Assembly: GCF_014197855.1 (NCBI RefSeq)
Contig: NZ_JACIGJ010000007.1
Coordinates: 124,001 to 188,000 of the forward strand
Origin: Roseospira marina
GTDB lineage: Bacteria > Pseudomonadota > Alphaproteobacteria > Rhodospirillales > Rhodospirillaceae
Direction of reading: 5' to 3'
Length of the DNA stretch: 64,000 bases
The position numbers and the translations under genes were made by a program. Of this stretch, positions 1 through 64,000 are shown in pieces. The notes under the pieces are model-generated. The model searched no databases. It saw only the letters and a program-made list of their open reading frames with translations, and was not told the origin of the DNA. How positions within the stretch are numbered: the stretch's first letter is position 1; every line of letters begins with the position of its first letter.

Positions 1-1
1 C

Positions 2-2167
2 TGCCTGTTCGACGCACGCGGCCGGGAAACCCGGGTGGACCTGCCCGAGTACACCGACGAGGTCTGGCACGGCTATCTGCCCGACATCGGTCCGGGGCAG
101 ACCTACGGCTATCGGGTGCACGGGCCGCACGCCCCGGAGCGCGGCCTGTGGTTCAACCCGCACAAGCTGCTGCTCGATCCCTACGCCCGCGCCCTGACCG
201 GCACCCTGGACTGGGCGGGGCCGCATTTCTGCTTTCAGCTTGGCCACCCGCGCGCGGATCTGTCCTTCTGCACCCGGGACAATGCCGACACGATGCTGAA
301 GTGCCAGGTGGTCGAGACCGGTGCCGGCAGCGGCAGTTTCCGGCCGCCCCGGCACAACTGGCACACCAGCATTCTGTACGAAATGCACGTGCGCGGCTTC
401 ACCATGCGCCATCCGGACGTGCACGAAAGCTACCGGGGCACCCTGGCCGGCCTCAGCGCCCCGGCGGTGGTGGACTACCTGCGCGGCCTGGGCATCACGG
501 CCGTGGAACTGCTGCCCGTGCAGGCGTTCCTGGACGACCGGCATCTGTACATCCGGGGTCTGCGGAACTACTGGGGCTACAACCCGATCGGCTTTTTCGC
601 CCCGCATCCGGCCTATCTGGCGACCGGCCAGTTGCGCGAGTTCCGCACCTTCGTCCGCACCATGCACGACGCCGGGATCGAGGTGATCCTGGATGTGGTC
701 TACAACCACACCGGCGAAGGCAATCACATGGGGCCGATGCTGTCGTTCCGGGGCATCGACAACACCAGCTATTACCGTCTGGTGCCGGGCAACGAGCGCT
801 ACTATCTCGACTCCAGCGGCTGCGGCAACACGCTGAACTTCCGCCACCACCGGGTGGTGCAGATGGTCATGGATTCGCTGCGCTACTGGGTCGAGGACAT
901 GGGCGTCGACGGCTTCCGCTTCGACCTCGCCAGCGCGCTGGCCCGCGAATCCGGGCACTTCGACCGTGAGGCTGGGTTCCTCGACGCCGCCCGCCAGGAC
1001 CCCGTTTTATGCCGGGTCAAGATGATCGCCGAACCCTGGGACGTCGGCGACGGCGGCTACCAGCTTGGCAACTTTCCGGCCGGCTGGGCGGAGTGGAACG
1101 ACCGCTACCGCAACACCGTGCGCAGCTTCTGGCGCGGCGATCCCGGGCAGGTCCCGGACCTGGCCACCCGCATCACCGGCTCGTCCGACATCTTCGCCCG
1201 CCGGGGCCGCAAGCCCTGGGCCAGCCTGAACTTCGTGACCGCGCACGACGGCTTCACGCTGGCGGACCTCGTGTCCTACGACCGCAAGCACAACGAGGCC
1301 AACGGCGAGGACAACCGCGACGGCACCAACGACAATCGGAGCTGGAACCACGGCGTCGAGGGTCCGACCCCCGACAACGCCATCGCCACCCTGCGGCTGC
1401 GCCAGCGGGTCAACATGCTGGCCACCCTGCTGCTGTCGCAAGGTGTGCCGATGCTGCTGGCCGGGGACGAGTTCGGCAATTCCCAGGGCGGCAACAACAA
1501 CCCGTACTGCCAGGACAACGCGACAAGCTGGCTGGACTGGGACCACATCGGCACCGATGGCCACCGCCTGCGCCGGCTGGTGACTTGGCTGATCCGGCTG
1601 CGCCGCTCCCACATCGTCTGGCACCGCGACCGCTTCCTGCGCGGCGAGCCCATTCCCGGCACCTCGGTCATCGATGCCCTGTGGGTCAATCCGGACGGCC
1701 GCGAGCGTACTCCGAACGATTGGGAAAACAGCAACACCCGATTCATCGGATTGTTGTTGCGTGGTGAGGCCGGTTTCTACTACGTCACGGCCACGGGCGA
1801 TCCGCGCCCGGACGAGAGTTTCCTCCTGTGCATGCATTCCGGCGTCGAGCCGCTGACGTGCCGCCTGCCGGCGCTGTCGGACGGGGGGCGTTGGGTGCCG
1901 CTTCTGGACACGGCGGATGGTCCCGTGCTGTCGGCCGCACCCGCGCAGGCGGACGGCACGCCCTTCCGGATGGCCGGGCGGTCCCTGGTGCTGTTCCGGC
2001 GCGTCTCGGCGCACGCGGCAACCGGCCCGGACGCCCGCCGGGCCGTGGCCCCGGACCCGTTGGACCGGACCCTCGGGGATCGGACCCTCGGGGATCGGAC
2101 TCTGGGGGACCCGCCCGCGGGGGACCGACCACCGCAGCACCGGACCCGGAACTCTCGCCCGGCGTAG
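2..2167 (+). CDS. glgX: Glycogen debranching enzyme GlgX (5' truncated)
   Basis: Hydrolyses alpha-1,6 branches of glycogen limit dextrins in the cytoplasm (GH13 isoamylase family). The reading frame is open from base 2, and the codons before the first ATG (base 35) already read as GlgX sequence, so the true start lies outside the window. Visible GH13 landmarks are DVVYNHTGEG (about 690-720), the nucleophile Asp in GFRFDLASA (near 923), the acid Glu in MIAEPWDVG (near 1031) and TAHDGF (near 1245). The C-terminus carries a run of about four 15-bp repeats (RTLGD units, 2066-2125) and a basic, Pro-rich tail unlike the family, which suggests a repeat-extended 3' end. malQ follows 71 bp downstream on the same strand, consistent with a glycogen/maltodextrin unit. 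Confidence 0.95.
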   Translation, partial: CLFDARGRETRVDLPEYTDEVWHGYLPDIGPGQTYGYRVHGPHAPERGLWFNPHKLLLDPYARALTGTLDWAGPHFCFQLGHPRADLSFCTRDNADTMLKCQVVETGAGSGSFRPPRHNWHTSILYEMHVRGFTMRHPDVHESYRGTLAGLSAPAVVDYLRGLGITAVELLPVQAFLDDRHLYIRGLRNYWGYNPIGFFAPHPAYLATGQLREFRTFVRTMHDAGIEVILDVVYNHTGEGNHMGPMLSFRGIDNTSYYRLVPGNERYYLDSSGCGNTLNFRHHRVVQMVMDSLRYWVEDMGVDGFRFDLASALARESGHFDREAGFLDAARQDPVLCRVKMIAEPWDVGDGGYQLGNFPAGWAEWNDRYRNTVRSFWRGDPGQVPDLATRITGSSDIFARRGRKPWASLNFVTAHDGFTLADLVSYDRKHNEANGEDNRDGTNDNRSWNHGVEGPTPDNAIATLRLRQRVNMLATLLLSQGVPMLLAGDEFGNSQGGNNNPYCQDNATSWLDWDHIGTDGHRLRRLVTWLIRLRRSHIVWHRDRFLRGEPIPGTSVIDALWVNPDGRERTPNDWENSNTRFIGLLLRGEAGFYYVTATGDPRPDESFLLCMHSGVEPLTCRLPALSDGGRWVPLLDTADGPVLSAAPAQADGTPFRMAGRSLVLFRRVSAHAATGPDARRAVAPDPLDRTLGDRTLGDRTLGDPPAGDRPPQHRTRNSRPA
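2066..2125 (+). repeat. 15-bp tandem repeat at the 3' end of glgX
   Basis: Two identical copies of CGGACCCTCGGGGAT (2066-2080 and 2081-2095) are followed by two diverged copies (2096-2110 and 2111-2125). The period is a multiple of three, so expansion adds RTLGD-like pentapeptides to the GlgX tail without a frameshift. Confidence 0.85.
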
Positions 2168-2238
2168 CGGACCGTCCTACCTACATCCCAGCGAACACCC
2201 CAGCGACACACCCCAGCCCCTCGGCACGGAGAACGGTC

Positions 2239-4449
2239 ATGAGCGAGTCGGACGAACTCGAAGCCCTCGCACGCCGCGCCGGTGTCTCGCCCGAATATTG
2301 GGACGCATTCGGCGCCCACGCCGTGGTGCCGGCCGCGACCAAACAGGCCTTTCTCGCCGGCATGGGCATGGCCGCCGGTGACGCGGCGACCGCCGGTCAC
2401 ACCCTGGCCGATCTGGAGGCGCAGACGTGGCGGCGCCCGCTGCCGCCCTGCCTCGTCCTGCGCTGCGAGGCCGAGGGGCTGGACCGCCTGCCGCTGGTCG
2501 TCGCCATCCCAGACACGGCGCGTGATGCCGCGCTCGACTGGCGCCTGACGCCGGAGGGCCGGGATTCGGCCGACGCCGACAGCGGCCACGCCGCCCTGAG
2601 CGGCCCCGGCGTCACCGACGCGGGGACCACCACGATCGACGGCACCGTCTACCGCCGCGTCGCCCTGGCCCTGCCGGTGGCGCTGCCCTGGGGCTATCAC
2701 ACCCTCGACGTGGCCCTGCCGGGCGAGGCACCGGCGCGCACGGTGGTGATCGTCGCCCCCTGGCGCAGCTACCTGCCGGACGCCATGGCCCAGGGCGGGC
2801 GCGTCTGGGGGCCGTCGGTGCAGGTCTACGGCCTGCGTGGGCGCGACGACTGGGGCATGGGCGACTTCGCCGACCTGCGCCACCTGACCGCCCTGAGCGC
2901 GCGCGCCGGCGCCAGCGTGGTGGGTATCAACCCGCTGCACGCCCTGTTCCCGACCCGGCCGCGCCATGTCAGCCCCTATTCGCCGAGCAGCCGGCTGTTC
3001 CTGAACCCGCTGTACATCCACATTCCAGCGGTGCCGGAGTTGGCCGACAGCGACGGCGCGGCGGCGATCATGGAGACCTCCGGCTTCCGCGACCGCCTGG
3101 GCGCGCTGGCCGCCGGGGACCTGATCGACCACGAGGGCGTGCAGGCGCTCAAGCGGCCGCTGCTGGAGGCCCTGTTCGAGACGTTCCGCACCCGCCACAT
3201 GGGCCAGGGCACCGCCCGGGATGTCGCGTTCCAGGCCTTCCGCGCCGACCGGGGCCGCCCGCTGCACCTGTTCGCGATCCACGAGGCGCTGGCCGAAACC
3301 TTCGCGGACCTCGGCCACTCCCACCGCGAATGGCCGGCCGAGTATCACCACCCGGACGCTCCGGCCGTGGCGCGCTTCGCCGAGGACAACGCGGAGCGCG
3401 TGGCGTTCCACGAATATCTTCAGTTCGAGGCCGACCGCCAGCTCGCCCATGTGGCCGACACGGCCACCCAGGGCGGCATGACCCTGGGCCTGTATCATGA
3501 CCTCGCCCTCGGCGCGGACCAGACCGGCGCCGACATCTGGATGAACCAGGATCTGGTCGTGGACGGCGTGGCCGTGGGCGCGCCGCCCGACCCTATGAAC
3601 CTGAAGGGGCAGAACTGGGGCTTTCCGCCGCTCAACCCCGTGCGCCTGCGCGAGCGGGCCTATGATATCTTCATCGAGGTGGTGCGCGCCGGCATGCGCC
3701 ATGCCGGGGCGCTGCGCATCGACCATGTGCTCGGCCTGATGCGCATGTTCTGGATCCCCGCCGAGGCCGAGGCCGGCGACGGCGGCTATGTCGGGTATCC
3801 GTTCGACGAGATGCTGGCCGTGCTGGCGCTGGAAAGCCACCGCCAGCGCTGTGTCGTGATCGGTGAGGACCTGGGCACGGTGCCGGATGGCTTCCGCGAG
3901 CGCATGGCGCAGGAGAACATCCTGTCCTACCGGTTGTTCTACTTCGAGCGCCGCATGGACCAGTCGCTGAAGGCCCCGGCGGAGTACCCCGCCAAGGCCG
4001 CCGTGGCCATCGGCACCCACGACCTGCCGACGCTGCGCGGGTTCTGGACCGGGCACGACCTGGACGTGAAGAACGCCATCCACCTGTTCCCGAGCGACGA
4101 GGTCTTCGACCGCGAGCGCCACGCCCGCGCCGACGACCGCGACCGGATTCTGGGCACGCTGGCGGCCGCGGGGTGTGCGGTGGCGGGGGATGACGGCTCC
4201 GGGTCCGGCCTGTCGGCGGATCTGGCCGACGCCATCCACCGCTTCATGGCCGCCACGCCCAGCATGATCCTGCTGCTGCAGATTGAGGACGTGCTGGAGG
4301 AGCTGGATCAGGCCAACGTTCCGGGCACCGTGGACGAGCACCCGAACTGGCGTCGGCGGCTGAGCGTGCCGGTCGAGGACCTAGCCACTCATCCGCGCTT
4401 CGCCGCGCTGACGGCGCTGCTGCGGACCGCCCGGCCGCGTCCGTCGTAA
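2239..4449 (+). CDS. malQ: 4-alpha-glucanotransferase (amylomaltase) MalQ
   Basis: Transfers alpha-1,4-glucan segments between maltodextrins (GH77), feeding glycogen breakdown products into glucose metabolism. The 736-residue protein has a long N-terminal region typical of proteobacterial MalQ, followed by the GH77 barrel. Catalytic landmarks are the nucleophile Asp495 (LRIDHVLGLMR), acid Glu543 (VIGEDLGTVP) and Asp595 (GTHDLPTLRGFW). The ATG at 2239 was chosen because a GGAGAA ribosome site lies just upstream and the sequence before it overlaps glgX in another frame. It is co-directional with glgX and convergent with ctaA. Confidence 0.95.
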   Translation: MSESDELEALARRAGVSPEYWDAFGAHAVVPAATKQAFLAGMGMAAGDAATAGHTLADLEAQTWRRPLPPCLVLRCEAEGLDRLPLVVAIPDTARDAALDWRLTPEGRDSADADSGHAALSGPGVTDAGTTTIDGTVYRRVALALPVALPWGYHTLDVALPGEAPARTVVIVAPWRSYLPDAMAQGGRVWGPSVQVYGLRGRDDWGMGDFADLRHLTALSARAGASVVGINPLHALFPTRPRHVSPYSPSSRLFLNPLYIHIPAVPELADSDGAAAIMETSGFRDRLGALAAGDLIDHEGVQALKRPLLEALFETFRTRHMGQGTARDVAFQAFRADRGRPLHLFAIHEALAETFADLGHSHREWPAEYHHPDAPAVARFAEDNAERVAFHEYLQFEADRQLAHVADTATQGGMTLGLYHDLALGADQTGADIWMNQDLVVDGVAVGAPPDPMNLKGQNWGFPPLNPVRLRERAYDIFIEVVRAGMRHAGALRIDHVLGLMRMFWIPAEAEAGDGGYVGYPFDEMLAVLALESHRQRCVVIGEDLGTVPDGFRERMAQENILSYRLFYFERRMDQSLKAPAEYPAKAAVAIGTHDLPTLRGFWTGHDLDVKNAIHLFPSDEVFDRERHARADDRDRILGTLAAAGCAVAGDDGSGSGLSADLADAIHRFMAATPSMILLLQIEDVLEELDQANVPGTVDEHPNWRRRLSVPVEDLATHPRFAALTALLRTARPRPS

Positions 4450-4476
4450 GACGCGCCGCCCCCTCGACCGACCCCG

Positions 4477-5565
4477 TCACGCGGGCGGCGCCGTGCGCAG
4501 GCCGTGGCACGCCACCACCAGCAGCGTCACCAGCGCCAGCGCCCCGGCCTGATGGGCGGAGGCCAGGGGGGTCGGCACGTACAGCAGCAGGGTCGCGATC
4601 CCCAGGCCCACCTGCGCCAGGATCATCACGGGCAACAGGCGCACCGCCCAGCGCGTGCCGGAAGACACGGGCGCCCGCCACGCGGCGACGGCAAAGGCCA
4701 GCACCGCCAGCAGCGTCACCAGGGCCAGCACGCGATGCTGGAACTGGATGGTGATGATGTTCTCGAACGGGTTGCGCCACCAGGGCTCCAGGTGGAGCAC
4801 CCCGAACGGCACCCACTGCCCGGCCATGCGGGGAAAGGTGTTGAAGCTCAGGCCGGCCTTGTAGCCCGCCACCAGCGCACCCGCGATCAGGGTTGCCCCG
4901 GCCAGCGCCAGCGCCAGCCCACCCAAGCGGCGGGTCCATATCCGTTCGGCGAGGGCCAGTGCAGGCGGCCCGCGCAGCAGGTCGAGCGCCACCCACAGCA
5001 TCGCCGCGTAGATCACCACCGCCAGCCCCAGATGGGCGGCAAGGCGGATCGGGCTGACGTCCGGCCGGTCCACCAGCCCGCTTTGCACCATCACCCAGCC
5101 CAGCACACCTTGCAGACCGCCGAGCACGAACAGACCCACCAGCCGAGCGTGATAGCCACGCGGAATGGCGCCCCGGATCCAGAACCACAGCAGGGGCAGC
5201 AGGAAGGCGAGGCCGATCAACCGCCCCAGCAGGCGGTGCACGAACTCCAGCCAGAAAATCCCCTGGAAGCCGGCCAGGGTCATGTCCGGGTTGACTCGTT
5301 GGAACTCCGGATACTGTTTGTAGGCGTCGAACAGCACCTGCCACGCGGCCTCGGTCAACGGCGGCACGACGCCGGTGAACGGCCGCCACTCGACGATCGA
5401 CAGGCCCGACTCCGTCAGGCGGGTCAGGCCGCCCACCACCACCATCAGCGCCACCAGGGCGCAGCAGATCAGCAGCCACAGCGCCACGGCGCGCGGCCGG
5501 GCGCGGCCGGAGTCGGTGGCGCGGGCCGCGGCGCGACCGGCGAGAGCGGAGACCGCCGGCGGCAC
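4477..5565 (-). CDS. ctaA: Heme A synthase (COX15/CtaA, type 2)
   Basis: Oxidises the C8 methyl of heme O to give heme A for aa3-type oxidases; integral inner-membrane protein. The 362-residue protein has about eight hydrophobic segments in two four-helix halves. Four conserved His contexts are visible: EFVHRLLGR, RLAAHLGLA, IQFQHRVLA and ASAHQAGA, matching the heme-binding histidines of the family. The cysteine pair of Bacillus-type CtaA is not apparent, and the long loop after the first helix fits the alphaproteobacterial/mitochondrial type. It is the last gene of a minus-strand cluster, 4 bp downstream of ctaB. Confidence 0.93.
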   Translation of the reverse strand: MPPAVSALAGRAAARATDSGRARPRAVALWLLICCALVALMVVVGGLTRLTESGLSIVEWRPFTGVVPPLTEAAWQVLFDAYKQYPEFQRVNPDMTLAGFQGIFWLEFVHRLLGRLIGLAFLLPLLWFWIRGAIPRGYHARLVGLFVLGGLQGVLGWVMVQSGLVDRPDVSPIRLAAHLGLAVVIYAAMLWVALDLLRGPPALALAERIWTRRLGGLALALAGATLIAGALVAGYKAGLSFNTFPRMAGQWVPFGVLHLEPWWRNPFENIITIQFQHRVLALVTLLAVLAFAVAAWRAPVSSGTRWAVRLLPVMILAQVGLGIATLLLYVPTPLASAHQAGALALVTLLVVACHGLRTAPPA

Positions 5566-5569
5566 CGAG

Positions 5570-6442
5570 TCAGGTCCACATCATCGGCAGGTGCTTGTCC
5601 AGCAGCACGGCCAGGAACACGCCCATGAGGTACACCATGGAGCCGAAGAAGGTCCGCCGCGCCAGGGTGCGGTCCTCCGGCGCGCGCAGCAGGGCCACGG
5701 TGCCGAGCAGGAACCACGCCCCGAACAGCAGGCTGATGACGCCGTAAACGGCCCCCAGCTCCCCCAGCATCCAGGGGAGCAGGGTGGAGGCAACCAGCAG
5801 CACCGAATTGATCAGAATCGCCTCGGCGCTGCGCCGGGCGCTGGTTACCGCCGGCAGCATGGGCACTCCGGCGGCGCGGTAGTCGTCGCGCAGCAAAAGG
5901 GCCAGCGCCCAGAAGTGCGAGGGCGTCCACAGGAACAGCGTCACCGCCATCAGCAACGGCAGGGACCATACACCGGGATCAACCGCCGCCGCGCCGGCCA
6001 GCACGGCGAACGATCCGGCCGCACCGCCCACGACGATGTTCCACCACGTTCGGCGCTTCAGCCACACGGTGTAGACGATGGCGTAGACGAAGGCGCCCAG
6101 AAACAGATGCGCGGCCACCAGCCAGTTCAGCGCCACCCCCGCCAGACCGACGCCGGCCACCAGCAGCGCCAGCGCGAAGGCCAGCACGCGGCGGCAGTCG
6201 GCCGGGCTCGCTGTCACCATGGGGCGGCCCCGGGTGCGTGTCATGCGGGCGTCGAGGTCGCGCTCGTAGAGATGATTGAACACCGAAGAGCTGGCCGAGC
6301 CCAGCAGCATCGCCAACGACAGGGCCACCAGCGTTACGGCCTCCACCGTCTCGGCGACGGCCATATAGCCGATGATGGCGGTCAGGGCGATGATGACGCC
6401 GATCCGCATCTTGCACAGTTCCATGTAGTTCGCGAACGTCAT
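5570..6442 (-). CDS. ctaB: Protoheme IX farnesyltransferase (heme O synthase) CtaB
   Basis: Adds the farnesyl chain to heme b to make heme O, the CtaA substrate; a UbiA-family polytopic membrane prenyltransferase. The diagnostic first Asp-rich motif is NHLYERDLDARMTRTRGRP, and LWTPSHFWALAL with the following RDDYRAAG region is the conserved second motif. The start at 6442 has a strong GGAGGAG ribosome site; the longer open frame upstream to 6562 has no family similarity. Its stop is 4 bp from the ctaA start, so the two are almost certainly co-transcribed. Confidence 0.95.
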   Translation of the reverse strand: MTFANYMELCKMRIGVIIALTAIIGYMAVAETVEAVTLVALSLAMLLGSASSSVFNHLYERDLDARMTRTRGRPMVTASPADCRRVLAFALALLVAGVGLAGVALNWLVAAHLFLGAFVYAIVYTVWLKRRTWWNIVVGGAAGSFAVLAGAAAVDPGVWSLPLLMAVTLFLWTPSHFWALALLLRDDYRAAGVPMLPAVTSARRSAEAILINSVLLVASTLLPWMLGELGAVYGVISLLFGAWFLLGTVALLRAPEDRTLARRTFFGSMVYLMGVFLAVLLDKHLPMMWT

Positions 6443-6572
6443 GGCCCTTGCTCCTCCCCGTTCCGCCCCGGGGCAGCCCACCCCTCGCGCCACGCCTCGC
6501 GGGCGGCGGGTCCTCCCGTGACACCGACCCGTTCGGGTGGGTTTCCATGAAATAGTCAACAAAGGGAGTCGG

Positions 6573-7973
6573 CTAAAGAACCCTGAACTTCGCGTGGGCT
6601 TTGGCCTGCCGGATCAGGCCGGCCAGGACGATCCACACGAACATCACCCCTCCGAGCGCGGCCAGCCCCCCGCCGGCGCCGTTCAGGCCCATGAACACGG
6701 ATTTCGCCGTGGAATCGAGCCCCTGGGCCTCGCCGGCCAGCTTGCGGCCGACGCCCAGGACTCCGGCGCCGTACAGCCCCACGGCCTGCACCAGCGATCC
6801 CACCGCATACAGCCACAGCAGCACAAGCCGGGCGGTCGGGCGGCGCTGGACGCGGGGACTCGGCACCAGGCCGCCCAGGAACAGGCCCATCACGGCCAGA
6901 TTCACCCCCGCGATGATGGCATGGTAGTGCGCCGGGGTCCGGGTATCGCCCCAGCCCACCAGAAACCCCAGAACACCCCCGGCCGCGAACAGCACCACCG
7001 ACCCCACCAGCGCCAGCCGCCCCGGCGTGCCGAACAGCCCGCCCCCCAGACCGACCCCGCGCGCCCGCACGAGCATCCAGGCGGTGGCGATCAGCAGGAT
7101 CGCGGGTTGCAGCGTCAGCCCGGCCTTGTACAGCAGCGTGAACGCGGCGTAGTGGCCGGCGGTCTGCACCGGCGCCCAGACGAACACCAACGGCCCGACC
7201 CAGGCCACCAGCGCGATCAAGGCCAGCAGCGCCGCGAACGGGCCGGTCGGCAGCGGCGCGCGGCCGACGTGCCGGGTGCTCAGGTGGTGCCACAGCGTCA
7301 GCATGACCAGCGCGTTGACGAACTGGAGCACATGGCCGCCGGCCCAGAACCGCCACTCGTTCAGCGCCTCCGGATCCGGCTCCGGCGTCATGGTCAGCGC
7401 CGCCAGCGCGACGCACACCAGCGCCGCCGCGAAGGTCAGCGCCCCCATGGCGGCGCCGAACGCCATCATGTCGCGCGCCAGCACCCGGGGGCCCAGGCTG
7501 AGCAGGCGCGCCAAGGGCAGTGCCACACCCAACGCCACCACGCCCAGGGCACCGTGGTACAGGGGGTGATCGACCACCGGAACGTAGTTGTTCAGGGACG
7601 GCGCCCCCAGGTTCAGCACCGCCGGCCCCAGCAGCAGGCCCATGCCCGCCGCCACCGTCATCCAGCCGGCGCGCGCCCAGGGCGCCATCGCCGGGCCACG
7701 CCCGACCCGACCGGCGCCCAGCACCGCCAGCAGCCCGAGAACGGCCAGGAACCAGACCACCACCGACAGCGTGACATGGGTGACCAGCGCGCGACGGAAA
7801 AAGCTCTCCCACGGCCAGGGCAGCCAGTCCTGCACCCCCGGCACCCGTGCCAGCGCCAGCAGAACGGCCAGCAGGCCCGCGAGCGCCAGGGCGGCGATGG
7901 CGACGGCACCCCAGGCGCGCGCCGGCCGGTCCACGTCGGGATGGATGGGCTGGGCGCTGGCGTCGAACGGCAT
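6573..7973 (-). CDS. Divergent heme-copper oxidase subunit I-like membrane protein
   Basis: A 466-residue, about 12-helix membrane protein related to heme-copper oxidase/NO reductase subunit I. Family-like features are an N-terminal helix His (RALVTHVTLSVVVWF), a GGHVLQFVNALVML helix where subunit I has its first CuB histidine, and a late AHYHAIIAGVNLAVMG helix resembling the paired heme-ligand histidines. I do not see the His-His pair that normally completes CuB; the corresponding stretch reads WVGPLVFVWAP. It may therefore be a non-catalytic paralogue, an assembly factor or an unusual oxidase. The start at 7973 has a GGAGG site. It sits between DUF420 and ctaB, pointing to a role in heme A oxidase biogenesis or respiration. 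Confidence 0.7.
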   Translation of the reverse strand: MPFDASAQPIHPDVDRPARAWGAVAIAALALAGLLAVLLALARVPGVQDWLPWPWESFFRRALVTHVTLSVVVWFLAVLGLLAVLGAGRVGRGPAMAPWARAGWMTVAAGMGLLLGPAVLNLGAPSLNNYVPVVDHPLYHGALGVVALGVALPLARLLSLGPRVLARDMMAFGAAMGALTFAAALVCVALAALTMTPEPDPEALNEWRFWAGGHVLQFVNALVMLTLWHHLSTRHVGRAPLPTGPFAALLALIALVAWVGPLVFVWAPVQTAGHYAAFTLLYKAGLTLQPAILLIATAWMLVRARGVGLGGGLFGTPGRLALVGSVVLFAAGGVLGFLVGWGDTRTPAHYHAIIAGVNLAVMGLFLGGLVPSPRVQRRPTARLVLLWLYAVGSLVQAVGLYGAGVLGVGRKLAGEAQGLDSTAKSVFMGLNGAGGGLAALGGVMFVWIVLAGLIRQAKAHAKFRVL

Positions 7974-7999
7974 CGCGGCGTCCTCCGATCCGGCCGGAC

Positions 8000-8437
8000 T
8001 CACGCGCCCGAGGCCTGGGGATAGAGGTGATACAGCATGCCGTAGATCGCGACGCCGGTCACCGTCACATACAGCCACAGGGGCAAGGTCCAGCGCGCCA
8101 ACGCCTTATGGCGGTCGAACCGGCCGGTCCAGGCGCGCCGCACGATCTCGACCACCAGCGGCACGATGGCCACCGCCAGGATCACATGCGAGACCAGGAT
8201 GATGTAGTAGATCACGCGAATCGTGCCCCGGCCCGGAAACACGAAGATCGGCGCCGTGAAGTGATAGACGAGGTAGCTGATCAGGAAGACGGCCGAGACG
8301 GCGAGCGCGGCGATCATGACCGCGCGGTGGGCGTCCCGCCGGCCGGCGCGGATCAGTCCGAAGCCGATCAGAAGCAACACGGTCGACACGGCGTTCAAGG
8401 CCGCGTTGACGTGGGGAAGAACCGTGGCGGTATCCAT
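8000..8437 (-). CDS. DUF420 family membrane protein (CtaM-like)
   Basis: A 145-residue protein with four predicted membrane helices, recognised as DUF420 from its helix pattern and conserved residues such as ISYLVYHF and YIILVSHVILA, whose histidines could bind metal or heme. DUF420 proteins occur beside oxidase assembly genes; the Bacillus/Staphylococcus member CtaM is needed for aa3 oxidase function. The start at 8437 follows a GGGAGCC ribosome site. It lies 26 bp upstream of the oxidase-like gene in the same direction, which supports a job in terminal oxidase assembly. Confidence 0.82.
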   Translation of the reverse strand: MDTATVLPHVNAALNAVSTVLLLIGFGLIRAGRRDAHRAVMIAALAVSAVFLISYLVYHFTAPIFVFPGRGTIRVIYYIILVSHVILAVAIVPLVVEIVRRAWTGRFDRHKALARWTLPLWLYVTVTGVAIYGMLYHLYPQASGA

Positions 8438-8454
8438 CGCGCGGCTCCCGGCCC

Positions 8455-8577
8455 CTAAAAACCGTACAGGGTGATCTTGATGACCATCGACAGGTAGACG
8501 GCCAGCCCGACGGCGCCCAGAACCCAGGCCAGAGTCGTGTTGCGCATCGGCGTTCCCTGCGTGGTGCGGCGGTCCAT
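8455..8577 (-). CDS. Small single-pass membrane protein (40 residues)
   Basis: A 40-residue reading frame with a short polar N-terminus and one helix (LAWVLGAVGLAVYLSMVIKI) ending in a short KITLYGF-type tail. The ATG at 8577 is preceded six bases upstream by a perfect GGGAGGAG ribosome site, much better than an internal ATG at 8547, which supports translation. It is the first gene of the minus-strand DUF420-oxidase-ctaB-ctaA cluster, 17 bp from DUF420. No family was recognised; a small oxidase subunit or assembly peptide is plausible from context only. Confidence 0.65.
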   Translation of the reverse strand: MDRRTTQGTPMRNTTLAWVLGAVGLAVYLSMVIKITLYGF

Positions 8578-8909
8578 GGGCGCTCCTCCCGGAAACCGGT
8601 GGCTCCGGCTTGTTTCGCCCCCGGAGTCCACCCAAATCCGACCCGAGAAGTCAACACATGGACCCGCGCCGCACGCAACGGATTTCAACGCCGCGCTGGG
8701 TTCGCGTGCGCATCAACGAACAAATCTTTCAATTTTGTGAGTATTTTTGTTTGGTTCCGTCCGGTATACTGCGGCCCATTGACGTTGTGTCGTCCCGGCC
8801 TTGAATGCTGCCCGGCCCCGGTCCCCGACCCGTGCGTCCCCGACCCGAGGCCTGTGCCCAAACGCACCCAAGAGCGGCCGCGCCGGGTATCCAGGGAGGA
8901 CTCACGCCC
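8578..8909. other. Divergent intergenic region before the oxidase cluster and the DUF2189 gene
   Basis: This 332-bp stretch separates the minus-strand oxidase/heme cluster from the plus-strand DUF2189 gene. Its middle (about 8720-8770) is strikingly AT-rich for this genome and probably holds the promoters. The right part (8780-8890) is C-rich. No RNA gene or convincing coding frame is seen. Confidence 0.6.
8742..8770 (+). promoter_or_regulatory. Possible sigma70-type promoter for the DUF2189 gene
   Basis: TATACT at 8765-8770 is a good -10 element inside a locally AT-rich block. The best-spaced -35 (TATTTT, 8742-8747, 17-bp spacer) is weak, and a TTTTGT three bases to the right is an alternative with a short spacer. 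The call rests on base composition and the -10 only. Confidence 0.35.
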
Positions 8910-9698
8910 ATGTCCACGATGACCGCGACCCTCGCCACCGGCCCCGAGCCCTCTCTCACCGCCGTGACGGTCGATGACTCGGGGGGGTGGATCCACAAGG
9001 CACTGGCCGATTTTCAGCGCGCCCCCGGGCTCAGCCTGACGTACGGCGGCCTGTTCGTCCTGCTGTCGTGGGGCCTGTCGGCCCTCGTCCTGTACGCCGG
9101 GCTCGGTTCCGTTCTGCTGCCTCTGACGAGCGGCTTCATGCTGGTCGGTGCCGTGTTCGCCGTGCCGCTGCACGTCATCAGCCTCGCCCACGAGCGGGGC
9201 GAGCGTATCGGCCTGCCCGAGGCCGTCCGCCGCAGCCTCGCCAGCCTGCCCGGCCTCGCCATCGTCGGCGTGACGCTGACCCTGGTCATGTTGGCCTGGA
9301 TGCTGCTCGCGCTGCTGATCTTCGCCGCCTTTTACGGGGGCCAGCCGCCCAGTCTGGCGCGCTTCGGCACGGACCTGCTCAGCAGCCCGCAAGCGGCGTT
9401 CTTCCTGGCCACGGGCACATTCGTCGGCGCGGTCATGGCCACGGTCGCGTTTTCCATCGCGGCGCTGTCCATCCCGATGCTGGTGGACAAGCCCGACACG
9501 CAGCCGATCCACGCCATGGCCGTCAGCCTGGAAGCCGTGATACGCCAACCCGGCGTGATGATCGGGTGGGGCGCCACGGTCGGCTTCATCACCGTCTCGG
9601 GGATGGTGCCGGCGTTCCTGGGCCTGGCGTTCACGCTGCCGCTGGCCGGCTATGCCTCCTGGCACGCCTATCGCGCCCTGCTCCCCCAAGGGGTGTAA
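8910..9698 (+). CDS. DUF2189 family integral membrane protein
   Basis: A 262-residue protein with about six hydrophobic helices, recognised as DUF2189, a family of uncharacterised inner-membrane proteins common in alphaproteobacteria and often found near cytochrome oxidase genes. Typical features are the WIHKALADFQRAPGLSLTYG entry segment, and SIPMLVDKP followed by an amphipathic stretch. The ATG at 8910 has an AGGGAGGA site nine bases upstream. It is divergent from the oxidase/heme gene cluster, so shared regulation is possible. Confidence 0.85.
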   Translation: MSTMTATLATGPEPSLTAVTVDDSGGWIHKALADFQRAPGLSLTYGGLFVLLSWGLSALVLYAGLGSVLLPLTSGFMLVGAVFAVPLHVISLAHERGERIGLPEAVRRSLASLPGLAIVGVTLTLVMLAWMLLALLIFAAFYGGQPPSLARFGTDLLSSPQAAFFLATGTFVGAVMATVAFSIAALSIPMLVDKPDTQPIHAMAVSLEAVIRQPGVMIGWGATVGFITVSGMVPAFLGLAFTLPLAGYASWHAYRALLPQGV

Positions 9699-9770
9699 GG
9701 CGGGGCGGCTCCGCGGCTTCCCTTGCATCGGGGGAACCGCTAGTCTGGTGCGCATCCATCAGTGTGAAGA

Positions 9771-10709
9771 ATGGATGCGCCCGTGGACCCACGACACCTG
9801 CGCCATCTCCTGGCGGTCCTGGAGGCCGGCTCGGTGTCCGGGGCGGCGCGCGCGCTCGGCATGGGCCAGCCCGCCCTGAGCCAGAGCCTGCGCGCGCTGG
9901 AGGAGGACCTGGGCGCCGTGCTGCTGCACCGGCGCCCACGCGGCGTCGTTCCCACCGAGGAGGGGCGCCTGCTGGCCGAGCGCGCCCGGCGCCTGCTCGC
10001 GGAGTGGGACGGGCTCGCCGACAGCCTGCGCGCGGCCGCTGCCGAACCGGCTGGCGTTCTGGCCATCGGCGTGCCCACCTCGTTGGGGCACGCCGTCAGC
10101 GTGCCGGTCGCCGAGGCGCTGGCCGACCGCTTCCCGCGCGTGCGGCCGCGTCTGGTCGAGGGCCTGTCCGGGCACATCATCGCGTGGCTGAACGCCGGGG
10201 ACCTGGACCTCGGCCTGATCTTCAACACGGAAGACAGCGCGGACCTTGCGGTGGAGCGGCTGGCCGAAGAGCACTTGTGCCTCGTCTCGGCGCCGGAGGC
10301 GCGGCCCCACGGCCCCAGCATCACCTTGGCCGAGGTTGCGGCCCGCCCGCTGATCCTGCCGGGGCGCCCCCATGGCCTGCGGGCGGAGGTGGAACGCGCG
10401 TTCGCCGCCCTCGGCCCCGGCCGGACGCCCCACGTCGTGATGGAGATCGACGCGCTGGATCACATCGTGACCCTGGTGGCGCGCGGGCGCGGGGATGCCA
10501 TCCTGTCGCCGCGCGTGGCCCGCACCGCCCTGGGGACCGGCCGCATCGTCGCCACCCCCATCGTCGCGCCGACCATCACGCGGACCATCGGCCTCGCCCA
10601 TTCGCGACTGCGGCCACCGTCCATCGCGCTGCGCCACGCCCTGCCCGCCCTGGCCCCGCTGATCCGTCGGCTGGTGCGCACGGCCGCCGAGGGCATCGAG
10701 AGGGCGTGA
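9771..10709 (+). CDS. LysR-family transcriptional regulator
   Basis: A 312-residue protein with the N-terminal winged helix-turn-helix (RHLLAVLEAGSVSGAARALG, then QPALSQSLRALEEDLG, about residues 8-55) and a C-terminal type 2 periplasmic-binding-fold effector domain (about 90-295). LysR proteins usually sense a small metabolite and act on a divergent neighbour, but this one has no close divergent partner: DUF2189 lies upstream on the same strand and an AsmA-like gene converges from the right. The effector cannot be inferred. Confidence 0.92.
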   Translation: MDAPVDPRHLRHLLAVLEAGSVSGAARALGMGQPALSQSLRALEEDLGAVLLHRRPRGVVPTEEGRLLAERARRLLAEWDGLADSLRAAAAEPAGVLAIGVPTSLGHAVSVPVAEALADRFPRVRPRLVEGLSGHIIAWLNAGDLDLGLIFNTEDSADLAVERLAEEHLCLVSAPEARPHGPSITLAEVAARPLILPGRPHGLRAEVERAFAALGPGRTPHVVMEIDALDHIVTLVARGRGDAILSPRVARTALGTGRIVATPIVAPTITRTIGLAHSRLRPPSIALRHALPALAPLIRRLVRTAAEGIERA

Positions 10710-10712
10710 GGC

Positions 10713-13700
10713 TTACTCCCCGGGGCGCGGCGCGTCCCGCATCATGTCGCGCAGGATGGCGTCGGTGGTCGGATCGTCGGACAGGAACGGCCCGGGGTTG
10801 GCGGCGTCCGCCGTCGGTGGGGCCGGCGTGTCCGGCTCGGGGGTTTCGGGAATCGGCGCGGCCGGCGGCGGCTGGGTGGTCTGGGGCGTCGACGGCGTCA
10901 CCTCGGCCGCAGCCGGGGTTTCTGCGGGCGTCGGCGCGGGTGTGGGCGCGGGTGTGGGCGCCGGAGTGGCGGCCGGGGCGCGCCCGGACCCGGTCGTCCG
11001 CGCCGTCTGAAGCGTCACCGTCGGCGCCGCAAGATCGCCCGAAACCTGGATCGGCAGGGGATTGGGCAGGCGGATCAGGCCCGACACCGCGTCGCGGAGC
11101 GGACCGTCCGACAGGTCCAGCACCCCGGCCGCGTCCACCGTGCCGCCCAGCAGGTCCACGCGCCCCGACAGGCTTCCGGCGTAGAGCGGGCTGGTCAGCC
11201 GCGCCGGATCCACGGTCAGGGTGCCGCCGTTCAAGGTGAACCGGCTGTCCAGCGCGGCCCGCCGTTGCGCCGGATCCAGCCGGCCCAGAAGCGAGCCCGC
11301 CAGATCGTTCAGCGCCGCCACCGGCTCCAGCGCGCTCGCCAGGGCGGAGCCACGCACCGCGCCGGTCCGCACATCCAGATCGGACAGGCTCAGCCGGCCC
11401 TCGCCCGTGGCCGCACCGACCAGCTCCCGCAGGCTGGCGCCCGCCCCGCGCGCCGCCAGCCGCAGCGTTCCGGACCCGGCGGCACCGGCCGCGCCGTCCA
11501 CCCCCGGCAGGCGCGCCACATCGAACCCGTCTACCGTCAGCGCGAGGTCATAGGACCCCGGCGCGCCGGCGATGACCGCCAGACGGCCCTCGGCCTGACC
11601 GCCGTACAGGGTGCCGGTCAGGGGCTCGATATGCAGCACGCCGTCCGCCAGCCGGGCCGACAGATCGGCGTTCGTCAGCGACAGAGCGCCATAGGCCAGC
11701 GCCGTCGCCCGCAGATTAATGTCCGCGTCCAACGCGACCAGCGGCGACAGGTCGATCGGCGCCGTGGACCAGGACCACGCCACCGGCCGCACTCCGAGGG
11801 AGGCGGGCGGAGACGGCGGGGTCCCGACCCGCCAGGCCGCCGGAATTACGCGCCGCCCCAGAGCCGGGATCGGCGCGTACCGGGCCTCACGCGCAGGCGG
11901 CAGATAGCGGTCCAGATACAGCGGCGTGGTGCTCAGGCCCGCCGCCAGATAGGGCCGCCCGCCATCCGGGCGCAGGTCCAGGCGCGCCTGCCCGGTCGCG
12001 CGGGTGTCGCCCACCGTCAGGTCGATGTCGTTGACGGTGATCTGGCCACCATCGGCCGCCGTTGCGTCGGCCCTTCCCGGGTCCACCTTCACCTGCGCCG
12101 CCAACGCCACCGCGCCGAGGGGCGCCCCGGCGGGAGCGTAGGACGGCGCCGCGAGCCGAATCAGGCGCACCGCCTCCGGATGCCGCAAGTCCACAGCCAT
12201 GTCGAGGGTGGGGGCCCTCCCGCTCAGGCCGGTGATGTGCCCGGTGGTGTCGAGCCGCCCGCCATCCGCCTGGGTCGCGGTGGTCAGGTCCAGATCATCC
12301 ATCGTGCCGTTAAGCACCAGGGTCTGGGTCACGGCACCCAGATCGCGCAGCGCCGGGGGCAGTTCCGTGCGCAGCAGCCGGGCCGTGCGCCCAATGTCGC
12401 CGGTGTTCAGCGTCACCGTGAGGCTGTCGGCGCGCGGTTCGGCACCGAAGCCCGACACGCCGCCCCGGGCCTCCAGCGCGCCCCCGGCCACCCGGTCGAT
12501 GGTGAGCGCGGCCAGGTCCAGCCGCCCCCCCACCAGCGACCCGTCGAGCCGCACCCCCCGCATCGGCAGGGTATCGATGGTCAGACGGCCGAACGCGAGC
12601 CGCAGGTTGGCGTCGATGGTGTTCAAGATCGACAGGGCGGACAGCCGAGGCGCGGCCCCCGTCGGGCCACGCTCCGGATCCCCGGCGCGGTCGTCACCGT
12701 CCGACGCCGGCAGATAGGCGTCCACATTCAGGGAGTCCACGCTCAGGTTGGCCCCCAGACCGAGGCGCGCCCCCGGGCGCACCACCAGCGCCCCACTCAC
12801 CCGGCTGGTGTCGAGCGTGACGTCCAGATCGCGGATCCGCACGGCGTCCGGTCCGCCGTCCACGTCGGCCGACAGCGCGAACGCCCGCAGACGGTCCGCC
12901 GGCACCGGCTCCACCGGGACGCGCAGCCAAGTGAGGATGTTGCGCAGATTGCCGGCGCGCGCCTGGACCATGCCTTCCGCATGCGGCGCGCCCTCGGCAT
13001 CGGACACGACCCCGGTCAGGCTGAGCCGCGCCGCCCCGGGCAGGGTGGCGCCGGCCTCGGTGACCGTCAGCACGCCATCCGGGGTCAGGTTCGCGTCCAG
13101 GGTCACTTGGCGGACCACCTCGCCGCGCCACGTCAGAGTATCGGCGGTCAGATCCAGGCGCGCCGTCATATCCCGGGGCAGCGCGATGGCCGCCAGCGCC
13201 GCGCCCGGCGTTTGGGGCGGATCGGCCGTGTCCGGATCGACCGTGGAGGAGGGCAGGGGACCGGCACCCGCCAGCCACGCATCGACATCCAGGGCGCGCA
13301 GGCGCAGATGCGCCTCCGCCGTGAGGCTCCGGTCCCGCACCTGACGGACCATGGAGAGAGTGCCGCGCACCTCCGCCTCGCCCAGCGCCACCCGCAGGTC
13401 CGACAGCGCGCCGCCGTCCACGGTGCCCGACACCTGACCCTCGACGGAGAACGGCCGCGCCGTCAGGGCGGCCACACGCGGGGACGGCGGCGCAGGCGCG
13501 CCCAGCGCCCGCAGGGTCGCGGTCAGATCGGCACCGGCCGCATGCAGGGTGCCGTTGAGGACCGGCCGGCTGCCGCCCAACCCGGACAGCGCGCCGGACA
13601 CTTCAATGGTGGTGCCCGTATCGGGCAGCAGCAGGTTGGTCTCGATCGGGGTATCGTGCAACGCTGCGACCTCGCCCGACACGATGTCGAACGCGACCGG

Positions 13701-14321
13701 GGTTCCGGCGACCACCGCATCCCCGGACAGGCGCAGCGGCCCTTTCAGGCTCTGCGCCGAGAGGTCCAGGCCCACGGCCTCGGCCCGGATCTCGCGGCCG
13801 CTGGCCCCATCGCGGAACACCACGAGACCGTTGTCCACCCGCACGCTGTCCAGGCGCACCGTCAGGTCCAGGCCGGACAGGCGCCCGGGGTGGAGCGCCC
13901 CGGTGCCGTCCCGCAGGGCGGAGTCGTCGTCCCGGGTGCCAAGGGCCCAGTTGACGCGACCATTGCCGAGCCGCTCCAGCAGGACCACGGGATCCAGGAT
14001 CCGGATCGTGCTGACCCGCACCTCGCCCCCCAGCAGCGCCGGCAGATCGAGAGCCACCCGCAGCGCACCGATCCGTGCCATATCGCGCGTGGAGCCGCCG
14101 GCGATGTTGGCCAGTCGCACGCCCTCCACCGACAGCATCGGCGTCGGCAGAAGCCGCATGGAGAGGTCGCCGTCGATGGCGGCGGCGCGGCCGGTGGCCG
14201 CCTCAAGCTGGGCCGCGATCCGCTCCCGCCAGGGGTTCCAGTCGATGAACGACGGCGCCGCCAGCGCGGCCCCCAGCACCACGACAAGGACAATCCCCAG
14301 AATCAGCAGCAGCTTCCGCAC
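10713..14321 (-). CDS. AsmA family protein
   Basis: A 1202-residue AsmA-like protein, probably inner-membrane anchored with a large periplasmic domain. This family is implicated in phospholipid transport to the outer membrane and in envelope assembly. One N-terminal helix ([18 protein letters not shown]) is followed by [20 protein letters not shown] and repeated beta-rich segments (GVRL.N..., [11 protein letters not shown]). The C-terminal AsmA-like domain ends near residue 1100, before a long Pro/Thr/Ala tail encoded by a 12-bp GC repeat (10933-10968). The GTG start at 14321 was chosen because the membrane anchor begins there and a GGGAG site lies upstream; the longer open frame is antisense to accA. 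It is convergent with the LysR gene, with stops 3 bp apart. Confidence 0.9.
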
Positions 14322-14684
14322 CGGCGCAGGTCTCCCGCGAGGCCCCGGCCGCCCGGACCGATGGCGCGGCACGGCGCGGGGCAGCGTTCCCGACGTTCCG
14401 GCGATGGTACCCGGATTTCCCGAGACGGCAAAAGCGGCGGGGACTCCGTGCCCTCGGGGTCGCGGCGGCGTGTTCTCGCGGCAACACCTCACGCGGACCC
14501 ACGCCCCCTCCGCACAGCCCGCGCGGCGGCCCCGTCCCTGGAAAGTGACCCCGACGGCAAACAGGCCGTGCGATCTTTCCGGTTCCGGCGGGGCCTGCGG
14601 CGTGATAGATGCAGGCGCGGTGCGGCTGGCATCGTCCGATGTCGCCGTGCCTCTCTCCCCCCGTCCGCGCCGTGGGACACCCTG
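14322..14684. other. Divergent intergenic region between asmA-like gene and accA
   Basis: A 363-bp stretch between two divergent genes, presumably holding both promoters. It is GC-rich. I see no convincing operator, hairpin, RNA gene or coding frame in it. Confidence 0.5.
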
Positions 14685-15638
14685 ATGCGATTCCTGGATT
14701 TCGAACGCCCCATCGCCGAGCTGGAAGGCAAGATTGCCGAGCTCCGCCATCTCGGCGACGCCGATGGCATGAATATCGTCGAGGAGGTGGCGCGCCTTCA
14801 GCAGAAGGTCGAACGCCAGCTTCAGCAGACCTACGCCAAGCTGACCCCGTGGCAGAAGACCCACGTGGCACGGCATCCGGACCGGCCGCACTGCCTGCGC
14901 TACATCGACCGCCTGATCGAGGATTTCACCCCGCTGGCCGGCGACCGCAGTTTCGCCGAGGACCAGGCCATCATCGGCGGCCTGGGCCGGTTCCGCGGGC
15001 AGGCCGTGGTGGTGATCGGCCAGGAGAAGGGGCACGACACCGAAAGCCGGGTGAAGCACAACTTCGGCATGCCGCGCCCCGAAGGCTACCGCAAGGCCCA
15101 GCGCCTGATGCGCCTGGCGGAGCGGTTCGGCCTGCCGGTGCTGACGCTGGTCGATACGGCCGGAGCGTTCCCGGGCAAGGGCGCCGAGGAGCGCGGCCAA
15201 GCCGAAGCCATCGCCCGCGCCACCGAAACCTGCCTGGATCTGCGCGTGCCGTTGCTGTGCTGCGTGATCGGCGAGGGCGGCTCCGGCGGCGCCATCGCGC
15301 TGGCGGCGGGCAACGTTGTTCTGATGCTGGAACACGCCATCTATTCGGTGATCTCGCCGGAAGGCTGCGCCTCCATCCTGTGGCGCAGCGGCGACAAGGC
15401 GCAGGACGCCGCCGACGCCCTGAAGCTGACCGCGCAGGACCTGGACGCGCTCGGCGTGATCGAGGAGATTGTGAAGGAGCCGCTGGGCGGTGCCCACCGG
15501 AACCCGGAGGTCGCCATCGACGCCGTCGGCGACGCACTGGAGCGCCATCTGCAGGAGCTACTGCCGCTGTCCGGCGAGGCCGTGCGGGCCCGCCGCCGCG
15601 AGCGGTTCCTCGCCATCGGACGCCAGGGCCTGAGCTGA
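14685..15638 (+). CDS. accA: Acetyl-CoA carboxylase carboxyltransferase subunit alpha
   Basis: With AccD, transfers CO2 from carboxybiotin to acetyl-CoA, the first committed step of fatty acid synthesis. The 317-residue length is typical. Hallmarks are the N-terminal helical [17 protein letters not shown] segment, [51 protein letters not shown] and the oxyanion-loop [15 protein letters not shown] (about 196-210). The ATG at 14685 matches the usual family start. It stands alone, as AccA genes usually do, followed by an apparently separate ATC-hydrolase/amidohydrolase unit. Confidence 0.97.
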
Positions 15639-15705
15639 GACCGGCCGTGCCCAGGCCAATCCTGGTTCGCGCGGCTCCCCCATAGCCGCACGGAAGGACC
15701 GCGCC

Positions 15706-16269
15706 ATGACGGACGACTCCGAACGCCCGACGGATTCCGCCCCCCGCCCGACCCTATCGATCCTGGAACGCCGCCGCATCGAGGCGGAGTTCGCCCGCGA
15801 GGTCTTCGACTCCATGGTCGCCCATGCTGGGGAGGAGGCCGCGCGCACCATGCTGCGCGATGCGGTGACGCGCATGGCCGAACGGGCGGGCGCCGCCATG
15901 GCGGCCGAGGACCGGGCGCAGGGTTCGGTCACCCTGGAGACCTTCGCCGACCGCCTCAAACTGTGGCAGCAGGACGACGCGTTGCGGCTGGAGGTCCTTG
16001 AACGCGGGCCCGACCAACTCGATTTCAATGTGGTGCGGTGCCGCTATGCGGAGCTGTACGAGGCGCTCGGCGTGCGGTCGATCGGCGACATTCTGTCGTG
16101 CAACCGCGATGGTCAGTTCATTTGCGGCTATGATTCGCGCATGACACTCACCCGCAGCCAGACCATCATGGCGGGCGCGTCGCATTGCGATTTCCGGTAT
16201 CGCAGGACGTCCGGCGCCGCGACGGCGACCGAACCGGCGGCCGAAGACCCGACGGAGGATGGTGGATGA
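15706..16269 (+). CDS. L-2-amino-thiazoline-4-carboxylate hydrolase family protein
   Basis: A 187-residue protein whose C-terminal half (about 95-165) matches the ATC-hydrolase family: DFNVVRCRYAELYEALG, then ILSCNRDGQFICGYD and TLTRSQTIMAGASHCDFRY, with conserved Cys and Asp residues. Characterised Pseudomonas members open the thiazoline ring of L-ATC to N-carbamoyl-L-cysteine; many homologues are uncharacterised. A GGAAGGA site precedes the ATG at 15706. The stop overlaps the start of the M20 amidohydrolase by 4 bp (ATGA), implying translational coupling, and a carbamoyl-amino-acid amidohydrolase would be the expected next step. Substrate is inferred from family only. Confidence 0.8.
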   Translation: MTDDSERPTDSAPRPTLSILERRRIEAEFAREVFDSMVAHAGEEAARTMLRDAVTRMAERAGAAMAAEDRAQGSVTLETFADRLKLWQQDDALRLEVLERGPDQLDFNVVRCRYAELYEALGVRSIGDILSCNRDGQFICGYDSRMTLTRSQTIMAGASHCDFRYRRTSGAATATEPAAEDPTEDGG

Positions 16270-17459
16270 CCTACACGGGACCGATGGAACGCATCGAGGC
16301 CCTGCGCCCCGACATGCAGGCGTGGCGCCGGGATCTGCACGCGCATCCCGAAATTGCGTACCAGGAGGAACGCACCAGCGGCCTCGTGGCTGAGAAGCTG
16401 CGCGCCTGGGGCCTGGACGTGCACACCGGGATCGGCAAGACCGGCGTGGTCGGGACGTTGAAAGGCCGCCATCCCGGCGAGCGTGCCATCGGCCTGCGCG
16501 CCGACATGGACGCCCTGCCATTGCAGGAAACCAACACGTTCGAGCATCGCTCCCAAAACGAGGGGCGGATGCATGCCTGCGGCCACGACGGGCACACCGC
16601 CATGCTGCTGGGTGCGGCCAAGGCGATGGCCGAGGCCCCGGAGTTCGCCGGCACGGTGCATTTCATCTTCCAGCCCGCCGAGGAAGGCGAGGCCGGCGCC
16701 CGCGCGATGATCGAGGACGGCCTGTTCCAGCGATTCCCCGTCGAGTCGGTGTGGGGCCTGCACAACTGGCCGGGGCAGGATGTCGGCACCTTCGACGTGC
16801 GCCCGGGGCCGATCATGGCCGCCACCGACACCTTCCGCATCACCCTCACCGGGCACGGCGGGCACGGCGCCATGCCGCACCTGGGCACGGACGTGGTGAC
16901 CGCCGCCGCCTCGCTGGTCAGCGCGGCGCAGACCATCGTGTCGCGCACCATCAACCCCATCGACTCCGCCGTGGTGTCGGTAACCATGATTCACGGCGGC
17001 GAGGCCTTCAACGCCATCCCGAGCACCGTCACGCTGGGCGGCACTGCCCGGTCGCTGTCGCCGCAGGTGCGCGACACCATCGAACAGCGCCTCGGCGAGA
17101 TGGCGCACCACATCGCCGCCGCGCACGGCGTGAGCGCCGAATACCACTACCAGCGGCGCTATCCGCCCACGGTCAACGCCCCGGACGAGACCGCCCTGGC
17201 GGTCGAGGTCATGCGCAGCATCGTCGGCGAGGCCAACGTCAACCCGGACGGCCAGCCGACCATGGGCGGCGAGGACTTCGCCTTCATGCTGCAGGAAAAA
17301 CCCGGGTGTTATGTCCGGCTGGGCGCCGGGCCAGGGCAGGCCGGGTGCATGCTCCACAACACCGGCTACGACTTCAACGACGACATCCTGACGCTGGGCG
17401 CGACCTATTGGGTCCGGCTGGTCCAGCGCCTGCTGGGACCTGACGCCCCCCCCGCCTGA
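16266..17459 (+). CDS. M20-family amidohydrolase (hippurate hydrolase-like)
   Basis: A 397-residue M20D-type metallo-amidohydrolase, the family of hippuricases, N-acyl-amino-acid amidohydrolases and related enzymes. Metal-site motifs are MHACGHDGHTAMLLG (near 103-115), FIFQPAEEGEAGARAMI, LHNWPGQ and the C-terminal GGEDFAFML. A dimerisation domain (about 180-295, GHGGHGAMPHLGTD) interrupts the catalytic domain as usual. The start overlaps the ATC-hydrolase stop, so the pair forms one transcript, and a strong terminator follows 27 bp after the stop. The context suggests the substrate may be an N-carbamoyl or N-acyl amino acid such as a cysteine derivative, but the family also allows indole-acetyl or benzoyl conjugates. 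Confidence 0.9.
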   Translation: MTYTGPMERIEALRPDMQAWRRDLHAHPEIAYQEERTSGLVAEKLRAWGLDVHTGIGKTGVVGTLKGRHPGERAIGLRADMDALPLQETNTFEHRSQNEGRMHACGHDGHTAMLLGAAKAMAEAPEFAGTVHFIFQPAEEGEAGARAMIEDGLFQRFPVESVWGLHNWPGQDVGTFDVRPGPIMAATDTFRITLTGHGGHGAMPHLGTDVVTAAASLVSAAQTIVSRTINPIDSAVVSVTMIHGGEAFNAIPSTVTLGGTARSLSPQVRDTIEQRLGEMAHHIAAAHGVSAEYHYQRRYPPTVNAPDETALAVEVMRSIVGEANVNPDGQPTMGGEDFAFMLQEKPGCYVRLGAGPGQAGCMLHNTGYDFNDDILTLGATYWVRLVQRLLGPDAPPA

Positions 17460-17486
17460 CCGAACCGGCCACGCACCGCATCCGCA

Positions 17487-17530
17487 ACCGCGCCCGCAGG
17501 GTCATCGACCGTGCGGGCGCGGTTTGTTTT
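17487..17530 (+). terminator. Rho-independent terminator after the amidohydrolase
   Basis: Perfect 12-bp stem ACCGCGCCCGCA (17487-17498) with TGCGGGCGCGGT (17512-17523). The loop can form an inner GGTC/GACC hairpin, and the stem is followed by TTTGTTTT-type T-rich sequence. Confidence 0.85.
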
Positions 17531-17617
17531 GAGGCCATGCAGAAAACCGCGAAGAGCTGTGTCCTGGTGGGACTCTCACCCGCCGTGAGGGATCTGTGGC
17601 GGAATTGTCGCACGAAA

Positions 17618-17632
17618 TGCGAAATATTCGCA
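17618..17632. promoter_or_regulatory. Inverted repeat TGCGAA-ATA-TTCGCA upstream of porin 1
   Basis: Perfect 6-bp arms separated by three bases in an otherwise GC-rich region, about 195 bp before the porin start. It has the size of a dimeric regulator operator, but no regulator can be assigned. Confidence 0.35.
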
Positions 17633-17826
17633 ACCGCACAGCGATGGTGCGCTGCCGCATTGACCGGGCGCGCGCGCTCATGCCGTTATCCCTGATGGTG
17701 TTGCGGGTTTGGCGGACGGAGCCGGGGGGGCTCGCTCCCGATCCGCGCGGGACGGGGGAGGGACCGTCCCCATCCGCCCTTCGCCGCGCGGAGTCCCACG
17801 CATGTGGGGTGATGAAAGGATACGTC

Positions 17827-18852
17827 ATGAAGAAAGTTCTTTTTGGCACGACGGCCCTGATCGCCGCGGCCAGTTTCGCGGGCACGGCACAGGCTGAGAA
17901 GATCAAGCTGGGCATCGGCGGCAAGCAGGAAGTCTGGTTCGGCGTCGCCGACGTCGAAGACAATGCGGACGAGACCTACAGCTCCACCGGTATGTCGACC
18001 GACACCGAGCTGTACTTCACCGGCGACACGACTCTGGATAACGGCATCACGGTCCGCGCCGTCGTCCAGTTGGAGGCCGACCAGGGCGGCGGCGATGACG
18101 CCGACGAAACCTACATCACCATGTCCGGCAACTTCGGTGCCCTGCAACTCGGCAATCGCCAGGACGTGGTGGCCAACATGGTCTGGATCGGCGAGGAACG
18201 GACCGCCCAGGATTGGGACGAGGCGTTCGACTGGGTCCCGGGCTTCGGGGACCGCTACGTCTACAACTACTATTCGGTCGACGACACGTCGATCGGCTAC
18301 ACGACCCCGTCGTTCTTTGGCTTCAGCGGTGCCGCCAGCTATACGCCGGACTCCCGCGACCGCGTGGGCTTCGGCGATTGGAAGACCGGCAGCGCCAAGG
18401 ACATGTTCGCCGTCGGCGGCGCGTTCGACAACGAATTCAGTGGCATCGGCGTTCACGCCGACGTGGGCTATTGGGACCAGCAGGGCGCCGGCGGCGCGCC
18501 GGACGGCAGCCTGATCCGCGGCGCGCTCGCGTTGAGCTATGCCGGCTTCACGTTGGGCGGCTCTTACGGTGTTCAGGACTATGAGGGCGACGACAACGCC
18601 GTCAACACCTGGCAGATCGGCGCATCGTACGTCGCCGAGTCCTACGCCTTTGACGCAAACTACGGCCAGTCCGAGACCGACGATGCCGACGACGACGTCG
18701 AGGCTGATTACGTCAAGGTCGGCGCCAAGTACGTTCTGGGCCCGGGCGTCAATCTGAGCGCCTCCGTGTTCCACGCCAACTACGACGACGACGCGGCCCG
18801 CGAGGATCGCGAGGTGACCGGTGGCCTCATGGGCGTCGCCCTGAGCTTCTAA
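17827..18852 (+). CDS. Outer-membrane porin 1
   Basis: A 341-residue beta-barrel porin of the general Gram-negative porin type, letting small solutes across the outer membrane. It has an N-terminal signal peptide (MKKVLFGTTALIAAASFAG, cleavage after AQA), alternating beta-strands rich in Gly, Tyr and acidic residues, and the C-terminal Phe (GVALSF) required for barrel assembly. The ATG at 17827 begins the signal peptide; an ATG 15 bp upstream is possible. It is a close paralogue of the next gene, with nearly the same signal peptide, N-terminal strands and C-terminus. The many Asp-rich loop stretches suggest a cation-binding or strongly negative pore. Confidence 0.92.
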   Translation: MKKVLFGTTALIAAASFAGTAQAEKIKLGIGGKQEVWFGVADVEDNADETYSSTGMSTDTELYFTGDTTLDNGITVRAVVQLEADQGGGDDADETYITMSGNFGALQLGNRQDVVANMVWIGEERTAQDWDEAFDWVPGFGDRYVYNYYSVDDTSIGYTTPSFFGFSGAASYTPDSRDRVGFGDWKTGSAKDMFAVGGAFDNEFSGIGVHADVGYWDQQGAGGAPDGSLIRGALALSYAGFTLGGSYGVQDYEGDDNAVNTWQIGASYVAESYAFDANYGQSETDDADDDVEADYVKVGAKYVLGPGVNLSASVFHANYDDDAAREDREVTGGLMGVALSF

Positions 18853-18873
18853 CTTCCCGTCCACACGCGGCCC

Positions 18874-18900
18874 GTGGCGCCCCGTTCGAGGGGGCGCCAC
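18874..18900 (+). terminator. GC hairpin after porin 1
   Basis: Perfect 10-bp stem GTGGCGCCCC / GGGGCGCCAC with a 7-base loop, 21 bp after the porin 1 stop. No T-run follows, so it could be a weak terminator, an mRNA 3'-end stabiliser or an attenuator between the two porins. Confidence 0.55.
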
Positions 18901-19148
18901 GTCGGCCGGACGGCGGCGCCGACGGTGGCGCGAATGGGGCCGCGCAGGGGGTCCGAAAGGGGGGTGTTGCCCCGCCGCCACGCCCTCTGCATTTGCGTGC
19001 TTCCCGGGCAGCAGTGTCGTTGACGAACCCGGCCCCCGCGTGTCTTTATCCTCAAGCGAACCCGGCGAGACCGGCGGGAATTCTGCCTTCGGACCGGCTC
19101 CCAGAACAGTCGGTCCGCAAAACTCAGGCGAGAATGAGAGGAGAAGTC

Positions 19149-20198
19149 ATGAAGAAGGTTCTTTTCGGCACGACGGCCCTGATCGCCGCTGCCGCTTTCG
19201 CTGGCAGCGCCCAGGCGGAAAAGATCAAGCTCGGCATCGGCGGTAAGCAGGAAGTCTGGTTCGGCTTCGGCGACGTCGAAGACAACGCGGGTGAGACCTA
19301 CAGCTCCACCGGCATGCAGACCGACACCGAGCTGTACTTCACCGGCTCCACCACCCTGGACAACGGCATCACCGTGAAGGCCGTCGTTCAGATGGAAGCC
19401 GACCAGGGCGGCGGCGACGACGCCGACGAAACCTACATCACCATGTCCGGCGGCTTCGGCGCGCTGCAGCTCGGCAACCGTCAGGACGTGGTCATGAACC
19501 AGTCCTGGGGCGGCTCCGACCAGGGCGGTCAGGACTGGGATGAGGCTGTTGGCGACTGGAGCCCGAAGCCGGCTGGTGCCGACCTCGAATTCGGTGACAC
19601 GCTGAGCTACAGCTACTACTCCAGCGACGACACCTCGGTTGGTTACACCACGCCGTCCTTCTTCGGCTTCAGCGGTGCCGCCAGCTACGCCGCGAACAGC
19701 AACGATCGCACGAAGTTCGGCGATTGGAAGACCGAAGGCGGCTACAAGGACATGTATGCCGTTGGTCTGGCCTTCAACAACGAGTTCAGCGGCATCGGCA
19801 TCCACGCCGACGTCGGCTACTGGAACCACGACGGCTCCGCGTCCACCCCGGATCGTGACCTGATCCGCGGCGCCGCGGCCCTGAGCTACGCCGGCTTCGA
19901 GCTGGGCGGCGCCTACGGTGTGTGGGACCACGAAGGCGACGACAACACCATCGACGTCTGGCAGGTCGGTGCTGGTTACGAGAACGGCCCCTACGGCCTG
20001 GACTTCAACTACACCAACATCAACAACGAGCTCTCCAGCGACGACGAAGACATCGATCACTTCAAGGTCGCCGGTAAGTACATCCTCGGCCCGGGCATCA
20101 ACCTGACCGCGTCGGTGTACCACACGGCGTACGACAAGGATAACGGCGACGACCGCGACATCACCGCCGGCCTGATGGGCGTTGCCCTGAGCTTCTAA
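19149..20198 (+). CDS. Outer-membrane porin 2
   Basis: A 349-residue porin, tandem paralogue of porin 1. It shares the signal peptide (one-residue differences), the EKIKLGIGGKQEVWFG first strand, the SIGYTTPSFFGFSGAASY-like central region (here SVGYTT) and the GLMGVALSF C-terminus, but differs in several loops (for example after DQGGQDWDEAVGDW). The ATG at 19149 has an AGGAGAAG site upstream. Its codon use favours GAG/AAG/CTG and GTT/GGT, typical of highly expressed genes. It has its own 296-bp upstream region and a strong terminator behind it, so the two porins can be regulated separately. Confidence 0.93.
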   Translation: MKKVLFGTTALIAAAAFAGSAQAEKIKLGIGGKQEVWFGFGDVEDNAGETYSSTGMQTDTELYFTGSTTLDNGITVKAVVQMEADQGGGDDADETYITMSGGFGALQLGNRQDVVMNQSWGGSDQGGQDWDEAVGDWSPKPAGADLEFGDTLSYSYYSSDDTSVGYTTPSFFGFSGAASYAANSNDRTKFGDWKTEGGYKDMYAVGLAFNNEFSGIGIHADVGYWNHDGSASTPDRDLIRGAAALSYAGFELGGAYGVWDHEGDDNTIDVWQVGAGYENGPYGLDFNYTNINNELSSDDEDIDHFKVAGKYILGPGINLTASVYHTAYDKDNGDDRDITAGLMGVALSF

Positions 20199-20245
20199 GC
20201 TTAGCGCAATCCGCTTGGTGGTCGGTTCTCGGATCGACTGCACGG

Positions 20246-20272
20246 AAGGGAGGGGCTTTGCCCCTCCCTTTT
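20246..20272 (+). terminator. Rho-independent terminator after porin 2
   Basis: Perfect 11-bp stem AAGGGAGGGGC / GCCCCTCCCTT with a TTT loop, followed by TT, 47 bp after the porin 2 stop. Confidence 0.88.
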
Positions 20273-20488
20273 CGTATATGTGGCACCCACCAGACCGGTC
20301 CGGGCCGATCGACCGTACGTCGGGGCCGAAATCATCGAATATCCGTTTCGCCCGGGATGCGCCACGCGCCGCGAAGTGCTATATGCGCGGAACGGTGCCG
20401 GAGGGTCCGCCGCACCGGCCGAGCCACGCGCCCCGCCGTCGGTTGGACCACCGGGATCGGCACCGAGGCACACCTCAGGCAAAGAGCG

Positions 20489-21280
20489 ATGCGCGACATG
20501 ACGGCGTCGGACCAGGGACGCCCCTCCTCCGATCGGGCCGCGGCCCCGGGACACGCCCGACCCGGCCCATCCCCCCACACAGACGACGCAGCGCGACCGG
20601 ACGCCCGTCTGTCCCCGTCCGGCCGTCGGCTGTCCTGGTGGCAGCAGAGCACCCGACTGGTCCGCTATCGGCTGGTCATCCCTCTGTTGCGCAGCGGCCA
20701 CGCCCCGGAGCACACGGCGCGCGGCGTCATGATCGGCCTGATCTGGGCCATGACCCCGCTGGTCGGCATCCAGATGATGATGGTGGCGCTGACCTGGATC
20801 ATCACCACACGCCTGTTCTCCTGGAACTTCAGCCTGGTGCTGGGTCTGGCCTGGACATGGGTCACCAACGCCTTCACCATTCTGCCGTTCTATTATGCCT
20901 ACTACGTCACCGGTCAGGTGCTGCTGGGGCACTGGGACGATATCAGCGGCTTCGACACCTTCGTGGCGCTGTGGCAAGGCACCTTCGGCGCCGACATGGG
21001 GTTCTGGGCCGCGTTGTGGGTCTATCTGGTGGACATCGTCGCCGGCTGGGGCCTGCCTCTGGTGGTTGGGTCGATCCCCTGGGTCATCATCTGCGGATTT
21101 TTTGGGTACCGTCTGAGCCTGCGGGTGTCGCGCCGCTACCACGCCAAGAAAATCGCACGCCGGGCGGCCAGCGAACGCCGCAAGGCCCAGCGTCGGGCGG
21201 ACCGCGCCGCGAAGGACTCGGCCAAGACGGACGCGGAGGGAACCGGTCCGGAAAGATCCGCCCAGGATCCGCAGGTCTGA
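20489..21280 (+). CDS. DUF2062 domain membrane protein
   Basis: A 263-residue membrane protein. A variable, charged N-terminal tail (1-50) precedes the DUF2062 core (about 55-205), with RLVIPLLRSGHAPEHTARGVMIGLIWAMTPLVGIQM and three to four helices, then a highly basic C-terminal tail (SRRYHAKKIARRAASERRK) that is probably cytoplasmic. DUF2062 proteins are widespread in proteobacteria and of unknown function. The ATG at 20489 follows a weak AAGAG site; an ATG nine bases later is an alternative. RNase R follows 104 bp downstream. Confidence 0.85.
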   Translation: MRDMTASDQGRPSSDRAAAPGHARPGPSPHTDDAARPDARLSPSGRRLSWWQQSTRLVRYRLVIPLLRSGHAPEHTARGVMIGLIWAMTPLVGIQMMMVALTWIITTRLFSWNFSLVLGLAWTWVTNAFTILPFYYAYYVTGQVLLGHWDDISGFDTFVALWQGTFGADMGFWAALWVYLVDIVAGWGLPLVVGSIPWVIICGFFGYRLSLRVSRRYHAKKIARRAASERRKAQRRADRAAKDSAKTDAEGTGPERSAQDPQV

Positions 21281-21384
21281 CCACGCCGCGTCGCCCGTCC
21301 CGCCGACTCGCACGGCCCCCGCACTCCGCGTCCTGCCGCCCCGCCCTTCGGCGCTCACCCCTCGCCACAAGGATCGCCGCTGTC

Positions 21385-23673
21385 GTGCCACCCCAGACAC
21401 CGAAAAAGCAGGCGCCGTTTCCCACCCGAGAGCAGGTGGTCGCCTACATCCGCGACAACCCCGACCACGTGGGCAAGCGGGAGATCGCGCGCGCCTTCAA
21501 TCTGAACGCCGAGCAACGCCCGCTGCTGCGCGCCCTGCTGAAGGACCTGGAGAAGGACGGAACGGTGCAGCGCGGCCGCAAGCGCCGCTTCGCGCCCCCG
21601 GGCACCCTGCCCGAAGTCACCGTCCTAACCGTCCACGGCACCGACGCGGACGGCGAGCTGTTGGCCCGCCCGGACACGTGGGATGCGGACGAGCTGGGCC
21701 CGCCGCCGCGCGTGCTGGTACTGCCCATGAAGGGCCGCCACGCCGCCGCCATCGGGGTCGGCGACCGGGTGCTGGCGCGGGTCGCCCGCGACGGCGACTC
21801 GAGCTATGTCGCCAAGCCGATCAAGCGGTTGGCCTCGGCACCCACCCGCCTGCTCGGCGTTCTGGCCGAGGGCCCGGACGGCTGGCGCCTGCGCCCGACC
21901 AACAAGCGCGACCGCAACGAATACATCGTGCGGGCGGCCGATCGCGGCGAAGGCGGGCTTGGCGACCTGGTCGAGGCGGAGATCGTGCCCGGCCGCACCT
22001 ACGGCCTGCGGATGGCCCGCGTGCTGGACCGGTTGGGCGACACCGCCAACCCGCGCGCGGTCAGCCTGATCTGCCTGCACACCCACGGCATCCCGACCGA
22101 GTGGCCGCCGGAGGCGGAGGATCAGGCCAAAGCCGCCGGACCGACCCCGCCCGAGGATCGGGACGACCTGCGCGACGTCCCGCTGGTCACCATCGACGGC
22201 GAGGATGCCCGCGATTTCGACGACGCGGTCTGGGCCGAATCCGACCCGGACCCCGACAACCCGGACGGCTGGCATGCTATGGTCGCCATCGCCGACGTGG
22301 CCTGGTACGTCCGGCCCGGCGACGCCCTAGACGACGAGGCGTTGCGGCGCGGCAACTCGGTCTATTTTCCGGATCGGGTGGTGCCGATGCTGCCGGAGGC
22401 GTTGTCCAACGGCTGGTGCTCCCTGCGGCCGAACGAGGACGGGGGCTGCCTGGCGGTCGAGATGTGGTTCGACGCGCGCGGTCAGAAGATCCGCCACCAG
22501 TTCCGGCGCGGCATCATGCGGTCGGCGGCGCGGCTGACCTACACCCAGGTGCAGATGGCCGTCGACGGCACCGTGGACGACACCACCGGCCCACTGGTCG
22601 AGCCCCTGCTGCGCCCGCTCTACGGCGTGTTCGCGGCCCTCAGCGGCGCCCGGGAGAAACGCGGCAGTCTGGAGCTGGACCTGCCGGAACGCCGCGTGAT
22701 GGTGGGGGAGGACGGCACCGTGTTGGGCATCCAGCCGCGCGCCCGCTACGACAGCCACCGCCTGATCGAGGAACTGATGGTGGCCGCCAACGTCTGCGCG
22801 GCGGAGGAGCTGGAGCGGCTACGCGAACCCTGCCTGTACCGGATCCACGATGAACCGTCGCAGGAGAAGCTGGGCGCGCTGCGTGACTTCCTGCGCACCC
22901 TCGACATCTCCCTGGCGCCGGGGCAGGTGATGACCCCGCACCTGTTCAACCGCGTGCTGGAGCGTGCCCGCGACACCGAACACGAACACTTGGTCAACGA
23001 GGTCGTGCTGCGCGCTCAGGCGCAAGCCGAGTACAACCCGGACAACATCGGCCATTTCGGGCTCGGCCTGCGCCGCTACGCGCATTTCACCTCGCCGATC
23101 CGCCGCTATGCCGACCTGATGGTGCACCGGGCCCTGATCCGGGGCCTGCGGCTGGGCGCGGGGGCCCTGGAGGACGATCAGGCCGAGCAGTTGGCCGAGA
23201 TCGGTGGGCATATCTCCTCCACGGAGCGGCGCGCCGCCGCCGCCGAACGCGACGCCGTCAACCGCTTCATCGTCGGGTTCCTGGCCGGCAAGGTCGGCGC
23301 CACGTTCTCCGGGCGCGTCAACGGCGTGACCCGCGCCGGACTGTTCGTCACCCTGGACGACACCGGCGCCGACGGCCTGATCCCCATCAGCACGCTGCCG
23401 GCGGATTTCTACTGGCACAACGAGGACGCCCGCTGCCTGGAAGGGCGGGAGCACGGCCGCGTCTACCGCCTGGGGCAGCCGGTCACGGTGCGCCTGCGTG
23501 AGGCCGATCCTCTGGTCGGCGGCCTGCTGTTCGAGGTTCTGGACGACGACGGGACGGCCCCCGCCGGGCGGCGCGGACCTCGCACAAAAGCCGGCGGCCC
23601 AAAGGGCGGGCGGCCAAAAACGGGCGGACCGGGGCGGCGGCACGGACCCCCGCCCCGCCACCGGGGGCGCTGA
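21385..23673 (+). CDS. rnr: Ribonuclease R
   Basis: A processive 3'-5' exoribonuclease that degrades structured RNA, with roles in rRNA quality control and trans-translation. The 762-residue protein has an N-terminal winged-helix region (REQVVAYIRDNPDHVGKREIARAF), cold-shock domains, the RNB catalytic domain with TIDGEDARDFDDAVWAE (metal-binding Asp cluster, near residue 270) and HFTSPIRRYADLMVHR, then an S1 domain (FSGRVNGVTRAGLFVTLDDTGADG) and a basic low-complexity tail. The GTG at 21385 was chosen because an AAGGA site lies upstream and the N-terminus starts there with PPQTPKKQ; the longer open frame overlaps the DUF2062 gene. Confidence 0.95.
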   Translation: MPPQTPKKQAPFPTREQVVAYIRDNPDHVGKREIARAFNLNAEQRPLLRALLKDLEKDGTVQRGRKRRFAPPGTLPEVTVLTVHGTDADGELLARPDTWDADELGPPPRVLVLPMKGRHAAAIGVGDRVLARVARDGDSSYVAKPIKRLASAPTRLLGVLAEGPDGWRLRPTNKRDRNEYIVRAADRGEGGLGDLVEAEIVPGRTYGLRMARVLDRLGDTANPRAVSLICLHTHGIPTEWPPEAEDQAKAAGPTPPEDRDDLRDVPLVTIDGEDARDFDDAVWAESDPDPDNPDGWHAMVAIADVAWYVRPGDALDDEALRRGNSVYFPDRVVPMLPEALSNGWCSLRPNEDGGCLAVEMWFDARGQKIRHQFRRGIMRSAARLTYTQVQMAVDGTVDDTTGPLVEPLLRPLYGVFAALSGAREKRGSLELDLPERRVMVGEDGTVLGIQPRARYDSHRLIEELMVAANVCAAEELERLREPCLYRIHDEPSQEKLGALRDFLRTLDISLAPGQVMTPHLFNRVLERARDTEHEHLVNEVVLRAQAQAEYNPDNIGHFGLGLRRYAHFTSPIRRYADLMVHRALIRGLRLGAGALEDDQAEQLAEIGGHISSTERRAAAAERDAVNRFIVGFLAGKVGATFSGRVNGVTRAGLFVTLDDTGADGLIPISTLPADFYWHNEDARCLEGREHGRVYRLGQPVTVRLREADPLVGGLLFEVLDDDGTAPAGRRGPRTKAGGPKGGRPKTGGPGRRHGPPPRHRGR

Positions 23674-23703
23674 CCCGGCGCCCCCGCCACACCCTTCCGT
23701 CGC

Positions 23704-26415
23704 CTACGACACGTAACGGCACTGTGAGGCCGGGGTGCGCGTGTCCATGTTGCGGCCCCGGTTCATGTGGTCGTCGATCTCGGCGGCCGAGCCGATCATG
23801 CGGCCGTACAGGAACACGTTGAACGCGGCGGTCTCCAGATCGCCACCGGTCAGGGCGCCGGAGCGGTAGTCCTTCCACAGCACGGCCAGCAGCAGCGCCG
23901 CGATGACGGCATCGATGTTCACGCAGAACACGTAGGGCGAGGCCCCGACCTCGTACAGCGCCGTCACCAGCTCGCGGTAGAAGGCGTGGAAGATATTGTA
24001 GTCCCCGCGCTCCGCCATGAACCGGGCGATGAACTCCTCGCGCGGGTCGTGGTTGACCGGCTTGCCCCGGAACACCGGATGATGCACGCCGGGCAGGGCG
24101 CGGGTCTCCAGGCCGAGTTCCTTGGCCTTGCGCTTCTCCGCCTTGTAGGACTCCGCGAACGCCATCGCCATCGCCGTCAGATCGAGGCCGTGGTTCGGGT
24201 CGGTCGGATCCTCCAGCCCGCTGCCCTCGAACTGCTGCAACAGGAAGGCCATGCCCTCGAATCCGTTGCCGCCATGGCTGAAGCCGGTGTGGGTCAGGAA
24301 CCCGGCCATCGCGGTGTTGATCTGCACCCGCTGCGGCGTTTGCGGGCCGTCCGCCGCCACCGCACCCTTGGCGCCCTGGGCGGAGATGGACCCCGGCCCG
24401 TTGGAGATCAGCAGACCGATGAGCAGTTGCAGGGGCTTGGCCTCGTCGCCGCGCGCCCGCTTGCCCGTCACCGCCAGATAGCACAGGTCGGCCACCGTCC
24501 AGGCGCTGAACCGCTCCTGGCGGGGAATGCCGTGCAGGTTGCCGCGCTCATGGTGGCGGCCCTCGATGGAGGCCCCGACCATGACCCCGTACAGACGCAG
24601 GTACCACGGCAACGTCTCGGCGGTCAGGCGGCTGATGCGCTTGCGGGTCAGCGGTCCCCAGGCAATTGTCGTGGCGATGGCGGCCAGGATGGCATCACGC
24701 GACGGTCGCCCGCCCAGCGTCTCCAGGAAGCGCAGGAACACGGAATCGCAGCCCCGGTCGCGCACCGCGGTCAGCATGGCCTCCGGTCGCGGATCGGCGG
24801 CCTCGTCCGGGCGGGCGAGGAACAGGGCGCGGGTGGCCTCGTCCACCGCGACCATGGTCACGTCGAACGCCGGATCCCGCCCGGTGCGCAGCCCCGTCGG
24901 CGCGAACAGGTCGATCAGCGTGCGCGCGCAGGCCAGCGGGCGCTCGACCCGGCGCGGGCCCACGATGGACACCGCCGCCGCCATGATGGCGTTGGGAGCG
25001 TTGCCGGCCTCGCGCGCCGCATCGGCGGCGATCAGCATCGGCTCACCCACCAGATTGACCTCGGCCGAGACCGCAACGTCGAGCAGCGCGCGGTCATGCG
25101 CGTCCGCGATCTCGTGCACCAGCGGCAGGGCGAAGCTGGCCTCCAGCGGCTCCAGCGCCAAATCGAGCACGGAATGCCCATGCACCGACGTCACCTGGGT
25201 CTTGGGGTCCATGACCGAGGCCCCGGAGGCATCCTTCATGCCCTGGCGGGCGAAGACGGCGCCGATCCGCTTGCTCAGCGCGCCGATCTGCGCGTCGTAG
25301 GGCGCCATCGCCGGCACCAGCGGCAGATCCAGGTCGGCGGGGAGGGCGATGCCCTGGGTGTTCGCCATCCACGGCTTCAGCGCGAGGGATCCGGTCGGCG
25401 CGAAGTCCGGGGTCATCCCGTTCAGCGCCATGACCTGGGTCAGCGCGGCCGGAATGTCGGCGATGTTCACCACCACAGCGCCCTTGGCCGAGGCGTGCGG
25501 TGTCTCGGGCGTCCACAGGCCGTCGACGCCGAACGTCTCCATGAACCAGCGTTCCTTGTCCTGGGCGCTGTCGCCGCTGCCCGCCATGGCGCCGGCGTGG
25601 CCGACGGCGCGGGTCAGCTTGGACTTCCAGCGCCCGACCACGCAGGCCACCACCGGCTTGTCGAACGCGACCTCGTGCTCGTAGTAGCCGCCGGGTTCCA
25701 CGTACAGAACCGCCGCCTTGGTGCGCGCATCGTTGCTCAGGGCGAAGGCGAAATCGCGCGCGGCGTAATGGATGTAAATGTCCTTGCCGGACGAAATCAG
25801 CGTGGTGGTACCCCAGCCTTCCGTGGCGAGGTACTGCGCGATCGTGGTCGTGAACCCGCCCGAGTTGGAGAAGATCGCCACCGTGCCCTTGCGCAGCGAC
25901 TCGTCCGGATGGTCCCCGCCCAGCGCGCCGCCCAAGCGGATCCGGTTCCAGGAATCGGCGACGCCCAGACAGTTGCCGCCGATCACATCCACGCCGTTGG
26001 CCTGGGCGATGGCCCGGATCTCGCGGGCGTCGTGGACCGCGACCTTCTCCGTGATGATGATGATCTTGGACAGCTTCGGATTGACCCGGATCAGCTCGGC
26101 CACGCCATCGCGCACCCCGGCCGGCGGCAGGTAGACGACCCCGGTGTTGAAGCGGTGACCGGCGTTCATGCCCTCGCGCACGTTGTTGTAGACCGGCACG
26201 TCCCCGATCGGCGTTGGCAGAACCTGCGTCCCGCGTCCCGGCGCGGTGCCGTAGACCACGTTGCCGCCCGAAAAGGCGTGGCTGATCGGCGTCACCGTGC
26301 GGGATTCCCCACCCAGAATATTCAGCACACAGACGCGGTCGGTGGGGGCCGCCACATCCTCTAGGGATCGGATCCCGAGGTAATAGCTGAACCCTTCGAT
26401 ACCTTGGCGATACAT
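23704..26415 (-). CDS. aclA: ATP citrate lyase, large (succinyl-CoA-synthetase alpha + citrate-synthase-like) subunit
   Basis: Cleaves citrate with ATP and CoA to acetyl-CoA and oxaloacetate, together with the adjacent ATP-grasp subunit. The 903-residue protein has an N-terminal CoA-binding/ligase part (about 1-330) with GGNCLGVADSWNRIRLGG, IFSNSGGFTTTIAQYLATEG and the phospho-His motif RAVGHAGAMAGSG (His273). The C-terminal third (about 620-900) is citrate-synthase-like: THTGFSHGGNGFEGMAF, LPGVHHPVFRGKPVNHDPRE and VNIDAVIAALLLAVLW line up with the His, His and Asp of citryl-CoA cleavage. The middle (about 400-600) is less conserved. The layout matches the alternative two-subunit enzyme reported from Magnetococcus and relatives (type II ACL). 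The start at 26415 has a GGGAGC site 29 bp after the small-subunit gene. Confidence 0.88.
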   Translation of the reverse strand: MYRQGIEGFSYYLGIRSLEDVAAPTDRVCVLNILGGESRTVTPISHAFSGGNVVYGTAPGRGTQVLPTPIGDVPVYNNVREGMNAGHRFNTGVVYLPPAGVRDGVAELIRVNPKLSKIIIITEKVAVHDAREIRAIAQANGVDVIGGNCLGVADSWNRIRLGGALGGDHPDESLRKGTVAIFSNSGGFTTTIAQYLATEGWGTTTLISSGKDIYIHYAARDFAFALSNDARTKAAVLYVEPGGYYEHEVAFDKPVVACVVGRWKSKLTRAVGHAGAMAGSGDSAQDKERWFMETFGVDGLWTPETPHASAKGAVVVNIADIPAALTQVMALNGMTPDFAPTGSLALKPWMANTQGIALPADLDLPLVPAMAPYDAQIGALSKRIGAVFARQGMKDASGASVMDPKTQVTSVHGHSVLDLALEPLEASFALPLVHEIADAHDRALLDVAVSAEVNLVGEPMLIAADAAREAGNAPNAIMAAAVSIVGPRRVERPLACARTLIDLFAPTGLRTGRDPAFDVTMVAVDEATRALFLARPDEAADPRPEAMLTAVRDRGCDSVFLRFLETLGGRPSRDAILAAIATTIAWGPLTRKRISRLTAETLPWYLRLYGVMVGASIEGRHHERGNLHGIPRQERFSAWTVADLCYLAVTGKRARGDEAKPLQLLIGLLISNGPGSISAQGAKGAVAADGPQTPQRVQINTAMAGFLTHTGFSHGGNGFEGMAFLLQQFEGSGLEDPTDPNHGLDLTAMAMAFAESYKAEKRKAKELGLETRALPGVHHPVFRGKPVNHDPREEFIARFMAERGDYNIFHAFYRELVTALYEVGASPYVFCVNIDAVIAALLLAVLWKDYRSGALTGGDLETAAFNVFLYGRMIGSAAEIDDHMNRGRNMDTRTPASQCRYVS

Positions 26416-26444
26416 CGTTCGCTCCCTGTTCCCGAGCCGTCGTC

Positions 26445-27740
26445 TCAGGCGTCGTCCTTGAGGCCGCCTTCTTTGAGTCCCATGTGGCGGGCGATCACCG
26501 CCCGCCCGCCGTCCGACATCCAGGCGTCGACCTTGCGCGCATAGGCCACAACCTCCGAGATCGCGCTGTCGAAGCCGAAGAAGCGGTACGGCACCCCGAG
26601 CGCGTCGCAAGTCTCGGCCAGCGTGCCAAAGCCACGGATGAGGTTGGGTCCGCCGCGTCCCACCACCACATGCAAGGGGGTGGGGCCGCGCTCCGCGAAA
26701 TGCTCTCGCAGGGCGTCGCCCATGGCCCGGAAGGTTTCGTGAATGTCGGTGTTGTTGGCCTTGCCGCCGATGATGAACAGCACGTTCGACTGGCGGAGGA
26801 AGTGGCGGTAGCAGATGCGGGCCACGGCTTTCATCTTCTCGTACGGCGGGTTGCCGCCGAAGTCCGACGAGATGATGGCGCTGTCCCCCAGGACCTCCGT
26901 CACCAGGCTGTTGGCCCCGCCGCCGAAGGTCGGCGCCAGGATGGTTCCGTGCTCATTGATGACGAAGACGTCGGATTGGCCTTGATAGGTGCGGAGTTGA
27001 TTCACCTCGTGCTCGAACTCCGAAACACTGCCCGCGAACAGGTGCGCCGGCAGGCCCAGGCGCGCCATGCGTGGGTCGTCGCGGTCGAACCCGGCCTTGA
27101 AGTCGCAGGCCACGGGCAGCAGGCGCCCGCCCGCCTCCGCCCGCAGGCGGATCGGGTTCAGCTCCAGCGTGGTCATGCCGTAGTGGTGAAACAGGTCCCA
27201 CAGGCGCGGCAGGTGTTGCACCAGCGGCGAGATGATCTCGCGCGGGGCACCCAGGTCGGACAGCGCATTGGCGACGACGAAGGCCTTCAGGCCGGTCAGC
27301 GCCTCGAACGGAACGGTGGCGAGTTCGCTGTGGTCCAGCTCCTCAATCTCGATCCCGCCCTTGTGGGTGATGGTCATGGTCGGCGCCCGGAAGTGGGTGT
27401 CGTCCGTGATGGAGAAATAGACCTCATGCTGCGCCGGAACCCCGGCCTCGAACGTCACGCCGTTGGCCTTGGCGACGAGGGCGCCGTGGCGATGTTCGGC
27501 GAAGTACAGCCGCTCCTTCTCCGCCAAGGCCGATTTCAGGTCGCGAACGACGCCGACCAAACCGGCCTTGCCCTTGCGCCCCACGCCACCCTTGAAGATC
27601 GGCTTGACGAAGACCGTGCCGTGCCGATTCAGCAGGTCCTGGATCTCGTCCTCGCTGGCCCCCGGACCGAGCACCTCGGTGACGGGAAAGTCGACGTAGC
27701 GCAGCAAGGGGGCGCCGTGCAGCAGCCCGGTCAGTTGCAT
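26445..27740 (-). CDS. aclB: ATP citrate lyase, ATP-grasp (beta-type) subunit
   Basis: A 431-residue ATP-grasp protein related to succinyl-CoA synthetase beta and the N-terminal part of eukaryotic ATP citrate lyase; it binds ATP and helps form citryl phosphate. Visible motifs are FVKPIFKGGVGRKGKAGLVG (nucleotide-binding lysines), TTLELNPIRL (metal-binding Glu-Leu-Asn), and NEHGTILAPTFGGGANSLVTEVL with FGGNPPYEKMKAVARIC in the C-terminal CoA-ligase domain. A malate-CoA ligase subunit would look similar, but the citrate-synthase-like domain on the partner favours citrate. It is the first gene of the two-gene operon and is divergent from an NAD(P)-binding protein. Confidence 0.88.
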   Translation of the reverse strand: MQLTGLLHGAPLLRYVDFPVTEVLGPGASEDEIQDLLNRHGTVFVKPIFKGGVGRKGKAGLVGVVRDLKSALAEKERLYFAEHRHGALVAKANGVTFEAGVPAQHEVYFSITDDTHFRAPTMTITHKGGIEIEELDHSELATVPFEALTGLKAFVVANALSDLGAPREIISPLVQHLPRLWDLFHHYGMTTLELNPIRLRAEAGGRLLPVACDFKAGFDRDDPRMARLGLPAHLFAGSVSEFEHEVNQLRTYQGQSDVFVINEHGTILAPTFGGGANSLVTEVLGDSAIISSDFGGNPPYEKMKAVARICYRHFLRQSNVLFIIGGKANNTDIHETFRAMGDALREHFAERGPTPLHVVVGRGGPNLIRGFGTLAETCDALGVPYRFFGFDSAISEVVAYARKVDAWMSDGGRAVIARHMGLKEGGLKDDA

Positions 27741-28027
27741 GACTGGCTCTCCTTCGTGGTGACCCCGTCACGACAACCGCGTGTCGACGGTCCGCAAACC
27801 GGGGGCCATGGCCGGTATGACCGTAAGACCTGTAAGGGGTATCAGCCCTCGCGCGCCCGGCCATGCGGTTCGTTTGCATGGCTGGGGGGCACCGCGAGGA
27901 CAGCCCCTGACCGGCCGGGCCAGGATTGGTCGTTGCCCGGCCATCATGACACCGAACGGCCGGCGCGCGCGAGAGGCCCGATTGCGCAAACAGACCGGCA
28001 TGCGCCATTGGAGGAAAGGAGTCGCTC

Positions 28028-28663
28028 ATGACCGTGCTCGTCATCGGCGCCAGCCGGGGCATCGGGCGGGACACCGTCCGCGCCACCTTGAAGGCCGGCC
28101 ACCGCGTGCGCGCCTTTGCCCGCTCCGCCGATAGCCTGCCCATCCGGCATCCGAACCTGGAGCGATGGCGCGGCGACGCCCTGAACCCGGACGACGTCGC
28201 CGCCGCGCTGGTCGGCGTGCAGACGGTGATCCAGACCCTGGGCGTGTCCGCGCGCGCCCTGATGGAACCGGTGACGCTGTTTTCCGAGGCGACGCGGGTC
28301 CTGCTCCCGGCCATGGAGCACCAGGGGGTGCGCCGGCTGATCACGGTGACCGGATTCGGCGCGGGGGACTGCCGGTCGGCCATCTCCTGCCCGCAGCGCG
28401 TCCCGTTCCGCCTGCTGCTGGGCCGCGCCTACGACGACAAGAGCGTGCAGGAAGAGCTGATCAAGGCCAGTGCGCTCGACTGGACCATCGTCCGGCCCGG
28501 CATCCTGGTGGGCGGGCCGGGGTTCGGGCGGTATGCGGTGCTGACCGAGCCGCACGAGTGGCGCAACGGCGTGATCGCCCGCCGCGACGTGGCCCGCTTC
28601 CTGGTCCGTCAGATCACCGACACCACGCACATCCATAAGGCGCCGGTGCTGGTCTGGGGTTAG
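28028..28663 (+). CDS. NAD(P)-binding Rossmann-fold protein (NmrA/SDR-like)
   Basis: A 211-residue atypical short-chain dehydrogenase of the NAD(P)H-binding family. The N-terminal dinucleotide motif is TVLVIGASRGIGRDTVRATL (GxSxGIG), followed by FARSADS, where an Arg could select NADP. The C-terminal part (SALDWTIVRPGILVGGPG) is the substrate-proximal conserved region. There is no classical Tyr-x3-Lys dyad, so it may act as a redox sensor or reductase of unknown substrate. A strong GGAGGAAAGGAG site precedes the ATG. Confidence 0.85.
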   Translation: MTVLVIGASRGIGRDTVRATLKAGHRVRAFARSADSLPIRHPNLERWRGDALNPDDVAAALVGVQTVIQTLGVSARALMEPVTLFSEATRVLLPAMEHQGVRRLITVTGFGAGDCRSAISCPQRVPFRLLLGRAYDDKSVQEELIKASALDWTIVRPGILVGGPGFGRYAVLTEPHEWRNGVIARRDVARFLVRQITDTTHIHKAPVLVWG

Positions 28664-28893
28664 GCGCGACGGGCCTGGATCGGCATCCTTTGTCAGATGG
28701 GTGCGCTGCACCATATCCTTGGGACGGGTGCGGTCGCCTGGCCCGGCCACGGTCACGGCCACGCGGGGCGCCCACATCGCAAAGGCCCTGCACGAGAAGG
28801 CCCATCGCGCGTGTTTCATCGCGAACTCCCTGTGCATATCGCAGCGCGGCATGCCGCGCCCGCAAGCAAAGACAGCGGCAGGACCACGGTGGT

Positions 28894-29766
28894 ATGAACC
28901 GGGTCCCCCAGGACCGTTCGAGGACCGTTTCCGTGCTGGAGAGCCTGCCCGACCCCGACTGGCCCGCGATCGCGCGGGCCGACGCGCCCGTCAACGCTTC
29001 CCACCTCAGCTATCCCGTCCGGGTCCGCGACGCAGTGCCGGGTGGCGCCATCAGCCTGCCCGGCCTCGCCGACATCTGCCAGGAAGCCGCCGCCCGCAAC
29101 GCCGCCGGCTTCGGCCAGGGCCTGACCGAGACCATGGCCCGGGGTGCGGTCTGGGTCATGAGTCGCATGCGGCTGGCGGTGCGGCGCTATCCCCGCCTCG
29201 GCGAAACGGTGACCGTGGACACCTGGCCGGCAGGGCTGGAGCGCCGCGGCGCCCTGCGCGTCTATCGCCTTGGAGTCGCGGATGAGCCGGTGATCGGCGC
29301 CGCGATTTCGGTCTGGTCGCTGTTCGACCTGGCCACTCGGCGACCGGTGGCGGCGATTGAGGCGGTGTTGGGTGACGTGGCGACGGGGCCCTGTCTGCTG
29401 CCGGTCCCGCCCACCGTGCCGCCCACGGTTCCCGCAAGCCCGGGCGGCGCCGCGCGCGAGCGGGCCTATCCCGTGCATCCGGCCCAGATCGACGTCTACG
29501 GCCACGTCAACCACACCCACCTGATCGCGTGGTGCCTGGGCGAGAACGCGGGCGCCGACGGTGTCGCGGCGTCCCCTCTGTGCCCCCGCGACATGGTGAT
29601 CGGCTTTCGGGCGGAGGCCCGGCCGGACGACACCGTGGTGGCCCGGCGCGATGCCGGACACCCGAACGCCGAACGGGGCGGGCGGGTCGGGTCCGCCCTG
29701 ACCGCCGGTGCGGACGGCCGCGAGATCGCGCGCGCGGTCGCGTGGTACGGATCCGCCGCTCAGTAG
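28894..29766 (+). CDS. Acyl-ACP thioesterase
   Basis: A 290-residue double-hotdog protein of the acyl-ACP thioesterase family, which releases fatty acids from acyl carrier protein. The first hotdog (about 40-180) contains LADICQEAAARNAAGFGQG and WVMSRMRLAVRRYPRLGETV; the second (about 190-285) contains the catalytic-type segment VHPAQIDVYGHVNHTHLIAW (Asn/His) and the DMVIGFRAEARPDDTV strand. Bacterial members are usually uncharacterised in specificity. The ribosome site at the ATG is weak, so a start further downstream is possible. No fatty-acid neighbour supports a pathway. Confidence 0.85.
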   Translation: MNRVPQDRSRTVSVLESLPDPDWPAIARADAPVNASHLSYPVRVRDAVPGGAISLPGLADICQEAAARNAAGFGQGLTETMARGAVWVMSRMRLAVRRYPRLGETVTVDTWPAGLERRGALRVYRLGVADEPVIGAAISVWSLFDLATRRPVAAIEAVLGDVATGPCLLPVPPTVPPTVPASPGGAARERAYPVHPAQIDVYGHVNHTHLIAWCLGENAGADGVAASPLCPRDMVIGFRAEARPDDTVVARRDAGHPNAERGGRVGSALTAGADGREIARAVAWYGSAAQ

Positions 29767-29848
29767 GACCGGAAGACCCGCTCGCCCGTGTCCGTCTTGA
29801 TCCACTCGAACGCGGCGCCCGCCGCAACGGGTTCAGGGGGGCGGGGGT

Positions 29849-30334
29849 TCAGGACGCGGGATCGCCCGGAAGGATCACGTCCCCGGCCCAGAACAGGCCC
29901 AAATCCGTGGCATCAAGCGCAAGGTGGCGTTCGGTCAGGGCGTCCGGCGGCCCCTCATTCCGGAGCAGCACGCGGTGGCTATCGCCGTCCGGCCCCGCCG
30001 ACGCGCCGCAGTCCTCCAGCGCGTCCAGGATGGCCGTGGCTCCATCGCGGAAGATCAGCAGCGCGGGCAGGTGCCCGGTGTGCGCCGGCAGATCCTCCCA
30101 CCGCACCCGCGCGTGCCGCGCCCGCAACTCCAGCGCCTCAGCCACCGCCAGCACCGTGCTGAGCGAAAAGCCATCGCCGGTAATGCCGAACTGTTCGGCC
30201 AGCCGGTCACGATCGCCGGCCACGCCACGATCTGCGGCGATCAGCAGCAGGCGATCCAGGAAACAGCCATTCACGGACGGGCCGGCCGTCTCGGCCGGGG
30301 GCGGGGCCGTGCTGTCGGGGGAGCGGGCGATCAT
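29849..30334 (-). CDS. Orphan C39-peptidase-like domain protein
   Basis: A 161-residue protein. Residues about 20-110 resemble the N-terminal C39-like domain of type I secretion ABC exporters: GCFLDRLLLIAADRG, then LAEQFGITGDGFSLSTVLAVAEALELRARHARVRWEDLPA, and LPALLIFRDGATAILDALED. In exporters this domain holds the unfolded substrate (C39-like) or cleaves its leader (true C39, Cys/His/Asp). A Cys (residue 24) lies near the position of the C39 nucleophile, but the usual His is not evident. Here no membrane or ATPase domain follows: the frame stops after a short C-terminal extension. It sits 54 bp downstream of the EAL-CBS-GGDEF gene on the same strand. Assignment is by pattern only. Confidence 0.6.
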   Translation of the reverse strand: MIARSPDSTAPPPAETAGPSVNGCFLDRLLLIAADRGVAGDRDRLAEQFGITGDGFSLSTVLAVAEALELRARHARVRWEDLPAHTGHLPALLIFRDGATAILDALEDCGASAGPDGDSHRVLLRNEGPPDALTERHLALDATDLGLFWAGDVILPGDPAS

Positions 30335-30388
30335 GGGGGAGACATGGCCCGATCCGCGCCGCGAAGCAAGGGTCGGACGCGATCGGCC

Positions 30389-32455
30389 TTAGCCCGATCC
30401 GATCGCGCCCACCCCCAGCGCGGCCCCGCCCCCGCATCCGACAGCGTCGCAGGTCTCCATGCGGGCGCGTGCGATCTTGCTGGCGGACTGCTTCGCCTTT
30501 TTCTTGTAGACCGCGATCTGACCGGCGATGTCGTCGGCGCTGCGCGCCGCGTGGGCGCGCGGCAGTTCGATCACGGCCGCCGACGCCGTCAGAAGCGGCA
30601 GGTGCCGTTCGTTGCCGTCGCGGTCGCGGCCGATCATATAGCCGCGTTGGCGCGACACCTCGTCGTAGAAGCTCTCGACATCGTTGCGGAAGCGTTCGAT
30701 CAGGTTGCCGATCAAGTCGACGGCGGTATCCCCGTCGTAGTCCTTGAAGCCGACGAAGAAATCATCCCCACCGACGTGCCCCACGAACACATCGTGCTGC
30801 GGCAGCTCCTTGCGCAACAGCTCCGCGAACAGGGTGATCGCGCGATCCCCCTGGCGGTACCCATAGGCGTCGTTGAACGGCTTGAAGTTGTCGAAATCGA
30901 GATACACGATGATCCAGAAGGCCTGATTGTCCAGAAGCGCGTCGGCAATGTACTCGTTGATCATGTTGTTGCCGGGCAGGCGGCTGAGCGGGTTCTGGTC
31001 CCGGGCCATGGCCAGATTTTTCTCACTGATGACCTTGAGCAGCGAGGACGCCGACAGGAAGCCCATGTATTGCCGGTCGCAGGTGATGAGAATGCACTCA
31101 GCCCCGCCGGAGGCCGAAAACACCTCCAGGATCCGCTCCGCCTTAGTGTTCACGTCGGCGACCGGGCAGCGCACGACGAACTCGTCCAGGGTCTTGCCGA
31201 GCGCCCGGTTGCTGAGCAGGTCCTTGCCGTACAAGCTGTAGGTGTATTCCTTCAGGTCCGCCTCGCGCACGATGCCCAGGGGCTCGGCCGAGGCATCGAC
31301 GGCCGGCAGGAAAGTCTGGTCTCGCGCGCGGCGAAACCGCTCGAACACCACGGTCATCGGCGTGCCCAGGGTGATCGGCTCAATGCTCTGGGTCTGGGAG
31401 GTGATCAGCGCGGCATCGCTGCGTGCGGCCCGCTTGTCGGTCTCGTTCAACGCCCGGATGTCGGCGCAATCGTCGGTCAGCACGGCGGGATCGGACACAG
31501 GCGGTCCCACCAGAGGCCCCTGAATGTAATCGCAGCCGGCCTGACGGCAGACGTGGTACTGGTCGACCGTCTCGACGCCCTCCGCCATCACCTGAGTGCC
31601 CATCAGGTGCACCAGATTGATCAGGCTGCCCAGGGTCAACCGCCGGGAGCGGTCCGCCGCCTGGGTTTGCACGAAGAACCGGTCCACCTTGACCAGATCG
31701 GGCCGCGCCAGGGTGAGGAGCGGCAGGCTGGCGGTACCGGCGCCAAAGTCGGAAAGGGCCAGCCGGCCGGACAGGCTCCGCAAGGTCTTGAACAGACGCG
31801 AGAGCTCGGTATGGGCGGCGGCCGCCGCCGGATCCCCCGTGCACAGGGTGTCCAGATTGAAGAACGGCAGCCGCTCCGAGATCATTACGATCACGCTGCT
31901 GGCGTGGATGCCATGGCGCTCCACCTCCACGCGCAGATGGGCGATCAGCGGATCGGCCCACGCGATCATGCGGGTATCGATGGACAGGAACAGCTTCAGC
32001 GAGGCCCGCTCGGTCAGCGCCGCGAACAGGCGCAACGCGCCAGCGTGGGCCGCCTGTACGATGTCCGGCAAGCGGTTGTCCGCCCGCAAGGGATCGGCGG
32101 GCTCGCTGCTGTCGAACGCGCCGTCGAGAAGATCGTCCGGTGAGGCGAAACCCAGGGCGCCCGCGTTGCCGATGACCGCCTCGACCCCGAGCACGCGGCC
32201 GGAATGCGTGCCGACAACCGGATGCAGGACCATGTCGAGGCGTTCGGCGATCTCGGACCACCCGAGGGCGCGGGCCCGCGCGTGGTCCGGTCCAGGCGGG
32301 GCGGCGGTCCCATGCGACATGGTGAAGCGGGGGCGATACCACACGGGATGGCGCCCACCGGCCCACGGATCACCCCAGGCCGCCGCCGGCTGAGGGCTCA
32401 CGGCCGCCCCGCCGGTCCGCGGCACCGTGGGCCGGGCCGAACCCTCGTCTGTCAT
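30389..32455 (-). CDS. EAL-CBS-GGDEF domain protein, probably with a degenerate EAL domain
   Basis: A 688-residue cytoplasmic c-di-GMP-related regulator. The EAL-like domain (about 75-330) has VEAVIGN where active enzymes have E-x-L-x-R, SDFGAGTASL instead of DDFG, but keeps VKVDRFFV, AEGVETV and GCDYIQGPLVG. Two CBS modules (about 345-480) follow, and a C-terminal GGDEF domain (about 490-645) with YLDFDNFKPFNDAYGYRQGD and a GGDDF signature near residue 560, a variant that could still be catalytic. The likely design is a non-catalytic EAL sensing c-di-GMP, CBS modules sensing nucleotides, and a cyclase output. The ATG at 32455 was preferred over upstream in-frame starts because similarity begins just after it. 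Confidence 0.88.
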   Translation of the reverse strand: MTDEGSARPTVPRTGGAAVSPQPAAAWGDPWAGGRHPVWYRPRFTMSHGTAAPPGPDHARARALGWSEIAERLDMVLHPVVGTHSGRVLGVEAVIGNAGALGFASPDDLLDGAFDSSEPADPLRADNRLPDIVQAAHAGALRLFAALTERASLKLFLSIDTRMIAWADPLIAHLRVEVERHGIHASSVIVMISERLPFFNLDTLCTGDPAAAAAHTELSRLFKTLRSLSGRLALSDFGAGTASLPLLTLARPDLVKVDRFFVQTQAADRSRRLTLGSLINLVHLMGTQVMAEGVETVDQYHVCRQAGCDYIQGPLVGPPVSDPAVLTDDCADIRALNETDKRAARSDAALITSQTQSIEPITLGTPMTVVFERFRRARDQTFLPAVDASAEPLGIVREADLKEYTYSLYGKDLLSNRALGKTLDEFVVRCPVADVNTKAERILEVFSASGGAECILITCDRQYMGFLSASSLLKVISEKNLAMARDQNPLSRLPGNNMINEYIADALLDNQAFWIIVYLDFDNFKPFNDAYGYRQGDRAITLFAELLRKELPQHDVFVGHVGGDDFFVGFKDYDGDTAVDLIGNLIERFRNDVESFYDEVSRQRGYMIGRDRDGNERHLPLLTASAAVIELPRAHAARSADDIAGQIAVYKKKAKQSASKIARARMETCDAVGCGGGAALGVGAIGSG

Positions 32456-32639
32456 GTGCCCCTCGCAATCCCCGGATCGTCCGCGTGCAATCACGCCGCA
32501 ACAAGACCGTTGGGACCGGTTGGACAGACCGCCGAGGCTCTCCCACCGGCCCGGGACGTCCATGGGTCACACGCGGCGCACGCGGGCCAGAAACGAAGGC
32601 CAGCATGTCCTATTCGTTGTCCAATGAAAAGCGCTGTCC

Positions 32640-32652
32640 GCCTTTTAAAGGC
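32640..32652. promoter_or_regulatory. Palindrome GCCTTT-T-AAAGGC upstream of the EAL-CBS-GGDEF gene
   Basis: Perfect 6-bp arms around one base, about 185 bp upstream of the gene start and 62 bp downstream of the DUF2336 stop. It could be an operator or part of a short 3'-end hairpin; no T-run supports termination. Confidence 0.3.
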
Positions 32653-32713
32653 ATGACAGTTTCATGATAGGTCTGGATGCGGCCGGCGGGACCGTGCCCG
32701 CGCCCGCCTCTCT

Positions 32714-33844
32714 CTAAAGAACAGCCGGGAGCTGGCTCATCCGACCTAGTAGATACTCTAGATCGTCGGACTCAAAATCAACACCCAAATCGCCGTACTG
32801 GGTCAGGATTCGCTCAATCATGCGGCGGCTGAACCGTTCGCGGTCGTTTTCAAGGCCGTCATAGTCGGTCTGGCGGAACGTATCGACGGCGGCCCGCAGG
32901 GCCGGATAGATCGTTTCCGGCAGCCCCGTCTTGTCGAAGATGCCACGCAGACCCAGGTCGCCCGAATCGTGTACCAGAATCCGGGCGTTGTGCAGCGTCA
33001 CATCGGCCAGATCCGCCATTGCGCATTCCAGGAACACGATATCGCCCATGCAAGCGGCCCGGACGAGGATCGACGGCGTCAGACGCTTGTGCTGGCGGAG
33101 CTGGCGGACCAGCCGCTGCACGCTGAGTTCGGAGGACCCGGTGGACAACCCGATGGTGGCCCGCTCGCGCGAATGCAGCACCAGCTCGGCGGCGGCCTCG
33201 GCCGACAGGGGATGACGCTCCAAAAGCTGCTGACGCAGTGATTCCGAGACCTGATTGACCAGCTTTTCCGCGATGGTAATCGGCAACACCTCGCGTTTGA
33301 TGAGCACGCCCTGCATATGCTCGCTGTCGCCGAAACGATCCACGATCGCCAGCATCGACTCTTCGCTCAGATCGGCCCCCTGATTTCCGGCCAGGACCTC
33401 GACCGCCGGCGCGGTCCCTTCCTGAGCCAGGACCTCGGCCACATCGGAGTCCACCACACTGCGCCGCGCGATCGCCACCTGCTTCGAGGTGCTCTTGCCG
33501 CGCACGATCTCGATCAGATCGGCCGAGGTCAGGACCTCGGAAAACTCCAGGATCGGCAGAGCCACGTTGTCCACGTCGCGGGCCAGCGCCGTGGCCACGT
33601 CGTGTGGCACCAGCGGATTGTCCTTCAGGTTCAACGCCAGCGCCTGGCGAACGCGCACGGCCGCATCCCGGGCCATCAGCCGCAGGATGTCCTCGGCCAT
33701 CCGGCGCTCGGCGTCGGTCAATGAGCGATCGTCGATCTGACGCGCGAGTTTCTCAGCGGTTTCGGCCCGCATGTCCTCCGATGGATCGGCCAACAATCGG
33801 TTGACGTCCTGGATCGACAGTCTGTGGTCGGTCATCGTTCTCAT
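32714..33844 (-). CDS. DUF2336 family protein
   Basis: A 376-residue soluble, all-helical protein of DUF2336, a HEAT-like repeat family expanded in Rhodospirillales. Typical parts are the N-terminal ADPSEDMRAETAEKLARQ, EDILRLMARDAAVRVRQALAL and NPLVPHDVATALARDVDNVALPILEFSEVL. The function is unknown; family members often lie near motility, chemotaxis or signalling genes. Translation may start at 33844 or nine bases inside. It shares a 320-bp divergent region with the caspase-like gene and may be controlled by the CtrA-type box there. Confidence 0.88.
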   Translation of the reverse strand: MRTMTDHRLSIQDVNRLLADPSEDMRAETAEKLARQIDDRSLTDAERRMAEDILRLMARDAAVRVRQALALNLKDNPLVPHDVATALARDVDNVALPILEFSEVLTSADLIEIVRGKSTSKQVAIARRSVVDSDVAEVLAQEGTAPAVEVLAGNQGADLSEESMLAIVDRFGDSEHMQGVLIKREVLPITIAEKLVNQVSESLRQQLLERHPLSAEAAAELVLHSRERATIGLSTGSSELSVQRLVRQLRQHKRLTPSILVRAACMGDIVFLECAMADLADVTLHNARILVHDSGDLGLRGIFDKTGLPETIYPALRAAVDTFRQTDYDGLENDRERFSRRMIERILTQYGDLGVDFESDDLEYLLGRMSQLPAVL

Positions 33845-34164
33845 TCTCGCGACTATGGCTCGCCGACGTTCCGTCTCCGGACCATCCGACTCTGCATCGG
33901 GACTGCCCTACCCAAAGATGGTCGGCCGCGACCTCCGAACATCTCCCTCCGGTGGAACCGTAATCCCGGACGCTTCTTTTGTATAGCCATTGACGCTCTC
34001 CGACGCCGCGAGTCGATGCGCCGGCTGCAACGAGACGGGAGTCCGTTCCGGAGGCGACCGCTGTTTTCCGCCATATGCCGCCAGAACGGTGGCCGTTCGC
34101 GTCGTTTTTTCCTACCTTAAAATCCGTTTAAAACGGCGTGTGCGGGATGGCGGGAGAGCGAATC
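33845..34164. other. Divergent intergenic region, DUF2336 / caspase-like gene
   Basis: A 320-bp gene-free region. The right end (34105-34136) is AT-rich, with TTTTTT, a CtrA-type box and the 13-bp palindrome CCGTTT-A-AAACGG (34124-34136) overlapping it. The rest is of average composition with nothing recognised. Confidence 0.6.
34117..34131. promoter_or_regulatory. CtrA-type box TTAA-N7-TTAA
   Basis: TTAA (34117-34120), seven bases, TTAA (34128-34131): an exact match to the alphaproteobacterial CtrA full-site consensus. It lies 33 bp upstream of the caspase-like start and about 275 bp from the DUF2336 start. Known CtrA targets in this class include motility, cell-cycle and c-di-GMP genes, which fits the EAL/GGDEF and DUF2336 neighbours. 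Confidence 0.6.
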
Positions 34165-36615
34165 ATGGTGGGGCGTCTGATGGCACCGGGTCACGGTCCC
34201 GTATGCGAGAGGGCAGGGTGGGCACATCGGGGAACGGACAGGATCGACCCCACGCGCGAAGGCGCGGACCCTGCCATCCCCGATGAGCACACCGGCGGCG
34301 GACAGCGGATCCGCACGCGGCGGCTCCTGACGCTCATGGTCGGGTGTATGATGCTGGTGAGTGGCGTGCTCGGGGGCGCTCCGGGCCGGGCCGAAGTTTC
34401 GCTGGTCACCGATGGCCTCGATCCGGGCGAAAACCGCGTCGCCTTGGTGATCGGCAACAGCGCCTACCCAACCGGCGCGCTCACCAATCCGACCAACGAC
34501 GCCCTGGACATGGCCAGCGCGCTGAGTCGGGTCGGCTTCGAGGTCACGACTCTGATCGACGCCTCGCACCGAGACATCCGCCGCGCCTACATCGACTTCG
34601 GCCGCCGGCTGTCGGACGGCGGGGTCGGGCTGTTCTACTACGCCGGCCATGGCGTGCAGGTGAACGGGGAGAATTACCTCATCCCGGTCGACGCGGTGAT
34701 CGAGGACGAAGCTCACGTCGAGGTCGAGGGCGTCAACATCAACGAGATCCTCGCCCGCATGGGCGGCGCGCGGAACCGGCTCAACATCGTCATCCTGGAT
34801 GCATGCCGGGACAACCCCTTCCGGTCCGTGATGCGCTCCAGCGGGCCGCGCGGGCTGGCGCGGACCAGCGCGCCCACGGGCACCTACCTAGCCTACGCCA
34901 CGGCCCCGGATCAGGTGGCCCTCGATGGGGAGTCCCGGTCCAACAGCCCCTTCACCGCCGCGCTGGTGGAGGCGATGGAAGAGCCCGGCCACGACCTGGA
35001 CGACGTGTTCCTGGAGGTGCGCCGCGCGGTGCTGGACGAAACGGACGGCAAGCAGGTCCCCTGGGTCAGCACGTCGGTCACCGGCCATTTCTATTTCCGA
35101 CCGCCGGAGGGCACGCGGACCGAGGTCGCCACCGCGACGGCGCCGCGCACACGCTCCCTGGAGCTGTCGGCGCCCTCCATCCCCAACGCGCCGGAGCCCG
35201 GCACGTCCGAGGAGGCGCTGTTCTGGCAATCCATCATGAACAGCGACGAGCCGGCGCTGTACCGCGAGTATCTGTCGCGTTGGCCGGACGGTACGTACGC
35301 GCCGATCGCCGAGGTGCGGCTGGAGCAGCTGGAGTCCCAATCGGCCGAGACCCCTTCAGCCACGACGCCACCCGCCACTACGGCGCCCACGACACCGCCA
35401 CCCGCCGGCACACCCCCGGCCTCGGCCCGTCCCGAGGTCCCTCCTCCGGCAGTCGCGACGCCCCCGACGTCGACCCCGCCCGCAACTCCACCCCAGACCT
35501 CGACCACGCGCCGGTCCGGCGTTCCGCCGGCTCCCGTGCCGTTCGGCGGCACGTCCCCGTCGACCTCGGGATCCGGACCGGATCCGGTGGCCACGGTCCC
35601 CTCGACCGGGCTGTCACCGCCCCCGCCGCGTCCACTGGGCGCCGACGGCAGCAACAATCCGGACGCCATGGACACGGCCGGCCGCACCTCCCTGATGCTG
35701 GCCGCCCGCGACGACGACCAGCGCCGCATCCGGACGCTGCTCAACGCCGGCGCGGCGGTGGACCGCCGGGCGCGGGACGGCCACACCGCACTGACCCTGG
35801 CGGCCCAGAACGGGCATGTGGAGAGCGCCCGCATGCTCATCCGTGCTGGGGCGGACCTGACCATTGAGGGACCGACCGGCCCGGCGTGGCAAACACTCGC
35901 CCGCGTTCCGGGCGGGGAGGCGCTGCTCCAGGACGAGGCCGACGTCCTCCCGGAGGTTGGGGAGGCCCTGCTGGACCCGGGGCGCGCCGAATGGCGCGAG
36001 GTTCAGGCGCGCCTGAACGCGCTGGGCCATAGCGCCGGCGCCGTGGACGGCGTGCCCGGGTCGCAGACCCGCAACGCCCTGCAGGCGTTCCAGAGCGCGC
36101 AAAGCCTGCACGCGACCGGCTACCTGACCGAGGCCAGTCTGACCCGCCTGCGGGCGGTCTCACCGGCGATCCAGATCCCGGCCGAGCCAGCGCCGCCGCG
36201 CCGCGCCGCGCCATCGCCGGCCCCGGAGCCCTCGGCCACCCTGACGACCACGCTTGTGCTGTGCCAAAGCGTAAACGCCGCGCTGGGCGGCGGCGGCGCG
36301 GACATCGCGAACCCCCTCAAAGTCACCCTGGATGACCCCATGGAGGTCGACCGGGTCGAGGTCGACGCCCACGACGACGTCGGCTTTTTCACCAACGCCG
36401 TCCTGAACCTCTACATCGACGACGATTTCATTGGCCGCCGCGACGTCAAATCGGCGGGCAGCGTGCTGACCTACAGCGCCGGACGGACCGGCCGCGTCCT
36501 TGAGTTCTATTCGCGCGAGGAGGACGGACTCACCGGCGATGAAGAAACGTTTATCCGCACGATCAAAATCTACGCCAAACGGCCCGTCGGAACCCCGGAC
36601 GCCGCCTGCCCGTGA
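34165..36615 (+). CDS. Secreted caspase-like (C14) protease with ankyrin, peptidoglycan-binding and C-terminal beta domains
   Basis: An 816-residue orthocaspase. A signal or anchor segment (about 52-78, RRLLTLMVGCMMLVSGVLGG) precedes the C14 domain (about 90-310), with the dyad His162 (FYYAGHGVQVNGENYLIP) and Cys214 (ILDACRDNPF). Next come a helical repeat unit (SIMNSDEPALYREYLSRWPDG), a Thr/Pro linker (about 393-492), two ankyrin repeats (about 497-570), a peptidoglycan-binding module (about 607-662, AVDGVPGSQTRNALQAFQ) and a C-terminal beta-rich domain (about 692-816). The combination suggests a periplasmic, cell-wall-associated caspase-like protein. The ATG at 34165 has a GGGAGAG site six bases upstream; earlier ATGs at 34138 and 34147 lack one. 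Substrate unknown. Confidence 0.85.
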   Translation: MVGRLMAPGHGPVCERAGWAHRGTDRIDPTREGADPAIPDEHTGGGQRIRTRRLLTLMVGCMMLVSGVLGGAPGRAEVSLVTDGLDPGENRVALVIGNSAYPTGALTNPTNDALDMASALSRVGFEVTTLIDASHRDIRRAYIDFGRRLSDGGVGLFYYAGHGVQVNGENYLIPVDAVIEDEAHVEVEGVNINEILARMGGARNRLNIVILDACRDNPFRSVMRSSGPRGLARTSAPTGTYLAYATAPDQVALDGESRSNSPFTAALVEAMEEPGHDLDDVFLEVRRAVLDETDGKQVPWVSTSVTGHFYFRPPEGTRTEVATATAPRTRSLELSAPSIPNAPEPGTSEEALFWQSIMNSDEPALYREYLSRWPDGTYAPIAEVRLEQLESQSAETPSATTPPATTAPTTPPPAGTPPASARPEVPPPAVATPPTSTPPATPPQTSTTRRSGVPPAPVPFGGTSPSTSGSGPDPVATVPSTGLSPPPPRPLGADGSNNPDAMDTAGRTSLMLAARDDDQRRIRTLLNAGAAVDRRARDGHTALTLAAQNGHVESARMLIRAGADLTIEGPTGPAWQTLARVPGGEALLQDEADVLPEVGEALLDPGRAEWREVQARLNALGHSAGAVDGVPGSQTRNALQAFQSAQSLHATGYLTEASLTRLRAVSPAIQIPAEPAPPRRAAPSPAPEPSATLTTTLVLCQSVNAALGGGGADIANPLKVTLDDPMEVDRVEVDAHDDVGFFTNAVLNLYIDDDFIGRRDVKSAGSVLTYSAGRTGRVLEFYSREEDGLTGDEETFIRTIKIYAKRPVGTPDAACP

Positions 36616-36721
36616 TGCGTGAGGGCGGCGGCTTCTCCCGGGCACCCGGCCGGACCCAATACCGACCGACAGAGTCGCGCCAAATCCGGCCCGCGCGGGG
36701 GCCTGAACAGGGAGCAGATCG

Positions 36722-37474
36722 ATGCAGGATGGACCGACGGACGGCACCGCCCCCGTGACGCCCGGGCGACGCCGGAGCGGTGATGTCGTCACGCGACGGA
36801 CCGTGGTGACCACGGCACTGCTGGCGGGCCTGCTGGCCGGGTTTGGTGCCGGTCTGGCGCCGCGTCCGGCGGCGGCCCAGGCCGTGCCCGACGGCTACAC
36901 CTTCAACCAGCGCCTGACGTATCGGATCTTTCGGGGCGACAGCCGGATCGGCCAGACCGTGTTCGAGGTCTACGCGCGCGGCGCCGACCGGACGGTCGTC
37001 ACCCGCACGGTCATCAAGGTCAGCGTGCTGGTGTATTCCTACGCCAGTCAGCACGTCGCCACGGAGGTCTGGGAAAACGGCGAACTGGTCCGTTTGGAAA
37101 CCAAGACCGATGACGACGGCGATGCGTTCCACGTTGAGGGAACCCGGGTCGCCGACGGCTTCCAGGTGATCGGGTCCGAGGGTACGGTCGTCGCACCGCC
37201 CCGCACCCCCCCGAAAAGCTTCTGGAACTACGGCATTCTCAGCGCCAAACAGGTCATCACCACCAAGCGCGGCGCGCTCGCGCCGGTCAAAACGACGCAG
37301 ATGGGGCGCGAACACATCGCCTACAGGGGCGGCAGTGTCGACGCCACCCGGTTCCGGTTCGAAACCGACGACGTCATCGACCTGTGGTACACCGACGAAG
37401 GCTTGCTGGTGAAGGCGCAGCGGGACTCCTTCGGCAGTGACATACTGTATCTGCTGGACACCACGGGCGGTTGA
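36722..37474 (+). CDS. DUF6134-like exported protein
   Basis: A 250-residue protein with a twin-arginine-like export signal (RRTVVTTALLAGLLAGFGAG, cleavage near AAAQA, about residue 58). The mature part is a single beta-rich domain beginning YTFNQRLTYRIFRGDSRIGQ and ending DVIDLWYTDEGLLVKAQRDSF. I recognise it as DUF6134-like, a family of unknown function that resembles lipid-binding barrel proteins of the periplasm. A GGGAGCAG site precedes the ATG. It lies 106 bp downstream of the caspase-like gene, so they may share a transcript. Confidence 0.7.
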   Translation: MQDGPTDGTAPVTPGRRRSGDVVTRRTVVTTALLAGLLAGFGAGLAPRPAAAQAVPDGYTFNQRLTYRIFRGDSRIGQTVFEVYARGADRTVVTRTVIKVSVLVYSYASQHVATEVWENGELVRLETKTDDDGDAFHVEGTRVADGFQVIGSEGTVVAPPRTPPKSFWNYGILSAKQVITTKRGALAPVKTTQMGREHIAYRGGSVDATRFRFETDDVIDLWYTDEGLLVKAQRDSFGSDILYLLDTTGG

Positions 37475-37577
37475 TCCGCGCGCCGGCCCGGGCGGGTCCG
37501 GCGATGCCTTGCTTCCGCCCCATTGACGGGTCACAGACGGGGGCGGATGTCCCCGTCCGCCGCCATGGAGGTTTCGC

Positions 37578-38246
37578 GTGTTCCGGTCCCGGCTTCGTTC
37601 CACCCGCCGCTCCGTCGGCGCCCCATCCACTCGAGTCCGTCCGGTTGCGTCCGGCCGTCCGCGCGCGGGTCGGCGGGGGCTCGTGGGCGCGGTCGTCGGT
37701 GGCAGTCTCACGATGAGCCTGACCGGCCTGGCCGCCGCGTCCCCCAGCGGCGGGGCACCGGCCCCGGTCCTGCTTGCACAAGCCTCCTCCGAGGCCCCGA
37801 ACGGCGCGGCGCCCCCCGCCGGACCCGCGCCCGGAACGTCCACCGACGACCTGCCCCGGATCGAGAGCACGTTCGCCGTCCTGCGGTGGCTCGACAAGTC
37901 CACGGCACGCGTGGATAAGGTCACCGTGCCGGTCGGCACCCCCACGACCCTCGGCGGGGTGGACGTCACGGTGCAGGCGTGTCGGCGAACGGCCCCCGAC
38001 CAGACCCCGGAAGACGCCGCGTTTCTGACCATCCTGGAACACGCGCCGAGTGACACCGAACCCGGACGGCCGCTGTTTCAGGGCTGGATGTTCGCCTCCA
38101 GCCCGTCGCTTTCGGCCATGGAGCACCCGATCTACGACGTCTGGGTGCTGGAATGCCGCGACGATCGCGGCCCGGAGGCGGACACCGCCGAAGACCCGGA
38201 CGCCAGCGACGCCACGGCCTCCGAGACCGAGACCGAATCGCAATAG
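37578..38246 (+). CDS. DUF2155 family exported protein
   Basis: A 222-residue protein with an N-terminal basic stretch and hydrophobic export segment (about 38-62), a Pro/Ala linker, and the DUF2155 domain (about 90-195): FAVLRWLDKSTARVDKVTVPVG, VTVQACRRTAPDQTPEDAAFL, FQGWMFASSPSLSAMEHPIYDVWVLEC. DUF2155 proteins are alphaproteobacterial, periplasmic and of unknown function; the two Cys in the domain may form a disulfide. The GTG start has a GGAGG site six bases upstream. The last 115 bp (an acidic, non-conserved tail) overlap aat on the other strand. Confidence 0.85.
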   Translation: MFRSRLRSTRRSVGAPSTRVRPVASGRPRAGRRGLVGAVVGGSLTMSLTGLAAASPSGGAPAPVLLAQASSEAPNGAAPPAGPAPGTSTDDLPRIESTFAVLRWLDKSTARVDKVTVPVGTPTTLGGVDVTVQACRRTAPDQTPEDAAFLTILEHAPSDTEPGRPLFQGWMFASSPSLSAMEHPIYDVWVLECRDDRGPEADTAEDPDASDATASETETESQ

Positions 38247-38893
38247 AACTGGCCGCGCGGCGGGCTCATCGCCTGCTCCAGACGCAAGAGGTACTCGTCG
38301 CGCGGCACCTCGACGGCGCCGAAGCGCGACAGGTGCGTCGTGATGAACTGGGTGTCCAGCAGGCGGAACCCCCCCGCCCGCAGCCGCGCCACCAGATGGC
38401 AGAGCGCGACCTTTGACGCATCGGTCGCCCGGGAAAACATGCTTTCCCCGAAAAACGCCGCCGACAGCGCCAACCCGTACAGGCCGCCCACCAGCTCCCC
38501 ATCCCGCCAGGTTTCCACACTGTGGGCAAGGCCGAGGGTGTGCAGGGCCATAAACAGCGTTTCGATTTCTTCGTTGATCCAGGTCTCGGGCCGATCCGGC
38601 ATGGATTCCGCGCAGCCGCGCAGAACCGCCTCGAAGGCCGTATCCACCCGCACCTCGAACGTGTTTCGGCGCAGCGTGCGCCGCAGCGAGCGCGGCACGT
38701 GAAAGGCCTCCAACGGCAAGACGCCCCGCTGGTCCGGGTCGACCCAATACACCTTTGGATCGGTGCGCGCCCGTGCCATCGGAAACAGGCCCGAGGCGTA
38801 AGCGCGAAGCAGAATATCCGGTGTGATTTCGTACACGGCACCGTGTGCAGCTGTCGCGGGTGGAAACGGTCGGGCTGAGCCCCGGTGCCGCAA
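38132..38893 (-). CDS. aat: Leucyl/phenylalanyl-tRNA-protein transferase
   Basis: Adds Leu or Phe from aminoacyl-tRNA to N-terminal Arg/Lys of proteins, marking them for ClpS/ClpAP degradation (bacterial N-degron pathway). The 253-residue protein contains ITPDILLRAYASGLFPMA, YWVDPDQRGVLPLEAFHVPRSLRRTLR, WINEEIETLFMALHTLGLAHSVETW, GGLYGLALSAAFFGESMFS and LDTQFITTHLSRFGA, all family-diagnostic. The conserved end QFYCDSVSVSEA is followed by about 30 non-conserved residues lying in the overlap with DUF2155. The N-terminal 20 residues are also non-conserved, so the true start may be a little inside. Confidence 0.95.
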   Translation of the reverse strand: MRHRGSARPFPPATAAHGAVYEITPDILLRAYASGLFPMARARTDPKVYWVDPDQRGVLPLEAFHVPRSLRRTLRRNTFEVRVDTAFEAVLRGCAESMPDRPETWINEEIETLFMALHTLGLAHSVETWRDGELVGGLYGLALSAAFFGESMFSRATDASKVALCHLVARLRAGGFRLLDTQFITTHLSRFGAVEVPRDEYLLRLEQAMSPPRGQFYCDSVSVSEAVASLASGSSAVSASGPRSSRHSSTQTS

Positions 38894-39027
38894 CCGGACG
38901 CCGGACCGGGCGCGGCGCCATCATGTTACCGCAAACCGACGCCGGGACCGACTCTCCCGCGGATTGAAACCGCACAGGATCCCGAATCCCGCTGGCGACG
39001 GGCGGAACGTACGGGGTAGCGCGCGCG

Positions 39028-39318
39028 TTAAAGTGTCGTCACAAAATCGGCCGCCACGCGATGGTCGCGCAACGGCCGCACCTGAGCGGTCACCTCGGCG
39101 TACAGCGGATGCGCCTTGTAGGCGTCGAGCGCCGAGGGATCGTCAAACACCCCATGAACCACCAGATCCACGGTGTTGCCGATCTGATCCCGCTTCAGGT
39201 TCGGCACAACCTCAAACGCTCGGACATGCGGAATCTCTCCCAGGCGCGCCAGACCCGCCTGGGCCTCCTCACGATCCGCGCCGGGCTTCAAGGTGAACAA
39301 AACGACATGACGGATCAT
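39028..39318 (-). CDS. Dabb (stress-responsive A/B barrel) domain protein
   Basis: A 96-residue single-domain protein beginning with the diagnostic MIRHVVLFTLKPGADREEAQ and containing VPNLKRDQIGNTVDLVVHGVFDDPSALDAYKAHPLYAEV. Dabb proteins form dimeric ferredoxin-like barrels; some bacterial and plant members act in ring cleavage or cyclisation, but most are uncharacterised. Immediate neighbours (aat 134 bp downstream, an LpoA-like gene divergent) give no functional hint. Confidence 0.9.
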   Translation of the reverse strand: MIRHVVLFTLKPGADREEAQAGLARLGEIPHVRAFEVVPNLKRDQIGNTVDLVVHGVFDDPSALDAYKAHPLYAEVTAQVRPLRDHRVAADFVTTL

Positions 39319-39476
39319 GGACGGGTCGTGGCCTTCTGGTCGGAGGTTCTGGATGCGTTTCCTGTGTCACACCCCGCGCGGCCTGTCGAGCCCCGACATG
39401 GCAGGACGCACGCGGACCGTGGTTTGGGGGACCAGAGGTGGGTATGCTTTTGAAAGCCTAAAAAAGGGGTGACACG

Positions 39477-41123
39477 ATGGACGGGAGACGCGACATGGCC
39501 GGGATAAGACGGACCGGATGGACCCGAACGGTGCGCAGCGCGGCAGCCGCCCTGACGGCGAGTGCTCTGTTGACCGCCTGCGTGACGGCGCAGAATACAG
39601 GCGGGGAATCGGCCACGCCGTCCGGCCGTTCGGAGGCCAACGCGCAGCGGGCGCAGACTCCGGTCCGACCCACGGGCCCCCTCAACGTTGCGCTGCTGGT
39701 GCCGCTGTCGGGGCCGCAGGCGGATACGGGACAGACCCTGGTGACCGCCGCCCGCACTGCGGTCACAGACGCCGGGCCTCAGGGCATCCACCTCACCGTT
39801 CATGACACCCACGGAACGCCAGAGGGCGCCCGCGCCGCCGCCGACGCGGCGCTGGCGGGCAAGGCCGACCTTGTGCTCGGCCCACTGTTCTCCGTCGCCG
39901 CCCAGGCGGTCAAGCCCGTGCTGGCGCGCGCGGGCGTACCGGCGCTGTCGTTCTCGAACAACCGCGCTGTGGCGGGGGAGGGGTTGTATCTGCTGGGCCA
40001 TCTACCGGGGCAGCAGACAGCCGCCCTGCTGGATTACGCGGCCGCGCAAGGGCATGGCCGCGTTGTCGTGGCCAGCCCGGACACGAGCTACGCGCGCATG
40101 GTCGCCCAGGCGACGCGCGAGCATCTGGCGCGAGGCACGCGAGGCCAGCTTGTGGACAGCCGGCTGTTCCCGGCCGACCTGGACTATGACAGCCAGGTCG
40201 ACCTCGTGAAGGAGCTGGCCAGCATGGATCCGACCGCCGTCGTGATCCCGACCGCGGGCATCGGGCTGGTTGGCCTGTCGGCCCTGTTCGAATACTACGA
40301 CGCCACACCGCCGAAGGTGCGGCTGCTCGGGACGGACCTGTGGGAATGGCCGGGCGCGTTCGCCGAGGGGTCGCTGCAGGGGGGCTGGTACGTCAGCACC
40401 AGCACGCCTCCCGCCTGGACGGAGCAGCAGACCGGGGCCCGCGTTTCGGGGTCCGGACCGATGGGCACCGCCGACGCCATGGACGCCGATGGCCACGACA
40501 GCGCCGAGACGGACGACGGCGCGGCGACCGGATCCGATACCGGCGGGAATGGCGAGGACGCAGCCCCGGCAGCCACCGCGCCCGAGCCGGAGCCGGAGTC
40601 GGAGCCCGAAGCGATCCGTTTGTTTGCCGGACCTGGAAAGCTGGAACGGCTGGCCATGGATGCGGTCGCCCTGGCGCAGGGGTGGGCCAAGGCGCGGTAT
40701 CAGGTCGGGGCCGGGTCGGATCCGATCACCCGGTTTTTGACCGATCCCGCCGGATTCCGTGGCTATACGGGCCTGTTCCGGTTGACCGCGTCGGGCTTGA
40801 ACGAGCGCGGGTTGCATGTTCTGGAGATTACGGAGGACGGCCCAGACATGCTGCGGCCGGCACCGGTGTCATTCGGAATGCGGGGCGCGCCCACGCGGCT
40901 GGTCGGACCGGATGTTGTGGCGCGCCTGCCGTGGCTCGCGGCCGAATACGAGGCCCTGGAGCCCTTGGACCCGATGACGGGCCCCACGGCCTCGTCCACC
41001 GCACCGGCCACGGCGCCGCCGTCGGCGTCTCCGGGGCCGGTTGCCGCGCCGGCCCCGGTTTCGGGGACCGATACCGGCTGTCGGTGGCGTGGTCGTGTCC
41101 AGGTGTGCGGACCGACATCCTGA
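39477..41123 (+). CDS. Penicillin-binding-protein activator (LpoA-like) lipoprotein
   Basis: A 548-residue lipoprotein of the periplasmic-binding-protein type 1 fold used by LpoA/YraM and branched-chain amino acid receptors. The signal peptide ends in a lipobox (ALLTAC, Cys about residue 36). The ligand-binding fold follows: LNVALLVPLSGPQADTGQTL, DLVLGPLFSVAAQAVKPVLA, VPALSFSNNRAVAGEGLYLLG. An acidic low-complexity insertion (about 325-375, rich in Asp, Ala, Glu and Pro) interrupts the second lobe, and the Pro/Ala tail is variable. In alphaproteobacteria such proteins are presumed to help peptidoglycan synthases; transport is the alternative. An ATG at 39495 with a GGGAGA site is a plausible alternative start. 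It ends at a bidirectional terminator shared with hemJ. Confidence 0.82.
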   Translation: MDGRRDMAGIRRTGWTRTVRSAAAALTASALLTACVTAQNTGGESATPSGRSEANAQRAQTPVRPTGPLNVALLVPLSGPQADTGQTLVTAARTAVTDAGPQGIHLTVHDTHGTPEGARAAADAALAGKADLVLGPLFSVAAQAVKPVLARAGVPALSFSNNRAVAGEGLYLLGHLPGQQTAALLDYAAAQGHGRVVVASPDTSYARMVAQATREHLARGTRGQLVDSRLFPADLDYDSQVDLVKELASMDPTAVVIPTAGIGLVGLSALFEYYDATPPKVRLLGTDLWEWPGAFAEGSLQGGWYVSTSTPPAWTEQQTGARVSGSGPMGTADAMDADGHDSAETDDGAATGSDTGGNGEDAAPAATAPEPEPESEPEAIRLFAGPGKLERLAMDAVALAQGWAKARYQVGAGSDPITRFLTDPAGFRGYTGLFRLTASGLNERGLHVLEITEDGPDMLRPAPVSFGMRGAPTRLVGPDVVARLPWLAAEYEALEPLDPMTGPTASSTAPATAPPSASPGPVAAPAPVSGTDTGCRWRGRVQVCGPTS

Positions 41124-41169
41124 TACCCGGCGACGTGACGCGGCGCCTCGCGGTCCGATGGTGCGGACC

Positions 41170-41211
41170 AAAAAAAGGGCCGGCCCGAGTGTCTCGGGCC
41201 GGCCCGTTCTT
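41170..41211. terminator. Bidirectional Rho-independent terminator between the LpoA-like gene and hemJ
   Basis: Perfect 13-bp stem (GGGCCGGCCCGAG, 41177-41189, with its complement 41193-41205), TGT loop. Seven A precede the stem, giving TTTTTTT after the hairpin for the minus-strand hemJ transcript. On the plus strand it is followed by GTTCTTTC. Confidence 0.9.
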
Positions 41212-41225
41212 TCACATCGGCCCGA

Positions 41226-41684
41226 TCAAAACGGTTTGATAATAACCATCGGCACGATGATGAGCATCAGCAGCGTCGGAACTTCGTTCCACACCCGGTA
41301 GAACCGGTGCGAATGCTTGTTCTGGTCGGCTGCGAAGTCCTTGCGCCAGCGCGCGTACAGACCGTGGGCGGCCAGCAGGCCGACCACCATCAGCAACTTC
41401 ACGTGCAGCCAGCCCTGAGTCAGGAACTGACCCCACATCAGCAGGCCGGTGATGACGGCGATAATCAGCGACGGGTTCATGATGGCCTTGAGCAGCCGGC
41501 GCTCCATGACCTTGAACCGCTCCGATGTCGCCGTGCCCGGCTCTTCCATCGCGTGATAGACGTACAGACGCGGCAGGTAGAACAAGCCGGCCATCCACGT
41601 AATAATGCTAATGACGTGGAGCGACTTTATCCATAGGTAATAGTCCCACAGATTAAACAGGGTCATAAAGTCAAGGAATTCCAT
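41226..41684 (-). CDS. hemJ: Protoporphyrinogen IX oxidase HemJ
   Basis: Oxidises protoporphyrinogen IX to protoporphyrin IX, the step before ferrochelatase; the oxygen-independent-type membrane enzyme used by most alphaproteobacteria in place of HemG/HemY. The 152-residue protein has four membrane helices and the conserved IKSLHVISIITWMAGLFYLPRL (functional His), KVMERRLLKAIMNPSL, GWLHVKLLMV and the C-terminal RVWNEVPTLLMLIIV. It is the last gene of the leftward hemE-hemH-hemJ group, 47 bp after hemH, and ends at a strong terminator. Confidence 0.95.
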   Translation of the reverse strand: MEFLDFMTLFNLWDYYLWIKSLHVISIITWMAGLFYLPRLYVYHAMEEPGTATSERFKVMERRLLKAIMNPSLIIAVITGLLMWGQFLTQGWLHVKLLMVVGLLAAHGLYARWRKDFAADQNKHSHRFYRVWNEVPTLLMLIIVPMVIIKPF

Positions 41685-41731
41685 CCGCCGAGCCCTTCCC
41701 TCTCTGTCGTTCGTCGTCTGGGTTCAGGATC

Positions 41732-42829
41732 CTACGTCTTGTCGGCCGACGGCGCGACATGCGGACACTTCGACCATTTCCCGTCGCACACCCGCGCCCC
41801 CACCTGCGAACACAACCGGCCTTGCGCGGGACCCGCCTCGATCAGGCACCCGTCGCCCTCCGTCGGCCGCACCGACTGTTCCACCAGATCGGCCAGGCCC
41901 CGGATGAACGCGCCGTGCGCCTGGACCGTCGGAACCCGCACATAGGCTGGCACACCCCGATGCTCGGCCAACTCGCCGTATTCGATATCCAGTTCGACCA
42001 GCGTTTCGGAGTGTTCCGACACGAACGCGAGGGGAACCACGACCACCGGCACGCCGTCATGACCGGCCCGCTCGATCTCCGAATCGGTGTCGGGGCCGAG
42101 CCATTCCAACGGCCCCACGCGGCTTTGGTAGCACACCACCCAATCGAGATTCGGCAGCCCCATGGCGTCCACGATGGCGGCCGCCGTCATCTCCACCTGG
42201 CTCTGGTAGGGATCCCCACGCTCGACACTGACCTTGGGCAGGCCGTGGGCCGAAAACAGAACGCGCGGCCGCCCATGATCGCTGCCCTCAATGAAGCCGG
42301 CGCGGGTCAATTCCGCCAGCGCCGTCACGAACCCGTGTTCGGTGGGATAGCAGCAGATGGTGTGCGTTTCGGCCTTCAGGCCGCGCCGGGCCGCCGTCTT
42401 CACCCACGTGTTCAGCGACGAGCCGCTGGTGGATCCGGAGTACTGCGGATACAGCGGCAGCAGCACCACCGTGTCCGGCCGGAACGCCTTGACGCGGTCC
42501 ACCGTTTCCCGCGTCAGGGGATGCCAATACCGCATCGCCATAAACACGCCGATCTCGGTCCCGAGATCGCGTTCCGTCAAGGCGGCCTGCAGCGCATCCG
42601 CCTGTGCCTGGGTCTGCTCGACCAGCGGTGAGCGCCCTCCAATCTGGGCGTAGATCGCCCGCGCGATGGGCGCGCGCCGGCTGGAAATCAACCGCGCGAG
42701 CAGCCACCGCAACGGTCCCGGCGCTCCGATGATCGCCGGGTCGTTGAACAGATTGAACAGGAAGGGCTTGACCGCGTCGAGGCTATCCGGCCCACCCAAA
42801 TTGAACAGTACAACCGCCAGTCGGCTCAT
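41732..42829 (-). CDS. hemH: Ferrochelatase
   Basis: Inserts Fe2+ into protoporphyrin IX to give protoheme. The 365-residue protein has VVLFNLGGPDSLDAVKPFL at the start, YPQYSGSTSGSSL, the metal-binding His in LFSAHGLPKVSVERGD, the SRVGPLEWLGP stretch, and the catalytic Glu in VSEHSETLVELDIEYGE. The C-terminal tail carries four Cys (in GCLIEAG, RLCSQ, RVCDG and SKCPH), a pattern that could hold a [2Fe-2S] cluster as in some alphaproteobacterial and animal ferrochelatases; spacing was not checked against those. The ATG at 42829 was chosen by family start. It lies between hemE and hemJ. Confidence 0.95.
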   Translation of the reverse strand: MSRLAVVLFNLGGPDSLDAVKPFLFNLFNDPAIIGAPGPLRWLLARLISSRRAPIARAIYAQIGGRSPLVEQTQAQADALQAALTERDLGTEIGVFMAMRYWHPLTRETVDRVKAFRPDTVVLLPLYPQYSGSTSGSSLNTWVKTAARRGLKAETHTICCYPTEHGFVTALAELTRAGFIEGSDHGRPRVLFSAHGLPKVSVERGDPYQSQVEMTAAAIVDAMGLPNLDWVVCYQSRVGPLEWLGPDTDSEIERAGHDGVPVVVVPLAFVSEHSETLVELDIEYGELAEHRGVPAYVRVPTVQAHGAFIRGLADLVEQSVRPTEGDGCLIEAGPAQGRLCSQVGARVCDGKWSKCPHVAPSADKT

Positions 42830-42890
42830 CACCTCATCCGCGCCACGCCCCTCCACCGGACGGGGGGTGTTGCATCGGCTCCTTGTCGTA

Positions 42891-42928
42891 GATCCCGGGT
42901 CGTGGACTCCGGGTCGTGGGATCCGGTT
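42891..42928 (-). repeat. 15-bp tandem repeat in the hemE-hemH spacer
   Basis: Roughly two and a half copies of a 15-bp unit with the core CCGGGTCGTGG, in the 117-bp spacer just after the hemE stop. Copies differ by a few bases and sit in non-coding sequence. Confidence 0.6.
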
Positions 42929-42946
42929 TACGGGTCGCGAACCGAT

Positions 42947-44017
42947 TTAGACCGCGTCGGGCCGCGCCGCGCCGCGGATCCGCTCCATCAGACGGGCCAC
43001 GTTTTCGGGCGGCGTCTGCGGCACGATGCCGTGGCCGAGGTTGAAGATATGCGGCCGCGTGCCGCACAGCGTGTTCAGGATATGGTCGGTCGCAACGTCC
43101 TGCGCATCCCCGCCGGACACGAGATGGATCGGATCGAGGTTGCCCTGAGTCACGGCCAGCGGCTGCACCGCCTCCGCCGCCCAAGCACAGGGCACGCTTG
43201 TGTCGAGGCTGACGCCGGTCACACCGGTCTCGCGCACGAACGTCGGATACAAGATTCCGGCCCCGCGTGGGAAGCCAATTACGGGAATGCCCGGCCGTTC
43301 GGTCTGAATACGCCGGACGATGCGGCCAATCGGCTCGACCACCCAGCGCATGAAATCGGCTTCGGGCAGGGCTCCGGCCCAGGTATCGAAGATCTGGATC
43401 GCCTCGGCGCCGGCATCGATCTGCGCGATCAGATAGTCGCCGGTCGCGGTCACCAGCGTATCGATCAGGCGGCCGAACAGATCCGGACGGCCGTAGGCCC
43501 AGGCCTTGGTGGTGGCAAAGTCCTTCGAGCCACCACCCTCGATCATGTAGGTGGCGACGGTCCAAGGCGCGCCGGCGAACCCGATCAACGCCGTCGTCTC
43601 CGGAATCGCCTTGGCGAGACCACTCACCGTCTCCAGCACCGGCCGCATGTGGTCGAGGACCCGGCCCGTGTCGAGACGGGCGAGATCAGCCTCATCTTTC
43701 AGGGCATCGAGCACCGGACCCTCGCCTTGCTTGAAGGCAACGTCCTGCCCAAGCGCGTGCGGCACCACCAGGATGTCCGAAAACAGAATCGCGGCGTCGA
43801 ACCCATAGCGGCGCAGCGGCTGAAGGGTGACCTCCACCGCGAAATCCGGCGTGTAGCAGAGATCCAGGAACCCGCCGGCATCGGCCCGGGTGGCGCGGTA
43901 CTCGGGCAGATACCGCCCGGCCTGCCGCATCAGCCACACCGGCGGCGGCCAGACCGCTTCTCCACCCAGGGCACGCAAGAAAGGTTTGGTGGACGGCGCA
44001 GGACGGGGCTGGGACAC
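42947..44017 (-). CDS. hemE: Uroporphyrinogen decarboxylase
   Basis: Decarboxylates uroporphyrinogen III to coproporphyrinogen III in the heme pathway. The 356-residue protein has the family signatures [20 protein letters not shown] (residues about 23-42, catalytic Arg), [50 protein letters not shown] and IFDTWAG. The GTG at 44017 was chosen because a GGAG site lies eight bases upstream and the family N-terminus begins here; upstream in-frame sequence extends into the origin region without homology. hemE flanks the chromosomal origin in several alphaproteobacteria, including Caulobacter, and does so here. Confidence 0.95.
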
Positions 44018-44120
44018 GGTCGAGACTCCGGCATAACGACGAATGGGCGAAAAGAGCGCGACATGCGAGCCGCACGCGAAGGCCGGCCCGGTTCGAAGCC
44101 AAGCCATGCCGGGTCCCCTT

Positions 44121-44150
44121 CTAAACAGATCATTCTTTAAAGAAAAGAGA
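44121..44150. other. AT-rich block, candidate DNA-unwinding element
   Basis: Thirty bases of about 73% A+T in a genome of well over 60% G+C, containing the palindrome TTCTTTAAAGAA. It sits beside the TCATCCCCA repeats, the usual arrangement for an unwinding element next to initiator sites. Confidence 0.5.
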
Positions 44151-44191
44151 TGGTGCTGTTGTGGGTCCCCCTGAAACCTGGGGATCCCCAT

Positions 44192-44212
44192 TCATCCCCA
44201 CGCTCATCCCCA
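44192..44212. repeat. Paired TCATCCCCA 9-mers in the origin region
   Basis: Two identical TCATCCCCA copies at 44192-44200 and 44204-44212, three bases apart. Further copies are TGGGGATGA (44341-44349, reverse), TCATCCCCG (44368-44376) and CCATCCCCA (44400-44408). Each differs from the DnaA box TTATCCACA at two or more positions, so they may be low-affinity DnaA sites or sites for another origin protein. Confidence 0.65.
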
Positions 44213-44246
44213 TCCGAGCGGGGTCGGGTTGAGCGCCCGCGAAGCC

Positions 44247-44255
44247 TGTGGATAA
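44247..44255 (-). promoter_or_regulatory. Perfect DnaA box (TTATCCACA on the minus strand)
   Basis: TGTGGATAA on the plus strand, an exact match to the consensus high-affinity DnaA box. Weaker look-alikes are TCATGCACA (44512-44520) and GGGGGATAA (44537-44545). Confidence 0.8.
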
Positions 44256-44265
44256 TTTTGGGGAC

Positions 44266-44513
44266 GACTCCGGCAGCGGATCCGGAGTCGTGTCCCGAGA
44301 CTCTTTGGAATCCCCGGGCGACTGTGGAAGCCGTGAATTCTGGGGATGAATCGGGGTGGCGGACGTGTCATCCCCGTTGTTCGAGGATCGGATGCCCATC
44401 CATCCCCATGGGGACAGGGGAGGGGTGACCGGACCGGTAAACCGGGGTAAAAAACACGGTGTGTGGCGAACGGGCGGGTTGTCCCCGGAGCGGTCTGAGT
44501 CGTCCACCGAGTC
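44266..44513. other. Cluster of seven GANTC sites (CcrM methylation motif)
   Basis: GACTC 44266 and 44299; GAGTC 44285, 44497 and 44509; GAATC 44308 and 44348 (first bases given); another GACTC lies at 44024 in the hemE leader. About one such site would be expected by chance in 248 bp. GANTC is the target of the cell-cycle methyltransferase CcrM in many alphaproteobacteria, whose origins are often rich in it. Confidence 0.7.
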
Positions 44514-44605
44514 ATGCACAGAGATATCCGCACGCCGGGGGATAAAGACCCGTGCGCAAGGCGGGTGCCATCACGGGTCTTGCCCACCGAGAGTTAGGTC
44601 CCATC

Positions 44606-45433
44606 GTGACCGAGCATCATCTTCATCTCGTTTCGGACGCCACCGGCGAGACAGTCAGCAGCGCCGTGCGCGCGTGTCTCGTGCAATTCGACGCGGTTCC
44701 GCGCGTGAAGCAGCATCTGTGGTGGCTGGTGCGAACGCCCGGTCAGATCCGTCGGCTGATCGAGGGGATCGAGGCCAATCCGGGTGTTGTCCTGTTCACG
44801 TTGATCGATCCGGAGGTGCGGGCGGTGCTGGAGGAGGCCTGCCGCGAGCTGAATGTGCCGTGCGTCTCCGTGCTTGATCCGGTCATGGAAACGCTGAAGC
44901 AGTATTTCCAGGTCGAGTTCCGCACCGATCCCGGGCGCCAACACACCATGGACGACGCCTATTTCCGCCGGATCGATGCCATCCACTACACGCTGGCGCA
45001 CGATGACGGGCAGCTTCTGGAGGGGCTTCGGGACGCGGATGTGATCGTGCTCGGGGTGTCGCGCACGTCCAAGACGCCGACCTGTATGTATCTGGCGAAC
45101 AAGGGATATAAGGCCGTCAACATTCCCTTGGTGCCGGACATTCCGGTGCCGCAGGTGGTGCTTGATCTGCCGGGGCATGTCCCGCTGGTGGTCGGTTTGA
45201 CACGAGAGCCGAAAAGTCTGTCCGATCTGCGCCGCAATCGGCTGCGCGTGATGCACGAGCCGATCGACAGCGACTACGCCAACGAGGAATTGGTGCGCGC
45301 GGAGGTCGCGCGGGCACGCCGTCTGTTCGCCCAGCGCGGGTGGCCGGTGATTGATGTCACGCGCAAATCCATTGAGGAGGTGGCGGCCGCCATCATGCAG
45401 CGAATCGAACAGGCGCGCGGGCGGGCGGAGTGA
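44606..45433 (+). CDS. ppsR: Pyruvate, phosphate dikinase / PEP synthetase regulatory protein (DUF299)
   Basis: A bifunctional ADP-dependent kinase / Pi-dependent pyrophosphorylase that inactivates and reactivates PPDK or PEP synthase. The 275-residue protein has HLHLVSDATGETVSSAVRACLVQF at the start, the P-loop-like GVSRTSKTPTCMYLANKGYKAVNIPLVP and LTREPKSLSDLRRNRL, all diagnostic. The GTG at 44606 was chosen because homology begins there; an upstream in-frame GTG at 44552 would add about 18 non-conserved residues. First gene right of the origin. Its stop overlaps the maf start by 4 bp, starting a tightly coupled run of genes. Confidence 0.95.
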   Translation: MTEHHLHLVSDATGETVSSAVRACLVQFDAVPRVKQHLWWLVRTPGQIRRLIEGIEANPGVVLFTLIDPEVRAVLEEACRELNVPCVSVLDPVMETLKQYFQVEFRTDPGRQHTMDDAYFRRIDAIHYTLAHDDGQLLEGLRDADVIVLGVSRTSKTPTCMYLANKGYKAVNIPLVPDIPVPQVVLDLPGHVPLVVGLTREPKSLSDLRRNRLRVMHEPIDSDYANEELVRAEVARARRLFAQRGWPVIDVTRKSIEEVAAAIMQRIEQARGRAE

Positions 45434-46077
45434 CGGACACGGATCCCAGGAACCGGGCGGATGGGACAGCGCCGCCCGCGCCGTTGATTCTCGCGTCGGG
45501 CAGTGCCACGCGGCGCGCTCTGTTGGAGCGGGCCGGGGTGCCGATCGCGGCGATCGATCCGCCGGAGGTGGACGAGGCGGCGATCCGGGCGGATGTGAGG
45601 CGCGAGGGCCGCTCGGGTGAAGCGGCCGCGATGGCGTTGGCGATAGCCAAGGCGCGCGTGGTCAGCGTCCGTCATGCGGGCGCCCTGGTGCTGGGCGCCG
45701 ACCAGATTCTGGAGACCGAGGACGGCGCCTGGCTGGAAAAACCGGCCGACCGGGCGGCCGCGCGCGCGCAGCTGCGCCGCTTGTCGGGCACCACGCATCG
45801 CTTGATTAGCGCCGCCGTCCTGATGCGGGACGGGGCGGACGGCGGGCAGGTGGTCGATAGCGCGGCCCTGACCCTACGTCCCCTATCCGACCGTTTTCTC
45901 GACACCTATATCGCGACGGTGGGGGACGGCGTGCTCAGCAGTGTGGGCGCGTATCAGATCGAGGGTGTGGGCCTCCAGCTCTTTTCAATCATAGACGGCG
46001 ACTATTTCACGATCCTGGGATTGCCGATGGTGGCGGTTCTGGCGCTGTTGCGGACACACGGTGTGGTGGGGACATGA
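45430..46077 (+). CDS. maf: Maf-family nucleoside triphosphate pyrophosphatase
   Basis: A 215-residue Maf protein; bacterial members hydrolyse non-canonical or regular nucleoside triphosphates to monophosphates and influence septation. Conserved elements are LILASGSATRRALLERAGV, KARVVSVRHAGALVLGADQILE, the KPADRAAARAQLRRLSGTTHRLISAAVL stretch and GAYQIEGVGLQLFSIIDGDYF. The subfamily (dTTP/UTP versus m7GTP type) was not resolved. The GTG start overlaps the ppsR stop and its stop overlaps the aroE start (ATGA), so translation is coupled. Confidence 0.93.
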   Translation: MTDTDPRNRADGTAPPAPLILASGSATRRALLERAGVPIAAIDPPEVDEAAIRADVRREGRSGEAAAMALAIAKARVVSVRHAGALVLGADQILETEDGAWLEKPADRAAARAQLRRLSGTTHRLISAAVLMRDGADGGQVVDSAALTLRPLSDRFLDTYIATVGDGVLSSVGAYQIEGVGLQLFSIIDGDYFTILGLPMVAVLALLRTHGVVGT

Positions 46078-46967
46078 GCGGAGCGAACGATAATGCGCCG
46101 CTTCCGGAGGCCGGGGCCATGATGGTGCCGAGCGGAGCGGGGCGCGTGGCGGGAGTTATTGGGTGGCCGGTGGGTCATTCGCGCTCGCCAAGATTGCATG
46201 GGTATTGGCTGAACCAGTATAGCATCGATGGCGCCTACGTGCCTCTGCCGGTGGCGCCCGAGACGGCGGAGTTGGCGTTCCAGGCGCTGCCTGCGTTGGG
46301 GTTCGTCGGGGCCAACGTCACGGTGCCGCACAAGGAAACGGCGTTTCGCGCCTGCGCGACGGTGAGCGAGCGGGCGCGACGGATTGGTGCGGTCAACACC
46401 CTGATCGTCCGTGATGGGGCGCTGCATGGCGACAACACGGATGGATTCGGCTTCCTCGAGAATATTTACCAAAAAGTGCCGACATGGTCCCCGACGGATG
46501 GGCCCGCCGTGGTTCTGGGGGCGGGGGGCGCGGCGCGCGCCGTGTGCGCGGCGTTGCTGGACGCCGGTGCGCCGGTCGTGCACCTGCTCAACCGAACCGT
46601 CGAGCGAGCCGAAGCGATTGCCGCCGACCTGGGTGGTCCCATCCAATGCGGGTCTATGGACACAACCGAGGCGGTGTTGGGTGAGGCGGGCCTGCTGGTC
46701 AACACAACCTCGCTCGGTATGGAGGGGCAGCCGCCGCTTTCGGTTGATCTGACCCCCTTGGCGTCCGGCGCTCTGGTAACCGATCTGGTCTATGCCCCAT
46801 TGGAAACGGCGCTGCTGGCCGAAGCGCGGGCGCGCGGCAATCCGGTGGTCGATGGCCTTGGTATGCTGTTGCACCAGGGCCGGCCGGGATTCGAGGCGTG
46901 GTTTGGCATGATGCCGGAGGTGACCGACGCGCTGCGGCGCTTCGTTCTGGACGGCAGCCCGGCCTAA
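46074..46967 (+). CDS. aroE: Shikimate dehydrogenase
   Basis: NADPH-dependent reduction of 3-dehydroshikimate to shikimate in aromatic amino acid synthesis. The 297-residue protein shows GVIGWPVGHSRSPRLHGYWL (substrate-binding Ser pair), FVGANVTVPHKETAF with the catalytic Lys, the NTLIVRDGALHGDNTDGFGFLENI region with catalytic Asp, and the nucleotide-binding VVLGAGGAARAVCAALLDAG followed by LLNRTVERAEAI. It lies in the rightward ppsR-maf-aroE-coaE-dnaQ run, which is typical of alphaproteobacterial origins. Confidence 0.95.
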   Translation: MSGANDNAPLPEAGAMMVPSGAGRVAGVIGWPVGHSRSPRLHGYWLNQYSIDGAYVPLPVAPETAELAFQALPALGFVGANVTVPHKETAFRACATVSERARRIGAVNTLIVRDGALHGDNTDGFGFLENIYQKVPTWSPTDGPAVVLGAGGAARAVCAALLDAGAPVVHLLNRTVERAEAIAADLGGPIQCGSMDTTEAVLGEAGLLVNTTSLGMEGQPPLSVDLTPLASGALVTDLVYAPLETALLAEARARGNPVVDGLGMLLHQGRPGFEAWFGMMPEVTDALRRFVLDGSPA

Positions 46968-47050
46968 GGAGATGGGGCATGCGATGTCGGGCACGGACAG
47001 CCGCTTGCCGGCGCGGTGACCGAGGAGGGCCCCGTTTGGGAGGCCGCCGG

Positions 47051-47671
47051 ATGACGATCCTCGGTCTGACGGGCTCCATCGGCATGGGCAAGAGCACCGC
47101 AGCGCGCATGATGCGGCGGCTGAACGTGCCGTGCCATGACGCGGATGCGACCGTGCATGCCTTGATGGGGCGGGGCGGCGCCGCTGTGCCGGCCATTGCG
47201 GCCGCGTTTCCGGGCGTGGTGCGCGACGGCCGCGTGGATCGCGCCGCCTTGGGGGCGCGAGTGTTCGGCGATAACGCTGCGTTGCGCCGCCTGGAGACGA
47301 TCCTGCACCCGCGCGTGCGGGCGGCCGAGCACGCCTTTTTGCGGCGTCAGGCGCTGGCGCGACGGCGGCTGGTCGTGCTGGACGTGCCGCTGCTGTTCGA
47401 GACCGGCGGCGAACGGCGCTGCGATTGTGTGCTTCTGGTCACCGCGCCGGCGTTTCTTCAGGCCCAAAGGGTCCTCGGCCGGGCGGGTATGACGCGGGAG
47501 CGGCTGGACCAGGTGCGGGCCAAGCAGATGCGGGAGCCGGAGAAGCGCCGCCGTGCCGATGTGGTGGTGAACACCGGGTTGGGTCTGGCCCCGGCCTACC
47601 GCCAGGTGCGGGCGCTGGTGCGGGATCTGCGGTCGAAGCGGACGCGGTGCCACGGGGAGGCGGAACGATGA
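47051..47671 (+). CDS. coaE: Dephospho-CoA kinase
   Basis: Phosphorylates dephospho-CoA in the last step of CoA synthesis. The 206-residue P-loop kinase begins ILGLTGSIGMGKSTAARMMRRL (Walker A), with HDADATVHALMG and VVLDVPLLFETGGERRCDCVLLV (family signature) and an arginine-rich lid. The ATG at 47051 was selected because the Walker A starts eight residues later, and the upstream open frame is out of family. The stop overlaps the dnaQ start (ATGA). Confidence 0.94.
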   Translation: MTILGLTGSIGMGKSTAARMMRRLNVPCHDADATVHALMGRGGAAVPAIAAAFPGVVRDGRVDRAALGARVFGDNAALRRLETILHPRVRAAEHAFLRRQALARRRLVVLDVPLLFETGGERRCDCVLLVTAPAFLQAQRVLGRAGMTRERLDQVRAKQMREPEKRRRADVVVNTGLGLAPAYRQVRALVRDLRSKRTRCHGEAER

Positions 47672-48370
47672 CGCGCGAAATCGTACTCGACACCGAAACC
47701 ACCGGCTTCAAGCCGGAGGAGGGTGATCGGGTTGTCGAGATCGGGGCCCTGGAACTGATCAATCACATGCCGACGGGTCAGACCTTCCATGTCTATCTGA
47801 ACCCGGACCGCGACATGCCGGCGGAGGCCGAGCGGGTTCATGGTCTGACCGAGGCCTTCCTGGCCGACAAGCCCCGGTTCGAGGACGAGGCCGAGCGCAT
47901 GCTGGCGTTCTTCGGCGACGCCCCGCTGGTGATCCACAACGCGGCCTTCGACATGGCGTTCCTAAACGCCGAACTGTCCCGCGCCGGGTATCCGCCGTTG
48001 GCCATGGACCGGGCTATCGACACCGTGCAGATGGCGCGGCGCAAATATCCGGGCGCGCCCGCGTCGCTGGATGCGTTGTGCCGGCGGTTCGGGATCGAGA
48101 ATGCGCATCGAACGCTGCATGGCGCACTCCTCGACAGTGAACTGCTGGCCGAGGTGTATCTGGAGCTGATCGGCGGTCGCGAACCCGGGCTTCATCTGGC
48201 TGGCGAGGGCGACGGCAGCGGGTCGGATGAGGACCGCTCCGCCCGCCCGTTGATCCGCACCGATCGGCCATACCGGGAGCCGCGCCCGCACAGCGAGACG
48301 GAGGCCGAGCGCGCGGCGCACGCGGCGTTTATCGCGACCCTTAAAAATCCGATCTGGACCCGCGACGAGC

Positions 48371-48378
<8 letters not shown>
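47668..48378 (+). CDS. dnaQ: DNA polymerase III epsilon subunit (proofreading exonuclease)
   Basis: 3'-5' exonuclease of the replicative polymerase. The 236-residue DEDD-type protein has ExoI EIVLDTETTGFKPEEGDRVVEIGA, ExoII IHNAAFDMAFLNAEL and ExoIII HGALLDSELLAEVYLEL (ExoIII-epsilon His). The C-terminal segment (about 180-236) is probably the flexible alpha-binding tail. It overlaps coaE by 4 bp at the start and tlyA by 8 bp at the end. A replication gene in the run beside oriC is usual in this class. Confidence 0.95.
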
Positions 48379-49132
<754 letters not shown>

Positions 49133-49198
49133 TCACTGCCGGATCGCCCCCGGGCCAGTGACGGGCCGGTGCCGTGCCGGTCCTTGGGCGCCGCTCTC

Positions 49199-49483
49199 TC
49201 AGCTGCGATCGCCGCCCGCGCTCCCGGAGCCGGGGCCTCCGGTGGCCCGGCTGGCGGCCTGGGCGAACTGCTGCCAGAAGAATTTTTGCAACTGCTCCAG
49301 ATTGCCGATCTGATGCGGCAGCCAGGTCTTGAACAACACCTCAGGGTCGGTGGCCGCGAGATTGGCTTCCAGTCGATCCTGAAGCTGGGTCATCAAGGCA
49401 CTTTGCATTGGCTGGACGTCGGGCAGGCCGAGAAAGGTCCGGGCCTCCTCCGGGGTGCAATCCACGTCGATATGCAGCTTCAT
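49199..49483 (-). CDS. DUF6489 family protein
   Basis: A 94-residue protein ([23 protein letters not shown], then [23 protein letters not shown]) that I recognise as DUF6489, a small alphaproteobacterial family of unknown function. It is mostly helical, with a Gly/Ser tail. The ATG at 49483 was preferred over a TTG six bases upstream because the GGGAGG ribosome site is correctly spaced for it. It is convergent with tlyA and divergent from the thioredoxin-domain gene. Confidence 0.8.
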
Positions 49484-49695
49484 GGGCAAACGCCTCCCTT
49501 ACGCCTCATGCGAACGACTCCGTGAGGCGGATCCTGGGTCCGGCGGGCGGAGCGGTTGTATCCATCCGGCCATCACCCAACCTTAGCCAACACGGGGCGG
49601 GAGTCAAAGACCGCTCACGCTTTCCTTTTGGGGCGGAACCTGGCGTCCGGGCGATGGAGCACGGGGACCGTCGCAGCCTGCGAGGTCGGATCGAC

Positions 49696-51762
49696 ATGAG
49701 TCACAATCGTCTGGGAACGGAAACGAGTCCTTATCTTTTGCAGCACAAGGACAACCCGGTGCACTGGTGGCCCTGGGGGGACGAGGCCTTCGCGGAGGCG
49801 CGCGCCCGCAACGTGCCGGTGCTGCTGTCGATCGGCTACGCGGCCTGCCACTGGTGCCACGTCATGGCGCACGAGAGTTTCGAACATCCCGAGATCGCGG
49901 CGCGCATGAACGCGATGTTCGTCAACATCAAGGTGGACCGGGAGGAGCGCCCGGACGTCGATGCCCTGTACATGGCGGCCCTGGGCCTGATGGGGGAGCA
50001 GGGCGGCTGGCCGATGACCATGTTCCTGACGCCGGACGGGACGCCGTTCACGGGTGGCACCTACTTTCCGCCGACGGCGCGGTTCGGGCGCCCCGGATTC
50101 CCCGAGGTTCTGGACCGGGTGGCGGCGATCTTCCACGCCGGGGACGGCCGGGTAGACTCCGCCGCCGCCAGCCTGCGCGATGGGCTGGCCGCCAACGCTC
50201 GGGTGGGGGCCGACGGTGGGTCGGCTCCCGTGCCGACGGTGGCCGATCTGGATGGTTGGGCGCGGTCGCTGGCCGGGCATGTCGACCCGGACCATGGCGG
50301 ATTGAGCGGGGCGCCGAAGTTCCCCATGGCCTACGCCTTTGCCTTTCTGTGGCGGGCGCATCGCCGGACGGGGGAGGCGATGCTGGGCGACGCCGTGCGC
50401 CGCACCCTGGAGCGGATGTGCCAGGGTGGCATCTGGGATCACCTGGGCGGCGGGCTGGCGCGCTATTCCACCGACGACCGCTGGCTGGCGCCGCACTTCG
50501 AGAAGATGCTCTACGACAACGCCCAGCACATCGACCTGCTGACCCGGCTGTGGACGGCCGACCGGACGCCGCTGTTCCGCACTCGTGTCGAGGAAACGGT
50601 GGCGTGGCTGGACCGGGAAATGCGGGCCGCAAACGGGGCCTTCGCGGCGGCGCTGGATGCGGACAGCGAGGGCGAGGAGGGTCGGTTCTACGTTTGGCGC
50701 GAGGCCGAGATTGACGCCGTTCTGGGCGACGATCCCGCGACGCTCGCGCTGTTCAAGCAGGCCTACGATGTGGCGCCCGGCGGCAACTGGGAGGGCAAGG
50801 TGATCCTCAACCGCTCGGGGTCGCAACCGACGCCGGCGGTGGACGAGACCGAAGACGCGGTGGAGGCCCGGCTCGCGGCGGCGCGGGCCGTGCTGTGGCA
50901 GCGGCGGGAGACGCGCGTGCACCCCTCTCGCGACGATAAGGTTCTGGCGGACTGGACCGGGCTGACCATCACGGCGCTGGTGCGCGCGGGGCTGGCGTTC
51001 GACCGGCCGGACTGGGTGGCCCGCGCCGCGGAGGCGTTCCAGGGTGTGACCGACACCATGACCTGGACGGATGCCGAGGGGCGATCGCGGCTCGGCCATG
51101 CCTGGCGGTTGGACAAGCTGAAGCGGGCCGCCGTGCTGGACGACTACGCCCATATGACGCAGGCGGCGCTGACGCTGGAGGAGGCCACGGGCGAGGCGCG
51201 CTATCGCACCTGGGCGGAAACATGGGTCGAGACGGCCGTGGCGCTGTATCACGACGCGGAGGCGGGTGGGTTCTACCTCACCGCCGCCGATGCGGATGAT
51301 TTGATTGTGCGCAGCAAGACGGCGGTCGACAACCCGACGCCGTCAGGCAACGGGACCCTCGCCGTGGCGCTGGCCCGGCTGTATTTGCTGACCGGGGAAG
51401 CCCGGTATCGGGATTTGGCCGAAGGGACCGTGCGAGCCTTCGCGGGGGTGCTCACCCGGCTGTTCCCCCACACCGCCACGCTGCTGGAGGCGCTGGAGCT
51501 GCTGGAGCGCGGCCAGCACGTGGTGCTGGTCGGGGCCTCGGACGATGCCGATGTGCAGGCGCTGGTGCGCTCCGTGGTGGAAAGCCCGGCCGATGGGATC
51601 GTTCTGGCACGGCACGATCCGGACACGCCGGTGCCAGCGGGGCACCCGGCCCACGGAAAGGGCATGGTCGCGGGCCGGGCGACGGCCTATGTCTGTCGGG
51701 GCGCGGTGTGTTCCGCGCCCGTGACCGATGCCGAAACGCTGGCCGCCCGGTTGGTGGCGTAG
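49696..51762 (+). CDS. Thioredoxin domain-containing protein (YyaL/DUF255 family)
   Basis: A 688-residue protein. The N-terminal thioredoxin-like domain (about 1-165) opens with [24 protein letters not shown] and contains the redox-type motif [21 protein letters not shown], and [16 protein letters not shown]. The C-terminal two-thirds form an alpha/alpha toroid of the six-hairpin glycosidase or epimerase type ([47 protein letters not shown]). The family is conserved from bacteria to human SPATA20; its function is unknown. The ATG at 49696 gives the family N-terminus. Confidence 0.92.
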
Positions 51763-51802
51763 CCGGCGGTTGCTGTCCCTGAGTCCGAGGAGAACCCGAT
51801 TC

Positions 51803-52783
51803 ATGACGACCGTACACGCCATCCGCTTCCACGAGACCGGCGGCCCTGAAGTGCTGCGCTATGAGCCGGTCGAGATCGGCGATCCCGGCGCGGGGCAGGT
51901 GCGGGTGCGGCACACCGCGATCGGCCTGAACTTCATCGACACCTATCACCGCAGTGGCCTGTATCCGATGCCGCTGCCGTCCGGGATCGGCCTGGAAGCC
52001 GCCGGGATGATCGAGGCGGTGGGCGAGGGGGTCCGGGGCCTGTCCGTGGGCGACCGGGTGGCCTACGGCACCGGCCCGATCGGGGCGTACAGCGAGGCCC
52101 GGGTGATGGCGGCGGACACGTTGGTGCCGCTGCCAGAGACGGTCGAGGATCAGACGGCCGCCGCCATGATGCTCCAGGGTATGACGGTGCAGTATCTGAT
52201 TCGGCGGCTGTTCCCGGTGCAGCCGGGCATGACGGTGCTGTTCCATGCCGCCGCCGGGGGCGTCGGCCTGATCGCCTGCCAGTGGCTGAAGCACCTGGGG
52301 GCGACCGTGATCGGCACGGTGGGCTCGCCGGAAAAGGCGGAGCTGGCGCGGGCGCACGGCTGCGAGCACACGATCCTGTATCGGGACGAGGACTTCGTAG
52401 CTCGGGTCCAGGAGATCACCAAGGGGGCCGGGGTGCCCGTGGTCTACGACGGCGTGGGCAAGGATGTGTTCGACGGCTCGCTCGATTGCCTGAGCCGGCG
52501 GGGCATGATGGTGACGTATGGGAATGCGTCCGGGCCGGTGCCGGAGATCTCGCCGCTGCTCCTGAACCAGAAGGGCTCGCTGTTCCTGACGCGGCCGAAG
52601 CTGCAGGATTACACCGCAACGCGTACCGAACTGGTGGCGGCGGCCGAGGATCTGTTCGATGTGGTGGGCCGGGGGATCGTCAAGATCGGGGTCAATCAGA
52701 CCTATCCGCTGGCGGAGGCCGCCCAGGCGCAGCGTGACCTGGAGGGCCGCAAGACGACCGGCTCGACGGTCCTGTTGCCGTAA
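51803..52783 (+). CDS. NADPH:quinone oxidoreductase (QOR, zinc-independent MDR family)
   Basis: A 326-residue medium-chain reductase of the quinone oxidoreductase group. It has the N-terminal catalytic fold (AIGLNFIDTYHRSGLYPMPLPSGIGLEAAG) without the zinc-ligand Cys/His pattern, the Rossmann segment GMTVLFHAAAGGVGLIACQWLKHLGA, and the C-terminal LEGRKTTGSTVLLP typical of QorA. Probable reaction: NADPH-dependent one-electron reduction of quinones or reduction of alkenals. A GAGGAGAA site precedes the ATG. parS sites begin 13 bp after the stop. Confidence 0.92.
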   Translation: MTTVHAIRFHETGGPEVLRYEPVEIGDPGAGQVRVRHTAIGLNFIDTYHRSGLYPMPLPSGIGLEAAGMIEAVGEGVRGLSVGDRVAYGTGPIGAYSEARVMAADTLVPLPETVEDQTAAAMMLQGMTVQYLIRRLFPVQPGMTVLFHAAAGGVGLIACQWLKHLGATVIGTVGSPEKAELARAHGCEHTILYRDEDFVARVQEITKGAGVPVVYDGVGKDVFDGSLDCLSRRGMMVTYGNASGPVPEISPLLLNQKGSLFLTRPKLQDYTATRTELVAAAEDLFDVVGRGIVKIGVNQTYPLAEAAQAQRDLEGRKTTGSTVLLP

Positions 52784-52796
52784 GGACGGCCAACGC

Positions 52797-52812
52797 TGTT
52801 TCACGTGAAACG
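52797..52812. other. parS: parS site 1 (one mismatch)
   Basis: TGTTTCACGTGAAACG, 15 of 16 bases identical to the palindromic parS consensus bound by chromosomal ParB. First of four sites in 136 bp between the quinone reductase gene and mnmG. Confidence 0.92.
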
Positions 52813-52834
52813 GAGCCGCCAAGGTGGCTGGGGA

Positions 52835-52850
52835 TGTGTCACGTGAAACA
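52835..52850. other. parS: parS site 2 (one mismatch)
   Basis: TGTGTCACGTGAAACA, 15 of 16 bases of the consensus; the mismatch is in the left arm. It starts 38 bp after site 1. Confidence 0.9.
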
Positions 52851-52871
52851 GGGGTGGGGGGCCGATGGATC

Positions 52872-52887
52872 TGTTTCACGTGAAACA
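52872..52887. other. parS: parS site 3 (perfect)
   Basis: TGTTTCACGTGAAACA, a perfect 16-bp parS palindrome, 37 bp from the start of site 2. Confidence 0.95.
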
Positions 52888-52916
52888 AGGATGCGGCCGG
52901 AGTCCCGACGGTGCGC

Positions 52917-52932
52917 TGTTTCACGTGAAACA
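52917..52932. other. parS: parS site 4 (perfect)
   Basis: A second perfect 16-bp parS palindrome, 45 bp from the start of site 3 and 90 bp before the mnmG start, so ParB loading could also affect the mnmG promoter. Confidence 0.95.
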
Positions 52933-53021
52933 CGAGAGGAGAGGGGGGTTGACGGCCGCCCCGAACCAGGGTCCTGTCCGCCTCATCCGACACATCCCCC
53001 AACCGACCGCACGGCGCCGCC

Positions 53022-54995
53022 ATGACCGATCCCGATCCCCTTCGTGACCGTACGCTGTCCTCGGCCGAGGCCGCCGCCCGGACGGCCGATGTGCTGGTGG
53101 TCGGGGGCGGGCACGCCGGCACCGAAGCCGCCGCCGCGGCGGCCCGTATGGGTGCGCGCACGGTTCTGGTCACCCACGACCGGCAGGCCATCGGTGTCAT
53201 GTCCTGCAACCCGGCGATCGGCGGGCTCGGCAAGGGCCACCTCGCGCGCGAGATCGATGCGCTGGACGGCCTGATGGCGCGGGCGATCGATCGCGGCGGC
53301 ATTCAGTTCCGGGTGCTGAATCGGTCGAAGGGGCCGGCGGTGCGGGGGCCCCGGGCCCAAGCGGACCGGCGGCTGTATCGCCTCGCGATCCAGACCCTGT
53401 TGGCCGAGACGCCCACCCTGACCATCGTCGAGGGTGCGGTCGCGGATCTGTGGACCGAGCCGGCGCCCACCGCAACAGGCCCCGCCGCCCGGCGCGTGGC
53501 GGGCGTCGTGCTGGCGGACGGGCAGGTGTTGCGGGCCGGCGCCGTCGTGCTGACGACCGGCACGTTTCTGCGCGGCCAGATCCATCGCGGGCATGAGACG
53601 GAGCCAGGGGGGCGCCTGGGCTGCCCTCCGGCCGTGGGCTTGTCCGGCGCGCTGGCCGGGTTGGGGCTGCCCCTGGGCCGCCTGAAGACCGGTACGCCGC
53701 CCCGCCTGGACGGCCGGACGATTGACTGGGCTGTGCTCCAGGAGCAGCTGGGCGACGATCCGCCGGAGCCGTTCTCGACCCTCACGGACCGCATCACCAC
53801 GCCCCAGGTGTCGTGTCATATCACCACCACGACGCCCGAGACCCATGCCCTGATCCGCGCCAACCTGTCCCGCTCCGCCCTGTACGGGGGCCGCATCGAC
53901 AGCGTTGGGCCCCGCTATTGCCCGAGCATCGAGGACAAAGTGGTCCGCTTCGCGGATCGCGATCACCATCAAATCTTCCTGGAGCCGGAGGGCCTGGACG
54001 ATCCCACAGTCTACCCCAACGGCATTTCGACCAGCCTGCCGGCCGACGTCCAGGCGGCGCTGGTGGCGACGCTGCCGGGCCTGGAGCGGGCGGTGATCCG
54101 TCAGCCGGGCTACGCCATCGAATACGACTATGTGGACCCGTGCGTGCTGACGCCGACGCTGGCGGTGGCGGACGTGCCGGGGCTGTTCCTGGCCGGGCAG
54201 ATCAACGGCACCACCGGCTATGAGGAGGCCGGGGCGCTGGGCCTGCTGGCCGGGATCAACGCGGCGCTGACGGCGGGGCAGGGGGGCGCGACGACGGCCG
54301 CCGACCCGGGTTGCGCGGCCGCGCCGCCGACGTTCACCCTGGACCGGGCCGAGGGCTATCTCGGCGTCATGGTCGACGACCTGGTAACCCGGGGGGTCGC
54401 CGAGCCGTATCGCATGTTCACCAGCCGCGCGGAGTACCGCCTGCGCCTGCGCGCGGACAACGCGGATGCGCGCTTGACCGATCGGGGCGTCGCGATCGGC
54501 GTCGTGGGATCCCCGCGTGCCGCCGCCTGGGCAGACGCGCGTGCCCGCCGGGCCGAGGCCGAGGCGTTGACCCGCCGCCTGTCCATGACCCCGGCGGAGC
54601 TGGGCCGGGCCGGCTGGACGGTCACCCAGGACGGTCAGCGGCGCACGGCGTTTGACCTGCTGGCCCAGCCCGACGTGACCGTGGCGCGGCTGGTGACGCT
54701 CTGGCCGGAGCTGGCCGCCATCGACCCGGCCTCCGCCGCACAGGTCGAGGTCGCCGCCCGCTACGACCGCTACCTCGCCCGCATGGAGCGGGACATTGCC
54801 GCCTATCGCCGCGACGAGGACCTGAGCCTGCCGCCAGACCTGGATCTGGACGCCATCGGCAGTCTGTCGACGGAGGTCCGCCAGCTTCTCGCCCGGGCCC
54901 GTCCGGCAACGGTGGGCGCGGCCGCGCGGCTGCCCGGCATGACTCCGGCGGCGGTCACCGCGCTGCTGGCGCACGCCCGCCGCCGCGCGTCGTGA
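53022..54995 (+). CDS. mnmG: tRNA uridine-34 5-carboxymethylaminomethyl-modifying enzyme MnmG (GidA)
   Basis: With MnmE, modifies wobble U34 of several tRNAs using FAD and methylene-tetrahydrofolate. The 657-residue protein has the FAD Rossmann motif [47 protein letters not shown] (diagnostic), [36 protein letters not shown] and a helical C-terminus. It directly follows the parS cluster and precedes rsmG-parA-parB, the usual gid-par order. mnmE, often just upstream in other alphaproteobacteria, is absent from the window. Confidence 0.97.
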
Positions 54996-55120
54996 CGGCG
55001 CCGTCGCACAGCGCGTGGGGCGAAAGGGGCGACAGCGGCGTTCGTCTGGGGTAAGACGGGGCACGGTTCCCCGAGGGCTGCTCCCCACCCGTTTGGTTTA
55101 AGCGAAGGATCCCGGCGCGC

Positions 55121-56029
55121 ATGGCCTCTCGTTCCCGACCCCCCGGCCCGGGTGCCCCGCGCGGGCGTCGCGGATCGGCGCCGCCCCGCGAACCGCATAC
55201 CCGCGCCGGCCGCGACCGCGCGTCGGCTGAGAGCCCGTCCCGGCCTCCCGCCCGACGGTCGGCGCCCGCGCTGGCTCTGCCCGCGCCGGAGGCGCGCCGC
55301 GCCGGTCTCGCGGCGGTGCTGGGCCGGTCGCCCGAGACCATCCCGGAGACGGCTCTGGATCGGCTGACCACGCTGCTGGAGCTGCTGGAGACCTGGACCC
55401 GGCGGATCAATCTGGTCGGGCCGGCCACCGTACCGGACGCCTGGGCGCGGCATGTGCTGGACTCGGCCCGCCTCGTGCCGCTGATCCCGCCCGGGACCAC
55501 CCGGCTGGCCGACCTGGGCTCCGGGGCCGGCTTTCCCGGTCTGGTGCTGGCGATTCTGGGGGCGTCGGACGGCGTGTCGGACGGCGCACCCCTTGATGTG
55601 CATCTGGTCGAGTCGGATCAGCGCAAGGTCGCGTTCCTGCGCGAGGCCGCGCGGGTGACCGACACCCCCGTTACCCTGCACGCCCAGCGGATCGAGGCCG
55701 TCGCCCCCCTTGAGGCCGCCGTGGTGACCGCGCGGGCGTTGGCACCGTTGCCGGATCTGCTGCCGTTGGTCACCCGTCACCTCACACCGGAGGGGGTCGC
55801 GCTGCTGCCGAAGGGCCGCACCGCGGCGGACGAATTGACCGCCTGCGCGGATCAGTGGATCATGCGCGTCGATCGGTGCCCACGTTCTGTCCCGCCCGAG
55901 TCGTCTGCTCCGTCCTCGCCCTCCGCCGCCGCATCGAACGCGGCGGGGAACGAGGCGGCGGACGAAACGCTCGGCTCCGGCCCCATCCTTATCCTTCGGG
56001 AGATCCGTCGTGTCGTCCCAGACACCTAA
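55121..56029 (+). CDS. rsmG: 16S rRNA (guanine-527 N7)-methyltransferase RsmG (GidB)
   Basis: Methylates G527 of 16S rRNA. The 302-residue protein is longer than typical (about 210): it has an extra basic, Pro/Arg-rich N-terminus of about 60 residues and an Ala/Ser-rich insertion near residues 260-285. The core shows LLETWTRRINLVGPATVPDAWARHVLDSARL, the AdoMet motif LADLGSGAGFPGLVLAIL and VTARALAPLPDLLPL. A start inside the basic tail is possible. The last 20 bp overlap parA. Confidence 0.93.
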   Translation: MASRSRPPGPGAPRGRRGSAPPREPHTRAGRDRASAESPSRPPARRSAPALALPAPEARRAGLAAVLGRSPETIPETALDRLTTLLELLETWTRRINLVGPATVPDAWARHVLDSARLVPLIPPGTTRLADLGSGAGFPGLVLAILGASDGVSDGAPLDVHLVESDQRKVAFLREAARVTDTPVTLHAQRIEAVAPLEAAVVTARALAPLPDLLPLVTRHLTPEGVALLPKGRTAADELTACADQWIMRVDRCPRSVPPESSAPSSPSAAASNAAGNEAADETLGSGPILILREIRRVVPDT

Positions 56030-56852
56030 TATCCCATCTGATGTTGCATCCGCCGGCCGTCCCGGGAGCCGCCCCCACATCCTGGCCATCGCCAACCAGA
56101 AGGGAGGCGTCGGCAAGACGACCACCGCGATCAACCTCGCCACCGCGCTGGCCGCCACGCGCAAGCGCGTGATGGTCATCGATCTGGACCCCCAAGGCAA
56201 CGCATCGACCGGCTTCGGCATTCCGCACGAAGGCCGCCGCCAGAGCACCTACCGCCTGCTGGCGGGAGAAATCCCCTTGGCGCGCGCCGCCCTGACCACC
56301 GAGGTCCCGGGCCTGACCTTGGTGCCCGCCGGTCCGGATCTGGCGGGCGCGGAGGTGGAGCTGGTGGATTCGGAACGCCGGGAGCACCGCTTGGCCGACG
56401 CGCTGGCCCCGGGGGTCGGGGACGCGGACGTCGACTATATCCTGATCGATTGCCCGCCCGCGCTCGGCCTGCTGACCATCAACGGGTTGGTGGCCGCCCA
56501 CGCGGTGCTGATCCCGCTGCAATGCGAGTTCTTCGCCCTGGAAGGCATCAGCCATCTGACCAAGACCATCGAGCGCGTGCGGGCGCGCTTTAATCCGGGC
56601 TTGACCATCCAGGGGATCGTCCTGACCATGTTCGACCGGCGGAACAACCTGTCCGAGACCGTGGCCGAGGATGTGCGCGGCTATTTCGGCGATAAGGTCT
56701 ACCGCACGGTGATTCCCCGCAATGTGCGGGTGTCGGAAGCGCCCTCGCATGGCAAGCCGGTGCTGCTGTACGACACCAGCTGTGCCGGGTCTAAGGCCTA
56801 CATCCAATTGGCGGGCGAGCTGCTCCGCCAGCACAAGACTTTGGCGGCGTAA
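56010..56852 (+). CDS. parA: Chromosome partitioning ATPase ParA (Soj)
   Basis: A Walker-type ATPase that moves ParB-parS complexes and so segregates the newly replicated origin. The 280-residue protein has the deviant Walker A ILAIANQKGGVGKTTTAINLA (both Lys), RVMVIDLDPQGNASTGFG (Walker A'), and YILIDCPPALGLLTINGL (Walker B). The C-terminal region (FDRRNNLSETVAEDVRGYFG, PRNVRVSEAPSHGKPV) is typical of chromosomal ParA. The short N-terminus, with no DNA-binding domain, marks the chromosomal (Soj-like) type. The GTG start overlaps rsmG by 20 bp; parB follows after 4 bp. Confidence 0.97.
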   Translation: MSSQTPNIPSDVASAGRPGSRPHILAIANQKGGVGKTTTAINLATALAATRKRVMVIDLDPQGNASTGFGIPHEGRRQSTYRLLAGEIPLARAALTTEVPGLTLVPAGPDLAGAEVELVDSERREHRLADALAPGVGDADVDYILIDCPPALGLLTINGLVAAHAVLIPLQCEFFALEGISHLTKTIERVRARFNPGLTIQGIVLTMFDRRNNLSETVAEDVRGYFGDKVYRTVIPRNVRVSEAPSHGKPVLLYDTSCAGSKAYIQLAGELLRQHKTLAA

Positions 56853-56856
56853 CCCG

Positions 56857-57888
56857 ATGGCGAAACGACAGACCCTGGGGCGCGGCCTGTCCGCCCTGTT
56901 CGGCGAGGACGACGGCCCCGGCGTGGCGCATGATGTGCCGGCCACTCCTTCGGCAGGCCCCCATTCGTCGGGCCCCCATTCGTCGGACCCCCGTTCATCG
57001 GACGACGGGCCGGATGCGGGTGCGCTGGCCGACGGCGAAACCGGGGCGGCCGGGGCACCGGCCGGACGCGGTGTGCGCCTGATCGCCGTTGACCGCCTGG
57101 CCCCCAGCCCCTACCAGCCGCGCCGGACCTTCGACGAGGCCGGCCTGGAGGAACTGGCGGAGAGCGTGCGCGCGCGCGGTGTGTTGCAGCCCCTGTTGGC
57201 GCGCCCGTCGGCGTCGCACCCCGGGCACTTCGAGATCGTCGCCGGCGAACGTCGGTGGCGGGCGGCGCAGCGCGCCGGCCTGCACGAGGTGCCGGTCCTG
57301 ACGCGCGACCTGACCGACCGCGAGACCCTGGAGGTCGCGCTGGTCGAAAACCTCCAGCGTCAGGATCTCAACCCGATCGAAGAGGCGGACGGCTATCGCC
57401 GCCTGATCGAGGAGTTCGAGCACAGCCAGGAGATTCTGGCCGAGGTCGTCGGCAAGAGCCGCAGCCACGTCGCCAACACGCTGCGTCTGCTCCAGTTGCC
57501 CAGCGGAGTGCGGGACATGGTGTCGGAAGGGGCCTTGAGCGCCGGCCACGCCCGCGCCCTGCTGACGCTCGACAATCCGACCGTGTTCGCGGAGGAGGTG
57601 GTCCGCAAGGGCCTGAGCGTGCGCCAGACCGAGGCGCTGGCGCGGCAGGCCGCCAGCCGGCCGGCCCAGACCCGGCCGCGCAAGGCGCGCGGGTCCGGCG
57701 CCGACGCGGCGGACAAGGACGCCGACACCCTGGCGTTGGAGCGCGACCTGGGCGCCCAGCTCGGCATGGCGGTGTCCATCGACCCGAAGCCGAACGGCGG
57801 TGGCGCGGTGACCATCGCGTGGCAGTCGCTGGCCCAGCTCGACGAGATCCTGGCCCGGCTGTCGGCGGGACCCTCGGCGGCCGATTGA
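56857..57888 (+). CDS. parB: Chromosome partitioning protein ParB
   Basis: Binds parS, spreads as a CTP-dependent clamp and stimulates ParA. The 343-residue protein begins AKRQTLGRGLSALFGE (the ParA-contacting N-terminus), then a repeat-bearing acidic linker (about 28-70), the CTP-binding N-domain (SPYQPRRTFDEAGLEELAES, ending with the GERRWRAA motif that binds nucleotide phosphates), the helix-turn-helix (QEILAEVVGKSRSHVANTLRLLQLP), and a C-terminal dimerisation domain. The four parS sites 4 kb upstream are its expected targets. The linker repeat is unusual. Confidence 0.97.
   Translation: MAKRQTLGRGLSALFGEDDGPGVAHDVPATPSAGPHSSGPHSSDPRSSDDGPDAGALADGETGAAGAPAGRGVRLIAVDRLAPSPYQPRRTFDEAGLEELAESVRARGVLQPLLARPSASHPGHFEIVAGERRWRAAQRAGLHEVPVLTRDLTDRETLEVALVENLQRQDLNPIEEADGYRRLIEEFEHSQEILAEVVGKSRSHVANTLRLLQLPSGVRDMVSEGALSAGHARALLTLDNPTVFAEEVVRKGLSVRQTEALARQAASRPAQTRPRKARGSGADAADKDADTLALERDLGAQLGMAVSIDPKPNGGGAVTIAWQSLAQLDEILARLSAGPSAAD
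56956..57000 (+). repeat. 15-bp tandem repeat in the parB linker
   Basis: Two identical copies of GGCCCCCATTCGTCG (56956-56970 and 56971-56985) and one diverged copy (56986-57000), encoding GPHSS GPHSS DPRSS in the acidic linker between the N-terminal ParA-contact peptide and the CTP-binding domain. Confidence 0.85.
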
Positions 57889-58006
57889 GCCCACCGCGAC
57901 CGCTTATCACGGACTGTTCTTCCGAAGGACCGTCCTTCCGTGCCCCACCGGCGCGACCGCGCCGGCGCCGCGAAGCGGCGGAGGCCATAGAGCGGACACG
58001 TCCGGC

Positions 58007-58495
58007 CTATGGCCGATCTGTAAACACGTCCTCGATCGGCACCGTCAGGCTGTCCTTGACCGTCTCCATGACGACGAAGCTGCTGGTTTGCACCAGATGG
58101 GGCAGGGTGGCGATGCGGTCGCCGAGCAGCACGCGGAACGCCCGCACGTCCGCCGTCCGCACCTTCAGCAGATAATCGAATCCCCCGGCGATCATGTAGC
58201 AGCCCTGGATCTCTGGAATCGCCGTCACCGCCCGGTTGAAGGTCGCCAGCGCTTCCGACGTCGTGGCCCCCAGGGTGACCTGCACAAAGGCGAGATGGCC
58301 GACCCCCAGACGGTCCGGGTCCAGGACGGCGGTGTAGCCGGTGATGTAGCCCGTCTCGGCCAGACGGCGCACCCGATCCAGGCAGGGGGTCTTGCTCAGG
58401 CCGACGCGGCGCGCCACGTCCACCAGCGTCAGGCGGGCGTCGGCCTGCAGCTCCGCCAAAATGCGCCGGTCGATCCGGTCGAGCGTTCGGGTCAC
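58007..58495 (-). CDS. putR: Lrp/AsnC-family regulator, probable PutR
   Basis: A 162-residue Lrp-type regulator: N-terminal winged helix (LDRIDRRILAELQADARLTLVDVARRVGLSKTPCLDRVRRL, about 5-45) and a RAM domain (GHLAFVQVTLGATTSEALATFN to SSFVVMETVKDSLTVPIED). It is divergent from putA, with 207 bp between starts, the usual arrangement of PutR, which activates putA in response to proline. The GTG start at 58495 has a GGAGG site upstream. Naming rests on context plus family. Confidence 0.88.
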   Translation of the reverse strand: MTRTLDRIDRRILAELQADARLTLVDVARRVGLSKTPCLDRVRRLAETGYITGYTAVLDPDRLGVGHLAFVQVTLGATTSEALATFNRAVTAIPEIQGCYMIAGGFDYLLKVRTADVRAFRVLLGDRIATLPHLVQTSSFVVMETVKDSLTVPIEDVFTDRP

Positions 58496-58702
58496 GGGCC
58501 GCGCCTCCGTCCAGACGATCAGGATCGCTCAGCATGGCAGACGATCCGTCTGTCCGCGAGGTAAATTTCAGTCCCAAAGACGGCTTCGGACCCGCTAGGG
58601 TAGACGTCTGGACGCCGATGCCCGAGACCTCGAGGCTCCACATTGGGCGTCCACCCCACAACACGGTACCCGCCGCCAGATCGCCCGCAGGAGGATCGCG
58701 CC
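58496..58702. promoter_or_regulatory. putR-putA divergent control region
   Basis: A 207-bp region between the divergent starts, presumably holding both promoters and Lrp-type sites. It includes an AT-richer block near 58560-58575. putA has a GGAGGATC-type ribosome site. No individual operator could be defined. Confidence 0.5.
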
Positions 58703-61700
58703 ATGGAGCCCGCCAAAGTCGCCGCCGCCCCTGATCCCTCGACCGTCTGGTCGGACGCCCGCGCGGCCCTGCGCGCGGCCACACGGCTGACCGACGAGAC
58801 CGCGACGGTCCGCGGTCTGGCCGACGTCGCGCGCCTTGACCCCGGCGCCCAAGGCCGGGTGACGGCCGAGGCCCGCGCCCTGGTCCAGACCCTGCGCGAC
58901 GAGCACACGCCGGGCCTGATGGAATCGCTGCTGGCCGAATACGGGCTGAGCAATCAGGAAGGCGTGGCGCTGATGTGCCTGGCCGAGGCTCTGCTGCGCG
59001 TGCCCGACACCCGCAGCATCGACGCCCTGATCCGCGACAAGCTGGCCCCGGCGGCCTGGAGTCGCCACCTGGGACAATCGCAGTCCGCGCTGGTGAACGC
59101 CTCCACCTGGGGGCTGATGCTGACCGGCCGGGTGTTGCGCGAGGGCGGCGCGGGCTGGGACGTGCTGGAAACGGTGCGCGGCTCCGTGCGGCGCCTGGGC
59201 GAGCCGGTCATCCGCCGGGCCGTGGGCGAGGCCATGAAGCGCATGGGCCGCCAGTTCGTGTTGGGCCGCGACATCGACGCGGCGATGGAGCGCGCGCGGA
59301 CGTTGGAAGCCAAGGGCTACACCTACTCCTACGACATGCTGGGCGAGGCGGCCCGCACCGCCGCCGACGCGCGGCGTTATTTCGACAGCTATGCCCGCGC
59401 CATCGCGGCCATTGCGGGCGCGGCGGGTTCGCCGGACGTTGTGCGCAACCCGGGCATCTCCATCAAGCTGTCGTCGCTCCATCCCCGGTACGAACCCCAA
59501 CAGGCGGCGCGCTGCGTGCCGGCGCTGGTCGAGCGCGTGCGGCGCCTGAGCGCCCAGGCCAAGGCCGCCACCATCGGCCTGACCATCGACGCCGAGGAGC
59601 AGGAGCGCCTCGACCTGTCGCTGGATGTGATCGAGGGCGTGCTGTCCGACCCCGCCCTGGCCGGCTGGGACGGCTTCGGCGTCGTGGTGCAGAGCTATGG
59701 GCCCCGCAGCGGGGCGATGATCGACGCCCTGATCGCGCTCGCCGACCGGCTGGACCGGCGCATTACGGTGCGGCTGGTCAAGGGGGCCTATTGGGACGCG
59801 GAGATCAAGCGCGCGCAGGTGCTGGGGCTCGAGGCGTACCCCGTGTTCACCCGCAAGGTGTCCACGGACGTGTCCTATGTGGCCGGGGCGAAGCGCTTGC
59901 TGGCGCGCACGGACCGCGTCTTTCCGCAGTTCGCCACCCACAACGCCCGAACGCTGGCGACCGTGCTGGAGTTGGCCGGGCCGGATGCCCGGTTCGAGGT
60001 CCAGCGCCTGCACGGCATGGGGGAAGCCCTGCACGAGCAGGTGCGGGTGCGACACGGCCGGCCGTGCCGCATCTACGCGCCGGTGGGCGTGCATGAGGAC
60101 CTGTTGGCGTATCTGGTCCGCCGCATTCTGGAGAACGGCGCCAACAGCAGCTTCGTCAACCAGATCCTCGATACGAGCATCCCGGTGGATACCTTGGTTC
60201 GCGATCCGGTGGCGATGGTGGATCGGCTCGACCCGGTGCCGCATCCGTCGATCCCGGCGCCCCCGGCGCTGTATGGGGCCGAACGGCGCAACAGCCGGGG
60301 CTTGGATCTGACCGACCCGGAGGCCGTGGCGGCGCTGGAGGCGGCGCGCGCCCCGTTCCGCCCGCCCTACACCTGGGAGGCCCGACCGCGCATCGGCGCC
60401 GGGGTGTTCGACGGCCCGACCCGGACGGTGACCAACCCGGCCCGCCCGTCGGAAACGGTGGGCACGGTGGTGGAGGCCGGGCCCGATCTGGCCGGACTGG
60501 CGGTCGACGGCGCCCTGGCGGCGCTGCCGGACTGGTCCGCGCGGCCGGTGGCGGAGCGCGCGGCCTGCCTGGAACGCGCCGCCGACCTGTACGAGGCCCA
60601 TATGCCGGAGCTGATGGCTCTGGCGACGCGCGAGGCGGGCAAGACGCCGCTCGACGGCGTGGGTGAGGTGCGGGAGGCCGTGGACTTCCTGCGCTACTAC
60701 GCGGCTCAGGCACGGGCGCTGCCGCAGGACCGCGCCGCGCGCGGTGTGTTCGTGTGCATCTCGCCCTGGAACTTCCCGCTGGCCATCTTTACCGGACAGA
60801 TCGCCGCCGCCCTGGTCACCGGCAACACGGTGATCGCCAAGCCGGCCGAACAGACGGCGCTGATGGCGGCCCGCGCGGTCGATCTGCTGCGCGAGGCCGG
60901 TGTGCCGCCGGACGTGTTGGCCCTGCTGCCCGGCGACGGCGCGGTGGTCGGCGGCGCCCTGACGGCCGATCCGCGCGTCGGGGGGGTATGCTTCACCGGC
61001 TCGCTGGAGACCGCGCGCGCCATCCAGACCACGCTGGCCCGCACCGGCAACGCCGCCGCGCCCCTGATCGCCGAGACCGGCGGCCTCAACGCCATGATCG
61101 TGGACTCCACGGCGCTGCCGGAGCAGGCGGTGCGCGACATCCTCGCCAGCGCGTTCCAGAGCGCCGGGCAGCGCTGTTCGGCGCTGCGCGTGCTCTGTTT
61201 GCAGGAGGACATCGCGGCGCGCACCCTGACTATGCTGAAAGGGGCCATGGACCTGCTGGCCGTGGGCGACCCCTGGTCGCTGGCGACCGACGTCGGGCCG
61301 GTGATCGACGCCGAGGCCAAGGCCGGGATCGACGCCCATGTGGCGGCGCTGGAGGCGGAGGGCCACCTGATCCACCGCACACGGGTGCCGGACGACGCCG
61401 ACGGGCATGTGGTGGCACCGGTGGCGCTGCATCTGGACCGGTTGGAGGACCTGACGCGCGAGGTGTTCGGCCCCGTTCTGCATGTGGTCACGTGGTCGGT
61501 GGACGGATCCGGCGGGAAAGCCGGGCCGGACGAGGGCCTGGCGGAGCTGGTGCGGCGGATCAACGCCCTCGGCTACGGCCTGACGCTCGGCCTGCATAGC
61601 CGGATCGAGGCCCGGGTGCGGCGGGTGACGGAATCGGCCCACATCGGCAACCAGTACGTCAACCGCAACCAGATCGGCGCCATCGTGGGTGTGCAGCCGT

Positions 61701-62494
61701 TCGGGGGCGAGGGCCTGTCGGGCACCGGTCCGAAGGCGGGCGGTCCGCACTATCTGATGCGCTTCACCCGCGCGGCCGGTGCTCTGACCGCACCGCGGTC
61801 GGAGCCGGTTCTGGCGCAGGGCACGGAATCGGCCGATGTGCTGGCCGGCGCGTTGGCGGCCTGCGCCCAGGCGGCCGTGGGCTGGGCCACGCGGACGGAT
61901 CGGGCGGCGCGGCTGGCGCCGGTGGTGGAGCGGCTGGCGGCGGAGGACGCCGAGCTGGCGGCGGCGGCGCGGGCCGGTCTGGCGGCGGCCGCACGGCTGG
62001 AGCCGGGGCCGGTGACGCTTCCGGGGCCGACGGGGGAGTCGAACCAGCTTTCGCTGTCTCCGCGCGGTGCGGTGCTCTGCCTGGGCGATGGATCCGACGC
62101 CGCCGCGCCGGCGGTCCAACAGGCGGTGTGTGCCCTGGCCTGCGGATGCGCGGTGGTCGGACCGTTGGCACCGCTGCGGCCGTTGCGGGCCGCGCTGCGG
62201 GGGGTCGATGCCCCGCTGGCGACGCTCGATGGCTGGCCGGCGCCCGAGGCGCTGGGCGCGCGCGGTGGGCCCGAGCACGCGGCGCTGGCGGGGGTCGCCT
62301 TGACCGGCGCGACGGCGGAAAGCGCCCGGGCGGTCCGCGCGGCCCTGGCGGAGCGGGCGGGCCCCTTGGTGCCGCTCTCCGACGATCCGGATGACGCTGC
62401 CCTGTTCGTGCACGAGCGCGCGCTCAGCATCGACACCACGGCGTCGGGCGGCAACGCCAGCCTGTTGGCCCAGGTGGGGGCGCCCACCGAATAG
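58703..62494 (+). CDS. putA: Bifunctional proline dehydrogenase / delta-1-pyrroline-5-carboxylate dehydrogenase PutA
   Basis: Oxidises proline to glutamate in two coupled steps, FAD- then NAD-dependent. The 1263-residue protein has an N-terminal helical region (1-120), the PRODH barrel (about 130-460; KGAYWDAEIKRAQVLGLEAYPVFTRK near 358), then the aldehyde dehydrogenase domain (about 520-1010; catalytic Glu near 789 in LIAETGGLNAMIVDS and Cys near 823 in SAGQRCSALRVLCLQ), and a C-terminal extension of about 200 residues. It lacks an N-terminal ribbon-helix-helix DNA-binding domain, so regulation is left to PutR. The last residues (VGAPTE) lie within the first copy of a 24-bp tandem repeat, which also carries the stop codon. 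Confidence 0.97.
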   Translation: MEPAKVAAAPDPSTVWSDARAALRAATRLTDETATVRGLADVARLDPGAQGRVTAEARALVQTLRDEHTPGLMESLLAEYGLSNQEGVALMCLAEALLRVPDTRSIDALIRDKLAPAAWSRHLGQSQSALVNASTWGLMLTGRVLREGGAGWDVLETVRGSVRRLGEPVIRRAVGEAMKRMGRQFVLGRDIDAAMERARTLEAKGYTYSYDMLGEAARTAADARRYFDSYARAIAAIAGAAGSPDVVRNPGISIKLSSLHPRYEPQQAARCVPALVERVRRLSAQAKAATIGLTIDAEEQERLDLSLDVIEGVLSDPALAGWDGFGVVVQSYGPRSGAMIDALIALADRLDRRITVRLVKGAYWDAEIKRAQVLGLEAYPVFTRKVSTDVSYVAGAKRLLARTDRVFPQFATHNARTLATVLELAGPDARFEVQRLHGMGEALHEQVRVRHGRPCRIYAPVGVHEDLLAYLVRRILENGANSSFVNQILDTSIPVDTLVRDPVAMVDRLDPVPHPSIPAPPALYGAERRNSRGLDLTDPEAVAALEAARAPFRPPYTWEARPRIGAGVFDGPTRTVTNPARPSETVGTVVEAGPDLAGLAVDGALAALPDWSARPVAERAACLERAADLYEAHMPELMALATREAGKTPLDGVGEVREAVDFLRYYAAQARALPQDRAARGVFVCISPWNFPLAIFTGQIAAALVTGNTVIAKPAEQTALMAARAVDLLREAGVPPDVLALLPGDGAVVGGALTADPRVGGVCFTGSLETARAIQTTLARTGNAAAPLIAETGGLNAMIVDSTALPEQAVRDILASAFQSAGQRCSALRVLCLQEDIAARTLTMLKGAMDLLAVGDPWSLATDVGPVIDAEAKAGIDAHVAALEAEGHLIHRTRVPDDADGHVVAPVALHLDRLEDLTREVFGPVLHVVTWSVDGSGGKAGPDEGLAELVRRINALGYGLTLGLHSRIEARVRRVTESAHIGNQYVNRNQIGAIVGVQPFGGEGLSGTGPKAGGPHYLMRFTRAAGALTAPRSEPVLAQGTESADVLAGALAACAQAAVGWATRTDRAARLAPVVERLAAEDAELAAAARAGLAAAARLEPGPVTLPGPTGESNQLSLSPRGAVLCLGDGSDAAAPAVQQAVCALACGCAVVGPLAPLRPLRAALRGVDAPLATLDGWPAPEALGARGGPEHAALAGVALTGATAESARAVRAALAERAGPLVPLSDDPDDAALFVHERALSIDTTASGGNASLLAQVGAPTE

Positions 62495-62536
62495 GGCATG
62501 GGGGCGCCCACCGAATAGGGCATGGGGGCGCCCACC
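62475..62536. repeat. 24-bp tandem repeat spanning the putA stop codon
   Basis: Two identical 24-bp copies (62475-62498, 62499-62522) and a partial third (62523-62536), core GGGGGCGCCCACCGAATA. Each copy contains the palindrome GGGCGCCC. Weaker copies, such as GGGGGCCCGTCGAATA and GGGGGTCCCGCCCAATA, continue to about 62612. The first copy encodes the end of PutA and its TAG stop; the rest are non-coding. Confidence 0.88.
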
Positions 62537-62600
62537 TAGGAAAGGCGCGGGGGGCCCGTCGAATAAAAGAGGCGGGCGCGCCCTAAATACTCAGGGGGTC

Positions 62601-62632
62601 CCGCCCAATAGGACGTGGGCGGACGCTTTTTT
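62601..62632 (+). terminator. Probable Rho-independent terminator after putA
   Basis: Stem CCGCCCA (62601-62607) with TGGGCGG (62616-62622) and an 8-base loop, followed by ACGC and a T6 tract (62627-62632), about 110 bp after the putA stop. Confidence 0.65.
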
Positions 62633-62724
62633 AGATTCTTTTCAATTTCAGGAAGGGCCCGGCCCGGCTACCATGCCATAAAAGACCCAGCGATGGGGTC
62701 TGGAATGGGGCAGGGGAGACGGCG

Positions 62725-63600
62725 ATGGGGCTGGGACTGAAATTCAATCTGGTGCTGGCGGGGGCCTTTGCGGTCGGTCTGGCGGTCGCGGGTGTGTTTT
62801 CCTATCAAATCCTTCAGGACAACGCGCGCGAGGAAGTCCTCGCCAAGGCGCGCCTGATGATGGCCAACGCGCTGGCGGTCCGGAACTACACCACCAGCGA
62901 GATCCGGCCGCTGCTGAACGCCGGCACCAGCAACGACGTCTTTCTTCCCCATATCGTGCCCTCGTTCGCGGCCCAGACGAACTTTCGCATGATGGCGGAG
63001 TCCTATCCGAACTACGCCTACAAGGAGGCGGCGCTCAACCCGACCAACCCGACGGACCGCGCCACCGACTGGGAGGCGGATATCATCAACGCCTTCCGGC
63101 GCAGCGATGGCCTGTCGGAACTGGTGACCGTGCGTGAAAGTCCGACCGGGCAGACCCTGGTTCTCGCGCGTCCGCTGGTGGTCAGCGACGAAAGCTGTCT
63201 GACCTGCCACAGCGCGGTCGATCAGGCGCCGGAGGCCATGCTGGCGCTGTACGGGCCGGGCAACGGCTTCGGCTGGCAGTTGAACGAGACCATCGGCGCC
63301 CAGGTGGTCAGCGTGCCGATGTCGGTGCCGCTGGACCGGGCCTGGACCACCTTCCTGGTGTTCATCGGCACTTTGGCGGCTGTGTTCGTGGCCATTGCGC
63401 TGGTGCTGAACGTGCTGCTGTCCGCGATGGTCATCCGGCCCGTGGTGCGGATCGCCCGCACGGCCAGCGACGTCAGCCTGGGCAACATGGACGTGCCCGA
63501 GGTGACGATCGACAGCAAGGACGAGATCGGGGCGCTGTCGGCGGCGTTCAACCGCATGCGGCGCAGTCTGGAGACGGCGCTGCGCATGCTGAACGACTAG
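62725..63600 (+). CDS. Tll0287-like (DUF3365) CxxCH sensor with HAMP domain
   Basis: A 291-residue inner-membrane protein: TM1 (about 7-29), a periplasmic Tll0287-like domain (about 30-200) with the c-type heme motif CLTCH (Cys158, Cys161, His162), TM2 (about 210-235) and a cytoplasmic HAMP linker (about 236-288, VRIARTASDVSLGNMDVPEV then DEIGALSAAFNRMRRSLE), after which the protein stops. No kinase, cyclase or methyl-accepting domain follows, so it must act through a partner. The next gene, 78 bp downstream, is a Ser/Thr kinase, a likely candidate. The heme suggests redox, oxygen or NO sensing. Start chosen from family N-terminus. Confidence 0.85.
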   Translation: MGLGLKFNLVLAGAFAVGLAVAGVFSYQILQDNAREEVLAKARLMMANALAVRNYTTSEIRPLLNAGTSNDVFLPHIVPSFAAQTNFRMMAESYPNYAYKEAALNPTNPTDRATDWEADIINAFRRSDGLSELVTVRESPTGQTLVLARPLVVSDESCLTCHSAVDQAPEAMLALYGPGNGFGWQLNETIGAQVVSVPMSVPLDRAWTTFLVFIGTLAAVFVAIALVLNVLLSAMVIRPVVRIARTASDVSLGNMDVPEVTIDSKDEIGALSAAFNRMRRSLETALRMLND

Positions 63601-63678
63601 CGCGCCGCCTGCGCGGTCCGGGACCGGATCGCGCGGGATTTTCTCTCGGACAGCCAGGACGGCGAGGATCGCGGGACC

Positions 63679-64000
63679 GTGACAGATGATCAGGACATCG
63701 GAGCGGGGGGGCGGACCGACCCCGCATGTCCGGCGCGCATCGGACGCTATCGTGTGGACGGCGAGCTCGGCCGGGGGGCTATGGGCGTCGTCTACCAGGG
63801 CTTTGACGAGACCATCGACCGGCCGGTGGCGCTCAAGACGGTGCGGGCGGATTTGCTCGACACCGACGACGGCGTGGATTGGCTGGAACGCTTCCGGCAG
63901 GAGGCCCGCGCCGCCGCGCGCTGTTCCCACGCCAACATCGTCACCGTCTATGAATACGGCGAGGACGCAGGCCTGACCTTCATCGCGATGGAATATGTGC
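63679..64000 (+). CDS. Serine/threonine protein kinase (3' truncated by window end)
   Basis: A Hanks-type kinase, of which only the first 107 residues are visible. After a 22-residue N-terminus come GRYRVDGELGRGAMGVVYQGF (glycine-rich ATP loop), VALKTVRADLL (catalytic-pocket Lys), the helix-C segment WLERFRQEARAAARCSHANIVTVYEYG with its Glu, and TFIAMEYV. The GTG at 63679 is preceded by a GAGGA site eleven bases upstream. It probably forms an operon with the Tll0287-like sensor. Confidence 0.9.
   Translation, partial: MTDDQDIGAGGRTDPACPARIGRYRVDGELGRGAMGVVYQGFDETIDRPVALKTVRADLLDTDDGVDWLERFRQEARAAARCSHANIVTVYEYGEDAGLTFIAMEYV

Follow-up and report, generated by a model that had tools for sequence, protein, structure and literature searches.

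Where does chromosome replication begin in alphaproteobacteria of the Rhodospira/Roseospira kind, and what are the repeats found at the candidate site? Both questions are raised by an intergenic gap between hemE and ppsR in a 64-kb window (the whole stretch of DNA that was analysed). The original prediction took this gap for the chromosomal origin (oriC) and suggested that its TCATCCCCA repeats could be a lineage-specific initiator array. According to the available text of PMC1914354, hemE and COG1806/DUF299 flank the experimentally mapped Caulobacter origin, Rickettsia has the same gene pair, and this arrangement is likely ancestral; the earlier remark that both origins lie beside hemE agrees with this source. 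Judged by titles and the beginnings of abstracts, no paper among the literature matches listed deals with a Rhodospira or Roseospira origin, and the present work places oriC to about 600 bp in a lineage without a mapped origin among those matches.

The window is part of a 264,436-bp contig (C7) of a 57-contig, 4.6-Mb draft genome, in which dnaA lies on a different contig (C10). The closest named relatives by PpsR are an uncultured Rhodospira (88%), Roseospira navarrensis (87%) and Rhodospira trueperi (86%), followed by another Rhodospira MAG (79%) and Roseospira visakhapatnamensis (78%). We use the term "genus members" for the window and five named PpsR relatives (L022-L026), each used once; the gap lengths of these five equal those of five same-genus genomes. 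A second set comprised 32 further hemE-adjacent gaps from 21 same-family genomes and 11 named loci, some of them of other families (e.g., Parvularcula). Counts exclude duplicates: seven loci were removed, as was L078, which equals L034, from a group of relatives in which no hemE was found beside ppsR. The class survey covered 144 genomes, of which 100 gave a ppsR match; the best 70 of these 100 by ppsR score were examined, two being skipped, and hemE adjoins ppsR in 63 of the 70 loci. Word enrichment was controlled with shuffles, reversed words, and the density over the available DNA in four genomes.

The gap is gene-free, has exactly the predicted coordinates and lies where gene orientation diverges. 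It is bounded by the GTG start codons of hemE (44017, minus strand) and ppsR (44606). Leftward follow hemE, hemH and hemJ; rightward ppsR, maf, aroE, tlyA, coaE and dnaQ. Pfam names hemE, hemH, hemJ (UPF0093), ppsR (Kinase-PPPase), maf, aroE and an S4/FtsJ protein (tlyA); NCBIfam matches to coaE, dnaQ, mnmG and a ParB-family protein are above cut-off, those to ParA and RsmG below. The hemE-ppsR pair and both start codons are kept in all six genus members. Flanking hemE and COG1806 (PF03618) genes define the hemE-COG1806 type of alphaproteobacterial oriC, and the gap has both. Its G+C content is 62%, compared with 70% for the window.

Table 1. Features of the hemE-ppsR gap and its surroundings (window coordinates; fractions out of six refer to the genus members)
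Feature	Position	Strand	Remark
hemE, left boundary gene	42947..44017	-	PF01208, E 5.3e-118
Putative oriC, hemE-ppsR gap	44018..44605		588 bp; skew minima 43967 (GC), 44150 (TA), 44215 (keto)
A+T-rich block, candidate unwinding element	44118..44157		begins with CTTCTA in 6/6
Back-to-back pair GGATCCCCA(-)/GGATCCCCA(+)	44179..44190		
W-type box TCATCCCCA	44192..44200	+	
W-type box TCATCCCCA	44204..44212	+	12 bp from the 44192 box
Canonical DnaA box TTATCCACA	44247..44255	-	sole perfect one in the window; TCCMC core in 5/6
W-type box TCGTCCCCA	44259..44267	-	12 bp from canonical box 44247
W-type box TCATCCCCA	44341..44349	-	TCCMC core in 5/6
W-like box TCATCCCCG	44368..44376	+	TCCMC core in 6/6
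W-type pair CCATCCCCA(+)/CTGTCCCCA(-)	44400..44417		plus core in 3/6, minus core in 4/6 (by inspection)
W-like box TTGTCCCCG	44479..44487	+	core in 4/6
Seven GANTC (CcrM-type) sites	44266, 44285, 44299, 44308, 44348, 44497, 44509 (44266..44513)		
ppsR (COG1806/DUF299, kinase-pyrophosphorylase), right boundary gene	44606..45433	+	PF03618, E 1.8e-89
Three perfect parS GTTTCACGTGAAAC	52798, 52873, 52918 (52798..52931)		sole perfect parS of the draft genome
parA	56010-56852	+	below curated cut-offs
parB	about 56857-57888	+	above cut-off

Nucleotide skew was analysed on the single 264-kb contig. The cumulative GC skew reaches its minimum about 50 bp outside the gap, essentially where it had been predicted, and rises after it; the TA and keto minima fall inside the gap. 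For 180 kb of the genus member G042, the gap contains the keto minimum (63152); the GC minimum (63510) misses it by about 0.3 kb, and the TA minimum lies elsewhere. Two other genomes count against oriC. G051, likewise of the genus, has its GC and keto minima on a flat plateau, some 12.5 kb distant from the gap, and its TA minimum is again in another place; in the single-contig but more distant relative G031, a sparse sample of 16 stretches of 20 kb gave no skew minimum at the gap. The skew of G031 is coarse and noisy, and mostly positive beyond about 2 Mb; its hemE-ppsR pair is at 1.15 Mb and its parS sites at 1.32-1.33 and 2.56 Mb. The origin of G031 may have moved, or its chromosome may have been rearranged. 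In the window, the parS sites are 8.2 kb from the gap, and parABS as a whole 8-13 kb from it.

The A+T-rich block, described in the original prediction as 73% A+T, has 74% over 44130-44152 and 68% over the 40 bp of 44120-44159, and by composition it is a candidate unwinding element. Its stability counts against oriC: at a length of 30 bp, five other stretches of the contig are less stable, and for longer stretches its rank is lower still. The complement of CTTCTA, TAGAAG, may act as DnaA-trio units at the edge of the block. Another stretch, GGGGTGACC...AAACCGGGGTAAAA at 44422-44455, is largely conserved across the six genus members and is not a DnaA box; it is possibly a promoter or a site of another protein.

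The TCATCCCCA repeat is a DnaA box with A7 replaced by C, and its core, TCCCCA, is that of the published Caulobacter W-box, a class reportedly defined by Taylor et al. in 2011. Judged from their letters, the repeats are predicted W-type DnaA boxes and not a separate initiator array. The gap has three of the four exact copies of the window (44192, 44204, 44341) and three more with one mismatch (44259, 44368, 44400), i.e., six such 9-mers, one more than first counted. The perfect DnaA box at 44247 was correctly predicted, as was its being the only canonical one; the list of box-like sites in the gap has 14 entries, and the scarcity of canonical ones counts against the origin. A DnaA-box cluster (one canonical box and eight W cores) is present only if W-type sites count. 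W-boxes are characterised by several copies of TCCCCA at an origin, and here eight copies occur within 250 bp; the next best cluster on the contig has three, and 2000 uniform placements never gave more than four. A search for known structured RNA gave no Rfam match in the gap up to E 1, and one promoter-like match lies at 44229-44256.

The contig has two perfect TTATCCACA sites, one of them in the gap. The other (window position -8651, i.e., C7:115349; L008 about 15336-15360) belongs to a back-to-back pair, ATCCACAGGGGTGTGGATAA, which adjoins an unusually unstable, A+T-richer stretch. L008 has no tRNA, and the surroundings of this site (L008:14000-16500) gave no Rfam match.

The six genus members together have 32 TCCCCA cores where dinucleotide shuffles give 5.0, and eight TCCACA cores against 1.4; W cores outnumber TCCACA in every one of the six. 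Among full 9-mers, TTRTCCCCA occurs ten times and TTRTCCACA once, and the relatives mostly have TTRTCCCCA in place of TCATCCCCA. At 13 box positions of the window we looked for a TCCMC core in the corresponding columns of the six-member alignment. Besides the positions for which Table 1 gives counts, the core is kept in four of six at 44179 and 44409, in three at 44192, 44204, 44259, 44400 and 44500, in two at 44182 and in one at 44537. Therefore several positions are kept while their letters drift between the canonical and the W type.

No change in the specificity of DnaA was apparent in the stretches compared. DnaA was examined in 30 of the 53 genomes with a match. The stretches VARPRQ and GGRDHTTV are identical in 29 of these 30 loci, including the genome under study, and one locus was not recovered; the search pattern demanded G[GK][RK]DH, and that part is identical by construction. 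The genome also encodes two extra stretches resembling the DnaA C-terminus, C27:15044-15235 and C8:86365-86550 (the latter under the cut-off), and three of the five same-genus relatives have one extra copy of this kind.

Beyond the genus, exact TCATCCCCA is rare: there are four copies in the six genus gaps (three of them in the window), two in the 32 relatives and seven in the 63 class gaps. The TCCCCA core is widespread, and the lineage-specific array is rejected because of these two observations taken together; the expectation that the repeats would recur at hemE in relatives held for the core and failed for the exact 9-mer. The 32 relatives have 47 ATCCACA against 1.5 expected, 23 GTCCACA against 1.4, 26 ATCCCCA against 4.1 and 57 TCCCCA against 17.0. 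Two details of this set count against the W-type reading: ATCCCCA is second among the one-base variants, with GTCCACA ahead, and the TTA-like triplet before TCCCCA is weaker. ATCCACA and its 21 one-base variants were compared in the 63 class gaps, and among these 22 words ATCCACA (76 against 4.5) and ATCCCCA (56 against 6.8) reach the highest z-scores; by fold change GTCCACA (24 against 2.8) is slightly ahead of ATCCCCA (56 against 7.0). TCCCCA is found in 48 of the 63 gaps and TCCACA in 55, W cores being more numerous than R cores in 18. The triplet before TCCCCA (T.58, T.53, A.62) resembles that before TCCACA (T.64, T.60, A.58). The gap holds the densest 600-bp stretch of TCCCCA in the available DNA of C7, G051 and G031, and ties for this place in G042.

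In 28 regions upstream of ppsR in relatives where hemE was not found in the available DNA (e.g., L042, L051, L072), ATCCCCA is at the top of the list with 28 copies against 2.5 expected, and TCCACA has 19 against 6.9. In these loci ppsR may have retained the origin beside it.

Seven GANTC sites in 248 bp had been predicted against about one expected. The number is right, and the expectation lies close to the mean of the contig (about 0.5 per 248 bp), yet shuffles that preserve its dinucleotides give 3.6 for the whole gap, which has eight sites including one at 44024 (p 0.019). The seven sites from 44266 on are the contig maximum, the next cluster having six (uniform-scan p = 0.0045). GANTC is found 31 times against 20.2 in the six genus members, none of them above twofold, 130 times against 59.3 in the 32 relatives and 158 times against 112.7 in the 63 class gaps. 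Thus the cluster is real, composition explains part of it, and the excess is modest in the genus. A test for a ccrM gene elsewhere in the genome had been proposed, and the genome does encode a CcrM-like methyltransferase; it scores 623 bits against NF050803, below the cut-off of 830, and a neighbouring frame resembles RNase HII by eye. A CcrM-controlled origin is possible, but the genus shows only a modest GANTC excess.

GcrA and CtrA (375.7 bits, cut-off 350) are also encoded. The CtrA site TTAA-N7-TTAA is absent from the gap, and none of the six genus gaps has one even when one mismatch is allowed (shuffles likewise yield 0.0); gating by CtrA was rejected on this ground. The missing sites fit the available text of PMC8116508, according to which CtrA loss was harmless to growth and viability in two Rhodospirillales. 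The 63 class gaps have six full CtrA sites against 1.4 expected, never two per gap; the 32 relatives show no excess of sites with up to one mismatch (6 against 7.5). IHF-like sites number 24 against 9.3 in the relatives; in the genus none has up to one mismatch, and one match with two mismatches lies in the A+T block. The G-box TGATCCACA is absent from the gap and occurs once in the genus member L024.

Could the core be read by something other than DnaA? A lineage-specific initiator or regulator that is not DnaA might own TCATCCCCA, given that almost all box-like sites of the gap are non-canonical, that no shift of DnaA specificity was seen, and that the partly available sources report weak DnaA binding of W-boxes for Caulobacter only. 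We consider this improbable: the three bases 5' of the core are like those of DnaA boxes, aligned positions such as 44247 switch between TCCACA and TCCCCA, and the enrichment of the TCCCCA core extends far beyond the lineage. That this enrichment is a mere by-product of high G+C has the 70% G+C of the window in its favour, but it is hardly credible in view of the shuffles (5.0 against 32 observed in the genus). The reversed word ACCCCTA is found 0 times against 15 for ATCCCCA in the genus and four times against 56 in the class, and the W share is independent of G+C over the class (rho -0.02).

DnaA boxes are also found at promoters, and the gap could be only a DnaA-controlled divergent hemE/ppsR promoter, the true origin being some kilobases off near parABS. 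The G051 skew minimum, which lies between parS and the gap, and the promoter-like match within the gap speak for this, yet by all three skew measures the contig itself has its minimum in the gap or no more than about 50 bp from it, G042 agrees in two of three, and the gap is the sole cluster of the contig with more than three TCCCCA per 250 bp. We regard a displaced origin as very improbable. The predicted oriC is strongly supported, because the skew minima, the hemE/COG1806 flanks, parABS, the box array and the A+T block coincide here, and the gap is very probably oriC. For the full reading, an oriC of a Rhodospira/Roseospira-like alphaproteobacterium in which DnaA would spread from the canonical box over the W-type array, we give a probability of about 0.9.

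For this oriC we infer the following order of assembly. DnaA-ATP would nucleate on the canonical box at 44247 and spread cooperatively over the weak boxes of the W type (YNRTCCCCA; the spacing is 12 bp in some cases, as at 44192/44204 and 44247/44259) toward the A+T block. The 40 bp of 44118-44157 would melt there and the helicase would be loaded, after which forks would depart bidirectionally. ParABS at 52.8-57.9 kb would then separate the new origins. The GANTC sites may offer a CcrM methylation mark.

The chances seem to us about even that TTRTCCCCA is a class-wide ancestral second class of DnaA sites, independent of CtrA and not a Caulobacter invention, which has nearly replaced canonical boxes in this genus with no apparent change in the base-reading stretch of DnaA. 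No paper on W-boxes outside Caulobacter is among the literature matches listed, judged by titles and the beginnings of abstracts. The genus offers a natural comparison: its six species have mostly weak boxes and no CtrA site in their gaps, and CtrA is encoded (one genome checked). This bears on whether weak DnaA sites time initiation generally or permit CtrA gating, and the class survey leans toward general timing.

The origin is well supported but ordinary. It is of a known kind, and the new point looks to be that W-type boxes are widespread in the class. Unlike Caulobacter crescentus Cori, the gap has no full CtrA site, no G-box, one canonical TTATCCACA and no IHF-like match with up to one mismatch; it has eight TCCCCA cores, compared with five W-boxes in Cori. 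The available texts add that TCCCCA, the W-box core, is weakly bound by DnaA (PMC4285127) and that W-boxes need cooperation with G-boxes (PMC4468827). From the Rickettsia origin the gap differs in its 62% G+C and in lacking a full CtrA site; the available text of PMC1914354 mentions two to seven CtrA sites predicted in Rickettsia and none in some related bacteria. According to the same text, both origins share the hemE and COG1806 boundary genes with the gap. Cori also resembles it in an A+T-rich stretch of about 40 bp and in its DnaA sites, of which a few are strong and several are weak and of the W type, TCCCCA (PMC1914354 and PMC4285127, as available), and the genome has, like Caulobacter, ccrM-like, gcrA and ctrA genes.
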